Assembly: GCA_008933995.1 (NCBI GenBank)
Contig: WARS01000012.1
Coordinates: 7,635,001 to 7,699,000 of the forward strand
Source: Datnioides undecimradiatus
Lineage: Eukaryota > Chordata > Actinopteri > Lobotiformes > Datnioididae
DNA: 64,000 nt
Reading direction: 5' to 3'
How positions within the stretch are numbered: the stretch's first letter is position 1; each line of letters opens with the position of its first letter. A program made the translations under genes and the position numbers. Below the pieces are notes generated by a model. The model had not been told where the DNA came from, did no database searches, and was given only the letters and a program-made list of their open reading frames with translations. This document shows, in pieces, positions 1 through 64,000 of the stretch.

Positions 1-2899
1 CAATAACTGCTTCCCTTTCAGCGCTTTTTCCCTCCTTCATCCAGCCCTTTTTTCTCTCTATCTCTACGCCCCCCCGTTCACACACGTCACAAGCCTGAAC
101 AAGAGAAAAAAAAACAGGCTCGCCAGCACTCATTCATCTCGGTGTACCTCATCTCGCTAATTGATAACCCTAATTGGCTACAAGAACCATTCCCCCACCT
201 CCATGTATCCTCGACAGACAGTCTCCCCTGTGTAACGTTCATCCTGAATAAGGTCAGACTATGAAGGGAATAGTATCGGTGCAGTGTGACAGCTCAGCAT
301 CAACACTTGGGTTTTTGCGTAAATGTGCACAGCCGTATACAGTGAGCCTCTGTGTCTGCGCTGCTGCTGTATGTGTAGTGATGTGCTGACATATGGAGGC
401 TGACAGTAATCAGACGTCCCCAGTGTGGCTCTCTGTTCCCCCTGTCAGCCCGGGCTGAGCCAGGAGCACATTAGAATCTGATCTATCTCCCCTCTGTGGC
501 AAGTGAATGCAGAGCACTGGAGTGTGTCACAGCCCTCTTATAGGAAAGAGAAGAAGAGGACTCACTGCCAGACTGCTAGGTTAGGCAGATGCACAGAATA
601 ACAGACAGCGGCAAGGCATTTTTATTCTCCGTGTGTCTCCCCGTTTCATTTCTGTCTGGCTGTCTCTGGTCTCCTCGCCTCTCTTTTCATACCTTCTCCT
701 CCTACTGTTCCTTTTACTTCTTCATTTTTCATTTCTTTCATTTCATCAACCAATACCACCCACCTCCCTCTCCCATTCTCCACCCCTATACCTCTCTGCT
801 GTCTGTTTTTCTCCCCCACCTGTACTCCCCACATGTCATCACGGTACCTCACACATCACAAACACTGGCCCTGTCTGCACCATTTTGCTCAGCGAGCCTC
901 AAGGGGCGAATGGGGCCATGTTTTAACAAACGTCCATGGAAAACACAGTTAAGGGGATTATCTAAAAATAGATGCGGGCCCGGTTTCTTTCCCATCTTGT
1001 TTCATTTTTTCTCGTGAATTTGGTTTTGTATGCATTGCAGACAGCTTTGACAGGCGCAGGAGCGGAGTTTTGAGATTATACTGAGATACATGAGGGACAG
1101 TGACCAAGAAGGGAGATTGTGTGGATTTAAAACAATGTACATGACGTGAGGAGCATTATCAGTAAATGCCCTACAGCCAGCGATGGCTGTCTGTGTACAG
1201 AATCTTGTTTCAGATTGGTTCAAAGCTTATGTTAGTGGATATAGAGTATTATAAAAGTGTCACCAGTAACAAAATCCCTTCACTACATCAACCAGCAGTG
1301 GAAACACTCATTCTGAGTCAAGCATCATCAAAAATAACCCATTAGTTCCTGCCTCCACTGCACTCTCCCAGGTGAATAAATATATAAGTTTTCAGGGGAG
1401 TGAAAAAGCAGATTAAGTGGAATTAAAAGGGATGTTTGTGTTCAACTAAATGACTGTGAAAAAAATGGCAAAGGTGTAGGGGGAAGCACATGCGGCATGT
1501 TTAGAAGAAGATGCTCTCACACACACTCACACCAGTGGATTCCCTGATGGATCTTCTTTGCTCCTAGTTGAGCAGTAGAGCTTTAAGCTTTGAGCCTCCT
1601 GCAGCAGAGACTGACACGGCGCACTGTAATTTAACGCCACGCTTGTCATGCAGCAGACGAAGCGCCTTTGTCTAACCATGGCAGAGCAGGCCAGGTCCGG
1701 ACTAAGGCGGCCAAGATGGGATCCTTCTCGTGGACTCCTAACATGGGCAAGGATGATCCAGCACGACTGACTCCACACTGACGCAACATCTGCAAGCTCA
1801 CTCCTCCCCGGGGCAACAAAAGGCTGTTGGTTTACTATCTGAAACCTAATGAGGCTGTGTTAGCACTCAGGAAACAGTAAAATGTGAAGCAGCAAGGGCT
1901 CTTCCCATGTGGTCCCTTTGTATGGCTCCAGTTTGTCCTCGGGCACATTTTCACAAACACAATCAGATGTACTAAAGAGAGCTGGCATGAGAAATTAACG
2001 CTCCACTGCAGAGCAATTGAATGCATTTAAGTGGAGAAGGTAAGGGAAGAAAATCAAGCAATGAGTAGGTGAAGCTGCCGCCCAAACAAAACCCCACATT
2101 ACACAAACCAAGCTCAGATACACACCCTATACTTTACAAGTCATTTTTAACTGGGCGCTATTTTAGACGGCTACACTCTGCCATTTTTATGACGTTCTCC
2201 TGCTTAAATCAATTACGAGGAGCAGCGCTGGCACACAGACATCAGCAGTAATAACCCATGGGGCTGTGGGTCTCAGTGAGTGAGCGGTGATTATAAAAGC
2301 CACACTGACTACGAGCTGCAAATGTGACCAAGGACGGACTCACACAGTCAAATGAAGCATCCACTCAGAAACGGAGACTGAAAAGTCAGACTCGTTGAAT
2401 GCTGAGGGCTTCTTTTTTCTATTTTGTCCGGGGAAACTGCAAGTCACTGCGCATTACAATGACATGCCCACTCGTCTTCTCTCACTGCCCCCAACAACAA
2501 CAACAACAACAACAACAACCATCCTGCTGTTTGCTTTTACAGACCTGCACCTTTAATGAGGTTGAATGAGGCTTTTTCTAACAGCAGGTCTAATTCTTTC
2601 AAAGGCATCATAGAGGCAGCACAGCTTAATTAATACCAGTGTCAGTGTCTGGGCTTATGCCTTCAGCCCTGTAGCTCTCATTTGTCTTTATGAGTATCTA
2701 TTGTGTCTCTGTGTATACATCTCAGCTGTCTATTACTGTTCCACTCTCCCTCGGGGCAAAGTAACACTTCATCTTTGCAGTGCTGCTAATTAAAAAATCA
2801 CGATGCCTAACAGAAACATCTTCAGTATGACTGGTACCAGCAGTGCAATGTTTTATCCCAGTGGTCTGAAAGGTGGCGACTTTTTGTATTTTCTCCCAG
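1..2899 (+). other. Upstream intron or 5' flank of rhbdl1
   Basis: No exon is supported here. The segment ends in the acceptor ttctcccag at 2891-2899. It should be an intron because the human protein has about 80 residues before the point where the exon at 2900 starts. A (CAA)n microsatellite lies at 2492-2519. Short reading frames in the pyrimidine-rich stretch 600-1010 overlap on several frames and look like composition artefacts. Confidence 0.6.
2492..2519. repeat. (CAA)n microsatellite
   Basis: About nine uninterrupted CAA units in non-coding DNA upstream of the first visible rhbdl1 exon. Confidence 0.95.
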
Positions 2900-3097
2900 C
2901 TGGACCCAGAGAACACCGGTTTCATCGCAGTGGAGAACTTCACCAGCTTGGTGGAGCACCATGAGCTGCAGCTGGACCCGTCCAAACTGGACATGTTGTT
3001 AGCCCTGGTCCAGAGCAATGAAGAGGGACAGGTGTGCTACCAGGAGCTCATCGAGCTGGTGAGTGAAAACCAGATGTTCACGCACACCTGCACGCAT

Positions 3098-3130
<33 letters not shown>

Positions 3131-6100
3131 TATTCATATAGGGATGCAGAGGGAGTCCTGCAGCACAGGCACAAATTTCCACCCATTCACCAGCTTTTTG
3201 CAGGATTTCAGAAAGGTTACAGAATTGATTCAGACAGAGCAAGCGAGCTCCGCAGTGGCAAAAATTGACTCGAGCATTCAGGTCGTTGTCCTGCAAAAGG
3301 AGGATCAATCTTTCCAGTTAATGTGTCGGTAAATCCAGACACTTAACCTCACAGGCAGCGCAACAGCAAGTACTAGAAAACACCCACACCAAGTTGACAG
3401 AGCCGCAGTATCAGAGCAAATCATTTTATTTATCCCAACCGATATTCAAACACATTTATATCGTGAAGAGTGTAATATATTAAAAAGTATACCAGCAAAA
3501 AGACCTGCGAGAACAGTGTGTACTACTATATTTTCTTCACCACAGCTGCAGATGCCACGTTCTGAGGCCGTTTTTGTCCTTTGCCTCTGCTTTAAATGTG
3601 AGGCTAGACTCTTCATTCCCAGCCTCCTCACCTATCTCTGTTTACAATTGTGCCCCTATTAGAAATTCATGTAGAGTGTATGTGTTTATGCGAAAGGCTG
3701 ATTCTTTCCGAGCGCCTGGTTGAGTACCTGCTTTCTGCTCCCGGCAGTGTGCGGCCGTAAACACCGAGATTAATTCAACGCAATGCAATTCCTGGCATAT
3801 TTCCACTTCCTTAAGCTCATTTCCTCCTCGCTTTCCTTCTCTCTTTATTTATATGTCTTTTTCTTTTTTACCCCTTTCTCTCTCCCCTTGTGTTGTGCTG
3901 CCTGTGGTTCGTAACGAAGGCCACACAAGGCCACTCAATTTGGAGCAGATCCCATTTCTGGAGTCTCTGCCACTACAGAGAAATCAGTGTAGAGGTGCTG
4001 CTCCCACAGTGCAGCCTCTCCATTTCTCCAGCTCTCTGTCTTGGGAGTGTACAGCTATCCTTCTCCTATCCTATCCTGTTCTTCTTTTTTTTGTCCATCT
4101 CATTTCACTGCATTCTCATCTTCAACTCTCCCCTCCTCAAGCCATGTAATATTACCCCCCTGCCTGTTTTGAACCTGCCTCCTTGAACCCTCAGATCTCA
4201 TTTCCTTCTCTTTCATTCTACACTCCTTGTGAGCATATGTTTGGGGGGGGGGGGCTGCCTCGCCTCCAACGGCATCAGGGAGACACTTTTAAAATTGCCC
4301 ATCAGCCAAATGCAAATTGCCTTCGATTAGCCCAGCATCGGTTGTAGCAGGCAGTAATCTGAGGCAATTTGAACGCCCAGCCTCACAGAGATATCGACCC
4401 CTTAGGTCTGATTTTAAAGAGTTGTCTGATACACACATGTGAACGTACATGGTTCTCTGCGTGCATGCGATTTGCATAAATACAAATGTTTTTGAGCATT
4501 TTATTATTAATTAATGCAGCCACCCACTTCCTCTCTCGGTCTGCCCCACTATTCCCGTCTCCCTGATATACACATGCTGTCTCAAACACAGACAGACTCT
4601 CATTCATACACATGAGCGCTGCCAGTACAGATTTGCTGACTAATTTAGAGGATATTTGAATGTTAATGTGAACCTGGCCCTCCCGTCGCGCAGCACGTGA
4701 TGCATGAGCTCCGCAGGTCTCCAGGCATCCACTCGGAAAGTGCCGCATGTAGCATGACATTTTCAACCAGGTCATCTGCGAAATACCTCCGGCCTTCTTT
4801 CCCTCTTCCTCTGCTTTCCCTTCAGTGCTCTCTGACTTTAATTTTTTTCCTTTCTTTACCTCCTCCATTTATCTCATTCACATCTCTGTATCTCATGCAG
4901 ATTTATGAGTAGTTCTCCACGGTGTGTGACAGACGACAGTCATTTTTTGATTTGCAAAGTTCAATACAGCCATTATATCATATCCAGTGCCTAAAGTCTG
5001 GTGCCTCTATTGATTTGTGGTCTGGATTTGATGGAGGATCTAACTACCCAACACTATTAAAATGGACATGGCAAGGAGCAAAATAAGTGTGTTTGTGTGT
5101 GTGTGTCAGTCCGTGCCTTCTCGATGCTTTCAGCCCACAAGCTGTTGCAATTTCTCTCAGTTGTGTCTCTAGCGGGTGTGTACAACATTTTTCTGATCTG
5201 TTGTTCTACATTCACTCAGTGCAGCCGTGAATCCATGCTGCCTCTCACGACCTCAGTGGGTGTAAATGTTTGAATCGCACCGTCAGGCAACAGCTTCTGT
5301 GGTGTCTGAGCTCGTGTGCGTGAGCGCGCGCCCGGGCGTGCAAGTACAAGACCGTCTCTGACATCGTTCGTGTTCAACCCATCTTTCATGCAGGGCGATC
5401 TTAGCCAGAAAGCTCCATCAGTTCAGCCAGAGGGGTGAATAAGTAACGCTCTGCTAAAACCTCTCTTGGGGAACTGTACACACACACAGACTTACTCATA
5501 CATACACACACACACAGTCTAGGTGTGTATTTGACTACTAATCCACAAAATCCCACACAGCAAAAGAACCAGCACACATTTTGCAGGCGGTGACACGTTT
5601 CCGCACAATTACACTCAGACATTTTGTCGAAGCAGGAGGCTGAGAGACACCCGAGGTGTCAGAGTTCACACATGGTGGGGTTTGGGTGGGGGGGTTCTGT
5701 GATGGACGAGCATCTGTTTATGAATCAAGGGTAAAACCAGGCCAACAAAAAGTTGGACACTGTATATTCCTGTGTCTGTAACTGCACATATTGATTTCTT
5801 TAAAGACAGTCCTCTGATGCTATCATGTACCAGCTGTGTAATTGAAGAAGTGTGTCATTGTTTTCCTTGGGGTGGTAATTTGGCTAATGTTCTACGGAGA
5901 TCCAAAATGGCTGCCATGGTTAATTACACGGGTAGAGGGTGTATTTTAGAGATTATGGTGGGGATTCTCTTTGTTCAGGTCGAGGTATTTTTAAGACTGT
6001 TGCTTTGTGCCTCATTTTTACCCTTCTGCCCAAATGTTGCACTCACAGTTTCTTTTCCCTCAGGAGAAATAGTTAGAGAATCGCTTATGTAATATGTTTT

Positions 6101-9100
6101 CAAATGTTCTGCTTAAAACTGGGTGAGTGTTTTGTCACATTCGAAGCGGTGTCGGGGAGAACGAGAGCACTTACAGAGAGCAGAAATGAACTTCAGTTAC
6201 AGTCCCAGCCAGGAGACGCTCTGCAAGCACTTGATATATGGTATTTTCAAGTTTCAAGTCACATTAAGTGCCCATAGTGCATCTGTCTCATGGGACACAG
6301 ATGCTACCTATCCACATCACATCCCACACCAAACTCCAGTCAAGGCTTTCTGTTTAAGACAGGTTGCCGGCTAAAAGTGCTGCACTTTGCTTAAGTGTCC
6401 TGGAGTGAAGGTTTGTTTTTCTTCCCAGAGTTTTAGCACTACAATGATTAAAGCATGAAGAGAGGCTGTGGCCGCAAACTGCTGAGAGGAGGTGGACTCT
6501 CATTTTAAAAGGATTTGGGCAAGAAAGAACCTGAGTATCTGGGTCAGGGTAGAGTCAGCGAGGCTGAGATCCGCAGTGATTTAGAAGCTGCTGTGAGAGT
6601 GCATGAGTGTATTTGTCAGTGAGCGAGTGAGAGCGAGAGAGGTTTTGGTCCTCTGAATTCCCTACAAATTGGATAGTAAATGGGCGTAGTGACACTGTTA
6701 CTCTAGTAGCGGTGAATCACTATATAAGCTCACTTAATTGGCACAGTCTTCTAATATTCTAGTAACGACAAATTATTTAGTGTGTGTCAGTGAAAGATGG
6801 TCACCGCCATAAACTCTGAGTTGAGTCAGAATAATGTATGGATTTTTTGTATGTGCAGTGCAGACACCTGAATGGCCTTTAAACCCCATTTTTTAATTGT
6901 TATTACTAATTAGTATTGAGCTGTTAGGTATTGACCATGTGGTGGGGCTAATTAATCCATCAAGGACAATTGACTGGAGCTGAGAGCAGCATGTACAGTA
7001 GGCAACATGCACACACACACATACTGCTGTCAGTATGGCCCATTCAGTTGTCCCTAAAGGGGAATACTATCTTTATCCCTGTGCTCTTAACCCCAGCATC
7101 AATTATTCCCTGGCAGACGTTGCCCTGTCAGGGAACTTCCACCGTTACAGATGCACAAGTCAGAGGTTTTCTATGATGTCATGTGATTTGGGGGGGGCAC
7201 CTTGCTCCACTGCTCCCCTCTAGCATGTCATCTTGACTTTTGGCTGTTCATGTTTGCCTTATTGTCTCGTTCGCTGTCTCACTCTCCTGTCGTCACTTCA
7301 AACGGCTGCTAATGCTCACTTTAGAGGCGGCAGCGCTGCATGGCAGGGAAGGCGAGGTGGAGTGACAGCTACGCTCAGCCATGTCTCCTGAGAACACATT
7401 TTCACAGAGACGGTATGAATGGGAGAGAATACAGTGCAAGGTGGAGAGGCGGCAGGTATTGTCAGAGAACCAAACGCTGGGACTTTATTTAGAGGAGAAA
7501 GCCAACAGGAGTAGAAAACACAATTATATTTACATCTCTCTACCTCCCTCTGATCCACCTCTCATCTCCATATAAGCACACTTCCTTACCTTCATTGTGA
7601 GTTTAATATGAAGATGTGTAGAATGAGAAAGGAGATGTCTCACATTCACCATCCATCGGTGGCCTCCAGAATCTGTGAGCTTACCCAGCCAGGCGTCTCA
7701 TCTTCCCATCTTAATTTCCTTCTCTCTGCCTTCTAATGTCCCCCTACTCCTCTTCTTCTGCTTTCACTCCCCGCCTCAAGTATAGCATAATTGCATTTTC
7801 CAGGCCTGATTTCCATACTAAATATGCATCCCTCCATCTGCGGAGAGCCAGCAGCCCGAACTCGTCATCGCTCTGGTTATCACCGCGCAACAGGCCCTCA
7901 CACCCTCACTCTACAACCACCAGTGTCATAATTACCCACAGTTAGGGTAGTTACCTGCTCTGCTAACTTCCAAAAGGGATTAGCACGTCAGGGTTTGTTC
8001 CTGTTTTTCTGAGCGATTTCTTTAAAAGAAGAAAAAAAAAAGACAGCTGATCTTTTCATTACTTCTTCATCATTTGCTCATTTATTTACAGTCTTTGTCC
8101 TCCAGTATATTTAGCTCATTAGCTTTTATTGCTATTGACCCATAATTTCTTTCACTGTGTCCCCTGCTGTGTCGACATATAACGAGTCTACAAGAAGCAG
8201 GACCTGGCTGATAAATTACTAATAGTGTACTTTAATGGTGGTTTGTATTTCCTGCAGGCCCCCTCTCGATGTTTCAGGACACTTCATATGAAGCTGCCAT
8301 ATTCTCTGAGGTTACCACTGTGAGAAACCTACACAAAAGGTCTGCTGCTGTCGGTTTAGAGTGAGCAGCTGCTGCTCATGTGCCATCTTTCTCTTCTTTG
8401 CTGCTTTTCCCAGAAACTCATTTTCACAAAATGTCACATCATAACACACGATTTAGAGGTAACTGCTTAGTCAGCCAGTCGTACTCAAAGGAGCTGGATT
8501 GTTTTAGCTGCACCAGAGACTTGAAGCATCTGGCATTGCCTTTGAGTGTCAGCCATTGAGTAAGTCTATACCTGTGAAGTATGCATGCTTGTTGTCTGTA
8601 AGGAAATTCAGATACTGACTGTAAAGGATTCCTGCTGAGGGTAGCCGGTCAGACAGCATTTTCAGTGGTAACTCTGGAGGAAAAAGAACTCTCTGTGTTG
8701 TTATCCTGCCGGTTCTCTGCTTCGGCTGTCAAAATAGTGGCATTAGGATAGTTTTCATCCTAAGCCTCTATTAAAGAACTTATCAAGAGTTGGTCTTGCT
8801 GGCCTGCAGGCTGCTGCAGAGCTCCTGCTCACTAAGCAAACCTGGAGCCTGTGATAACACGAATACACACACACACACTTTCTCTCTTTCCATGGAATAG
8901 CTCCTTTTAACAAAGATTTGCTGTTCAAGGGCAAAATCACTTCAACAGCCTATTTGTTAAGATGTCTGCACTGCAATCAGCCCTGCCAGCAGTCACGTTT
9001 ACATTCTGTCTAAGTCAAAAACCGTTTATACATTATTTAAGTTTCTTGTCGGTCGTGAATATTTAGCAGCAGTTCTGTCAACTCTCGTGGCATCAAAGTG

Positions 9101-12100
9101 ATCACCAGTTGTTTATACATGTACGATGGCTTTGATATTAAATGCTGAAAAAGTATTCCTACCACAGATTTAATAAAAAGGCTCATTGTAGATTTAATGA
9201 GCATTAAGTTCTGTTTTCACATTTTTCCACGTTAGTCAGAGTAAACCTGCCATACAGACAGCATTCTTTTACGCTTTCAGTAACAGTATCTGTCTTTTAT
9301 CTCTGTGTCACACAGACGGGACTGAAAAGACTGTCAGCGTGTTGAACAAAAGATTTGAGCAGTTTCAAGATGCTGATTAATCACTTTGTGTGAGAAACTG
9401 CTCATTTTAACTTCATATTGGTCTGAATAACTGATTTCCATTCGTCATCACACAGAGCAAAAAACCTTGAAGTCACACAAATGAAAGTTAAAAATAAACT
9501 TAAAATTACATTAAAAAGCACCAATTAAAAGCAGCAGTTTATCCAAAAAATGGATAAACTGCAGCTCAGTTAACTCACTGTTTATTGAAGCTTCTGAACA
9601 CTGTCAGAACAACAGAAAATGTCCTACAAGAAGATAAGAGTGTCACCACTCTTTCTCTTGACTGTTTGATGATAAAAGCAGAACTTATATAAACCGTCAT
9701 GCTATGCCTTGTGAAATCAGTACTTTGTGAATGTTGGCTCCTCATCTAGGATGATTAGTCACAGTGATGGGTTTTCCTCAGATTATATGAAAAGAAGCTA
9801 TCCCCCTTTGCTAATGTTTGATCCACTTAGCGTGAAGAAAGTTATGGATTTAATTGCCAAGATGAAAAATCCAGCAGCAGGCGATGATGAGATCTGCTCA
9901 GGCTGCTGAGGTGTCCTCCAGCTGCTGACAGCAATGCTCATAAAATAACTTGAGACAAGTTTATTGCAAAAAAGACATTAAGTCATCAAGCACCAAAAAA
10001 AAAACCAAAAAACAAAAAACAAACACAGCAAATGAAAGCAAAGCTGTCTGCTGATTCCGTTAAGTCACAATAAACTAGACTGTCAGCTGAAAGAAATAGT
10101 TTTTCATCCATTATTCCTAAAGTAAAAGTTTGGGTAAAATGCTTTTGTTCTTTTGCAGAATGGAGAGGACTGGTCCCACTCTCTTATCTGTCCAGTAAAT
10201 ATAACAGTTGGTTTGCAAACTTGGCTTAGCATGAAGTCTGGAAACAACAAGTCTCACTGTGTCATCTCTGAACTTCATAAATTAACATGTAATATGCTAA
10301 TTCTTGTTTAGGAGAAGTGATTCCAGACTGATATCAGAAGTTTAATGTTAAATGAGGTTTAATGTGTTACTGAGTGAGTCTTAGAAGTGCAGGAATGAAC
10401 GTTTGCTCAGAGCCAAGCTGTTCCCCCTTATATCTAATGGCTATACTAAGTTAAGCTATACAGTTGCTGTCAACATCCTCATATTAAGCATAAAATCATG
10501 GAATTGAACCTCTAACATCACATCTAGAAAGTGAATTCAAGCAGTTCCCAGCAAGACATTGCACGTAACTCTTGAGAGTAATACATTTGTGCTTTCTAAC
10601 CTTTTCCTCAGATGAGCAGTAAGCGCTCCAGCAGTTTCCGACGAGCCATTGCTAATGGCCGCCGCACGCTGCAGAGGGAGATCCTGCTGGACGAGACGGG
10701 GCTCGGTCTGTACAAACGTTTTGTTCGTTATGTGGCCTACGAGATCCTGCCCTGCGAGACAGACCGACGCTGGTACTTCCACCAGAACCGCCTGTGTCCC
10801 CCACCTGTCTTCATCGCCATCGTAACCATCGTACAGGTGAGATTAAGGAGGAAATGTGGTGGATGTAAGGTAAACTGCTGATGGTATCAAATACAGGACC
10901 AGGTCCCTGCTGATTTAAAGAGGTAGAGTTTCCTGATTCAGTGCCAAGTGCACAATAAAGCTCATAACTGGCTGGAATTAACAGGCATGTTGCTTTAGCA
11001 AAACTACTCATTAAACTTCAAAATAGAAAAAGAAGTTACGATCTTTGACTGTTTACCCTTTTCTGGACTGCAAAACAAATAAAAAATGTATTTGTTATAG
11101 CAACTAGAAAGGGTATAAAAAATGTACAGTTATGATAATATTGTGTGTTCACTGTGGGAACATTGACTAAATTGAGGTTTTAATCATTTAATTATTCTCC
11201 TTATGAGGCCAAAACTGTTTCAAATATCACCAATAATTAAATTTATACTGTTTTTATTAAAGGAGGAAAGAAAACTATAGTATTACAGGTGATTCCAAGC
11301 TTTTAAACAGTAGTACATGTACTCATAGTCAGACACTGAACTGAATATAAACTGAACTAGTCATTCAAATATCCCCAGAACATGTTCAGGCTACATTATT
11401 GTACTTGAGTATGTGCTACTAACCCACAGCACTGACTTTAGACTGTTCTATTGGCTCAGTCGTTGGCTTCAGACCCACTGAAAAGATTTTCTGCCTTTGA
11501 TCACACGCTTTTAGTGTGAGTCCGATATGAGCTGGTAACCCATTTGGGAGTCGGGGGCTTAGTGGGTGCTTTTAATGCCATTCCTCCGAGCTGAAACCCA
11601 CAGTCAGCCTGCATGATTTTTCTGTGGAACTTGGAAACCAGGTCAGTGAGCACCCTGGCCTCTACAGTGGCATTAAATGACCTATTATATTCATTTGGAA
11701 AAAAAAATAAAATAAAGAAAGACAGCCACTAATGCAAACGCCTTCACAGACCACTGTTGAATGGTTGGGGATTAAGCGGCGAAAATAACCTACAGCTTCT
11801 TAACAAAACTTCAACCTTTTCCCCTGAAATCATCATAATTCTGTGGAAAGAAAGCCAAGTGCTCTCATAATGCCTCCAAATGGCACTGAATGGTCTGTAA
11901 TGACAATGAGGATGTGATAATAACGGTTCACATTCATTTTAATTCACAGAGACAATGAGTCATTATTCTATGAAAAGAAATTAATGGAATTGAACCAGAT
12001 GTGCAGGGTTTTTTCCCTGTGGGCAGTAATTGTCTCCACAAGTCTAATAAGCATCAGCAGAGGAATACAGAAAGACAAGAAAACGTCATGTGTCTTTCAT

Positions 12101-15100
12101 AGAGCACAATGGGTTTTGTTTTGCAGCACAATTTCCACCTTTGTACCAGCAGTCTGCAGACGGAGCGCATGGGTAAGTCAGCAAGAACTGACAGTTTGGT
12201 GTCATTTCTGTGTCTCTTGCAGATTATTGTGTTCATGTGCTATGGCATCATGCTAAACAAGTGGGTACTGCAGACCTATCAGCCTGATTTCATGAAGAGC
12301 CCCCTGGTCTACCATCCCGGCCACCGTGCACAAGTGTGGCGCTTCTTCAGCTACATGTTCATGCACGTTGGGTACGACGTTGCCAGTTACCACATGTTGA
12401 TCTCTGCACGGTTGGCTCAGTTAAGATCTGGTTGGCTGCTGCAGATGTTGCACAGCAGTCAGAGGAACACATATCGTATGCTGTCATTTTGATCTTGTTC
12501 TCTTCCTACGCTCTCTGTCCTCAGTTTGGAGCAGCTGGGGTTCAATGCGTTGCTGCAGCTGATGATTGGGGTCCCTTTGGAGATGGTCCACGGCATCTTA
12601 CGAATAAGTCTGCTTTACATGGCAGGAGTGCTCGCTGGTGAGTCTCTTTGAAAATATTAGTATTATTATGTAAACTAGCACTTCCTAAAGTGGGAGCTTT
12701 AACATTGTTGCCTTGCATTTGTCTCACCGTACATGTTTTCCTGAATATTAAAGGAGGCAACCTTTAGATCAAACACAAAGTTTTTACATTTGCAAACACA
12801 TCAAAATGGAAGGACTAATTAATGACAATGCTGCTATGACTGGTGACACAGCAGCGCTGCTTTTAAACCAAACAAGTCAAACACATTAACAAGAAGCATA
12901 TTTAGCTTTTGCTCAGTGTTTAAATTGAATGCCATGTAAGTTAACATAAGTAACTGTTATTCAGGCCATATTATGAAACTGCTGAAATATATGTATAACT
13001 TATAATATACATCAGTTTTAGTTGTTCCATATATTCTTACAACAGGTATCTCAGTGTCATTTTTAGCTGAAAGTGTGTCTGTGTGTGTGTGGGCGATAAG
13101 TGAACTATGCAGTGAAATAACACATGCTTTAGATATTTTTAGCAAATGTTCAGATGGTTTTAGATAATCTGCAGAGCAGTATGGACAGTGCTTTCCTATT
13201 TTATAACAATGACATAAACAGAAGTGGCTGTTTATTCTCTGCACTGCCCTTTCTGTGTATTTTTGCCAGTTCACAGTTTATCTTGACTGATTTTTGTATC
13301 ATTACTTTTTGCACTTAAGCTCATATAAATGCTATGACTGTTGTTTTGTTGGTACCTTCATCAGTTATCAAGTTGCTGTATGAAAAAAATGCAAATGCAC
13401 CTACAGTGAGACTGAAATTAGCTAGCATCTTGTCCTCAAGCTGACGTCCATGAGTAGGCCTGTTTGATGGTTTGGATACATCCGACCCAGCTGGTGGCCC
13501 AGACCTTTGAAAAAAAAAAAAAAATGCAAGTCACAAAACCGAACGCAGCGGAGTGACTCACTGTGCCCAGAGGTCTGGCTGCAGCACTCAAGTCTTTGTT
13601 GACGAGAAACCTCATTAACTTTCATCCTCCTCCAAGCCAGTTTGGAGATTGGAAATTTTAAATCCACGCTGATTGCTGGATGTGGTTCCTCACTGCCGTT
13701 TTTTGCTGTTAATACGTATTTTCAGAAGTCATATCAACACAGCTGCATAAACCTCTTTCCCCTTTCATCTTCACTGGGAACAATTTCTGTCTTGGATCTC
13801 GTAAATCTCTTGCTAACCATTATTTGATTACTGTCAAGAGCTATGGCCTAATTCATATTGAGTTATATTCATTCATTTTCACTAATGTGATTTTTAGGCC
13901 CTCTTTTCTATGTGACTAAAACCCAAGTTCTTTATTTTTCTTTTCCTGTCCTCTCTGCACACACAGGAATAAAATGGAGTTAAAGCTGTTAAAACTCCTC
14001 GTGCTCTGCAAAACTCAGGCCCCTGCTCCACCATACACGCATGCATGCACACTCTTAACACTCATGAATTATTGTAGCTTTGATTTATTTTAGCAATGAT
14101 GACAGAGGGAGAGAGCAAGCGAGCGAGCACGGGACGTAGAGGAGGAAAAGTGGGTAGAGAGTAATGCAGGGGTTCTCTCTGGGGAATTAGCCTAAGTGCA
14201 GTTTGAGATGCTGTTTGGAGATTTAAGCTGCAGCTTGAATCAAAAAAGCGGGAGAAAGCAGCGAGGAGATGATGATATTTGTACCCCCAGAGCCCGGAGT
14301 AGACCTGCAGTCATTAGAATTTCTCTGCTCGAGTTACATCGCAGTGATCAAAAACTGAATTTGTGTAGCACAATCTGAAGCTGTGCGTAACTGTCTGGAT
14401 TAAAGTTTGAGTATTGCTGCATTTAAAGGCATAATACACATTTAAACACTGGAACTTATTTTATATATTTTGTTGAGTTGCTTAATTATATTGTCCCAAA
14501 AGTTTCCAACAATGTTCGGTCTTAAAAGGTAACAGTGTATTTTATTTGGTCACCTGTCACCTGTCAGTGCTGGAAACCCTGTATACCCTTTCTAGTTGCT
14601 ATAACTTCCAGGGAAACACTGGATCATAAAAAACACTCAGCCTCTGTTATTTGGTGTTGTGAGGCACACTAATAGTGATGATGACAATGTTGCTGCACGG
14701 AGACATTTTTGATTTAATGTGCATCAACATGATGAATATGGATCATTCAGATTGGTTTTTATAGCAAATGTAGCAAATTTTAGAAGCAGATGACATGTTC
14801 AGTGACATTTAGCAAATGTTGGTATGCTAAAATCCTAAACTAAGATGACAAACATAATTAACATTTTACCTGTGAAATATCAGCATGTTAACGTGGTGAA
14901 ATTAGCTCAAAGTGCTGCTGCTCACAACACAGCCTCTCACAGCACAGCCTCTCACAGCACAGCTAAGTCGTGTTGCTGAATTTGTAATCTATACTTCTTT
15001 TAACTGATGCTACATTGTAAATATATTGTAGAGATTTTATCAGCGAGTGTTTATGTTTGCAGATGTTTTGTTCTGGTTTACAATGAGGTGTTTTTTTTAG

Positions 15101-18100
15101 TTTACAGCAAACTAAATTGAAGAAATATGCTGGTATTGCAGACAGATAGGTCAATAGACATGTGAACTATAGGAACCATTTATTTGTTAATGTACCTCAC
15201 TCCATCTGCTTAATGTTTGCCAGGGTGTGTTTGTCTCCAGACCTGGGTTGTACATGTTGTTTCACTGCCTCACACAGTTTTTGCTCAGTCTTAGTAAAGT
15301 CACGATTGCTTGTGGATGTTAGAAATTGCTTTAGATTACTCAGTGAAATTCTTGGTTTATTCACCCTCCTTCCTGGGTTTTGTTGCCCATGGCTGTCTCA
15401 TGTTTATATTCATGCAGTCTTATTCTAGCTCATGAGTTCAATCATGTCGGCTGTTGCTATCAACGCTCTCACGCGTGTTGCTTGTTATTTTTGTGCGGCA
15501 GCGGAGCTTTTAGGTTATAGCTGCAATCAGTGTTGCAGGTATTGTGCCTTTATGTGTGTGTGCCCTAACACACAGCAAGGATTTCTGCACCGCAGGGCTG
15601 CTTTCAAAGCCAAAAGAGTTTTTTTCTTTTTGAAAATGCTTCAAATTCTGTAAAAGTATAAAACCATCTCACACATATCTCGCATGCATGACAAACATAT
15701 CTGTAGTCAGTATGGTAGAAATAACTGCTGTGCAAACCAAAATTTAAAAAATGGTTCACAAAGTTTTAATCTGGGTCACATGGTGTTGTAAACTCATCTG
15801 TAAAGCTTGGTTATGGCCTGAGTTTGATTGCACTGCGCTGGTCCTGCGCTGTAGTGCACGCCCTGAAAATCAAGTATGACATTGCACATTTTGTCCTTGG
15901 ATGTGTGCTGACAAAAAAAAAGACAAAAAAAGAACAATTCTGTAATTATTTCCTGACAGTGCTGTTTAGACTCTCGTCCTTGTCCTTGCTCACTTGCCAT
16001 CCTCTCAGTAATCCTTCATGACTCTGCTGCACTAACAGGAGCTGAAGAGCTCCACTTGAGTTTTCTAAATATGAACAGTCAGGATTTCAGACTGTGTCGA
16101 TGAATTTAAATGTTGAGTCTTATTCAACAGTTCAGCCCAGCTCTGGTTTCTATTTTCCCATCTACTGTCTCATTTTCCCCTACTTTCTCCTCTGGGTCTC
16201 TGTCCCTCGGGCCAACAACTCTTTCAGCTCCACATGGGCTTCAGGACATCAACAGGTGCCAGAACACCATGTTTTTTCCTCGCAGGCCTGCGTGAGCCTC
16301 AGGGTGTCTGCCTCCCCTAACACCTTCCATTTGAGACAAACGAAATCTTCCAGCAGCCTCTTGTATCAGCCAGACAGAGTCTGCAGTCTGACCGGGTACA
16401 GCTCAACTCAGATATCAGTGTGCTGATGAGCTTTTAGTGTTGACATACTACTTTTTTTTCTACTGTTTGCTGCTTGTCAAAGTCGATTCTGCGGTCATCA
16501 TTGTGACAAAACAAAAGACCTGGGGTAAAAATTTCACTCCGATTCATCAGAATTGACTCAGATACCAGTGGAAACAGAATCTGTGGCTGACTTCATGTTT
16601 AAGAAACGTGTTTAAGATCTAACATTTAACATTTTTTAATTGTGTTAGGGTGTGTCACATGTTCTGCCTTTACGTTGTTGTCTGTTATCCAGCTCTCTCT
16701 TTTCTCTTTGCTGTTATAGCAAAAAAAAAAAAGAAGTTTTTTAAAATGTCTTAATTGGATTCGTTTTTGTTTTCTTTATTTTGGTTTATTTTAATGGGGA
16801 CAGAGATGTACACTTGGAATACTCACTGAGCCGAATAATGCCACAAATCATAGGATTTAATTTGCGATGCTTATTCCCAGATGGGCTTTTAGAAAAACAA
16901 ATACATGCGTAGTGCAATAAACAGTCCAATAAAAAGGCAATAAGATACATATGCTGAAGAGAGACAACAAGTAGAAGATGAGAATGATAATAAAAGTGCC
17001 CTGAAATAATACAGTTTCATTCTCATCCCCGGGCTACATGCCTGAATCTACCTCAGATCATACCTGATTCAACTTAAAGGAACATTCACTGTACTTAAGT
17101 GCAATTTTGTGATTTTTGCCTATTTTGCCAATAATGTTGCTGTATTTTGTTGCATTTTTATTTCACTTAATGTATTTAATAGCTGTAGTTTTTCAGATTC
17201 CAATTTTACATACATCATATAGTGATATATGATTAAAAAGGTCCCCTTTTAGATGCTGGAAGCTGAAAATAGTTTTTTCATTTTTGAATATTTTCTTCAC
17301 TGTGTCACCAAGCACCTTAAGAGCAGGTGGATCGGCTCACCAGCCTATGGCGGAGCCTGTGGTTTGAATTATGCAGGAAGAGTTTCTCCTCCTCTGTGTT
17401 AACTGTAATAAACCAGCCAGAGAGTGTTAGAACACACTGCGCTAACGCTGCTTATTGGTGTCCTCAGTCGAGAGGAGCGAGAGAGAGAGGAGGAGACGTG
17501 GTCTGATGTCATTTGCGGCCTGTTAGGAAATTGTAATGCAAATGTGATAAATGACTGCATGTCACTCTAACCTCATTGTTGCAAGCCAGATGATGTTGCC
17601 ATTACCTAAAAGCGCCATGCCAGTTACATGTAATGTTTAATCCTCCAGCAGCTGATGAATGTTGTGGTGATATCAGGCGGGATGGCGGCGGTGTCAATTC
17701 TCTGGCACTGCCCTGAGACTCGCTCCTGCGCTGGTCCTAATTCAGCCTGGTGATTGTTTCTGCATTATTTCACGCTAATAAAAGCCTATTCCGTTCCTAA
17801 ATGACTGGACGTCTTCGGGCTTGTTTGGGCCGTGTTGTACCACCGTTTCCAGGTTACATAACTGATTGATGCTATTTAAAAGCGCACTGCACATATTTAG
17901 GCGGGGTAAATATGATTATATATCCTGCCAGTGAAGAGAGGGCTTTGGTGCGTGGCCAAGATTGACTTTGTCCGTCATCCATTTTGCTGATGTTTGATGT
18001 TTGGTTGACGCAGACAAGCTGTGAGTTATTATATCCCATGGAAACCCCAAAAGAATAGAAATACAGCTTTGGGATTCAAGCAGGTGAATAAAATTGAGTA

Positions 18101-21100
18101 ACCAAATAAAATGAAAATAGAAATGTACTTATTTTAGATTTCAAATTTAGTTTGTCTTTACAGGATTTATTCAATTTTGTTCCCTGTTCATTTGTCTGTG
18201 TGATAAAGAACCTTTCAAAATACACTTAAATTTTTAAAAAAACCTTTATTTTCAGACTTGATTTAAAATACACCATATTTATTTTTGATGTTGGAGAAAC
18301 GACTGATTGACCAAACAAATCTTGTCTCAAAGTCCACTTATTATCTTTCATCCTCCGACTGCAGTCAAGGTCTTTCCATGTCCAAAGATTAGGAAAGCCT
18401 TAGAAATGCATGTTGATTGAAGAGGTTTTGTTAGATTACTTTAAGAATAAAAAACAGATTGACATTTTTAGCAGCAGAAACAATTTCCTCTAGAATCGTT
18501 CAACCATAAACATATATTTGGGGGATTCTGAGGGGTGTGGGTGGGAGTCTTTATATAGGGCAAAGTTGACTCCCATATGCCAATGCTGCCACGTTTACTC
18601 TGCGTTAGCACCCAGACTCAGTTAATGAGGGGAGAAGAAAGACAAGATGGGGCAGAACAGACAACGGAGGGCTGGATAAATAACTCTCATTGCCACAGGG
18701 GTGTGACTCTGTCTCTGACAATCCCACTCTGCTTTTGACTCACATCACTGGTGTGGAGATATTTAACAAAGTGCTGATTTGATTGGCTCAAGATGAATCT
18801 GGGAGGTTTTGTGGTGAGCAGGAGGCAGTTTAAGGACTGTGAGTCTTTGTGTTGCTATTGACAGACGAATGCCAATTATTTCTTGCTTGCTCTCACTTTA
18901 AAGGCCTGTTGGTGGAGTGCGTGGCTGTGCATCACAGTCCGTGCACAAGGTCAGCTTTCTGTCTTTTTCACTAACTTTAGCCGCAGAGTGCTTTTTGCAG
19001 ACAAACTGTGGCGTTGCGTATCGCACTGAAGAGTCTGGTCCTTTCTGATGTGCTCCCCCGGTGCTGAGCTGAACTGAGAAGGCAGGGTGACCTTGGTGCG
19101 TTGCAGAGGCTGCCAGCGTGATTATGGTAATTCCCAACCCCCCCATTCCACCCCACAGTCAACTCTTCCTAGGTGACACCAAGCTCACTTCCTCTACAAC
19201 CACCCCCTGCAGCCTTGCTGATAACAACACCGAGGACGATGAATATTTCTACTGTAATACAGCCTAATTGAAGGTAGCCCATTTGTGTGGATCAAGCCCA
19301 CCGTGTTTATGGGCTTTCATTTGAATCTTCTGTGTGAAGCCAATCCAGGACAGCAATATACGTCAGGCACTCGAGTTGAGGACGAGGCTGTTTCTCTGCT
19401 CAGTTTATATTACGTTTGCATTGATGGTTAGTTTCAAGGTCCTCTCTGAAGAAGCACATCATCCTCGATGTGCCTTTCTAACCTTGAGCACAGGAAGTGA
19501 TTTCATGCTCTTTTTCATTGAAGAATTTCAGTAATTTCCATCCAAGGTCAGCCATTGTGCTGGTTAGCTGAAAAGCAGTCGTGAGTGATGACCGCCTCGG
19601 TCGTGACAAGAATTTATTTTTTTGTATTACAGCTCCTCTTATGGCATATACAACTTCAGCAGCATTAGGCCTTGTGGACGCACACTCACTAATCTCTAAA
19701 TTTCGTCTCTTTGCCTCTTCAGTTACAGACATGCTCATATGCCCACACACACATTCCCCTCAGATCAGATATGATTATACTCTTCCACTAACGCTTGGTG
19801 CTGAGTTTCCTCTCAGCAGCTCTGAGAATGTGACTTGTGCAAACTATTGATTTTTCCTGATGCCCCCCTGGACTCTGGGGGAGTATAAATATTATCATAT
19901 TTTTCTCAATGTGGCAAATTTGGACATGGTTGAAATTGAAACTGTTAGAATAAACAGAATCAGTCTCTAAGAAAAACATGGGCAAGGTGTGTTTACAGTG
20001 GCCATGTTGGCAAACAGTGAAATGAATGAATCGTATCCACTCCTCCAGGCCAGAGTTTGGCATTGATGGTGATGGAGCTGCTGTTTTTGTGTTTTGGGGG
20101 GGGCGGAGTGATTTTTTTGTATACGAGAGAGGTCCTGATTTTACATTGTGTTTCGACTCCAGATGCTTGTTTCCCTTTTTGAAGTCATTCGTCTAATGAT
20201 CTGCTTTGACTGCAGTGCGGGAGCGCAGGTGAGCGGTGTTTTGTCACTTTGAAGGTGCTGACAGTTTGGATGCTCCTCAGCAGCTTGACACTGCAGATGA
20301 GTTAACTTTGCAGACTCCGTCGTTCCCTTCACATCATCTTAAGGGGTTTCTTCCCTCCCTCCTACGCTCAGCCAGGGCACGAGAAGATGGATGCAGATGT
20401 TAGATTGGATGAGGACTGATTGTGAGTCATGCTGCTCCACTTTAAGGAAAGCATCAATGTCAGAGATGATATTTCCCTTATCTCTTTCTGTCTGCATGAC
20501 ACAGGAGCCCATCTCCTTCCCAGGTGGAAAATATCTTTAATAGAGCTCCACCATTCTGACAGCACTATCATGGTTGAAATGAGGCTTTGAAATGGACACC
20601 ACTCTATTAAATGACATTTGAAGCTATGAGCTTTTCAAATAGAATGAAAAGTAGACAAAAGACTGTGTGACAGATGGTCTGCCTCCAGTTGAGTCACCCT
20701 GACATTTCCTTATTTCTACTTCACCTGCCAAACTGTGTCAGCTCCCTTGTAACTTGCTTTCCAAAATCAAATAATATCCCCCTTAATGATGCATGAAGCA
20801 AGTGCTAAAACAATGAATCCATTAGTCTGTTGCTAAACAACAGTTGTTTTGAAATCAGGACATTGTTGAAGTCATTTATTTGGCAAAAAACAACAAATAA
20901 TTGATGGCTGTGCCAATATGCAACTGATATTAGATTATTGTAGATGTATAGATTGGCTGATAATTAACAAGAAATGTTTCACCTTCACATTGTTTGAACC
21001 AGATTCTCCTGCAGCTACAAAATTTCTCACTGAGATCAGGCTACTGTCACAATTTTTTGAAGGGGATTCTTTAAAAAGCTTCATTGATGTTGTGCATTTA

Positions 21101-24100
21101 TTACAAAACTGACAGACAACTTTTAAATATCACTATCAGCCTCAGAAGGCCAGTACAGATCAGGCTACAAATGCCATTCTTTACAATACTGCCTGACATG
21201 TAACACACCACATGATTAATCATTTCCTTTCAAAATGATTTGGAATTGCACCCCTACATAGAGCAACATAACTCTGATGCTGCACATCACACAGATTAGA
21301 AACACGGTTATATTGATAGACATGTTAATAGCAGTTATGAACTCCAACATGTCTAACACTGATATCAACCTGAGCAGACGTGGTTGAACAAAATGATCCA
21401 CAAATCAGAGTGTGACTGACGATCATTTTGGTCTGTTGCTTTGTGTATTTTGAGCGAGATAATAATAAAAGCAGAGGCACAAACTGCTCCATCATGTGCA
21501 GCTAACTTTAAGAAAGCAGAGCCCTCGTTGTCCTCTTCTAATTTAGCAGCAGAAGATTTAAAAAACGGCAAACTTGTGCAGAGAGAGCAAAAAACCCTGT
21601 GGTTCTGACTGCGTGACTGCACTCTTCGTGTGTCTCCTGTATCGCCGTTCTTCATGCGTTCACTCTCTCCACTGGTCTCCCACTCTTCTTGTTTGTGCTT
21701 AGTAAATAAATCTGATCAGGCATTTCCTCAGTTTATTAGCCAACAGAGGCAGCCCTGTGACTACAGGAGTGCTGACTGCAGCACATCTCTGTGCAGGGCC
21801 ACAAGATTTAATGCATACAGGATAGATCTGTCTGAGGCAAGCACGCACAAACAGAGCAACCCCAATCTAAAAGGCAACAATCCCACAGCATCAACGGGCA
21901 GAGCTTACCCTTGCTGATACACTCCTGTGAGGTTTCTACAAAAACACTTTACTAGTTTATGAAAGGTGACAGGTTTAAATTGGTACTCCAAAAACTATCT
22001 TGCATTCCTTATAATTAAACATGACAAAATACATTTGTTTGTACCATTATAGTGAGTAAATGAATGACAGCATAGTGCTGGGTTGCCAGATTTGCTTGCA
22101 CTCAATACTGACTAAATCACCTGAATAAATAAACACACATTGTCCTTTAATTGTCCTCTCCTGAGTAATTTATTGGCTGACCAACCAAGAAATGCAGCTC
22201 AATGCATATTTATGTTCTCAGACATACCTTAGGTCCTCAGAAAGGTTTGCAGACATCTTTACAAAGTCAGAGTTAGATGCTATGTTTAACTCTGTAGATT
22301 ACATTAATGGTGTGACTCCTGACTTGTGTCTGTAAAGGTGTTAACTTGGTATTTGTGCTCCAAAGCCCCAATTCATAATTTTATTTTAACGATGGTCAGA
22401 TGGCCATAGAATGATATGAATGAGGTCACTCATCGTAACAAACAGAGAGCTATCACCTGACTCTGCAGTTCTGCTCAGCTCTCTGGAGATTTATAGCATC
22501 TTCCATAACACTGTTTTGGTTTTCTGGCCACAACTTTCCTGTTTTGGTTCAGCCTCGCTGCTCTTTGTCTGTGTTGTTTACAGACGCAGCAGGCAAAAAA
22601 ATGGCAAAAATAAACCCACTGCAGCCTGCCTGTCCAGCAAATGATAGACAGACAAAGTTTACAATTCACTGGTGAACATAGTGAAGCGTTCACAAGCTGA
22701 GGAGCCAAATATTTACATCAAAAGTTGATGAAGACCAAACAGATATTAAAAACAAAGACAGTGAATACTGGATTTACATCTGCTCGTAGCACTCAAATTG
22801 AATACTGTGTTTCTCTTATTTTGTTGTTGAATACATACACAGAGGAAATCTATATGTACACAGGAATGTTTTGTGTTTGATAACGGCTAATCCTCAAACC
22901 CTTTTTAGATACCTTTAAATATTTATTCCATAAACTTTGATCATTACAAAACTACTACAGCCACACGTATGTATAGTCAGACAGTAATCACAATGGATAG
23001 CTACAAAGCAGACTGTGAAAGGCGCCAGGTTTGAACGTGTTTGTCAGAGGCATATTTTCCAGAGATTAGAGGATTTTTTTATTGCAACATTTACTCTGGA
23101 GCAGCCTCCACTGGAGTGGCTACAGAGAGACGCAGCCTCAGGCACTGTCAAACCCTGGACTTGGATCAGCTTACCATCCCTTGTCTGCACCTCTATCCTG
23201 GAGAGACTGAACAATACAAAGTTGACCCATAGCTTAAGGGCAGCCTGGAGAAACCGTAATGGTGTTGCAAGTATAGTTTGACAGAGGCTCAGTTCTCTAA
23301 ACTGCAGTGGGGATTATACTGCAGTGGATGGAGTATTGCCCCGAGTGTCTTTTTGACTTTTACTCTATACAAACTACATCATTTTTACAGTCTACTACTC
23401 TGCAGCGTACTTATGGATGTTGCAAGCTCACAAAAAGATTTGAGGATGTTGATGATCACTTCTGGATGGTAACAATAAATAATCTGTCCGTGAGATGGAA
23501 TGTGTCAACTTGCTGCTGAAATAATCGTACACCTCACGTCTCAGCTCCTGCTGAGTGCGAGAATCCTAAATCTTAAATCCCCTCTAAGCAGGAGAGCCCA
23601 CATGACAGGCCTGTTTAATATTCATACTGTATTCGGGAGCCTCTCACCAAAGCGGAGCGAGCAGGAGGAGAGAGCAGTTTGTTTCCTCCCTGTGGAGCTC
23701 GTTTCTTCCTCTGAGCCGGAGGTCTCAGGTTCTCTTCTCTTCTTCTCTTCACCCACAGATGGTGGTGTCACATCCCTGACAAGTGTCTCCTACAAGAGGT
23801 GGTGTGGACTGGTGTTAGCTATCATGTTAGAAACCAAACCACCCACTTCACTTCTCCTAAAGCTGCTCTATGCAATAGTTCTTTGATATAAACATTGGAT
23901 CAGAAGTCTATGTGGAACATGAAGGGGGTGGCTGGTGTCGAACTTGCAGACGATATCCCCCGAGCCTGCAGTCCCCATCGGCTATAACTTATTGTTTTGG
24001 ATTAATGACCCACTACTTTTCTGTTTTGATTCATTTCCCCTGCTCTCACAGCTGACAGAAAGCTGTTTTCAATGAAAAAGGAGTTTTGGGAGGAAAAAAA

Positions 24101-27100
24101 AGCTAAAAGAGGAGTGAATGCTGGACTTAAGTTAATCCAAAACGCAGCTCCAAATTCTGATTATGAGGAAAGAAGGAAAAAGGATAAAAGATTAATATTC
24201 TTATCACTTTGCTCATATAGTAAAATAAATAAGTTTGTATCACTTAATTGTACTGAATCTTTAAGAGGAGCAAAAAGCCTAAATTTAACCAAAATCACAT
24301 TACCAAAGCTAAAACTCCTCACACATCTCTCATGTCATCCCATCAATATTTCATTAATATTTCTCCCAGCTCGACTGCACTGAAGTCATAAATGAACTAC
24401 AAAAAAAAAGTTGTGTAGCTCCAGAAAAAGACTAAAAGAGAAACTCAGATGTTGATGCTGCTGAAGTTGCTCCAATTCAATTTTTCCTTTACTTTGAAGA
24501 GATCAGAGACCACATACTGTATGCTACACTGTGTAATTGCAATTTTGTGGAACTCCTAAAATTGGGGCACTGTGAATCTCCTCAAATCTTTAGCTGAAGC
24601 GCCAACCTTCAGATGCCCCATAAATCCACGTAAAATAGCCCACAGGTGCCGGAGCGAGGAGAGATGAATGACTCTGGAACGTGCTCTGATTACCATCTGT
24701 CTTTCCACGATCATCACTGCCACCACGGGCTGACAAGGCGTTCTTTAAGACGATGTTTACTCGGCACGGCCCTGCGACACACGCGCACACACACACAGAC
24801 TGTGAATGTTGCAACATGCATTATAGATCTGAGATCACAACTCCAGCAAACCCCAACTGTGATTAAAAAGAGGCTGTTTTGTTTTATCAGCCCTCTCCGC
24901 TTCCCTTATCAGCTCATTTGCATAATTAACAGTGTCTGACGCTGTCCTCGCGAGCAACTGCCACTGTGATTTCTCCTGCTTGGGATTCTGTCCTACTTCA
25001 CAGTGACTGCAGCCCTCAGTGCAGCGGCAGGTGGACTGTGCTGCATTCAGGATGATATCCTCACACACCTTTAAAAGCACTGAGACTATTAAAAGCAGTT
25101 GCTGGCTACATACAGTACTCCCCATTTGTTTGTGTTTTTCCTTCTTCTCATCACACCCATCACAACAGTGGAGGAAAGCACCTGTTCACCACACTTCATC
25201 CACCAGCTTGATGGTGATCCAGCTGACGTTTGCAGCTGGCTTCTATGTGGCCTATAGATATATATCTAATAAAATAATAATATTATTATCCTTTTAAAAA
25301 TACTACTCACAGAATATAAAGTGTACAATATTTCAAAGTTCTTTTCAGAATAATGGAAAGTACAGTATTTCATTTTAAACAAGCTGAATGACAGATGTAC
25401 TGATTGTCAGTACAAAGCAAGAACCTCTGTGTTCTGTAAGCTTGACGTTTCACAAAACACAGTATCCTCAAATTGATTTCATCTCTTAATATTTACAGAA
25501 AGACCCTGTGAGTCAACTGCAGATTTACTTTGAAATGAAGTTTATACCTTTATTCCCATCGATGGGTTAAATACTTAAACACAGTGAGAGTAAATATCTG
25601 GTTTTGCTGTCAGCCCATGAAACTCAAACTCACTGAAGCTTCATTGTAGACCTGCCTTTCTGCACTGACAGCCAGTATTCACACCTGATTAAATCTAAGT
25701 TAGAGGAGGAAAAAGTTCTTCAGCAATGGAAAAGAATTCAAGTTTGAATGGTTTCAATAGTAAATGCGCACATAATGCAAAGGTTTATACGATTCTGAAT
25801 ATATATGAAAAATCCTTTAAAAACCAATGGTTCTCAAGAATTAAGCAGAATTTTTATTCATGGTATAAATAGCCTCAATAACTATATAGAAGCTTCATCA
25901 TGTAATTATAATATTTATTGTATATCAGGCAAGGCTTAGACTTGGCCAGTATACTGCATATGAGATATGATAATCATATCATAGCAGACTGTTTAAGCAG
26001 TAAATGTCTAAAAATTAAAAACCTCTTTATGATTTTATTTTTACAGGAAATGATTCAAAACAAGTGATGTCAATCCAACTTTGACTTTGAAATCTTACTG
26101 CCAATAAAACTTCAGAAAACAGACATCAGGTATTTTTCCAAACATTTGTTAGGTTTTTATTTTTTCCACCATCTCCCTGACAGATTGATGTTTAAAGAGT
26201 CTTTTCACAGCTACCTGCCACCCACACAGGTGTTCTCGCTTTACCTGATTAGACCTTTTCTCAACACTGTGTGGGCGGGTACAGACTCTGCTTGATTGAC
26301 AGCTCCCTCAGTCTCTCGTTATGGCTTTGTTGCACCTGTCAGGGCGGGACATCGTTATCGTTAATTGTTATTAGTCTGCACAGTACGGTGACATCACATC
26401 ATTTAAAATGCCGCTCTGCCCAACTTTAGCCTGACTGAAAACACCTGTGTGTGAGTGCTCACACTGAAAAAGTGAATTATTTGTAGTATTCATTTACACA
26501 ACTTCAACAAACAACTGCTTGAAAACTTTGAGTTCTTTATAAATAACATTATTGAGAATTTACAGGTACTTATAATATGCGTCAGTCACCTTTCAGTGTC
26601 ATCATGTTCATGCCTTTGTCGCTGCCACGAGCACCACTGCACTTTTTATATAACCATTTATTATTTGGCTTCAGTCCATACCTTCATAACCCAGATTACA
26701 TTTTGCTCATGAATATAACACGAAGCATCTTCAGAGCGCACTAATTGGAAATTACCCTCTTCGGCAGGGTTCACCTGTGTTCTCCCGGCCCTCCTCTGAT
26801 CACAGATCATTTTGAGATGGACTTTTTTCATCCAACAAAAATCCAATTAGGAAATGTTCATTTTCCCATTCTTCACCATTTTAATATAATAAGTTATCTG
26901 CAATTTTTAACATAATGCTTACTTGGAGGAAAAGCCTCAGCAAAACACAGAACAAGTGTGTTGTATACGCGTGTGAGAGTGTGTGTCGTGTAAAATAGAA
27001 GGGCACCTGAAGGTCGGCTGATGTAGCACAGCCCCTGTGAACAGTTTTACTCTCAGATATTTAAAAAATGCTCAGAGGAAGGTGACTTGTGCTGCTGCGT

Positions 27101-30100
27101 GATGAGTAATCTGACTCTCCCTTTGTTTTCCCCCGTGCTCTAAAATGCTGTCCTTTTCTCTCTCTCTCTCTCTCCCTCTCTCTCTCTCTGCAGGCTCGCT
27201 GACAGTGTCCATCACCGACATGCGTGCTCCAGTGGTGGGGGGCTCCGGCGGGGTCTATGCTCTGTGCTCAGCGCATCTGGCAAACGTCGTCATGGTAACT
27301 GTCATCATCATCGCATCCATTGTTACGTCCGAAAGTGGTTTACAATAGGGGCAAAATGTCAGAGGTGTCCACATGGCGTGAGTCCAAGATGTCGCACACT
27401 CGCGCCAATATCCTGGTCTTCACTGTTTCACGTGTTTACTTATTTACTTTCTGCAGTACTTTGGGGTCTTCCCTGCCGCAGTAGCATCACATCAATGTGA
27501 TAAATAGTTTTTTTGTGAAAGTGTCATTGAATATTCCATGTGACCTCTTTTGAGTCGTTCTGGCTGAATGTTGTTGATGAGCAGCGAGACCCCTCAGGCT
27601 TCTTCCTGCAGCTCATAACGCCAAACCGGAGCATTTTTTCACTCTTCTCATCATTTGTATCGATGAGCGTGCCTTGAGCTGCTGCGTCAGACACTTACAT
27701 TAATTATTAAGCCTGTGTTTATTTGTGTCCACTGAAAGAAAACAAGCAGTGAATTCCCTTGATGCTGCTTGAGAGCTTTTTTTTCTCCCAGTATTTATTT
27801 GTGTGAGTCTCTGTCACAAGGTTTACATGTGAAATGCCTTCCACATTCTCTGCAACTCTCGAGGCGGCGTTACATCTGACGAATCACTTTAACTAATGTC
27901 GCTGCTCACTCTGGGCAGTGGAGATGCCAGCAGGGATAGAAATCAAAGTGCGCTGACGGGCCCGAAAGCAAAGACTCTGTAACTGTAACTGTGTGCTCGT
28001 AGCAGCTAACAGACAGTTTATTTGGTCTGTTACGTTCGATGCCTGTTTGTTGTTGGGAAATCCTTCAAGGCACGTCTTAGTTCTGCTCCAATGAGTTTCT
28101 AGTTTGTGGTTTTTTTTCTTGAAGGAAATCTTAAAACCTTGTCCAGTCTCAACCCAGTAAATTCCCGGCCATCTGCCATCAAGCATCATCATCCGTTTGG
28201 CTCTGCAGACATTTTAAGGTTCAGTGAAGTTTCAAGCGCGGCTGTGGACGTGACTCCCTAGAAGTCATGAAGCTCCGGCGAAACTGTCAGAGTACATCTT
28301 GAAACCATGTAGCACACAAATTCAACTTTTGACACTTAAATCTCAAATCTTCTTTTTATAGTTCTGCATGTTTTTCAAGTTTTTGTATTTCTTCTGAACG
28401 ACTAGCTCACTCACTTTGAGCTGCGTGCACACACATACACACACACACAGATCAGATTCTTTCAGCAATTCTCCATTTCAATGTCAACAGTGTGATAAAC
28501 AAGATCTGCAACAGACAAAATGGATTGGCAGTCCTTTGGTTAAAGTTTGTGAGAGCAGGGACACGTCAAAGCCTCCCTTCAGAGAGCAGCAGCACCACAT
28601 CACACCCACCTGAGACCTCCTCCTCTGCACTTGACCCTATTCCCGCCATGATATTAATCATTTATTTGCAGAAATATTGTGACATTACAAACATGGCCAG
28701 TCCAGGTTTTATTTATACTTATTTATATATGTCTTTAATTTTGCATGCTGTTCACCATTTCTTTTTCTGCTGTGCGAGTGGAGGAGAAACACTGGCCCCG
28801 GGTCATGTCCCCACAGCCAGGAATGTAAGGATGGATGTGATTGGTACAATTTTTCATCCCAGAGAGTAAATGTGTTATTCTAACTCAGGACATCATTGTT
28901 CCTTTTCCCCCTGGAGAATAAAAGGGGCTATTTATTGGCCCATTCTCCCCTTCTGTTAAATTATCTTAGCCCTAATTAATAGAGTGCCACTGGGTTGGAA
29001 CCAGTAAGTGAGGATCAGCCAGGTGTATAATCGCGTCTGTCTGTAGTATAAGAGCTGCTTTCTCTCTCATAAGGATATGGATTGTCTCTCTTCCAGGTCT
29101 AAATATTTCCAGAGGATAGAAAGTGATGCGTTTCTTCCCAGGCTGTTAATAAACTAGTTTGTTTATATAATGGTTGTTTGTGTCGTGATTGTTTGTGCTG
29201 ACGAGACACTTTGGCTCTGTGTTGCAGAACTGGGCCGGGATGCGATGTCCATACAAGCTGCTCCGCATGATCCTGGCGCTAGTTTGCAGTAAGTTGTCCA
29301 GATTTACCCTCGAAGCCTTGAGCTTTCGTTCACACTGTTGCTATTTATGTTGAATTAAATACTCAACCCTGCATTTTTTAGCATATTTCATGTCCACACT
29401 CCTGTTCACAGCTGAACATAGTGTTTATCATCTGAGCAGGGGGTTAAAAGCCTCTTAAGGCAGAGCAACAGACTTGCTACGCAAGCTATCTGTGTTAATT
29501 GCTCAGAGTGTTAGGCTCTCTGATTGGTCATGTTGCTTTGTTTTCAAAGCTTTTGAGTCATACTACTTGTCCTTTATCTCCACACGAGGGCTGATACACT
29601 GCGACTTTCATTAGTGAGCAATATGTTCGTTCCATCTGTCCTGAGCCTGCCGCCCCCGAACTGAGAGGAGCAGTGTGTCTCTGCTGGGATGTGCTACTCC
29701 TTCTTGGTGTTTTACAAACAGGGAATACAGTATTTCAGAATAAAATGTGACACATTGTTTGTGTGAGATACTGTGAAGACTGAATTAAGATTTGCTCTGG
29801 TTTTATAGAGTATTTATTCAGCTTGGGGGGAACAGCAACAAACAACAGCAAACAACATTTGGAAGCAATTTTTAGAATAAAGATCCATTTAAATCCTCCT
29901 GTGACCTTTCTTTGCCAGCAGAAGCAGACTTTGATAAAACACTTTGTTATAATACACTGTATTGTTCATCTTGGAGTCCTTGGACCTTGTCTGTATACAG
30001 GGAAAACTAAGTCTCACAAATTACTCCTTTTCTTACAATGATTATGAAAAATGTTAGGATTTTAAATATGGAGTTGCTAAATACACTCAAGAAAAAGTTG

Positions 30101-31483
30101 CAGAGCAATGAAATCAGTGTCATGGCAGTGTCATAGTGTCATGACACTGATGGTCATTCTGATGGGGATTTACCATTTGAGTTATGGTAAAATTATAATG
30201 AAGATGTATATGAATCTTAAGGATGTAATGTAGATATTTCGGCTGACTGAATATTTAATATGAAGTCCATAGAAGAGATTATTGTAGTTATTCATTTCTA
30301 GGTTAGATAGCTATAAAATAAGATGTTGTGCTATCAAGAATTTACTGTTTTGAAGAACCCCAGCAGAGAACAAACTTTGCTTGTAGCACATTACACAATA
30401 ACAACAATATGTACATTTGAAGTAATTGTGCACACGGTATCACTAATGTTGTGGATCTCAGGATCTCAGGCTTCCCATATAATAACACCTTCCACATATA
30501 ATTGCAATCATGTGATCATCAGTCAGCCAATCATATGATTGTTCATCAAAGTTTTGACTCTACTCACTTTGTTTTGTTGTCTGGCAGAGCCTAAGATGAG
30601 AAGATTAATATCATTTGTAAATTTGCATGTCAAATATAAAACTACAGCCTATGCCGCTTACGGTTAACTTAGCATAGCTTAATGCAAAGACTGGCAACAG
30701 GAGGAGACAGCAAACCGTTCAAAGGTGACAAACCTGCGTAACAGCACCTCTAAAACTCAGATTTTATTTGTTTGCTTTGTACCAAAATATCAAAAACACA
30801 GTTGACCATTTTTCAGGAGGGTTGTGCAGGACTATATCTTGACTCTGAGCCAGTTGCCAGGCAACCAAAGGTGGAGACTTCAGGAAGTAACTGGGACCAG
30901 TAAAGAAATAGTCCAGTCTGTAACCTCATGTAAAGAATCAAATTGTTGATTTTACACTGTGGTTTTTATACCGATTGTTTTTTTAAAAAAAGGTTATCTG
31001 GTATTCTTAGAGGTGCTGGTTGTTGGACATGAGAGCAGCATCAGTCTTTCCATTGAGGTCTCTGCCAGAAAGCAAATTAACAAATTTATTAAAATGTTGA
31101 ACAGTTTCTTTTCAGTCTAACAGGATTGTGATCCAGTCTTATTCCTCTCAGCTCTAGTCATGAGCAGACACTAAAGAGACGTTGACTCTGTCTCTCCTCT
31201 GTCCTCCACAGTGAGCTCGGAGGTAGGTCGTGCAGTCTGGCTTCGCTTCTCCCCGCCGCTCCCGTCCTCGGGGCCCCAGCCCAGCTTCATGGCCCACCTG
31301 TCAGGGGCCGTGGTTGGTATCAGCATGGGGCTGCTGATTTTGCGCAGCTACGAGGAAAGTCTGCAGAAACAGTGCTCCTGGTGGGTCATTGTCTTCTCCT
31401 TCATCACCTTCCTCCTCTTCGCCATCTTCTGGAACATCTTTGCATATGAGCTGCTGGGGGTCCAGATACCACCGCCTCCCTGA
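2900..31483 (+). CDS. rhbdl1: Rhomboid-like protease RHBDL1, 5' part missing
   Basis: Seven coding exons were assembled with consistent phases: 2900-3058, 10612-10836, 12223-12371, 12525-12637, 27194-27294, 29228-29288 and 31212-31483 (TGA). They give 359 residues; the N-terminal exons lie upstream of the window. Rhomboids are multi-pass intramembrane serine proteases of the secretory pathway. The fragment begins inside an EF-hand-like region (LDPENTGFI) and continues with SSKRSSSF, the first hydrophobic segment after CPPPVF, and the [13 protein letters not shown] loop. The catalytic motif GGSGGVYAL has its serine at fragment residue 233, and the second catalytic residue is His298 in [10 protein letters not shown]. 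The protein ends in IPPPP. RHBDL1 is preferred over RHBDL3 because [17 protein letters not shown] and the C-terminal half match recalled human RHBDL1 more closely, and because wdr24 is nearby as in human 16p13.3. The (CT)n tract at 27155-27189 serves as the polypyrimidine tract of exon 5. Known substrates cannot be read from the sequence. Confidence 0.95.
3099..3128. repeat. (CA)15 microsatellite next to a splice donor
   Basis: Fifteen uninterrupted CA units begin 40 bases downstream of the rhbdl1 donor at 3059. Confidence 0.97.
10088..10310 (-). repeat. Diverged percomorph-type interspersed repeat, copy 1
   Basis: Blocks such as ggcttagcat, aagtctggaaac and attaacatgtaatat occur in the order I recall for a short repeat abundant in percomorph introns and UTRs. 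The same blocks recur at 30546-30800. The family assignment is from memory. The copy lies about 300 bases upstream of the rhbdl1 exon at 10612. Confidence 0.5.
10837..12222 (+). other. rhbdl1 intron of 1.4 kb
   Basis: AT-rich intron bounded by donor gtgaga and acceptor tgtctcttgcag. It contains one arm (11094-11117) of a 24-base inverted duplication whose other arm is at 14582-14605. Nothing else is recognised. Confidence 0.85.
12638..27193 (+). other. rhbdl1 intron of 14.6 kb
   Basis: This largest intron separates the exon ending in YMAGVLAG from the exon carrying the catalytic serine. It contains a diverged repeat near 14770-14965 with a 15-base tandem duplication, an octamer/homeodomain-like motif at 24916-24930, and stretches such as 17330-17800 whose mixed composition could suit conserved non-coding elements. 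The many short frames (for example around 23015-23886 and 24072-24383) have no recognisable domains. No gene is supported. Confidence 0.8.
14770..14965 (+). repeat. Diverged teleost interspersed repeat with 15-bp tandem units
   Basis: The series gtgacatttagca, ctaaactaagatga, cattttacctg, atcagcatgtta and ttagctcaaagtgctgc follows the order I recall for a very common percomorph intronic repeat. The 3' end carries two perfect 15-base units (14928-14942 and 14943-14957) plus five bases of a third. Family identity is from memory. Confidence 0.5.
27295..29227 (+). other. rhbdl1 intron of 1.9 kb
   Basis: Intron between the catalytic-serine exon (donor gtaact) and the NWAGMRC exon (acceptor gttgcag). 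A short CA tract lies near 28430. Nothing else is recognised. Confidence 0.85.
30546..30800 (-). repeat. Diverged percomorph-type interspersed repeat, copy 2 (inverted)
   Basis: Read on the minus strand it contains ttttagaggtgctg, gccagtctttgcattaagct, ggctgtagttttatatttg and attaatcttctcatct, matching the order I recall for the repeat. Part of it recurs in opposite orientation at 30840-31130. Confidence 0.55.
30840..31130 (+). repeat. Diverged percomorph-type interspersed repeat, copy 3
   Basis: On the plus strand it contains aagaaatagtcc, taacctcatgtaaag, cttagaggtgctgg, ctctgccagaaagcaaa and aaaatgttgaacagtt. It shares the agaggtgctg and tctgccaga blocks with the inverted copy beside it. 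It appears to carry an internal deletion relative to the element I recall. Confidence 0.55.
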
Positions 31484-32872
31484 TGAAGACCCACCCTGCC
31501 CCCGCCCCTGCCCACAGTCTCCCTCCCACATACACACTGACTCCAACCCTGCTCCAAACCAATCTTCCTTCCCCTTTGACCATAGTTAACTTTCCCATTT
31601 CCTCTCGAGTTAGACCCAAATGAAATGATATGAAATCATTCAAAACTAAAATCGACCAAGAATCCTTTTTTACAGATACTTTGCAAATCAAAGAAAATAT
31701 GTCTCTTTTATTAAAGAGGGATTACAGTAGCAACAAGTACAGGTGATAGTTCCTCGGATCCACTTTGAGGAGCATTATATCTTTTTTATATATATGTTGA
31801 AATCTCATCCACATTACCAGCACTAAACTTTCAGTGAGCATTTAGCCGTTGTGCTGTTTTTCTTTTTTTTAGGCTTTTTGAAAAGCTGTTTCATCAGTCG
31901 TTTCTTTTCGCTGCATCTTTCATACATGTAAAGACCTCAAACAAGAAGAATCTGAGTTCATGACGTGTGCCTCTGGTGAAAGGAAATTAAAGAGAGGGGA
32001 ACAGTAGGAGACTGTAGTGAGGCGGTGACAATGCTGGCAAAAGGCTGAGTGAAATTTTCTGTCTTTCATGATGTTCACAGATCAGGATGAGATGCACAGG
32101 CACTCCTTAAAATAAGAGGGTTTCAGTGTTTAGCTGAAAGGCACTTGAGCAGACTAGACGCCCGAGTCTGAATCCTTTGGCTGTGCCACAAATCAGAGAT
32201 GCGGGAAAAGATTTAAAGAGGAGTTTCAGGAAGAGCGTGATTATTTCTGGGGGCAGCAATTATAAAAAAACATAAAGCAAAGAAGCACCAAAAATATGAT
32301 TTTTTTGTTTTCACAGCCCTGTTGTAATACACAGGGGTCACTGTGACTTTTTGCCAAATTGCTGGCGCACTAACTATAACAAAACAACTAACAAAACGTT
32401 TCCTTCAAATCAAATGAAGCTGCCAAGTAGCTGACAGTCAAAATACTTTGCAAGTGCAAATGGAATAAGAATTTTGAAGGAAGAAAGGAGGGAAAAGTTA
32501 AAGATGGAAGATTTTTATGTGGATTCCTTCATCATCAAGGAGGCATCTCAGTAATTCTCACTTCATGGGAAGAAAAGACATTAGTTTTCTCTTTATTATT
32601 TCCATGACATTAAACCGTCACTGTGGATACAGAAACATAGTTCACACAACTTGGACGAGACATGGCGAGGGGAAATGAAAGTGACCGCGTGACAGGAGAG
32701 GAGAGAGAAGATGCTGAAGTTTCCTAGATGGTCATCACCGACATGAGTGAACTCCTCCTGTTGCTGTGTCAAACGCTAACCACCAACTTGCTAGACGCAC
32801 CGTGTAAAATATGCCATGTCATGCTCTGTGGCTCTCGGCGAGACAAGGACACACACAAACATACAATACGCA

Positions 32873-32900
32873 ACACACACACACACACACACACACACAC
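32873..32900. repeat. (AC)14 microsatellite
   Basis: Uninterrupted AC units in the putative rhbdl1 3' UTR. Confidence 0.95.
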
Positions 32901-35900
32901 ATTTCTCCTCTTTGTCTTTGAGAGCAGCCACTGCCTGATTCTGTAGGTCAACGTGGACAAACCGAAGAGAAGAGCACTACACAAACACACGCACACACAC
33001 ACTCTGGCCTCTGCCTGTTCTCGCTCTGACAGACTGAACTGGGGAGGGCGCGGATGTGTCATCACCTGACCTCTGACCTTCGTGTCCCAGAGGGCATTGG
33101 GGTCTCTCTGTCAGGCCCAGTCTATACCTCAGTTTCTCATTCTTAGGGACTGTATACTTTTGTAAAGGAATGTACCTATAAAGAAAAAAAGAGTGTTATT
33201 AAGTTGTCCCCGTTTTTCATTTGATAGTGGATGTGTATATTGTGTGTTCATAACCAAGAGTATATTTATTTGTAATTTTTTTCCCCTCTTTGACGGGGAA
33301 AAGAGAAAAAGTTTCAAATGGTGCAAAATTCATGCTATGATTGTTGTTCTTCTGATAACTCCTGTATGGCTTTGATCCTCTGAAAAATAGTCTATGAGGC
33401 AGAATCCCCTGGTTTGTTAGACGACCACCGACGACTCCAGCTCACTTGGTTTTATAAATCTTTAGTGCTTTACTAAATAAGCCATAGAAAGAACTAATTT
33501 GAGAGGGCAAAGCCGAGGGTTGGTTGTTGGTTTGAAACCTGCTGATTGGTAGCTTCAGTGAAACTTTATTTTTCATTCCTTTGGCAAACAAACATCATTT
33601 CTGCATTGTGAATATTCAACAGGTGAGGTGAAAGAAGACAAACTGTGCACGTACAAGCCTGTGAAACTCTGGACTGTTAGTGAGCTCTTTTCATGTAGCT
33701 AGACTCATTTTTTACATCACATTCTCCAACTTGTTTGTAGCGGACGCAGCTTCATATCTGCAGGTGCCCACAGCTCCAAACCGTCCCCTGCAGTGTGCAG
33801 ACGACTCGCTGCAGTTTTCTTTTTGCAAATAACAAATTGTGGACATGGCTTCTGTCATACATTATCTGCAGAGTGGTTCAAGCTTTTTTGGAAAGCTGAG
33901 GCGAGGATAGCAATTACATTTACTCATGCTACATTCAATTTTTCAGTCTTTCGATCAATAATTCATTTGAATGTCCACTGGCTGCCTGGGATTTTTTATT
34001 TTATTTTATTCATTTACCAATTTGATAGTCGGTCATAAATACAGTCCTCAGCATTTGCTTCCACATGAAACTGTCAGTGGTAACTGAAGACTCTGTGCTA
34101 AATGAGGGAATCTGCATGAAATAGCCAGAATAAGCCATTTTCAGATACATAAAGAGAAAAAAGATCAGCCAGTATGTGGTAGTAATGGATCCTTGGTGGA
34201 AACTCTTATGTATACGAGGAAATATTATTGCTTGGGATAGCAACGATACATTGATGAATAATGCATACATACCCTGTTAGCCTATAATGGAGATAAAGAG
34301 GATGCCTGAGAGGAGGTTAATGTGCCTCTTTAACTTAAGATTCATAGGAACCCAGAAGGGTTGTAAAAAGGGCTAGTATATGGCTATGTTTTTGTAGAAC
34401 ACATTAACTGTGAATATTACCCCTCCTGGAAGTACATGCAGGACTAAAATCGAAGGCTTGTGAATTCTTGATGCCCCTCAAATTTAAAAAAAAAAAAGAT
34501 TTTCACTTGAGCTTCTCATTCAAACTGAAATTTCCAGTGTTTTATTTGTTAATTATACAAGTCACCTCTGAAAAAAGCAAAAGAAAATGAGAAGTATCTG
34601 AAAACAGCAGGGTGGTGGCAGGGGGAGGGGTTTCAGGAGTAGTTTATTACTTTTCTGTAAGCCAAATCTCCCTCCCTGACTCTGAGCCGACCCCAGCACC
34701 AACACACCTTCTAAAAAAGTCATCTCCCTGTCTGATAAAAAGCTTGTCCTGCACCAGACAGCCGCTTGTCTTACAGGACAGGCCCGACTCACATCCTCTG
34801 GCATGTGATGGTGTTGGTTTTTAAGGTTAGAGGGGCATCACAGACAACAGTACGGCATCGGCCAGTCTTTGCAAAACCTCAGCAGGGCTGTAAAGCAGCA
34901 GCGCTCGTGCTTTTCCCCATCCTGTCGCGCTCAAGTCACAACAACCCCCCGTGTCAGGATGATGCATGGCTGCTGCGAGGATACGCCAGAGACAAAACTT
35001 GGCCGTAAACAGGATATCTTCCTTGAATAAGTGAATCTGACAGGGCTGCATGATGTTAATTTAATTGCCGTCTTGGAGTGACATATTTGTTTTCAACAGT
35101 ATAAGGAGGGCACAGGCGAGGGATGGCATGACGATCAATAACAGTTTCATTCATACATGGACCTTGTTGATGTGACTGCACCCAAAATACTGTTGATTTC
35201 TGTGCTCGTCTGAGTCAAAAATGCAGCGTTTTCTCCAACTGCTGTTTCTTATCTCCTGTATTTTGTCATAAGTGGACTTTCTTTTCTCTTTTTTTGCACT
35301 TATTTTAATGGAGTTAATTGACATGTTGGCATGTGCCATATTCTCCACTGCCATAATCATTCTTTAATGCTTTTTTACCTCCCTATGCCAATCCATTGTG
35401 CTGTTATGCCCAATGCCTTGTAAAAGTATATGAGGCCAACACTGAGCAAGAGACAGAATGGCTGCTTTGCTCTTCGCTGTATGGTATATTCTACATGATC
35501 ATGCACAGGATCCATAAGAGAAAGAAGCTGCAGGGCAAACAACAGAAGTTGTTCATATATCCAGTAGCTGCTCTGAACTGCTGCCTTTTCTTCGTGTTTA
35601 TTGCTACTTAGATATATATATGTGGTCTCACTGCAGGACTGTGCAGGTAACGCAGGCTACTGTAGCTCCAGAGATGAAACTGTACTCGGTCATTGGACGC
35701 TCACCAGTGGATACATTTAAACTTGTAGTGTTTTACTAAAGATGTGTGAACCTGAACTGCTGGTTTTGGGGTTCCAGGGCTCCAGAAGTACAGATATTTG
35801 GCTTTGGTTCCCAAAATTATCCTGAATCCTGATGCATCAATTGTGTAACGTTCATGTCTCTGACTTTAAACCTGTGTTATTTAGCCAGTTGAACTAGCTG

Positions 35901-36675
35901 GGACACAAAACTACAGATTTGGATCAAACATGCATCTGTGAATCCAAACGCTTGCAGGCTGTCATAGATCAACAGTTTATCCAGCTCTCCATTATGCTTC
36001 AGATTTAAAGAGTATTAAACTTTTAAATGAGGAATATTCTGGTTTTAAATGGATTAGTGAACACTGATTTTTGTCTGCCATGGCTAGAGACAAGCATAAA
36101 GAGTTGGTTAATTGTATTCAGTGTTTCTTTCTGGATATGAGGGTTTATGTTCTGCTTTGTAAAAGAGAACATTGCTGAAGTCTCAGTTTGCTAGTTTCTA
36201 GGTTCGGCACACAATATTTTTGTGTTCACAAATCCTGCTTGAGCCACTTGAAGTCAGACAAATAACACACGTGGTTTCTTAAAATCACAGTCGTTTCCCT
36301 CTAACAGTTTAGAATAATAAAAAAGAAGTCATATCTGTGCTGCTGTGGTAGTTTTTTCCTGAGCTGCTTACTTGTATCGATAAAATGGTGCCAAGCTTAT
36401 GAGGTTCAATCTCTCAGACCAGACAAGAGGTTGTACCAACACAGCGTTTACAAAAAGAAAAAGCAGAAGCTATTTTTCTCTTGGTCATGAGGAAACTAAA
36501 GGAAAACTAAATTTACAAATGGATAATTTATATCAAAGTCCTCATTAATTATTTCACAATCTATTGTACTTTTTAAATGTTCTGAACGGAACCATTTTAT
36601 ATTGTATATATATGAATATATTTTGTTTTATTTTGTACTGTTCATTGTACTTTGCTTTAATTTAGAAACAATATA

Positions 36676-36681
36676 AATAAA
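36676..36681 (+). terminator. Candidate rhbdl1 polyadenylation signal
   Basis: AATAAA in a T-rich context about 550 bases before the stop codon of the convergent gene on the other strand. Its position fits the end of a plus-strand transcript. Use is not shown. Confidence 0.45.
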
Positions 36682-37149
36682 GAACAATACTGTGGCAACA
36701 TCCTATTGCTTTTTTATGTGTTAAAGCACAAAATCATTATTGAGCTGAAACAATTGACTTATTAGTCAATATATAAAACATGTTTTTCCCTGATGTCAGT
36801 CTCTCAAATCTAAAGCCAGATCAAAATACATATTTGAAGATGTAATCTCGGGCACTGAGTGTGAGGGGCGTCCGGACTATTTGCTTTATGATTAATTGAT
36901 TAATTGAGAAAATAATCCAATCATCATCTCTCATCTCACATTTGGAGAGCAGACACTTTTAGCTTGCAGCTGTATGACAGATCTAAATAAACTGCTTCAT
37001 TAGATCATGCTTGCTAACATGTAAAAGCATCATTGATCTTGAAAATGTGGCCGTAGGCTTTTACATGCTATCTGAAAACATCACAGCATAAGCTCTACAA
37101 AAAAACCAAAAAAACCAACCAGGGTTAAAATGCTAAATGACATAAAGGC

Positions 37150-37155
37150 TTTATT
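37150..37155 (-). terminator. Candidate polyadenylation signal of the HhH gene
   Basis: AATAAA on the minus strand about 80 bases after the stop codon at 37233. Other AATAAA copies lie closer, for example at 37224-37229, so the one used is uncertain. Confidence 0.45.
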
Positions 37156-37232
37156 ATTTATAAAAAAAAAAGTACAAAACAAACATTTATCAAAACAAGT
37201 TACAATATTAAAAAATAAAATAATTTATTAAT

Positions 37233-39229
37233 TTATTTTGTTTTGAGTTTCTTTGCTGGTGTCTGATCAGCATCGACATCTGAGCGCTTCTCCACCATGC
37301 TGCTGGTTTTTACATTCACGTCCTTTAGAAGTGGGAGCCGATGCTTTTGAGCTATGGTCATTGCCCACAAACATAGCTCCAGTCTTTGGGGCGTCCAGTC
37401 CTGCTGGGGACCCACTGAGAATGAGAGGGAAAGCCGGTCGTCAGAATCAAAGCAGGTTTGATGTGTTTTTTTTCCTTTTTTTTCCTAATCAACAGTAGTA
37501 GATCCTTGAAATTTTTATCTGAATTTATTTCAAATGTTAAATACAATCTAAACAAAAATAGATTAAAAATTATGTCTTCAACAATCTGATACCAAGATGG
37601 ACCAGTGCAGATGAACTTAAACCCAGCCTAATGACATCATTACCTCACCTTTGTTTAGCTTTTCAGTCCTCTCAACCATTTTGCCCAGGTAGAGAGCATA
37701 GTGCTTGGCTGTGTATTGGATGGGCTTCAGTCCTGGTACACTCTCCATAGCCTCATCAGACATGAATGCAGTCTGTTCTGGAGCTCCTGCCGCCAACACA
37801 GCTGGGGAAAATGGACAGTCAGCCCCAGGCCAAGCTGAATGTAGCCTCAAAGTGAATACAAACTATTTAAACAGAGAGCAGGGGGTCCCAACTGCTCTGT
37901 GCGCCAGCGTAAGGAGTGTACACATACTGAGAAGGCAATTACTATGTGCTTTAAGAGGATCACAGAGACGTTTTATCAGTATGAATTCTTGAGCTTTGAT
38001 CTATTTGCCTATATGCCGACGATATGCTAACCTGAAGCTGTGGCTGGGCCGACTCCTTTCAGGGAGCTAAGCTCTGCGATCGCTGCCTGCACATCAGGCA
38101 GGAGGCTGAAGGCCTTTCTGGAACATTTCTCCACAGTATCCTCACTGTTGGAAGCCACCAGCTGCTGCAGCCTCGGCCTGAACTTCCCTCTCTGCAGAAA
38201 AGCATACAGGGCCACTCAAGGACACAGCTGATGCACCGAGCGCTGGTAGACTGTTAGTGCCGCACTGTAGCTATACCATATGTTAAGAGTGTGTATTTAC
38301 TGCAGCAGTGTGACAACATCTTTTGTGTGGGTTGAGTTAAAGTTTCAGGATTATTAAGCTTTAGTGTCTAGACACTACTCACAGTGAGTTTCCACTCCAT
38401 CAACTTCACCAGCTCTGACAGAGTGACATGTTTGTCTGGTCGACCTGAAATAAGTGTTGGCAGCTCTTCCTGGTACCTGGACAGAGATACAAACAGTTTA
38501 GGATCACTTACCTTTAATATTATACTCCAAACAAGGATGACTGAGCTCAGTTTAGATAACGCATTCATTTAATAAGTATAGTCATATATGCACTTTTGTA
38601 TATTCACAGTCATAAAAAGACACGCTATAGACGTACTGTAACACCAGGAGGAGCAAAAGCAAGAGTTGTGGCAAAACAATCACCAACTTAACGCCCACTT
38701 ACGAGCTTTTTCACAGTCTTTCAACTTTATCATGTGGCCTTCATCAATAGAGAGTTTACATAGTTGTCATTATGATTTTATAAGCAAACCTGGACATGGA
38801 GTATTGTTGTGAATATATCAACTCCAAGTTCCTTGACAACTCAGCAAACCCTCTCTGATGATGAAGACATTGTGAAACAATTGAAAGCTCTAGAAAAGGC
38901 AAGTAAGTGGACCTTGAATTGAGTCTGGGTTTGGGTCAAATTGCTATTTCCAAACTCAAGAGCTGGTGACTTTTGAGTGACTCCTGACATAGTGGAAATC
39001 AGCAGACTAACCGATTTATGACACAGTGAGTGTCTACAGCTCTCCCTTATCCAATGAAATTGAGTGTGATTTTGTAACTGTTGCCGTGAGGAAAAGGGAT
39101 TTACCACTTGTCAAGGTTCAGCAGCTTTCCAGGTTTCTTGCCTTGGGCCTTGGCCTCCACTACATCCCAGTACTTCTCATACACACTCCTCCATGTGGCT
39201 GGGTCCTCACAAGCAAACAGATCACTCAT
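37233..39229 (-). CDS. Uncharacterised HhH-GPD-like protein, 237 residues
   Basis: Five coding exons: 39229-39105, 38476-38383, 38191-38032, 37801-37649 and 37414-37233. All junctions are GT-AG with matching phases, and the start is MSDLFACEDPATW. I do not recognise a named gene. Residues 114-132 form a helix-hairpin-helix with the core LKGVGPATAS, as in DNA-binding and repair proteins. Asp142 in MSDEAMESV follows at the spacing of the catalytic aspartate of HhH-GPD glycosylases (endonuclease III, MutY, OGG1). The lysine used by bifunctional glycosylases is replaced (GVGPAT), and no four-cysteine iron-sulfur cluster is seen at the C terminus. WKLTRGKFRPRL (70-81) looks like a conserved family block. 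The tail ends in PAKKLKTK, a possible nuclear localisation signal. A DNA base-recognition or glycosylase role is inference. A non-coding first exon is likely because an acceptor-like ctgtag precedes the start. Confidence 0.88.
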
Positions 39230-39449
39230 GGCAGCGGAGAGCTCACACCATCACCTACAGACACAAACAAAACAAAGTTTGCAAAGCCTCAGATTCTGTA
39301 AACAATAAATAGAATACCGCACTGCGCTAACAAACATGTCCTATTTTTACACTGCCTCGCCTTGAATCAACAAATATTGCTCTCACCTTCACTTCAAGGG
39401 CACCTGAAACAAAACAAGCCCACCAAGCAGCCAATAATCTCCAATAAAC

Positions 39450-39560
39450 TCGTGAATGAATTGTAGTTGCGTGACGACGCTTCCGTTATACCTCGATGTT
39501 CCCGCGAGATGATAGGACAACATAGTACTTCCGGTACCGCAAGCAGTGAGCAACAGCTTC
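39450..39560. promoter_or_regulatory. Probable bidirectional promoter (HhH gene / wdr24)
   Basis: This CpG-containing stretch lies upstream of both divergent genes. It holds an E2F-like ttcccgcg at about 39499-39507 and an ETS-type acttccgg at 39527-39534, both typical of TATA-less housekeeping promoters. No TATA box is seen. Transcription start sites are not defined. Confidence 0.5.
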
Positions 39561-40788
39561 AGAAGGTTTGTGCCCAGAAGTCCTTTCTTATTGACTTTGC
39601 ACAGAAACTGTAACACAATGGGACACCGCTCAGATAGTTCTCTAGTTGTTTGACATACTCGTAAAAGTTGTCTCGTGCACGTTTCCGTCCTTGCAAAAGT
39701 GTTCGGCAGCTAGCTTAGCCAGCTAGCATTAGCATCACATTCCAGGCATGTTTATGGTGCAAATACAGTGTGTGCAGAGAGTGGAGCTAAGTGTAGCAAC
39801 ACACGAGCAGCCAGGTGGAAAAGCTGACGGATAAACACAGCTCCAGTGTAACCCTGTCCTGAAGTAAAGCGAACCACAGCCCAAGCACGAAACCAAGGTT
39901 GTACTAGTTCTTAATGGATCTTTGTAGTCATTCTCAATCGTGTTTCTTGTGTGAGTAAGTCCTCTCACAGTCCCCCTTCAGTTTGTCTCTCATCATATCC
40001 TCACGTGAGCACAAAGCAGCTGTCAGCGTTAGAAGTTAATTAAGTTAATTAAGCTAACACTAGCACAACGTTGTGGACAGAGGAGTTAGAGGTAAACAAA
40101 CAGCTAGATGTAGATACAAATTCTCCACTGTCTAATGATAAAAGGTAATGAACAGTTTCAACAAGTAAATACTAATAATAGTTTGGCATATTTTTATATA
40201 TAACTTTGGAGTGAAAACAAGAAAACAAGATGTTAATGTGGCTAACTCTGCCAAGGTTTACATCATTCAGAGTTAGATTGCAGGTCTGTGTGACAAAAGT
40301 TCACACAACAACACTTCATGAAATGTGTTCATTTGATAGCAGATAGACATAATGGATATCTTCTAACTATAAACTCAGACTGTTTCACGCCATGTGTCTC
40401 TCACCAGCAAGGTGGCTCTCATGGGAGCACATGAAGAGGACTCTGTGCTGCTGCAGACATTGACAAGGCGTGTGGTAAGCACTGCACCTCTTTTTGGTCC
40501 AAAATGTTGAAATCAATATTAAATTGTGCTCTGATATGTTTGTTACAACACTGCCACCACTCCTGTGCTCCCCAACAAGTACTGTATAACTCTGACATCT
40601 TATTTTGTTTGAGTGCCACCTCCTGGTGGATAGATCAACTGCCTTAACATCATTTTATGTTTTGCTCATATGTCTTATATATATCAGTGCTGTAAAAGTA
40701 GGTATTGAATTTGCAGTTCATGTGATGCATCGTCTCACTTTAACTGTGTCTGAGCTCAACTACAATCAATGTTGTCTGCACCAGGAAC
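39561..40788 (+). other. wdr24 5' region with a possible non-coding exon
   Basis: The wdr24 start codon lies four bases after the acceptor at 40781-40784, so at least one upstream non-coding exon is expected. One candidate is 40408-40474, bounded by ctctcaccag and gtaagc. Nothing else is recognised in the interval. Confidence 0.45.
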
Positions 40789-43700
40789 ATGGAGAAGATG
40801 TCACGGGTTACCACAGCCCTCAGCAGCAGTGCCATCAGTGGCCGGACTATGTTCTGCCACTTGGACGCTCCTGCCAACGCTATCAGTGTGTGCCGTGATG
40901 CCACGCAGGTGGTGGTAGCTGGCCGTAACATCTTCAAGATCTATGCACTGGAGGAGGAGCAGTTTGTGGAGAAGCTGAATCTACGTGTCGGTCGCAAACC
41001 CTCTCTTAACTTCAGCTGTGCAGATGTAATGTGGCACCAGATGGAGGAGAACCTGCTGGCCACAGCTGCTACCAATGGGGCGGTGGTCACCTGGAACCTG
41101 GGAAAACCCTCTCGCAACAAGCAGGACCAGCTGTTTACTGAGCACAAACGCACTGTCAACAAGGTGTGCTTCCACCCTACAGAGGTTTACATGCTGCTAA
41201 GTGGCTCGCAGGACGGATTCATGAAGTGCTTCGATCTGCGCAAGAAGGAGTCTGTCAGCACTTTCTCAGGTAGAATATTGTGTGATAAACATGTTTCTAA
41301 CTATTAATTTCCCACAAATTAATTACAGCTTCTGACTTTGTTGCAAAATAACTTCACGTCTTTACAGTGTGGTTTACTGAAATCGTTCTATATTGTGTGA
41401 AACAGTTCCAACAGTAAACAAGAAAAAATAATGTGCCAGAGCAAAAGTAATGAAATCAAATCTGTAATGAAATCAAATCTGTGATTCTTAGGGCTTAAAT
41501 TTTCTTTCTTCTAGGTCAGTCAGAGAGTGTGAGGGACGTCCAGTTCAGCATGAAGGATTATTTCACTTTTGCTGCTTCCTTTGAGAATGGCAACGTCCAG
41601 CTGTGGGACATCAGGCGTCCGGACCGCTACGAGCGAATGTTCACCGCCCATACTGGTCCTGTGTTCTGCTGCGACTGGCACCCTGATGACAGGTAATGGA
41701 AAGTGACACAAACCAGGTGTGAAACTGAAGGGTTTCCGTTCCGAAGGTATCTTAGGTCACTCTATCACGTCTAGTTGGTATTACAATAGTTGTGAGAGTT
41801 TAGTGATTTATTCGCCAATAACCTATAACTTTTATTCCCATTTTAGGGGATGGCTGGCCACCGGAGGCAGGGACAAGATGGTGAAGGTGTGGGACATGAC
41901 CACTAACCGGGCCAAAGAAATCTATTGTGTCCAGACGATCGCCTCCGTGGCTCGGGTCAAGTGGAGGCCCGAGAGGAGGTTTCATTTAGCAACCTGTTCC
42001 ATGATGGTGGATCATAACATCTATGTGTGGGATGTCCGCAGACCTTTCATTCCCTTCGCCACCTTTGAGGAACACAAGGATGTGACCACTGGCATTGTGT
42101 GGCGCCATCAGCACGACCCCCATTTCCTGCTGTCTGGCTCTAAGGACAGCACACTCTACCAGCACATGTTCAAAGACGCCACTCGTCCGGTGGACAAGGC
42201 CAACCCTGAGGGTCTGTGCTTCGGACTGTTCGGTGACTTGGCCTTTGCAGCTAAGGAGAGTCTGATCAGCAGTGATGCCAACAGGAAGCCTTACCCTGGA
42301 GGCGACCGCCGCTACCCCATCTTTTTCTTTAAGAAGCCCGACCCAACAGAGCAGTTTGCCCACGTGTCTAGCGCCCTTAGTGTCTTCGAGACAGACTTGG
42401 ACAGTAACCGCATGGACTGGTTTGTTAAGACAGCACAACTCTACCTCCTCAGTGGAAAACCGTTTGCTGAGCTCTGTGATCACAATGCCAAGGTGGCCCA
42501 GGAGCTCAAAAGACCTCAGGTCAGACAGATCAATACATGAACAAACCTCTGCTAAGTGCTATATTCCTTTGTAAACCCAGCAGGGTTTTGAAGTTGTCAG
42601 TTTAAAATCATTGATATATTATAGAGATATTACTGCAAAACAATGACACAGACTTTACATTACTGGTTATTTCTCTTGAAAGTGATATAGTGCTTGTCAC
42701 TCTTTTGAAAAAGTAATTAACTAACTATTATTTTTATTATTTGTTAATCTACTGGTTAAGTTCTGAACAATCGTTCAGTCTAAAAATGTCAGTAAATTTC
42801 CCAGAGCCCATGTCTGATGTCTATTAAAACCCAAAGACGATGAGTACCACAATACAGTGAGAAAATACACAATACCACATTATCATCAGAGTTAGTAAAA
42901 GTAATAACAGCCTTTTTATTTTAGGGGGTTAAAGGGACGGCACAGTGAACAGAATCAATGATAAAAGATATTTGATGAATGTAACAAGCTGTAAGATCTG
43001 TAACTGTGATCTGATACTGAAATTGTTGCCGTGCTTCTCTAAAGAAAAACATGAAAGAGATCACGCTAACCCATCACTTTGTGACACTTTAATCATGTTT
43101 GTGTTTTCTTTCCATACAAAGGTTTCCACAACATGGACCATGTTGAGAATAATGTTCTCTGACCCAGCAAACCTCACAACACCCGGTCCAAACCACAACC
43201 TCATTAAACTGGGCACCTTGCCTTTGATGAACAGGTGAATAAGTTCTTTCATTGTGCCACTACACAACAGCAGTGCCAGTCGTTTACAGCCTGACATCTA
43301 ACACGGATGCACATTATGCTTTCAGTTTCAGCATGAAGGAAATGGGTTCAGGGATCGGCACAGAGAGCAGACTGGAGCGCAGTAAAGGTGAGAGCAGGCA
43401 GGACAACATCCACCTGGACCCTGGGAACTCGCACATCAGCAATAATAATGAAGGTGAGAGCAGCCATCTAAACTCTGAGAAACCAGTCTGGTTGTATGTA
43501 TGGTCTTCGTTTAATGTTCAAGACTCAAATTAATAAGCCATTCACTGAAATCCCCTTTAGAAAACGAGGAGACAGAAGGCAGCGAGGGCCAGGCGGAGTA
43601 TATGTTTGGAGACGCAGAGTTAGATGATGACGACCTCTACTCTATGGAGCATGACAACCAAACAGGTCAGTCACAGTCCCATCTCTGCGGAAATGAAAGA

Positions 43701-45406
43701 GTTGCTTACCTCAGTAACTGCTATTTATAACTGCCTCCGTGCTCAGCGCTCTTTTGTCTAATATTATCTCTCCTCCTTTTGTCATCACAGAAGAGCAGGA
43801 GTACACGCTGCCCCAGGAGGCTTTTCAGCTGCGCCACGAGATCATGGATAACCCGTCTGCTCCAGAGCACCTTCAGCAGGACAAGGCAGACTCCCCGCAT
43901 GTCAGCGGCAACGAGGCAGAGGTCACTTGTCTGACGCCCATCGAGTCCTTTTCACTCATCTCCATTTCTCAGCCGCTGTTCAGCCCACATCTACCTGCCA
44001 GCTTCTTCTGTCCCATCGTGCGCGAGATGCTTAGCTACTACGCCGAGCAGGGTGATGTGCAGATGGCCGTGTCTATGCTTATCGTCTTGGGTGACCGGAT
44101 CCGTAAAGAGATTGATGACCTTACACAGGTCTGAAGAACACTCGTGTCTTATTTAATTATTTATCACATGTGCGTTGAAATAGAGCAGTGTTCAATCAGA
44201 AACACTTTTCTTTTCTTGTTGGAAAAGGCATTAATGAAGAATCTATAGAGTCTCATTTTTAACTGAGCATATATTGTGAACAAATACAATATTTTGGGGT
44301 CGACGTATTTGAATAGACACATTCATCACGTCTTAAAATTTAAAAAGCCATAAAACTAAATAACGGCATTGCAGTATGGAAGAGCTCAGCAGACTGGATA
44401 GGAAACCCTGAACGAGTTGCATTTCCATTTCAGGAGCACTGGTACATGTCCTACATAGACCTGCTGCAGAGATTCGAGTTGTGGAACGTGTCCAATGAGG
44501 TCATCAAGCTGAGTACATGCAACGCCATCACCTGCCTGAACCAGGCGTCTACAACACTGCACATCAACTGCAGCAACTGCAAGCGGCCAATGAGCAACAA
44601 GGGCTGGATTTGTGACAGGTATAAACACTGCATCACATTGATACATCTTAACATGATCGTGCAACTGCTTGTAATCATTTTGTATGATTACTATAATGAA
44701 CTATTATATAGACCCTGCTGCTTGCCATCAGTTACTCTCACTCAGTTTGGTACTTTTCTTAAACTTCATCTATTTTAGTTGAAAGTAGTAGTTTTGTTGA
44801 AAAATAAGCAACTGTTGATTTAAGATTAATGCAGAAATACACAAATCATGTAATTCTTATGAAGAATATTCATAATTTTACTGTAATTCTAATAATGTGA
44901 CTGTACATTTAGAGTAAAGACTGGAAGCCTGATTCTGTCCAATGGCATCAAAATCCTCCCATTAAAACTCAATAATTAACAAGTTGTATCTCATTTATTT
45001 AATCTGCAAAAAAAAACCTTGTGGGTTAAAAAAAAAAAGACAAGTTGCTGTTTTAGTCGGGTGTGTACTTTGTTGGTCACACCAAAGCCAACCTGGTCTT
45101 TGCTGGTTGCCTAGTAACAGCTCCTAGCTGTTGGTATTTAGTGCTTCTCGTGGTCTTAGGCAGAACCTCTGCACAGTACACTGAGTGTTAATTTAATTCG
45201 GACATGAGCTGCCCTCTGACTCCTGCCTCTGCTCTAGGTGCCACCAGTGTGCCAGTGTATGTGCCGTGTGCCACCATGTGGTGAAAGGACTGTTTGTGTG
45301 GTGTCAGGGCTGCAGCCACGGCGGACATCTGGAGCACATTATGAACTGGCTCAAGAGCAGCGCCCACTGCCCTGCTGGCTGCGGTCACCTGTGTGAGTAC
45401 ACCTGA
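40789..45406 (+). CDS. wdr24: GATOR2 complex subunit WDR24
   Basis: Nine coding exons: 40789-41269, 41515-41692, 41847-42519, 43122-43234, 43326-43453, 43561-43665, 43791-44128, 44434-44618 and 45238-45406 (TGA). They encode 789 residues, close to the roughly 790 of human WDR24. GATOR2 acts at lysosomes and relieves GATOR1 inhibition of the Rag GTPases, so it promotes mTORC1 activation by amino acids. The N-terminal half is a WD40 propeller ([53 protein letters not shown]). An acidic linker follows (EETEGSEGQ). The helical part contains [20 protein letters not shown] and [17 protein letters not shown]. The C terminus is a zinc-binding RING-like domain with [31 protein letters not shown] and CPAGCGHLC. 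The start [11 protein letters not shown] matches human. Introns of about 600 bases at 42520-43121 and 44619-45237 hold nothing recognisable. Confidence 0.97.
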
Positions 45407-47993
45407 GCTCATCAGGACCACTGATCGCACAGTCGGTGCACTGTGGGAGTGGGAACCGATCCTCGCACCAGCCTGGATCTCACACACACAGCAAATGAGA
45501 TGTCTCTGTTCCTCCACATGGGCCTGCAGTCTTGTCACTTCGGAAAGGAGGACAGTTGTGTGTATTTGTTTGTGTGTGTGTGTGGATGTGTGCGTGCTTG
45601 ATGTAAGATTAATCAAATGTCTGATTGTGTCAAAAGGAGGGCGAGGTTTCTGAATGTGTTCTCCTGGACAGCCACACAAGAGCAAACACAATCACGTACA
45701 CACATATTTGTAATTGAAGAATTAAACCATCTGGTGAATTTGTATATAAGCAGATGTTACAAAAGATTTTCAGAGATTATAACAATATTTTTTGTGAATT
45801 CACACTTGCTGCATTTTACATTGTTTTTAAACCCCTCAGTAAAATCCTGAAGGCTATACAGGAACAATTGTCTTCTCATCATAAGTGGATTGTTAATGTT
45901 TGTAAATAATGCTTATTACTTACTATGAAGGATAATGTTGAATTAATTTATAAGAGAAATGGATCTCTATCCAAGCAATACATGTTGAATTAACACTTGA
46001 AGTTGTCTTGGACCAGCGAAGTCTGTATTGCTGCATTTAACAGTGAATAGCTTAACTCTCATGCTGTGCATCCACAATTGGAACTTGCTCTGAGCTTCAT
46101 AGATTCATTCAGCTGAACATATGCAATCCTCGCAGCTGCCCAGTACTTCCAGCCCGCTCATCTTGTCTGCTTTGCAGTTCCAGTGGAGCAGCCAGGATGA
46201 AAAAGTCTCGCTGGAGGGCACCTCAGTGAGGAGAGAACTCTACGTATTCATTTTTCTCTCTTTACTCTCATGGGCACAGAAATCCCACCTGGCAACCTGC
46301 CAATGTCTCTAGCCTCCAGTCCAGCAGCTAGACACAACGTGAGCAGCTCAGAATGACACTAATTTGCTTATCGTAGTTTTTATAGCTCACTGCTGATGAG
46401 ATAGACGACAGAGAGAAGCCAACAGAGACAACTGGTGCTCAGATAAACCTCAACAGAACAGCTTTGTCTCGGGTCACGTTTGACTGTTACTGTAAGAATC
46501 AATGTTACATCCCAGTACTGTATAGTGAGACCTCACTGTCAGTTTACTGGCAGACCTTCATGACAGGAGTGAGTTATCGACAAGATGTAGTGAACAGTTT
46601 ATCAGTCCAGTCTCAGCTCCTAACACACTGATTATGTTTCTTTGGCAAATTTACACTCTGGTTGCCAGTCAGCATCAGACGTGTTTGTCTTCCACTCCGT
46701 CTACTGTCAGATGTGTATTTCAGCAGCAGACAAGCACTACATATGATGGTCTTATGCCCCTCAACCTTAAGGTTTTAGTAAAATAAAATCCATTACATTC
46801 TGGCACACAAAACATATTTCTGCTGAAGTGATCATGATTTCTAGTAGTTCTCCATCTTTTGCATTAACAAATCTACAGATGTTGGGTCAGTCATTAGAGC
46901 AGATGTACAAAAGGTCATTGCTCATTTAAAGTCCTGCAGAGCTGAGGCTGGTGTACGTGGATCTCAGGCAGCAACTGTCATCACATCGACTTGCAACCAA
47001 GGCCATGGGCCATGAGGATTTTTACATGTACCCCGTATGTGGAGAGGCTGACTATCAGGAGGGGAATCCCCAATCCTGAGGCTCGGTGTGTGTGTGTGTC
47101 TGAGCCACCTGATCAGATCTGGACAAGCCCTGCAGTGTCTGTCAATCAGTCACACTTTGAGGTTTGAGAAGAAACCACAAAACGGAGTTAAACAAAATAG
47201 AGGCACAACATATTAGTAATGCCCAAATTTGAGACGAGACCATTTTCTTTTTCCTTCCACATTCAGTCTGAATCCATCAGCACCATGAGGTCATGGTTAA
47301 ATTTACACTTTAACTGCTGCATCTCAAAAAGCTGAAAAATTTGGGAAGTTTTGGGAAAGTTGATCCTGATCAGCTTTTTAATATGAAGCGAGACTGAAAT
47401 ACAGTGAAATCTAGTTTGTTATGCACCGGTTGTTAATTTTGTTGACACTGGCCTCTGAAATCTTCTACACAACTGATCGGTAAAAGATTTTGGAGAATTT
47501 TAGGTTGAAGTCAGATTCAGGAAGTTGACACAGTGAATCCACTGAATGATAACTAAGCATTTGATTGCACTACTGAGTAAGATCTGAAACTGTAATGCTG
47601 CATACGTGTGCTTTGAAAAAGCTAAAAATGAGTGACTTCTGTTTTCTAATTTAATTCTCTGGAGCCACGTGTAAATGTTGACAGCATTACAGTAGAAGAC
47701 AACTCACCTGCTGGAACGTAATATGTTGCTGTAACTGACTGACAGGTTTCACACATTTCTCTTGTCCTAAGCTTTTAAAAATGCAGCACTTGCATTCAGC
47801 AGGACATGATTTTCAAACACAGCATACAAATAAGATATCGTCCAAATAAAGTACAGCTCTGCAGAGCTTCTTTAAACTACTTTAACCTCAGCTACTTTTA
47901 TGAAAGGTACCTCTTGGTTGGTGGCATGAACTTAATTCAAACCACATTTCATTCAGGAAGAGAGTACAGTTAATTAAGAAACATTTCACAGTA
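45407..47993 (+). other. wdr24 3' UTR and interval before anks3
   Basis: No coding exon is supported. The 3' UTR probably reaches the AATAAA at 46782-46787. A short (TG)n tract lies near 45570. The interval separates the convergent wdr24 and anks3 transcripts. Confidence 0.6.
46782..46787 (+). terminator. Candidate wdr24 polyadenylation signal
   Basis: AATAAA about 1.4 kb after the wdr24 stop, within AT-rich sequence. Its use is inferred only. Confidence 0.4.
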
Positions 47994-48330
47994 TTACAGC
48001 ATCTGATCCACGATCAGTCCATCATCCTCCCTGTGCACTTTCACAACCCAGCCACAGGAGTCCAGTAAACACCAGCACAAGCATGTGAGGGCCAGATAGC
48101 CTTCCTGCTTGTTTGTCATTTCCCTGCAGTAGCTGCCGTTGCCCTTGGCCTTGTCCACATCTGGCAAGCTCTGGTCCATCAGCCAATCCCAGAGGAGCAG
48201 CAGGTCAGCTGCTTCACTCCCTCAGCCGTTCTGGTCCGGTAGGACCGGGCTCGTCTTTGGCCTTCTCCCATGTCAGTGAGATTGTTCAGGGTGGTTGATC
48301 ACCCTCTGTCAAATATTGGCAAAAGCCTCT
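47994..48330 (-). pseudogene. Frame-broken coding-like remnant downstream of anks3
   Basis: The minus frame 48221-47994 is open for 75 codons and reads like protein (LLLWDWLMDQSLPD, YLALTCLCWCLLDSCGW, DDGLIVDQML, then stop). The coding-like pattern continues upstream only if the frame is changed near 48216 and again near 48268, passing through EKAKDEPGPTGPERLRE. A donor-like GAAG|GTAAGA ten bases after the anks3 stop and an acceptor-like site near 48328 would place it in the terminal anks3 exon. I recognise no family. It may be a decayed gene or former C-terminal exon, an assembly indel, or chance. Confidence 0.3.
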
Positions 48331-48433
48331 TTAAAGGAAAGAGGAAAAGTTATTTTCTCCTGTTTTAGCAGCTGTAGAGTCTTCCAGCACTTGAGACCAT
48401 CTAAAGTCTCTTTAAAGTTCTTACCTTCAGAGG

Positions 48434-49536
48434 TTAAGGCCGTTCCCAGCTATCTGAGACTTTTTCCGGGGCACTAAGTCGCCTCAGACTCTGAAGCACC
48501 GTTTGCAGGGTCCCCACTGTGACGATGAAACCAGACACCAGCATTAGACTCCTGATGACACAAAACCACTTTAATCACCCAGCATTACAACATCTTACCT
48601 AGTTCTTCTTCATGGGAATCCAGCTCCTTTATCAGCTCCACAACGTTGCAGCGTGTTGTGCTGTCCCCAGCTGCAAGGAATAGAAAAAATCATTTTATTC
48701 AACTCATAAAATGTCAAAGGTGTTTCCCAGCACGACTCACCAATTAAACTCACCTTTAACACCGGTGTCACCCTCTGTTTTACCCTCCATGCTGTTATTC
48801 CCATCAGTAGAGAAAAGGGAGAGCAGTTCAGCGCAGCGTGCCCTGCACTCTGCCAGTGTGGCACTCATATTCTGGGCAAGCCTATGGTCCTCCACCAGCT
48901 CAGCATGGACCCGCCTCCATGCCATTTTGTCTTCCATGAGACATCCCTCCATCACAGTACGCAGCTCCTTCTCCTGCGACACCTGGCTCTGCAGGCTCTC
49001 AACCTCCTCACAGCGCTAGAGAGGGAGAGACTCACTCAGTTGAATGTAAGTAAAAGGGTTTTAGTTCAGAAAATTGAAATACTCTCATGGCAGTGAGTTT
49101 GTCCTCTCTAGTTACCTTGTGTAGCTGAATGGCCATTTCCTGCATCTCAGCCTCTAGCTGGTCGGCATAAGCTTGTTCCAGAGCGTCGCTGGGAGGTCGA
49201 GCACTGCTGTGCCACCTTGCAATAGCTGAGGTCATCTTACGTTTGGGTCCAAACAATCTGTAGAGCAAGGATGGATTCAGCTTTTCATAGCATAATAAAA
49301 CAAACCCTGTTGGGGTAAATGTGAAAGGGGAGCTTGAAGTCTCTTACGTGATTCCTATTTCTTTGAGATCATTTTCGGTCAGGGTGAGAAATATCCGCAA
49401 ATCAATGTCTTGCTCCTCAAGTAAAGGGAGATACTTAGAGAAGCCAATTTGTTCCAAGAATTCTGCCAGATCCTACAAGAACAAAAGATTTTAGGGTGGA
49501 TCAAGAACCCAAGACAGTCCAGGAACTGGCCATGAG

Positions 49537-49594
<58 letters not shown>

Positions 49595-52500
49595 TAGAGG
49601 TCTCATTTTTGATCTGTTACTGAGTGAGAGTACATAGACATACCTTTGGACCAGTGTATGAGGGTGGAAGACCAACATGTGTGCGCATCCCACAGTTTGC
49701 TGTGCCACTGGAGTGAGCTGCATCGTTGCTTCCATGGCGACTCTTGCCTTTTGAGTGATGGCCCTTATTGACTCTGCGAGAGCTGCTCTTCTTGCACGGG
49801 TCAGAGTCCTGATGGAGGCAGATACACCATGTGTCACCGCGATATCGGACTGTGGTTTGACACTGCAACAGTGGGATTTCTGTGTTCTTGTGTTCACCTC
49901 ATTACTCTCCACAGAGCCTTCCCAGTTGAGGCCCATCACATGAGGCAGGCCTTCACTGCTGCTGCTGCTGCTCCTCATGGTGGGCATGTCATTGTCAAAG
50001 AATGGGCTGTCATCTGCAGTGGTATTTACATTGAATGAATTGCTTTGGCAGATGTCCAAGGATGTTACTTGTCTTATCACTGATCATATCATGTGTTCTG
50101 TTTCTTGCATTTCTTCCAAACAGACACACACCTTTTTCAGTTATGTTACAAAACTCTGATAACCATGTGCTTCTCACCCCTGCTGCTGTTGCTTTGGCCG
50201 TCCAGCTCGTTGATGGGAGAGGTCACGTCACGGTAGCAGATGCCTTCACTCTGTTCACCAATATCCCGAAACGTCATGTAGCCTGGCGGCACTGCAGGAC
50301 GCTCTGCGAGGAGAAAAGCGGTATTAACAAACCGCTGTCCTAGAGTAAGAAAAGGCCAACCGACTTGAATGCTGTCTTCAAAATAGAGCCGTCTTCACAT
50401 TTGCAAATACAGTTTCTCCTCAGTTTTGTCACATCCTGCAATAAATCTGTGATTAATTCTCTTTGTCTCTCAGGATTTAAGGAATACCTTTATGATGTAC
50501 ACAAAGTAACCTTAGTGTGATTCACCCTTCTTATTGCACAGGACTGTATTTCCTTATAATGTGCAATTAGATACAGCAACTAGCACCACCACACTTTTAA
50601 CATGTGACTGGTGTGAAAACAGGAAGACAGGATGTCTTATGTTACACTACCACACAGTTTGCTGGCACCTCCTACTCGGAACTTAGCAATGGCCTGGGGC
50701 CCATCATGGATGCTAATGCCTTTAGCTCTGTTTCTACTCCGTATCCTCGGGGGGGCGCTGTCTGAGTCCTCAGAGGAGCTCAAGTCTTCAAAGTGCCCTG
50801 AGATGTTGGATCATGCACAGATACACAAAAAAACCAATCAGAAATACATAAGAAACAAAGGGAACAACATATTTTGTAAACATAACTAATGAAAAGTGGA
50901 GTTGTTTCATCAAATACCTGGTTTCATCCTTGGAGACCGTGAGTCAATGAGGCTGACGATCTTGGTGTAGCCATACATCATGGCCAGGGCACGGGCTGTC
51001 TCTCCTTTGGCATTGCGATCATCAACTTTAACTTTCTGTAAATAATAGATGTCAGGATCATAATACACCATCTCTGTGTGAACAGGAGAATGAGCCTCTT
51101 CTTTTTGTAATGCACATCCTAGTGGCTTGCTAATTTCCTGATGCTGTGGCTGCAGGAAATTACCATTATTGTGGGGGTAACCAACTCACATGGTCAAGCA
51201 GGTTCTGAACAATGATTTCATGTCCAGAAGCAGCAGCCTCCATCAGGGGAGTGAAACCAGACCCAGGCTCCCTGTGGATGTAAGAACGAGTAACGAAAAC
51301 CTCTGTCTGACTGGAGTACTGCAGGTTTTTTTGGACTGAATGAAGAAACTCACTTGACATTAGCATCAGCGTTGTTATCCAGCAGGAACTTGACCATCTG
51401 CTGATGGCCTGTGCTCGTGCAGTGGAATAAAGCAGTCCAGCCTCGAGAGTCCTTCAGCTCCAACTCAGCACCTTGCTTTAGGGGTAAGAAAAACAGGAAT
51501 GCTTTTAGAGTCTGATTGGCAAAGCACACCATCTCAAGAAAACAACAAGACTAGTGTTTTTTCCATCTTTTCAAAAGAGCATTGGTAAAATCCAACTGCT
51601 AAAGACTGCAGGTGCAAACTACAGGTTGCATTTTTGTTAAATCCAGATTTGTTTTCTGTTTTTCAACATACAAATGCAAAATACACCTGCTACAGCAACA
51701 TCCAGTAAGTTTTAAGTATGAAGTCCATTATGTGAGCCTTACAGTGGTTTACAATTGTAGAAAGATCTTAAAGTGCTTCTACAGATACTGTATATGCAAT
51801 ATATCTGTGGTCGCACATTAATCTTTCTCTATGTTAAAGGACCATACAGGTGATTTTAGCCAGTTAACTTCAGTTAACTTTTAGCCAGTCCCATTAGCTT
51901 TTCTATTACCATCCACATTTATTATAAAGATGCTGCTATTTTTCCATCTTACTTTTGAGGCAACATTTTGTTTTTCGATCATTTCACAGTATGAAAACTA
52001 ACCTACAAAGTAGGTTGTAGGTGTAGGATGCATTTTTTTTGTCAAATGTTATGTTATTTTTGCACAAGAAAACTGTTGAAACCTTCCTTGTTGGTACAGT
52101 CTGACCCAACATTAAGGTTTTGGAGACTAACCTGCCAAATATGGACCTTTTGCATTGAAAAGGCATTTTTGACAATGATGTTAGTTTACATTTTGCATTC
52201 TAGGTTTGATTTTTCAGTAACACCTTTAAGAACGCAGTGCTTTTGTGCAACAAACAACCTAAACTCTGCATGGTTTGCTATTCCAGAAAAGCGTGACCAA
52301 GTTTCATGATGGTTTTGAAATCAAAAAAACAAAACTTATTTGAACACCTTTTTCTTGGATATCTGATACACCAATGTCTGTCTGTCTGTCTGATAGTGCC
52401 GATTTGTACCTGAAGCAGAAAGTATGCGATACTTTCATTCCCACAACTCGCTGCCAACATCAAGGGGGTTAACCCTTTCGCGGTGGCAGCATTTACATTC

Positions 52501-52857
52501 ACGCCAGCCTCCAGCAGGAGATTTGCAATGTTGTCATGGCCGATGTAAGATGCATACATCAGTGGGGTCCATCCTCCAATGTTCTTGCCATCAAGGTCCA
52601 CCTCACGCCTGAAAAGACACCAAACCATAGTTATCAATACACAATGTCAGGCTGAAGACGTACTGGCATATTATCATATATGTTACTCACTTTTTGATGC
52701 ACTCTGCAACCACGTCGTACTGGCCGATGGAGCAGGCGGTGTGCAGGTCCAGGGGGACATCCAGCTCCTCGGGTCGCACCAGGGAGTCACCCAGCCACAG
52801 GGAAAGGCTGGCACCCAGCTGCTCTGATTCACTGGCTTCATCACTTAGCTCAGACAT
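48434..52857 (-). CDS. anks3: Ankyrin repeat and SAM domain protein ANKS3
   Basis: Fourteen coding exons on the minus strand: 52857-52691, 52608-52410, 51475-51354, 51271-51190, 51035-50918, 50797-50651, 50303-50178, 50013-49898, 49808-49644, 49472-49348, 49257-49116, 49015-48754, 48670-48599 and 48516-48434 (TAA). All phases match and the product is 641 residues (human about 656). ANKS3 is a scaffold of the NEK8/ANKS6/inversin ciliary module and binds through its SAM domain. Six ankyrin repeats cover about residues 35-230 (GWTPLMYASYIGH, GLTPLMLAASCGN, GWTALFHCTSTGH, GFTPLMEAAASGH). A serine-rich low-complexity linker follows. The SAM domain begins at DLAEFLEQIGFSKY (about 415), and a coiled coil runs from about 470 to 600 (EQAYADQLEAEMQEMA). 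The protein ends QSLRRLSAPEKVSDSWERP. The 934-base intron 51476-52409 holds nothing recognised. Confidence 0.96.
49549..49589. repeat. (CA)20 microsatellite in an anks3 intron
   Basis: About 20 CA units on the plus strand, inside the short intron 49473-49643. On the transcript this is (TG)n upstream of the SAM-exon acceptor. Confidence 0.95.
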
Positions 52858-53330
52858 GTTTTACCTTTCCACTCGCTCCTCTACGCCTGAAAACAGAGGT
52901 CGTCCTGACACTGAGCACCTAAGTCAAAAAATAATTTTCAGAGCATAAAAAGTCAGTATATCACTCTATAACGATACCCGGATATCAGACTGAGAGAGTT
53001 GTTCAAGTTTATGGGGTTTAGATAGTTATTTACTAGCTGTAAGGTAACTCGCACTTCGCTCTTTTAGCTAGCTAGACGTTAGCTGGACGCGATAACGGCA
53101 GCCCAGTATGAACTCACCAACTATCGTTTAAACTAAATATATGATGAATTCTTTAAAGGTCAAACTAAACTAGCGGATGTTTCACATCGTAGCCGAGTGT
53201 CAAAAGAGAAAAACTTACAGTCAACAGGTTGCGTTAGTTAGTTTTCTCAGTGGCTCAAACTTTTTTGTTTTGTGTGTCACACTCAATTGTGCTCGGGTGA
53301 ACTCACGCCCCGCCCTTTCCTGTTTAAAGA
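52858..53330 (-). promoter_or_regulatory. anks3 5' UTR and promoter region
   Basis: Sequence upstream of the anks3 start contains CpG-bearing tracts around 53045-53110 and a GC box (ccccgccc, 53308-53315). No TATA box is evident. The transcription start and any 5' UTR intron are undefined. Confidence 0.4.
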
Positions 53331-53894
53331 CGCTGCTGAACCTTAGAAGTAGCACATGCACTGAAAGATGAATGTCTCTCCAGTCCTCTGCGCGTTGGAA
53401 AGCTATTTAGTTTAAAATTGTAATTTGCTCACGACCCCTGTCCATTCTTAAACCTTTCAAATATGGAAAAGAGTCAAGAAAAGTTTGAGAAACACTAATG
53501 AAATGAAAGCTGAGATGAAGAGACTGTTGTAAAAGTAAGAGTATTTTGGGAATTGACTTTAGTAAGCTGCAGTCTTTTAGTGTTTTGATGTGAATAAACA
53601 CAGTGAGTATAAAGCAGGTCATAGTTAACAGATCAAAATGTTAAGACTACTATGCCAAAAATACAAAATGGTTTATTTAGAAATATGATACAAGCATTCA
53701 ACAATTTATGATTTGTAGATATTGATTATTATCCTTGTGTTTTCCTCCATTTATTGGCATTGTAGCACATTATTTCATGTGGTTTGTGTTTTTTCAGTCA
53801 TAAAGAATGTCCAGCACATAGCCCAGATCTGACTGAGGCATAAGCAAGCAAAGTCCAACATAATGTAGGATGACATGTGTCTTCAGAGTACAAA
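53331..53894 (-). other. Interval between anks3 and the C8orf33 homologue
   Basis: About 560 bases with no coding exon. It holds the probable 3' UTR of the upstream minus-strand gene, with a minus-strand AATAAA at 53750-53755. The rest is AT-rich and unremarkable. Confidence 0.55.
53750..53755 (-). terminator. Candidate polyadenylation signal of the C8orf33 homologue
   Basis: AATAAA on the minus strand about 140 bases after the stop at 53895. A second copy lies near 53668. Confidence 0.5.
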
Positions 53895-55486
53895 TCAAAG
53901 AAAGTTGAAGTGAAACTCCTCCTTTGATGGGGTAAAGACAAAAGCAGAAGCCTCCTCCTGAGTCTGTGATGCCTGGTCGGTATTGTGGGCTGCTGGTTGT
54001 TTCAGGTTCTCCTCTGTGGCTGATAGTTGGGTTTTGACCTCAGCTCTACGGTGGAAAACACACTTCTTTGGCGGTTCTGACACAACTTTGACCTGAGCTG
54101 ATGCAATTTCTGTTGGGATTGGAGAAATGTCAATTAACTGCACTTCAACCACTCTTACAAGCTCTTTCATGACAACTTTTACTCAAATCTCTCCACTGCC
54201 GCAATCCACTCACCACTCTGAATGAGTTTGAACTGCTTGCTCTTCTCTTCCTCCATTTTTTTCCTGTAATCTCCAGTCATGGCTCTCATCACCTGCCTCT
54301 TTTTGGCCAGAGGAGCTTTAGAGCTTCGCAGAGTCTTCAAGGCACGAGAGGCCTCCTCCTCTGTGGGGACAAAATATTCAATTTTGTTCACACAAGGCTT
54401 CACAGAACATGGCCTGAGTGATCATATCACCTAACCCAAACTTATTTTCTATTCAAGCCTATAATTAAAGCACACACAGTTCAGTGTAATCAGATGAGGT
54501 AAACATCGTACTTTGTTTCGGGGTACCCTTCTGGGACCTCATTCCCAGTTCCAGCTGCTCAATGCACCAGTCCAGCTGTCTGTTCAGCTGCTCTTCTGCA
54601 CTCTGAAAGACATTCAGACTTGAAATCAGCTGATAAACTGGAACACCCATTATGATTACAGCAAAGAAAAACATTTAACACTGACCAGCTCAATGTCAGT
54701 GCCTCCTTGTCTCTCCTCAGCTGAGCCGGGCTTCTGCTGTGGCTCACTGTTATCAGAGGGGTTTTTCTTTTCTGGTTTCTTCTTCTTCTTCTTTTTGGCC
54801 TTTGATTGCACTGAAGGCTCAGGTGGAGAGTTAACCTGCTGCAGTGGAGAAGCCTCTATTTCCTCTTGGATGCCTTGTTGGCTGGTTGGAGAAGAGGTGG
54901 AGGTGTCTGGGGTTTCTGTCGTCTCCATGTTTTCAACAGCAGAAATTTGAAAGTTGAAGGCAAAAGCAGAGCTCTGTCCTGTAAAGGATATCCTGTTCGC
55001 TGCTGCTGGTTCAGTTGTCCTTGATGATGGACATGTTTCCTCCTGAAGTGCTAAAGAATTTTCAGTGAAGAAGTTGAATCTGAAGGTGTTGTCAGAGCGA
55101 GTCCAGAGGGGCTTCTCAGCTCTGGCATCAACAGGAGCCGGGCAGTTTGACTTTGGTTCAATATCTGTTGAATGAACATAGGGTAACTTACGTTGGGGAG
55201 CATTTATTGGCTCTGAATTGCATTAATGATCTCAAAGCTTTTTAAGCTTAAATTGAAAGACATACAGTCACATGTAGGACACAAGCACGTCAGCTCACTG
55301 CCGAATCGAGTTCAGTTCGGCTCATGTTTTTTTTCTCTTTCTCAAACTTAAAATTCAAATCCACACTTTGTCCCCCAATTGCAGCCTATAGAATAACACA
55401 ATCGGCATGCGACAAGGTAGTTATGCTGCGTAAGACTTGTAATTAAATCATAATGTACCTATACACAGAGGTCTTTGCTCGGTCAT
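53895..55486 (-). CDS. c8orf33: UPF0488 family protein, C8orf33 homologue
   Basis: Five coding exons: 55486-55459, 55164-54686, 54602-54512, 54360-54214 and 54109-53895 (TGA), encoding 319 residues. The family has no assigned biochemical function. Identity rests on the conserved core EEQLNRQLDWCIEQLELG, KGTPKQKEEASRALKTLRS, PLAKKRQVMRAMTGDYRKKM, and on the C-terminal FHFNFL, which correspond in order to recalled human C8orf33. The middle carries a long lysine run followed by KPEKK, likely nuclear or nucleolar targeting. The F-x-F-N-F motif occurs three times, at residues 37-41, 77-81 and 314-318. The first coding exon supplies only nine residues (MTEQRPLCI) plus one base of the next codon. 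It is tandem with anks3 and divergent from the H3.3 gene. Confidence 0.92.
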
Positions 55487-56700
55487 GCTGATTCTTCCAG
55501 TGTTGCAGGTTTAAATGCGACAGACGTCAGTTTGGCTGAAGCGTTTAAAGAGACGCTTCAGGGACAGACAGACACACACCACTCTTAGAAATACTGTTAT
55601 TTCATTCGTTTCCATAAAATGCGTGTCGAGTCCAATAACTTACCACCAGTGTTACTTCAAAATGTGTCCGTTTGGGACGACATGCGTTTCCCCAACGCGT
55701 GTCGTTCCGCTTAGAGGCGATCTCATGACCCAGTCGGTTAAGAAGGGACAAACCTAAAGCCTTTTGGCAAATAAAGCCGACAAGAAATATCAACAAGAAA
55801 TGTATAAATTACACATGTCATGAAATCTGATAATTAAAACAGGTGTAAGTAATATGAAGAGGACAGCAGTAAACAAAACCACCATCATTGCAGTCTATGC
55901 TAATAAAGCTGACTTGAGAGTAGCGGGAAATTGTTCTTTTTTTAAACAATGAAACAAGCTAAATTTGTCAGCAGGTTGTTGTCAGCTGAGCGCTTTCAGC
56001 TTCTAGCTGAGCCCTTCTCTTTTATCACAGACACAATGGACCAGGGTGTTTGTGCCTGCTACCTGATGCTTGACCTGGTCCCGGGACTGGCTGTTTCCTA
56101 AAGAGATGTGGAACTACTCAATGAATGGGTACACTTGTGGCGGTTACAATGCAGTAACACAAAGATATGTGGTTTTCCCCAAACATTTGTGGAAGGGAAG
56201 AGATGTTGTGTACAATGATTGTGTCTTTTATGGTTCTTATATCATTGTGAAAGGAAGAATGCAGTAACCTCTGTATGTCTTTGGTTATGTTTTTTGATTA
56301 TAGGCAAATAAAATGCTGTTGACACTCAAAAGCAGCTAGAGAAACGTTTTTCAGTCTTAGAGACTGACGATGTGGCTGCATCGTAAATACAGTATCACCT
56401 TTCAGTTGCCATCGACTTATTCCCCATCTGTTATTGACGGTAAAGATACTTTGTGCGCGTACCATAGCATACCGGTTGCTTAACAGGGCAACTTTTGTCC
56501 CTTTTGTTCCATTTCAACAAAAAGACAGGGATCCGATCAGTGAAAGTTAATGCCAAAACTGAGTTTAAAGAAGTTTAATTTTAATGAATAAAATGCAGAA
56601 AAAATGTCGATACTTCAATTCAAAAGCAGGGATTTCTTTTTCAAATGTGGAGCCAGTGAGCCTCCTTTTTTCCCTCCACTAATCACATTCCGCCAGGAAT
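55487..56700. other. Divergent interval between C8orf33 homologue and H3.3
   Basis: This interval holds the upstream region of the minus-strand gene. It contains a short imperfect hairpin at 55677-55705 and an unexplained plus-strand frame ending at 56267 and followed by AATAAA at 56307-56312. No gene is firmly supported. Confidence 0.5.
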
Positions 56701-56792
56701 TTGAGTCTGGGCCAATCGTGTAGGGTCAGGGGCGGGACGTCGAGTGCTGCTCCCTTTGGCTATATATACCACCTCCTGCCCTCCCCGGTTAC
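56701..56792 (+). promoter_or_regulatory. Histone H3.3 gene promoter
   Basis: In order on the plus strand: a CCAAT box (56712-56716), a GC box ggggcggg (56729-56736) overlapping a CRE-like gacgtc (56736-56741), and a TATA box tatatata (56761-56768). The spacing predicts transcription start near 56790-56795, just ahead of a non-coding exon that ends at the donor at 56849. Confidence 0.8.
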
Positions 56793-58370
<1,578 letters not shown>

Positions 58371-58680
58371 ATGATTGGATTCTGTCTTTTTATTGGGGGG
58401 GGTTGGGGGTGGGACTGACAGGGATTTGTTTTGTAAATCTTGAACTATTACCAGCATGTGGGTCACCTAATCTTAAGTTTTGCGCATGTTTTTGTTTTTT
58501 GTTTTTTTTGTAATTCCATTTGTCATTTTACTCAACTGTTCTATTCATCTAGATTAGAGCTTCATATCTGTAAATGCTGAAGCAAAATATTCCACTGCCT
58601 TTCTCAGGTTTTCAAATCTACTTTAGAATCTGTACCTTTTAAATCCTGTGTGTGCATGTCATAGGATTTCTTGTGCTGTA

Positions 58681-58686
58681 AATAAA
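58681..58686 (+). terminator. H3.3 polyadenylation signal
   Basis: AATAAA about 310 bases after the H3.3 stop, in the context gctgtaaataaac. It fits a polyadenylated rather than stem-loop histone mRNA. Confidence 0.75.
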
Positions 58687-59060
58687 CTTTCCGCTACCTC
58701 AAAAACTTCTTGTCTGTATAAATATGACTGCAGGATCTGAGGTTTCCTCCAACTAGAAAACTCTTGAATGGTGAGTAAACACTTGAGGAACAGTAAATGC
58801 AAACATAAATTGCACCAATAAAAACAGACTAAATATTTAGAGGCTCAAAGGCATTTTACTCCACCTGTTGTGATTAAACACCTAAACAATAAACTTGACA
58901 AAAGGCAATGTATGGTCTAAAACAATTCATTCTTTGCAGTTTCAACAGGACTGGACGGCTCCACTACTACACCTTTAATGTCAGCAATGAAATGATGCCA
59001 GCAATACTTGAGACATTTTACAATAAATATCATTTGGAATGTACATTCCAAGTCCCACAT
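58687..59060. other. Convergent interval between H3.3 and uqcc4
   Basis: About 370 bases between the H3.3 polyadenylation signal and the uqcc4 stop codon. It should hold the uqcc4 3' UTR. Nothing else is recognised. Confidence 0.55.
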
Positions 59061-60410
59061 TTAACTTGTTTTATTTTCTTCCTCTTCATCATCTGGGAGC
59101 AAGCCGGGTAAATGCTGAAACAAATGCTGCTCCAGCTGTGCATCGACATCTGTCTCTTCTCTCAGTGCGCACCACGCAAGGAAGCTGATGGCCAACAGGC
59201 TGATGGGGAGGACCTTCCACCAGGGCCGCTGAAACTGGCTCCCCATGGAGCATTCAACTCTCCAGGTTCTGTGACTGGCTTTACTGGTGGAGAACTTGAT
59301 GGGCCCATTGTTCACCTCTACATCATCATCTGTGGACTTAACCGCCCTCTGTGTGCTCAGAGCTAATGACCGCACGCAATCCAGTCTGCTAACAGAGAAG
59401 AGCAAAGATACATCATTTAGACTAGCAGAATAACTGGAAAGTGACTGCACGTTTACTATAGTTCTCTACTAACACCATAATAAATAAGGTAAAATGAGAT
59501 AATTTACTTCGTTATTTCACAGATTTAGATTTTTAAAACAAAATCTAAAGTTGATTAAAATTGTACACTTATAGATAAAACTGCCCAGCAATATATGAAT
59601 AAAGTAGTAATTAAGGCATGTCAAATGTAAATTGTTACACTCTCACCTTTGATTGGACATACCAATTCTTTACAAATCAAAACAATGAAAAATGTCTGGT
59701 ATAGGTTTATACAAATCACTTTTAAATGATGATAGTCATATGAAATTTAATTAGTTTGTTTTATTATTGATCAGGATGCATCTGAGAACAGATGCTGCCA
59801 TCTGGAGACAGGCTGGTCCATTGACAATGAATTATAAACTATGGGACACTGGCAGCACCCACGACTATGTTACTATATGCAAGTCATAACTTAAAAGCAG
59901 TAGTAGTGACGCAGAGAGTCACTGGGTCACTGTTCAGTTCCTCGTAAATGTTATCTGACCACATTAAGATGCTTGCTGCATTGACTTTCATTAATACTTT
60001 GATGATCCTCTAAAGTCTGAACTTTACATGACCAGGATGTTAACATTTGTGTCTCTAGCTGTGTCTGTGGGATCTGGACTTCAGTTTGACATTCATCAAA
60101 ACACGTGACTAAATCTTAATACTGAGGAGGCACCATTTCTGCTAACATGCGAATTATATCTATTAAAACTATGTAATCACAATACAAGTGTAGACAGTGA
60201 CCGCAGGGCTTGCATGACATCTTAATCGACGAAATTTAAAGGTTATAGAGTTGGGTGTAACCATGTCCACATCTCAATTACATTGTCCTTTCAGCTAACT
60301 TCAGATTTATACTCTCACCTCACGGTCGAAGTGTCGTGATGATTAAATATCCCGCGGCTGATAGAAGCGCGTGTCAGACCGCTGAAAACTCGTCCTGCTG
60401 CTGTAGACAT
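59061..60410 (-). CDS. uqcc4: Mitochondrial complex III assembly factor UQCC4 (C16orf91/CCSMST1)
   Basis: Two coding exons, 60410-60319 and 59388-59061, joined across a phase-2 intron of 930 bases, encode 139 residues. UQCC4 is a single-pass inner mitochondrial membrane protein required for ubiquinol-cytochrome c reductase assembly. The first 30 residues (MSTAAGRVFSGLTRASISRG) are rich in Ser, Arg and small residues and almost free of acidic ones, as expected of a mitochondrial presequence. The family block RVECSMGSQFQRPWWKVLP (about 74-92) leads into one membrane segment (about 87-107, ending AWCALREETD). The C-terminal tail is acidic (DDEEEENKTS). Assignment rests on the recalled block before the membrane segment. 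The start is the first ATG that gives a targeting sequence. The intron holds nothing recognisable. Confidence 0.85.
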
Positions 60411-61602
60411 ATCGAACAACTGGTCATCTTAGGATACACGACGTTATGGTCAAAGAAACCGAGGGGTTTCTTATAAAACGCACCTCGGTTAGGTCATGTA
60501 ACACATCGTTGTGCAACCATGAATTCCTCCCGATGTTGCCGTAGACAATGGTTTGGACAGTTCCGCTAACAAGTAGTTGGATCCATTTCTGAGGTGACCC
60601 CACAAACACTACTCGCGCTATTCACGTAAAAACATTAATATTTTCATTTCATACTTTTATTGCCAAGATAAGCTGGCGGATAAAGTCTTAGTATCTATTT
60701 GCCAGAATATCCTACATGTGGCTTTGACATAAATACCTTACCTAAAGGTCCATTTAGTGGCAGTTCTGGAGCTGTCAGTCTTTTCCAATGATCTTCATCA
60801 GTAGATTTTATCAGCTGATCTCCTTACACAATTTGGCAAGTTGTTATGAAAATGTTTATATTAAAGTTTCCCAGCTACAAAATGAACCTTGTGGAGAAAT
60901 TGTTTCATCAGTTGCTGTTAAAATTTACACTGAACCTCATTTTCATGTAGTTTCAGTCATTGGTAAATTAGATGGATATATTTACAATATGGCATTATCC
61001 TGCATTGAATTCTCTGTGTTTTGCAGCTACGAGGGTCTATGAAGCGGTCAAAGCCGTTGACCAATCAGAAAACAGAGATACAGAGCTGCCCAATCAGGCT
61101 TACCCTTAGAGACATCACTTCCTGGTTGCCTTCCCATGCTTGTTGTGTGCGTTCTGGAGATCTGCACGTTTCTCGAAGTAGAAGTAAGCAAGTTTGTATT
61201 TAAGAACATTTTAAGAATAGCTGCTCTTTGATTGAGTTTTAGTTTTTATATTTTTTTTGGCAACTGTTGAGTCCTTTGTGTTTACCGTGTGTAGCGTCTG
61301 CTTTGTGGGCTATGAAAGACTGTTTACGTTTTTCCAATGAAATCGAAAACTCTCTATAAATATTCTTTAATGAGGTCCAAGGCGAAGCTGACAATACAGT
61401 AATTTCCATGTAGATATATTAGTATAGCATTCATAGTCAATTGACCATGAGGTCAATATGTTCATATATTTCTCTCTAGTGTTATGAGATGTTTAATACA
61501 GCAAATGTAAAAATCTAAATTCTCAGTCTCTAAGGCGCATTGTCTGTGTATCTGTTTTTTGATAAAATGTACATATTTTCATTTTCAGAAGGAAACTAAC
61601 AC
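60411..61602. other. Divergent interval between uqcc4 and c7orf50
   Basis: Contains the uqcc4 upstream region (CpG-bearing sequence around 60420-60560) and the probable c7orf50 start near 61110-61140 beside an ETS-like acttcctg. A non-coding exon seems to end at 61183 before gtaagc. The next exon begins at 61589 after attttcag, 14 bases before the start codon. No other gene is seen. Confidence 0.5.
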
Positions 61603-61953
61603 ATGGCCAAAGACAAATCTTTGAAACCAGACACAAATCCACCTAAAAGGAAAAAGCTGAGTTCAGTTGCCAGCGAGGTTCACGTGGCTGGAATGATGGA
61701 CACTAAAGTGCAAAAGAAAAGGAAAAAGATGGGAATGGAGGTGAGTAGCAGTTCACTGTGTCTCTGCCTGTTTTATATGATAGACTCTGAAAATGCAAAT
61801 AATAATAAAATAATGAATATTTATTTCATTTAGGAGGATCCCGTACAGATTCCTCGTGCAACAGTCACAGCTGATGAGAAAAAACAGAAAAAGGAAAAGA
61901 AACGGCAAAAGAAACTGATGGCAGAGCAAACACACAAGGCAAAACAAGCTGAG
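61603..61953 (+). CDS. c7orf50: C7orf50 homologue, first coding exons only
   Basis: Two coding exons, 61603-61740 and 61834-61953, encode the first 86 residues, both ending in phase 0. The donor gtaaga follows, so the gene continues past the window edge. The visible part is lysine-rich and probably nucleolar (PPKRKKLSS, QKKRKKMGM, DEKKQKKEKKRQKKL). It resembles the basic N-terminal half of human C7orf50 (MAK start, ERKLKKERKK block). The diagnostic WKF domain should be encoded downstream and is not seen. The main support is context: human GPER1 lies on the opposite strand inside a C7orf50 intron, and a gper1-like gene sits just downstream here. Function is poorly known. Confidence 0.78.
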
Positions 61954-62094
61954 GTAAGAGCAGTGACCTGTGAATAGCTTATTGAACAGAGAGATTTCCA
62001 AAACAGATGGCGCCCTTGCATTTTACTTTGTCCTGCCTTTACACTCATGGCACAGACATGTTTGTGTATTATCTATGTGGCCCACTGTATGCAG

Positions 62095-63216
62095 TTAGTC
62101 TTTATTTGAGGGGAATATAACAGTTTGTGGAAGAATGTTTGAGCTTAAATGTGTGGACTGGCTTGGCCTGTTGCACGTTGCGAGGATGCACACGCTTGCA
62201 GCTGGAGCATATATGGATTTTCCTGAGGCTGACCTGTGCAGCTTGGCCCATCTGCTCTTCTGTTGGACAAAAAGCCTCAGTTTTTCCTGAAAAGTCTCAC
62301 CAAGGAAGCTGTAGATGAGTGGGTTCAGGCAGCTGTTAGAGAACGCTGCCAGCCTGACAGCATGACCTGTCAGCGGGTAGTCCTGCCACAGTGTGCCCCC
62401 GTCTGCATCATCTCGTAGAAGGTGAACGCTTATAAACACATTCTCGGGGAGCCAGCAGATGAAGAAGATTAACACAGCTGCTGAGATCATCCGCAGGGCT
62501 TTCTGCCTGCGAGGCCTCTGCTGTGGACTGTCTTGCTCCCTCTGGCTTCGCTGCAGCACCTGTGCTATTCTCCAGTAGCACACACCCAAGATGCAGAAAG
62601 GCAGCAAGAAACCCAGCGTCACCTCCAGCCACTGAATCTGGGTCACGTTTGCAAAGCAGAAATGGAGTTCTCCAGCGTGCTGCCTTTGAGCTATTGCAAA
62701 AGGTAGCACAGTAAACAGAGACGAGGACACCCAGATGAGGCAGCAGTTGAGGCGTGCACGCGGCATACTGCGTCCCATGAAGCCGGTCAGTGCGACAAAG
62801 CGGTCGAAGCTCATCCAGGTTAAGAAGAAGACACTGCTGTACATGTTGAGCTGCTGGAAAAGGTTCATGAAGGTGCAGAGGCCAGTCATGTCATAGTAGC
62901 CCTGCTTCAGGTTGAACACCTCGATCATAGAGTCAGCCACAAGGGCGAGGTCGGCCACGGCCAGGTTCACAAAATAGAGGTCCGGGGCTGACAAACGACC
63001 CTTGTGGTCTAGGTTGACCACCAAGATGAGGATGTTCCCAATGAAGCCGACAGGGAACAGGAATATAGTGTAAATACTTGACAGGAAGAGGCTGATGATA
63101 TAATGCTGGTGGTTCTCTGAAGCCGCCTGCAGACAATCAGAGACGACTCCCGATTGCGTGTCATTTATCTGAACAGTCAGGTTATACTCAGCGATGACTC
63201 TGTAGTACATGTCCAT
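62095..63216 (-). CDS. gper1: G protein-coupled estrogen receptor 1-like (GPER1)
   Basis: A single-exon frame of 373 residues encodes a class A seven-helix receptor. GPER1 mediates rapid, membrane-initiated estrogen signalling through G proteins. Identity rests on blocks shared with vertebrate GPER1: [83 protein letters not shown], and [20 protein letters not shown]-glycosylation sites are at Asn12, Asn18 and Asn190. Cys114 and Cys187 are placed for the conserved disulfide, and NPLIY is at 298-302. Unusual features are DRF (138-140) in place of DRY and a long serine-rich tail with no similarity to mammals. It could be a divergent teleost duplicate rather than the one-to-one orthologue. The start is the first ATG in frame. 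It is nested antisense in c7orf50. Confidence 0.92.
62101..62106 (-). terminator. AATAAA inside the last gper1 codons
   Basis: The codons for Asn-Lys just before the final Asp and stop spell AATAAA. No other minus-strand AATAAA was noticed in the roughly 150 bases downstream, so this may serve as the polyadenylation signal and give a very short 3' UTR. Confidence 0.4.
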
Positions 63217-64000
63217 GTCCCTATTCCACTTTTGTGTTCTTCTTATGTTAAGTTGCCATAGTTCTTAGTTTTCCACAGGTTTTTAACCCCTGGTGCGTCT
63301 GTGGTGCCATCTGCTTCCTCTTTCTGCAGTGTTGTCGTCTTGCATTGCGGAGTGGAGTTGATGGCCAGTCTTGGATCTAGACAGAAAGCAGAAGTGCAGT
63401 TTGGTTTCAGGCATCAAGGCTCAGATTTAGTGTGAATGAACCCACTTCTGGAGGCTACATTTTAATGATTGATAAGAAATATGCTATTAGATTAGATTGT
63501 GGAAATAATTTTGGATTAAAAGATATTTCTTACTTGGATGTAAGTTACTATACCAACCCTAAAAAGCTCAGTTACAAAATGAACTTACTGATCTGCTGTA
63601 GCCCCTTGTCGTGTCAATGTCACTGCAGCTTTTATATTTATTTCAAAGTCAATATTAAGAAAGAATGCTATAAAGAGAAGGTTTGCTCTTCTTTTGCATC
63701 TTCTACTTTATTATAAGGATGCAAAATCCTTTATAGTAGGCCACCCAGGTAGTCTCTGGGTTTAAGGCGACAACCATAAACATCCCTGGTTTGAGTCAAG
63801 TTCGGAAGAACGTGAAGTTGAAATAATGAATCAATTGGCCAATGCAGCATCTTTAACTTGAAAACTACTAGATTAGTCACATAGCTAGGCAATGAATTAA
63901 TGTATGATACATACCTGGACAATTATTTAAAAAAGTTTAAACTCACCTAAAAACTTAGTTTTCCTTGCACTGCATTGTGCTTCTTCTGATCCCCTCTGTG

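Follow-up and report, generated by a model that had tools for sequence, protein, structure and literature searches.

Vertebrates have only a small, well-studied set of DNA glycosylases, and a gene in the genome of the fish Datnioides undecimradiatus raises the question of whether its product is a further protein built on the HhH-GPD scaffold and, if so, which residue would take the catalytic role. The gene lies in a stretch of 64,000 nucleotides, hereafter the window, and a first-pass annotation made from the letters alone had described it as coding for a divergent HhH-GPD-like protein with Asp142 as the catalytic aspartate. Proteins of the HhH-GPD superfamily hold the DNA backbone with their hairpin and flip the base into a pocket between two domains, where an aspartate supports cleavage, joined in bifunctional members by a lysine (in part from PMC3397491).

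The proposed gene structure proved sound. Five exons can be spliced into a frame of 714 bases including the stop codon, which encodes 237 residues, and all four introns begin with GT and end with AG. In window coordinates, the features of the gene are:

39105..39229, minus strand: exon 1, coding for residues 1-41 plus two bases of codon 42; start codon ATG at 39229, donor GTAAAT
38383..38476, minus strand: exon 2, residues 42-73, which carries EWKL
38386..38397, minus strand: EWKL motif, residues 69-72 (W70, K71)
38032..38191, minus strand: exon 3, residues 74-126, in which the helix-hairpin-helix begins
38033..38062, minus strand: hairpin LKGVGPATAS, residues 117-126, matched by Pfam HHH (PF00633)
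37649..37801, minus strand: exon 4, residues 127-177, which carries the Ser-Asp-Glu motif
37752..37760, minus strand: Ser141-Asp142-Glu143, with Ser141 aligned with the Asp of the family described below
37233..37414, minus strand: exon 5, residues 178-237 and the stop codon
37359..37394, minus strand: TPQRLELCLWAM, residues 185-196, matching the C-terminal helix region of the same family
37236..37259, minus strand: PAKKLKTK basic tail, residues 230-237, resembling a nuclear localization signal as read from the sequence
37150..37155, minus strand: AATAAA, candidate poly(A) signal, starting at 37155

A second AATAAA starts at 37229, directly past the stop codon, and the basic C-terminal PAKKLKTK hints at a nuclear location. 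In a six-frame protein search of the 581-Mb, 497-contig assembly (E ≤0.001), the five exons of this gene were the only matches. The window had no match in Rfam, and no paper recognisably about the gene was found among the literature matches listed.

Searches with the fish protein alone reached little beyond the hairpin. The helix-hairpin-helix of the superfamily is present, as the generic HHH model PF00633 was the sole Pfam family above its cut-off (E 1.7e-5; 24.8 bits against a cut-off of 24); the HhH-GPD model PF00730 was absent from the five Pfam families listed up to E 10. Weak NCBIfam matches to comEA, IS110, MutY and RuvA clustered around the hairpin, all far under cut-off (13.4 bits against 286.5 for MutY), and the Ogg2 model NF002305, with a cut-off of 183 bits, was not among them. 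In the PDB, phmmer found no relative (best E 0.7). The hhalign comparison of the lone fish protein ranked RadA (48.2%, 23 hairpin columns) above Nth (29.3%) and Ogg2 (0.8%), with the RadA and Nth matches confined to the hairpin. A search of the fish genome with PF00730 listed one place, on a different contig from the gene. Because the direct searches reach only the generic hairpin, the HhH-GPD proposal requires a longer route.

That route runs through a family of hypothetical proteins from haloarchaea and their viruses. With the fish protein as query, tblastn aligned residues 42-194 with the Haloarcula hispanica viruses HHPV3 and HHPV4 (E 2e-6) and residues 39-172 with a Natrialbaceae plasmid (4e-4), and genome searches seeded from these matches yielded many haloarchaeal relatives. 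Plasmid searches added single bacterial relatives from Deinococcus, Methylobacter and Streptomyces, the initial Streptomyces match having an E of 0.5. With profile A5, matches were counted in 232 of 391 Halobacteria genomes, a number whose weak end may take in other HhH-GPD proteins. Among viral contigs, profile A2 recovered the same two HHPV genomes, and the fish protein, profile A4 and the relative L051 found no relatives; among genome contigs, profile A4 found four loci and profile A3 none. Further tblastn searches returned HHPV3 and HHPV4 only (query P0001), no match among phages (query P0002), and three records and one record when relatives were compared with plasmids. Since profile A5 includes the fish sequence, its genome results are not independent; fish-free profiles were used instead, and the fish sequence was excluded from every profile that served as a test.

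The family set comprises 48 archaeal and viral relatives in subgroups A-F (17, 11, 6, 10, 2 and 2 members), drawn from 82 ORF matches. Of the 34 omitted matches, 15 are the fish's own exons in five loci; the others were set aside as duplicate, broken or truncated copies, apart from two long frames and L010, whose residue in the Asp place is Asn. The three bacterial relatives also stand outside the set, and all three have the Asp by eye. Members have in common the motif order WK, a helix with AF or AL, L..L.GVG.ATAS.IL, P, A[VI].D and Y, and then a C-terminal helix that closes with ALW or a variant of it. The same order is found in the fish protein, as in HHPV3 putative protein 17 and HHPV4 ORF8 (PHROG 24538), including WK (36-38 of 48), the hairpin, the conserved Pro, a C-terminal LW-type helix, and a hairpin column free of lysine. 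In the MAFFT alignment, 38 relatives have W in the W70 column and 10 are gapped there; in the K71 column, 36 have K, two have Y and the same number, 10, are gapped. The fish protein differs in having Ser141 where 47 of the 48 have Asp and in its longer basic tail. Identity to the relatives is 20-26% in multiple alignments and 30% in a pairwise alignment with P0002. A tree did not place the fish protein: its long branch joined a long Streptomyces branch (82/71), a kind of grouping flagged as unsafe, and bootstrap values had yet to stabilise. PADLOC, applied to six relatives, gave one weak match, of L073 to Drt3a (0.033).

Aligned by hhalign with the fish-free profile of all 48 rows, the single fish sequence matched at 98.6% over residues 45-198, compared with 0.1-0.2% for five shuffled fish sequences. 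Among the subgroups, B, which contains HHPV3, matched at 98.1% over residues 7-197, followed by A, E, D, C and F (97.1, 92.7, 74.0, 48.9 and 3.1%). EWK, P134 and the LW region near the C terminus all lie within the match, and both hhalign and HMMER align the full domain. The window has 2179 six-frame ORFs of 20 residues or more; among these, HMMER with the fish-free profile matched exon 3 only, up to E 5 (30.4 bits, E 3.4e-8). Splicing raised the score from the 30.4 bits of exon 3 alone to 69.7 bits for the whole protein, an argument for the exon model that does not depend on the first-pass annotation. By hhalign, 82 ORFs of the window had a median probability of 0.1 and a maximum of 1.2 against the family profile. 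Degenerate DNA patterns for GVGPATA and EWK..RG retrieved 41 and 6 viral stretches, respectively. None of these 47 fits the family model, and the best E of the fish protein there was 0.077; the motif alone does not, therefore, generate the family match. No virus-borne homologue of eukaryotic type was found through these two patterns.

The second step connects the family to known glycosylases. In profile-profile comparison by hhalign, the family reached 92.9% with Ogg2, 76.1% with MutY-like proteins and 66.7% with Nth, against 16.5% with RadA and 5.2% with UvrC. Single glycosylases compared with the family profile gave median probabilities of 85.2 (Ogg2, n=25), 82.8 (Nth, 25) and 61.3 (MutY-like, 5); the HhH controls, eight RadA and five UvrC proteins picked from 30 PF14520 loci, gave 10.2 and 3.7. 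In a PDB search with the fish-free, 27-row profile A9, the first eight of the 23 rows up to E 1 were HhH-GPD glycosylases, led by the N-glycosylase/DNA lyases 3knt (1.4e-4) and 3fhf (1.6e-4) and including 8-oxoguanine glycosylase and endonuclease III; from E 0.1, MutY appeared mixed with unrelated proteins. In this alignment, the family Asp falls on the D of AIIDRH. The best of ten relatives against the NCBIfam N-glycosylase/DNA lyase model was L056, at 3.5e-5 and 23.3 bits, under the cut-off of 183. The putative OGG-like family PF21790 was likewise matched under its cut-off of 27 bits, by P0001 (0.011), L010 (1.6e-4), L062 (5.8e-5), L065 (3.8e-5), L069 (0.0011), L056 (0.0055) and L060 (0.055); P0002, L016, L033, L051, L072, L073 and the fish protein had no match to it.

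Subgroups taken singly matched Ogg2 less well (B 58.8, C 38.9, A 6.5 and D 2.9%; hhalign, run on A-D), and the six-row profile A5, fish included, placed topoisomerase V (0.018) ahead of endonuclease III (0.07) in the PDB. Together with the higher rank of RadA over Nth for the lone fish protein, these results mean that it is the pooled family which carries the placement. Homology beyond the hairpin is seen in two steps, from the fish protein to the family and from the family to Ogg2, the direct comparison of fish protein and Ogg2 remaining at 0.8%. An HhH-GPD-like fold of the fish protein is well supported at the level of sequence, because the protein matches the family and the family matches Ogg2 and endonuclease III far above RadA and UvrC. 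The earlier description as a divergent HhH-GPD-like protein is supported in this way, through an intermediate prokaryotic and viral family.

Several details of the proposed active site were confirmed. The hairpin occupies residues 117-126, the first glycine of GVG is G119, and Asp142 follows 23 residues on. The lysine of bifunctional enzymes is absent; the fish has A123, in a column where the 48 relatives have P (29), A (17) or S (2) and none has K. The only cysteines are C7, C96 and C192, and the C-X6-C-X2-C-X5-C pattern of an Fe-S cluster is missing. The assignment of Asp142 as the catalytic aspartate was not confirmed. In the MAFFT alignment of the fish protein with the 48 relatives, the column of Ser141 holds Asp 47 times and Ser once, whereas the relatives have R (17), Y (11), T (10), E (5), P (2), D (1), K (1) and one other residue in the column of Asp142. 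The same ungapped register, with P-E-Q-T-A-F-M-S of the fish over P-x-x-Y-A-V-x-D of the family and Ser141 on the Asp, was obtained from HMMER with the pooled family and from hhalign, whether the pooled profile or that of subgroup A, B, C, D or E was used; the subgroup F alignment by hhalign stops at residue 141. In this register, the fish has Ser141 in the A[VI]xD position. In favour of Asp142, a weak, gapless hhalign match to MutY-like proteins (17.8%, residues 110-142) places it on their Asp, and the glycine-to-Asp distance of 23 is that of all 25 haloarchaeal Nth and all five MutY-like proteins. In Ogg2 this distance is 22 in 15 of 25 proteins and 23 in one, with nine not measured by the pattern; among the relatives it is 22 in 41 of 48, two are read as 27, one has Ser at 22, and four were not measured. 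Both registers are possible, the family alignments giving Ser141 and the MutY-like alignment and Nth spacing Asp142, and the key acidic residue may have shifted by one position. Among the relatives, L067 has Ser and L010 has Asn in the Asp place.

Comparison with known enzymes indicates what the fish protein retains and what it lacks. The hairpin, Asp and C-terminal helix of archaeal Ogg2 (NF002305; PDB 3knt and 3fhf) line up with the family profile, but Ogg2 is an 8-oxoguanine DNA glycosylase/AP lyase with a lysine in its hairpin, GIGYKEAS, where the fish has A123. A C-terminal lysine of Ogg2 senses 8-oxoG (an excerpt of PMC3397491). In the two Ogg2 proteins inspected, the C-terminal lysine lies nine residues past the W; the fish protein ends in Lys 43 residues after W194 and has no equivalent of the sensor. 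Endonuclease III and MutY (PF00730) have the hairpin and the Asp spacing of 23 in common with the fish protein and match the family profile above the HhH controls; unlike them, the fish protein has neither the lysine, nor the C-terminal 4Fe-4S cysteines, nor a match to PF00730. A further parallel, drawn by description only, is Sis-HhH-GPD of Saccharolobus islandicus, in which Ser152 replaces the conserved Asp, as Ser141 does in the family register. According to an excerpt of PMC11754123, this enzyme removes alkylated bases with E134 essential and S152 dispensable; a Glu stands where bifunctional enzymes have their lysine, and a loop carries an Fe-S cluster, features that the fish protein lacks.

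Starting from what is observed in the fish, namely the gene, the homology, and the lack of the lysine and of an Fe-S cluster, a simple model would describe a nuclear protein on a two-domain HhH-GPD scaffold whose anatomy is nearest to that of archaeal Ogg2. The LKGVGPATAS hairpin would grip the DNA backbone beside the target base, and the helices of residues 45-110 and 185-198 would close around it, with the base flipped into a pocket. Water would then be activated by an acid in the turn formed by Ser141-Asp142-Glu143, for which Asp142 is the likeliest candidate, so that the modified base is removed in one step. With no lysine to form a Schiff base, no strand cutting would follow, and an AP endonuclease would act after base removal. 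A monofunctional glycosylase with a shifted acid is the most likely identity of this lysine-free HhH-GPD protein, although its activity is a prediction from sequence to which we give somewhat less than an even chance. The prediction presupposes that Asp142 or an adjacent residue is able to take the part of the acid; if none can, a reader would be expected.

Ranked close behind is a tenable, if less probable, non-catalytic protein that has kept the hairpin and base pocket and lost the acid, with Ser141 for Asp, and whose role would be to read bases that are flipped or modified, or to bind DNA structures as a partner. The departure from 47 of 48 relatives at Ser141, the alanine in the lysine position and the missing Fe-S cysteines all fit such a role. 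An acid is directly adjacent, however, with a spacing that fits the Nth and MutY-like proteins, and the relatives L067 and L010 have Ser and Asn, respectively, in this position. Judging from Sis-HhH-GPD, a Ser here is also compatible with activity, though the fish has A123 and not Glu. That only the helix-hairpin-helix is common with glycosylases, the remainder being an unrelated fold, is improbable: direct searches with the lone protein would suggest as much, but the extent of the family match from residue 45 to 198, the failure of the motif-derived viral stretches to match the family model, and the low scores of RadA and UvrC argue against it. A decayed or mispredicted gene is hardly credible, given the frame intact across five exons, the GT-AG introns, the candidate poly(A) signal and the gain in profile score on splicing.

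Returning to the preferred glycosylase and to the base reader, a bolder and rather doubtful extension would make the fish gene the representative of a separate animal family of monofunctional glycosylases or base readers with a Ser-Asp-Glu turn shifted by one. Such a family would have common ancestry with the one found in haloarchaea, in the viruses and plasmids of haloarchaea, and in some bacteria; it would act on a modified base not handled by the known vertebrate glycosylases. More generally, a further vertebrate HhH-GPD-like protein that lacks both the lysine and the Fe-S cluster, with its acid perhaps displaced, would be a repair enzyme that has so far escaped notice or else a rare instance of a glycosylase scaffold converted to reading.

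The neighbours of the relatives offer hints only as to function. The HHPV4 relative is ORF8, separated by ORF7 from ORF6, and gene 6 encodes the SRA-wH-HNH m6A-dependent endonuclease HHPV4I; HHPV3 gene 15, likewise two genes from the HHPV3 relative, corresponds to a part of HHPV4I that lacks the HNH (an excerpt of PMC10101028). An N-6 DNA methylase lies three genes, with two between, from L010 (L010:2794-3912), a weaker Methanothermobacter plasmid homologue (tblastn 0.04) of 372 aa in which the OGG-like match is followed by a C-terminal half without assignment. In Deinococcus, one small gene separates the relative from recA. With some relatives in viruses and plasmids, and that of HHPV4 near a modification-dependent endonuclease, a role in modified-DNA sensing becomes testable.

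The annotation gives HHPV3 putative protein 17 and HHPV4 ORF8 a length of 330 bases each, with starts at 384 and 4196, respectively. An ATG further upstream opens frames of 223 aa (L006:42-713 and L007:3854-4525), within which similarity to the fish protein sets in at 189 (L006) and 4001 (L007), ahead of the annotated starts. Halalkalicoccus paucihalophilus (G002; loci L017-L019, L022 and L024-L027) has complete and broken copies, with 12 matches, and G197, G227 and G062 also have multiple copies, with at least seven matches each. Many copies in these four genomes have internal stops, as if carried by mobile elements.

Adjoining the fish gene in the window, an exon block on the plus strand (41707-42537) matches WDR24 of GATOR2 (PDB 7uhy_C, 3e-121). 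The frame 40744-41307 appears by eye to be the 5' part of WDR24, which would put it head to head with the fish gene. On the minus strand, 62098-63264 is an uninterrupted frame for a rhodopsin-family receptor (PF00001, 1.6e-46), which we take to be GPER1, and 51169-52646 contains ankyrin-repeat exons (PF00023, 2.8e-15 for 52281-52646), presumably of ANKS3. On the plus strand, the frame 31175-31480 weakly matches the rhomboid model (PF01694, 0.00082, under cut-off) and belongs, we assume, to an RHBDL gene.
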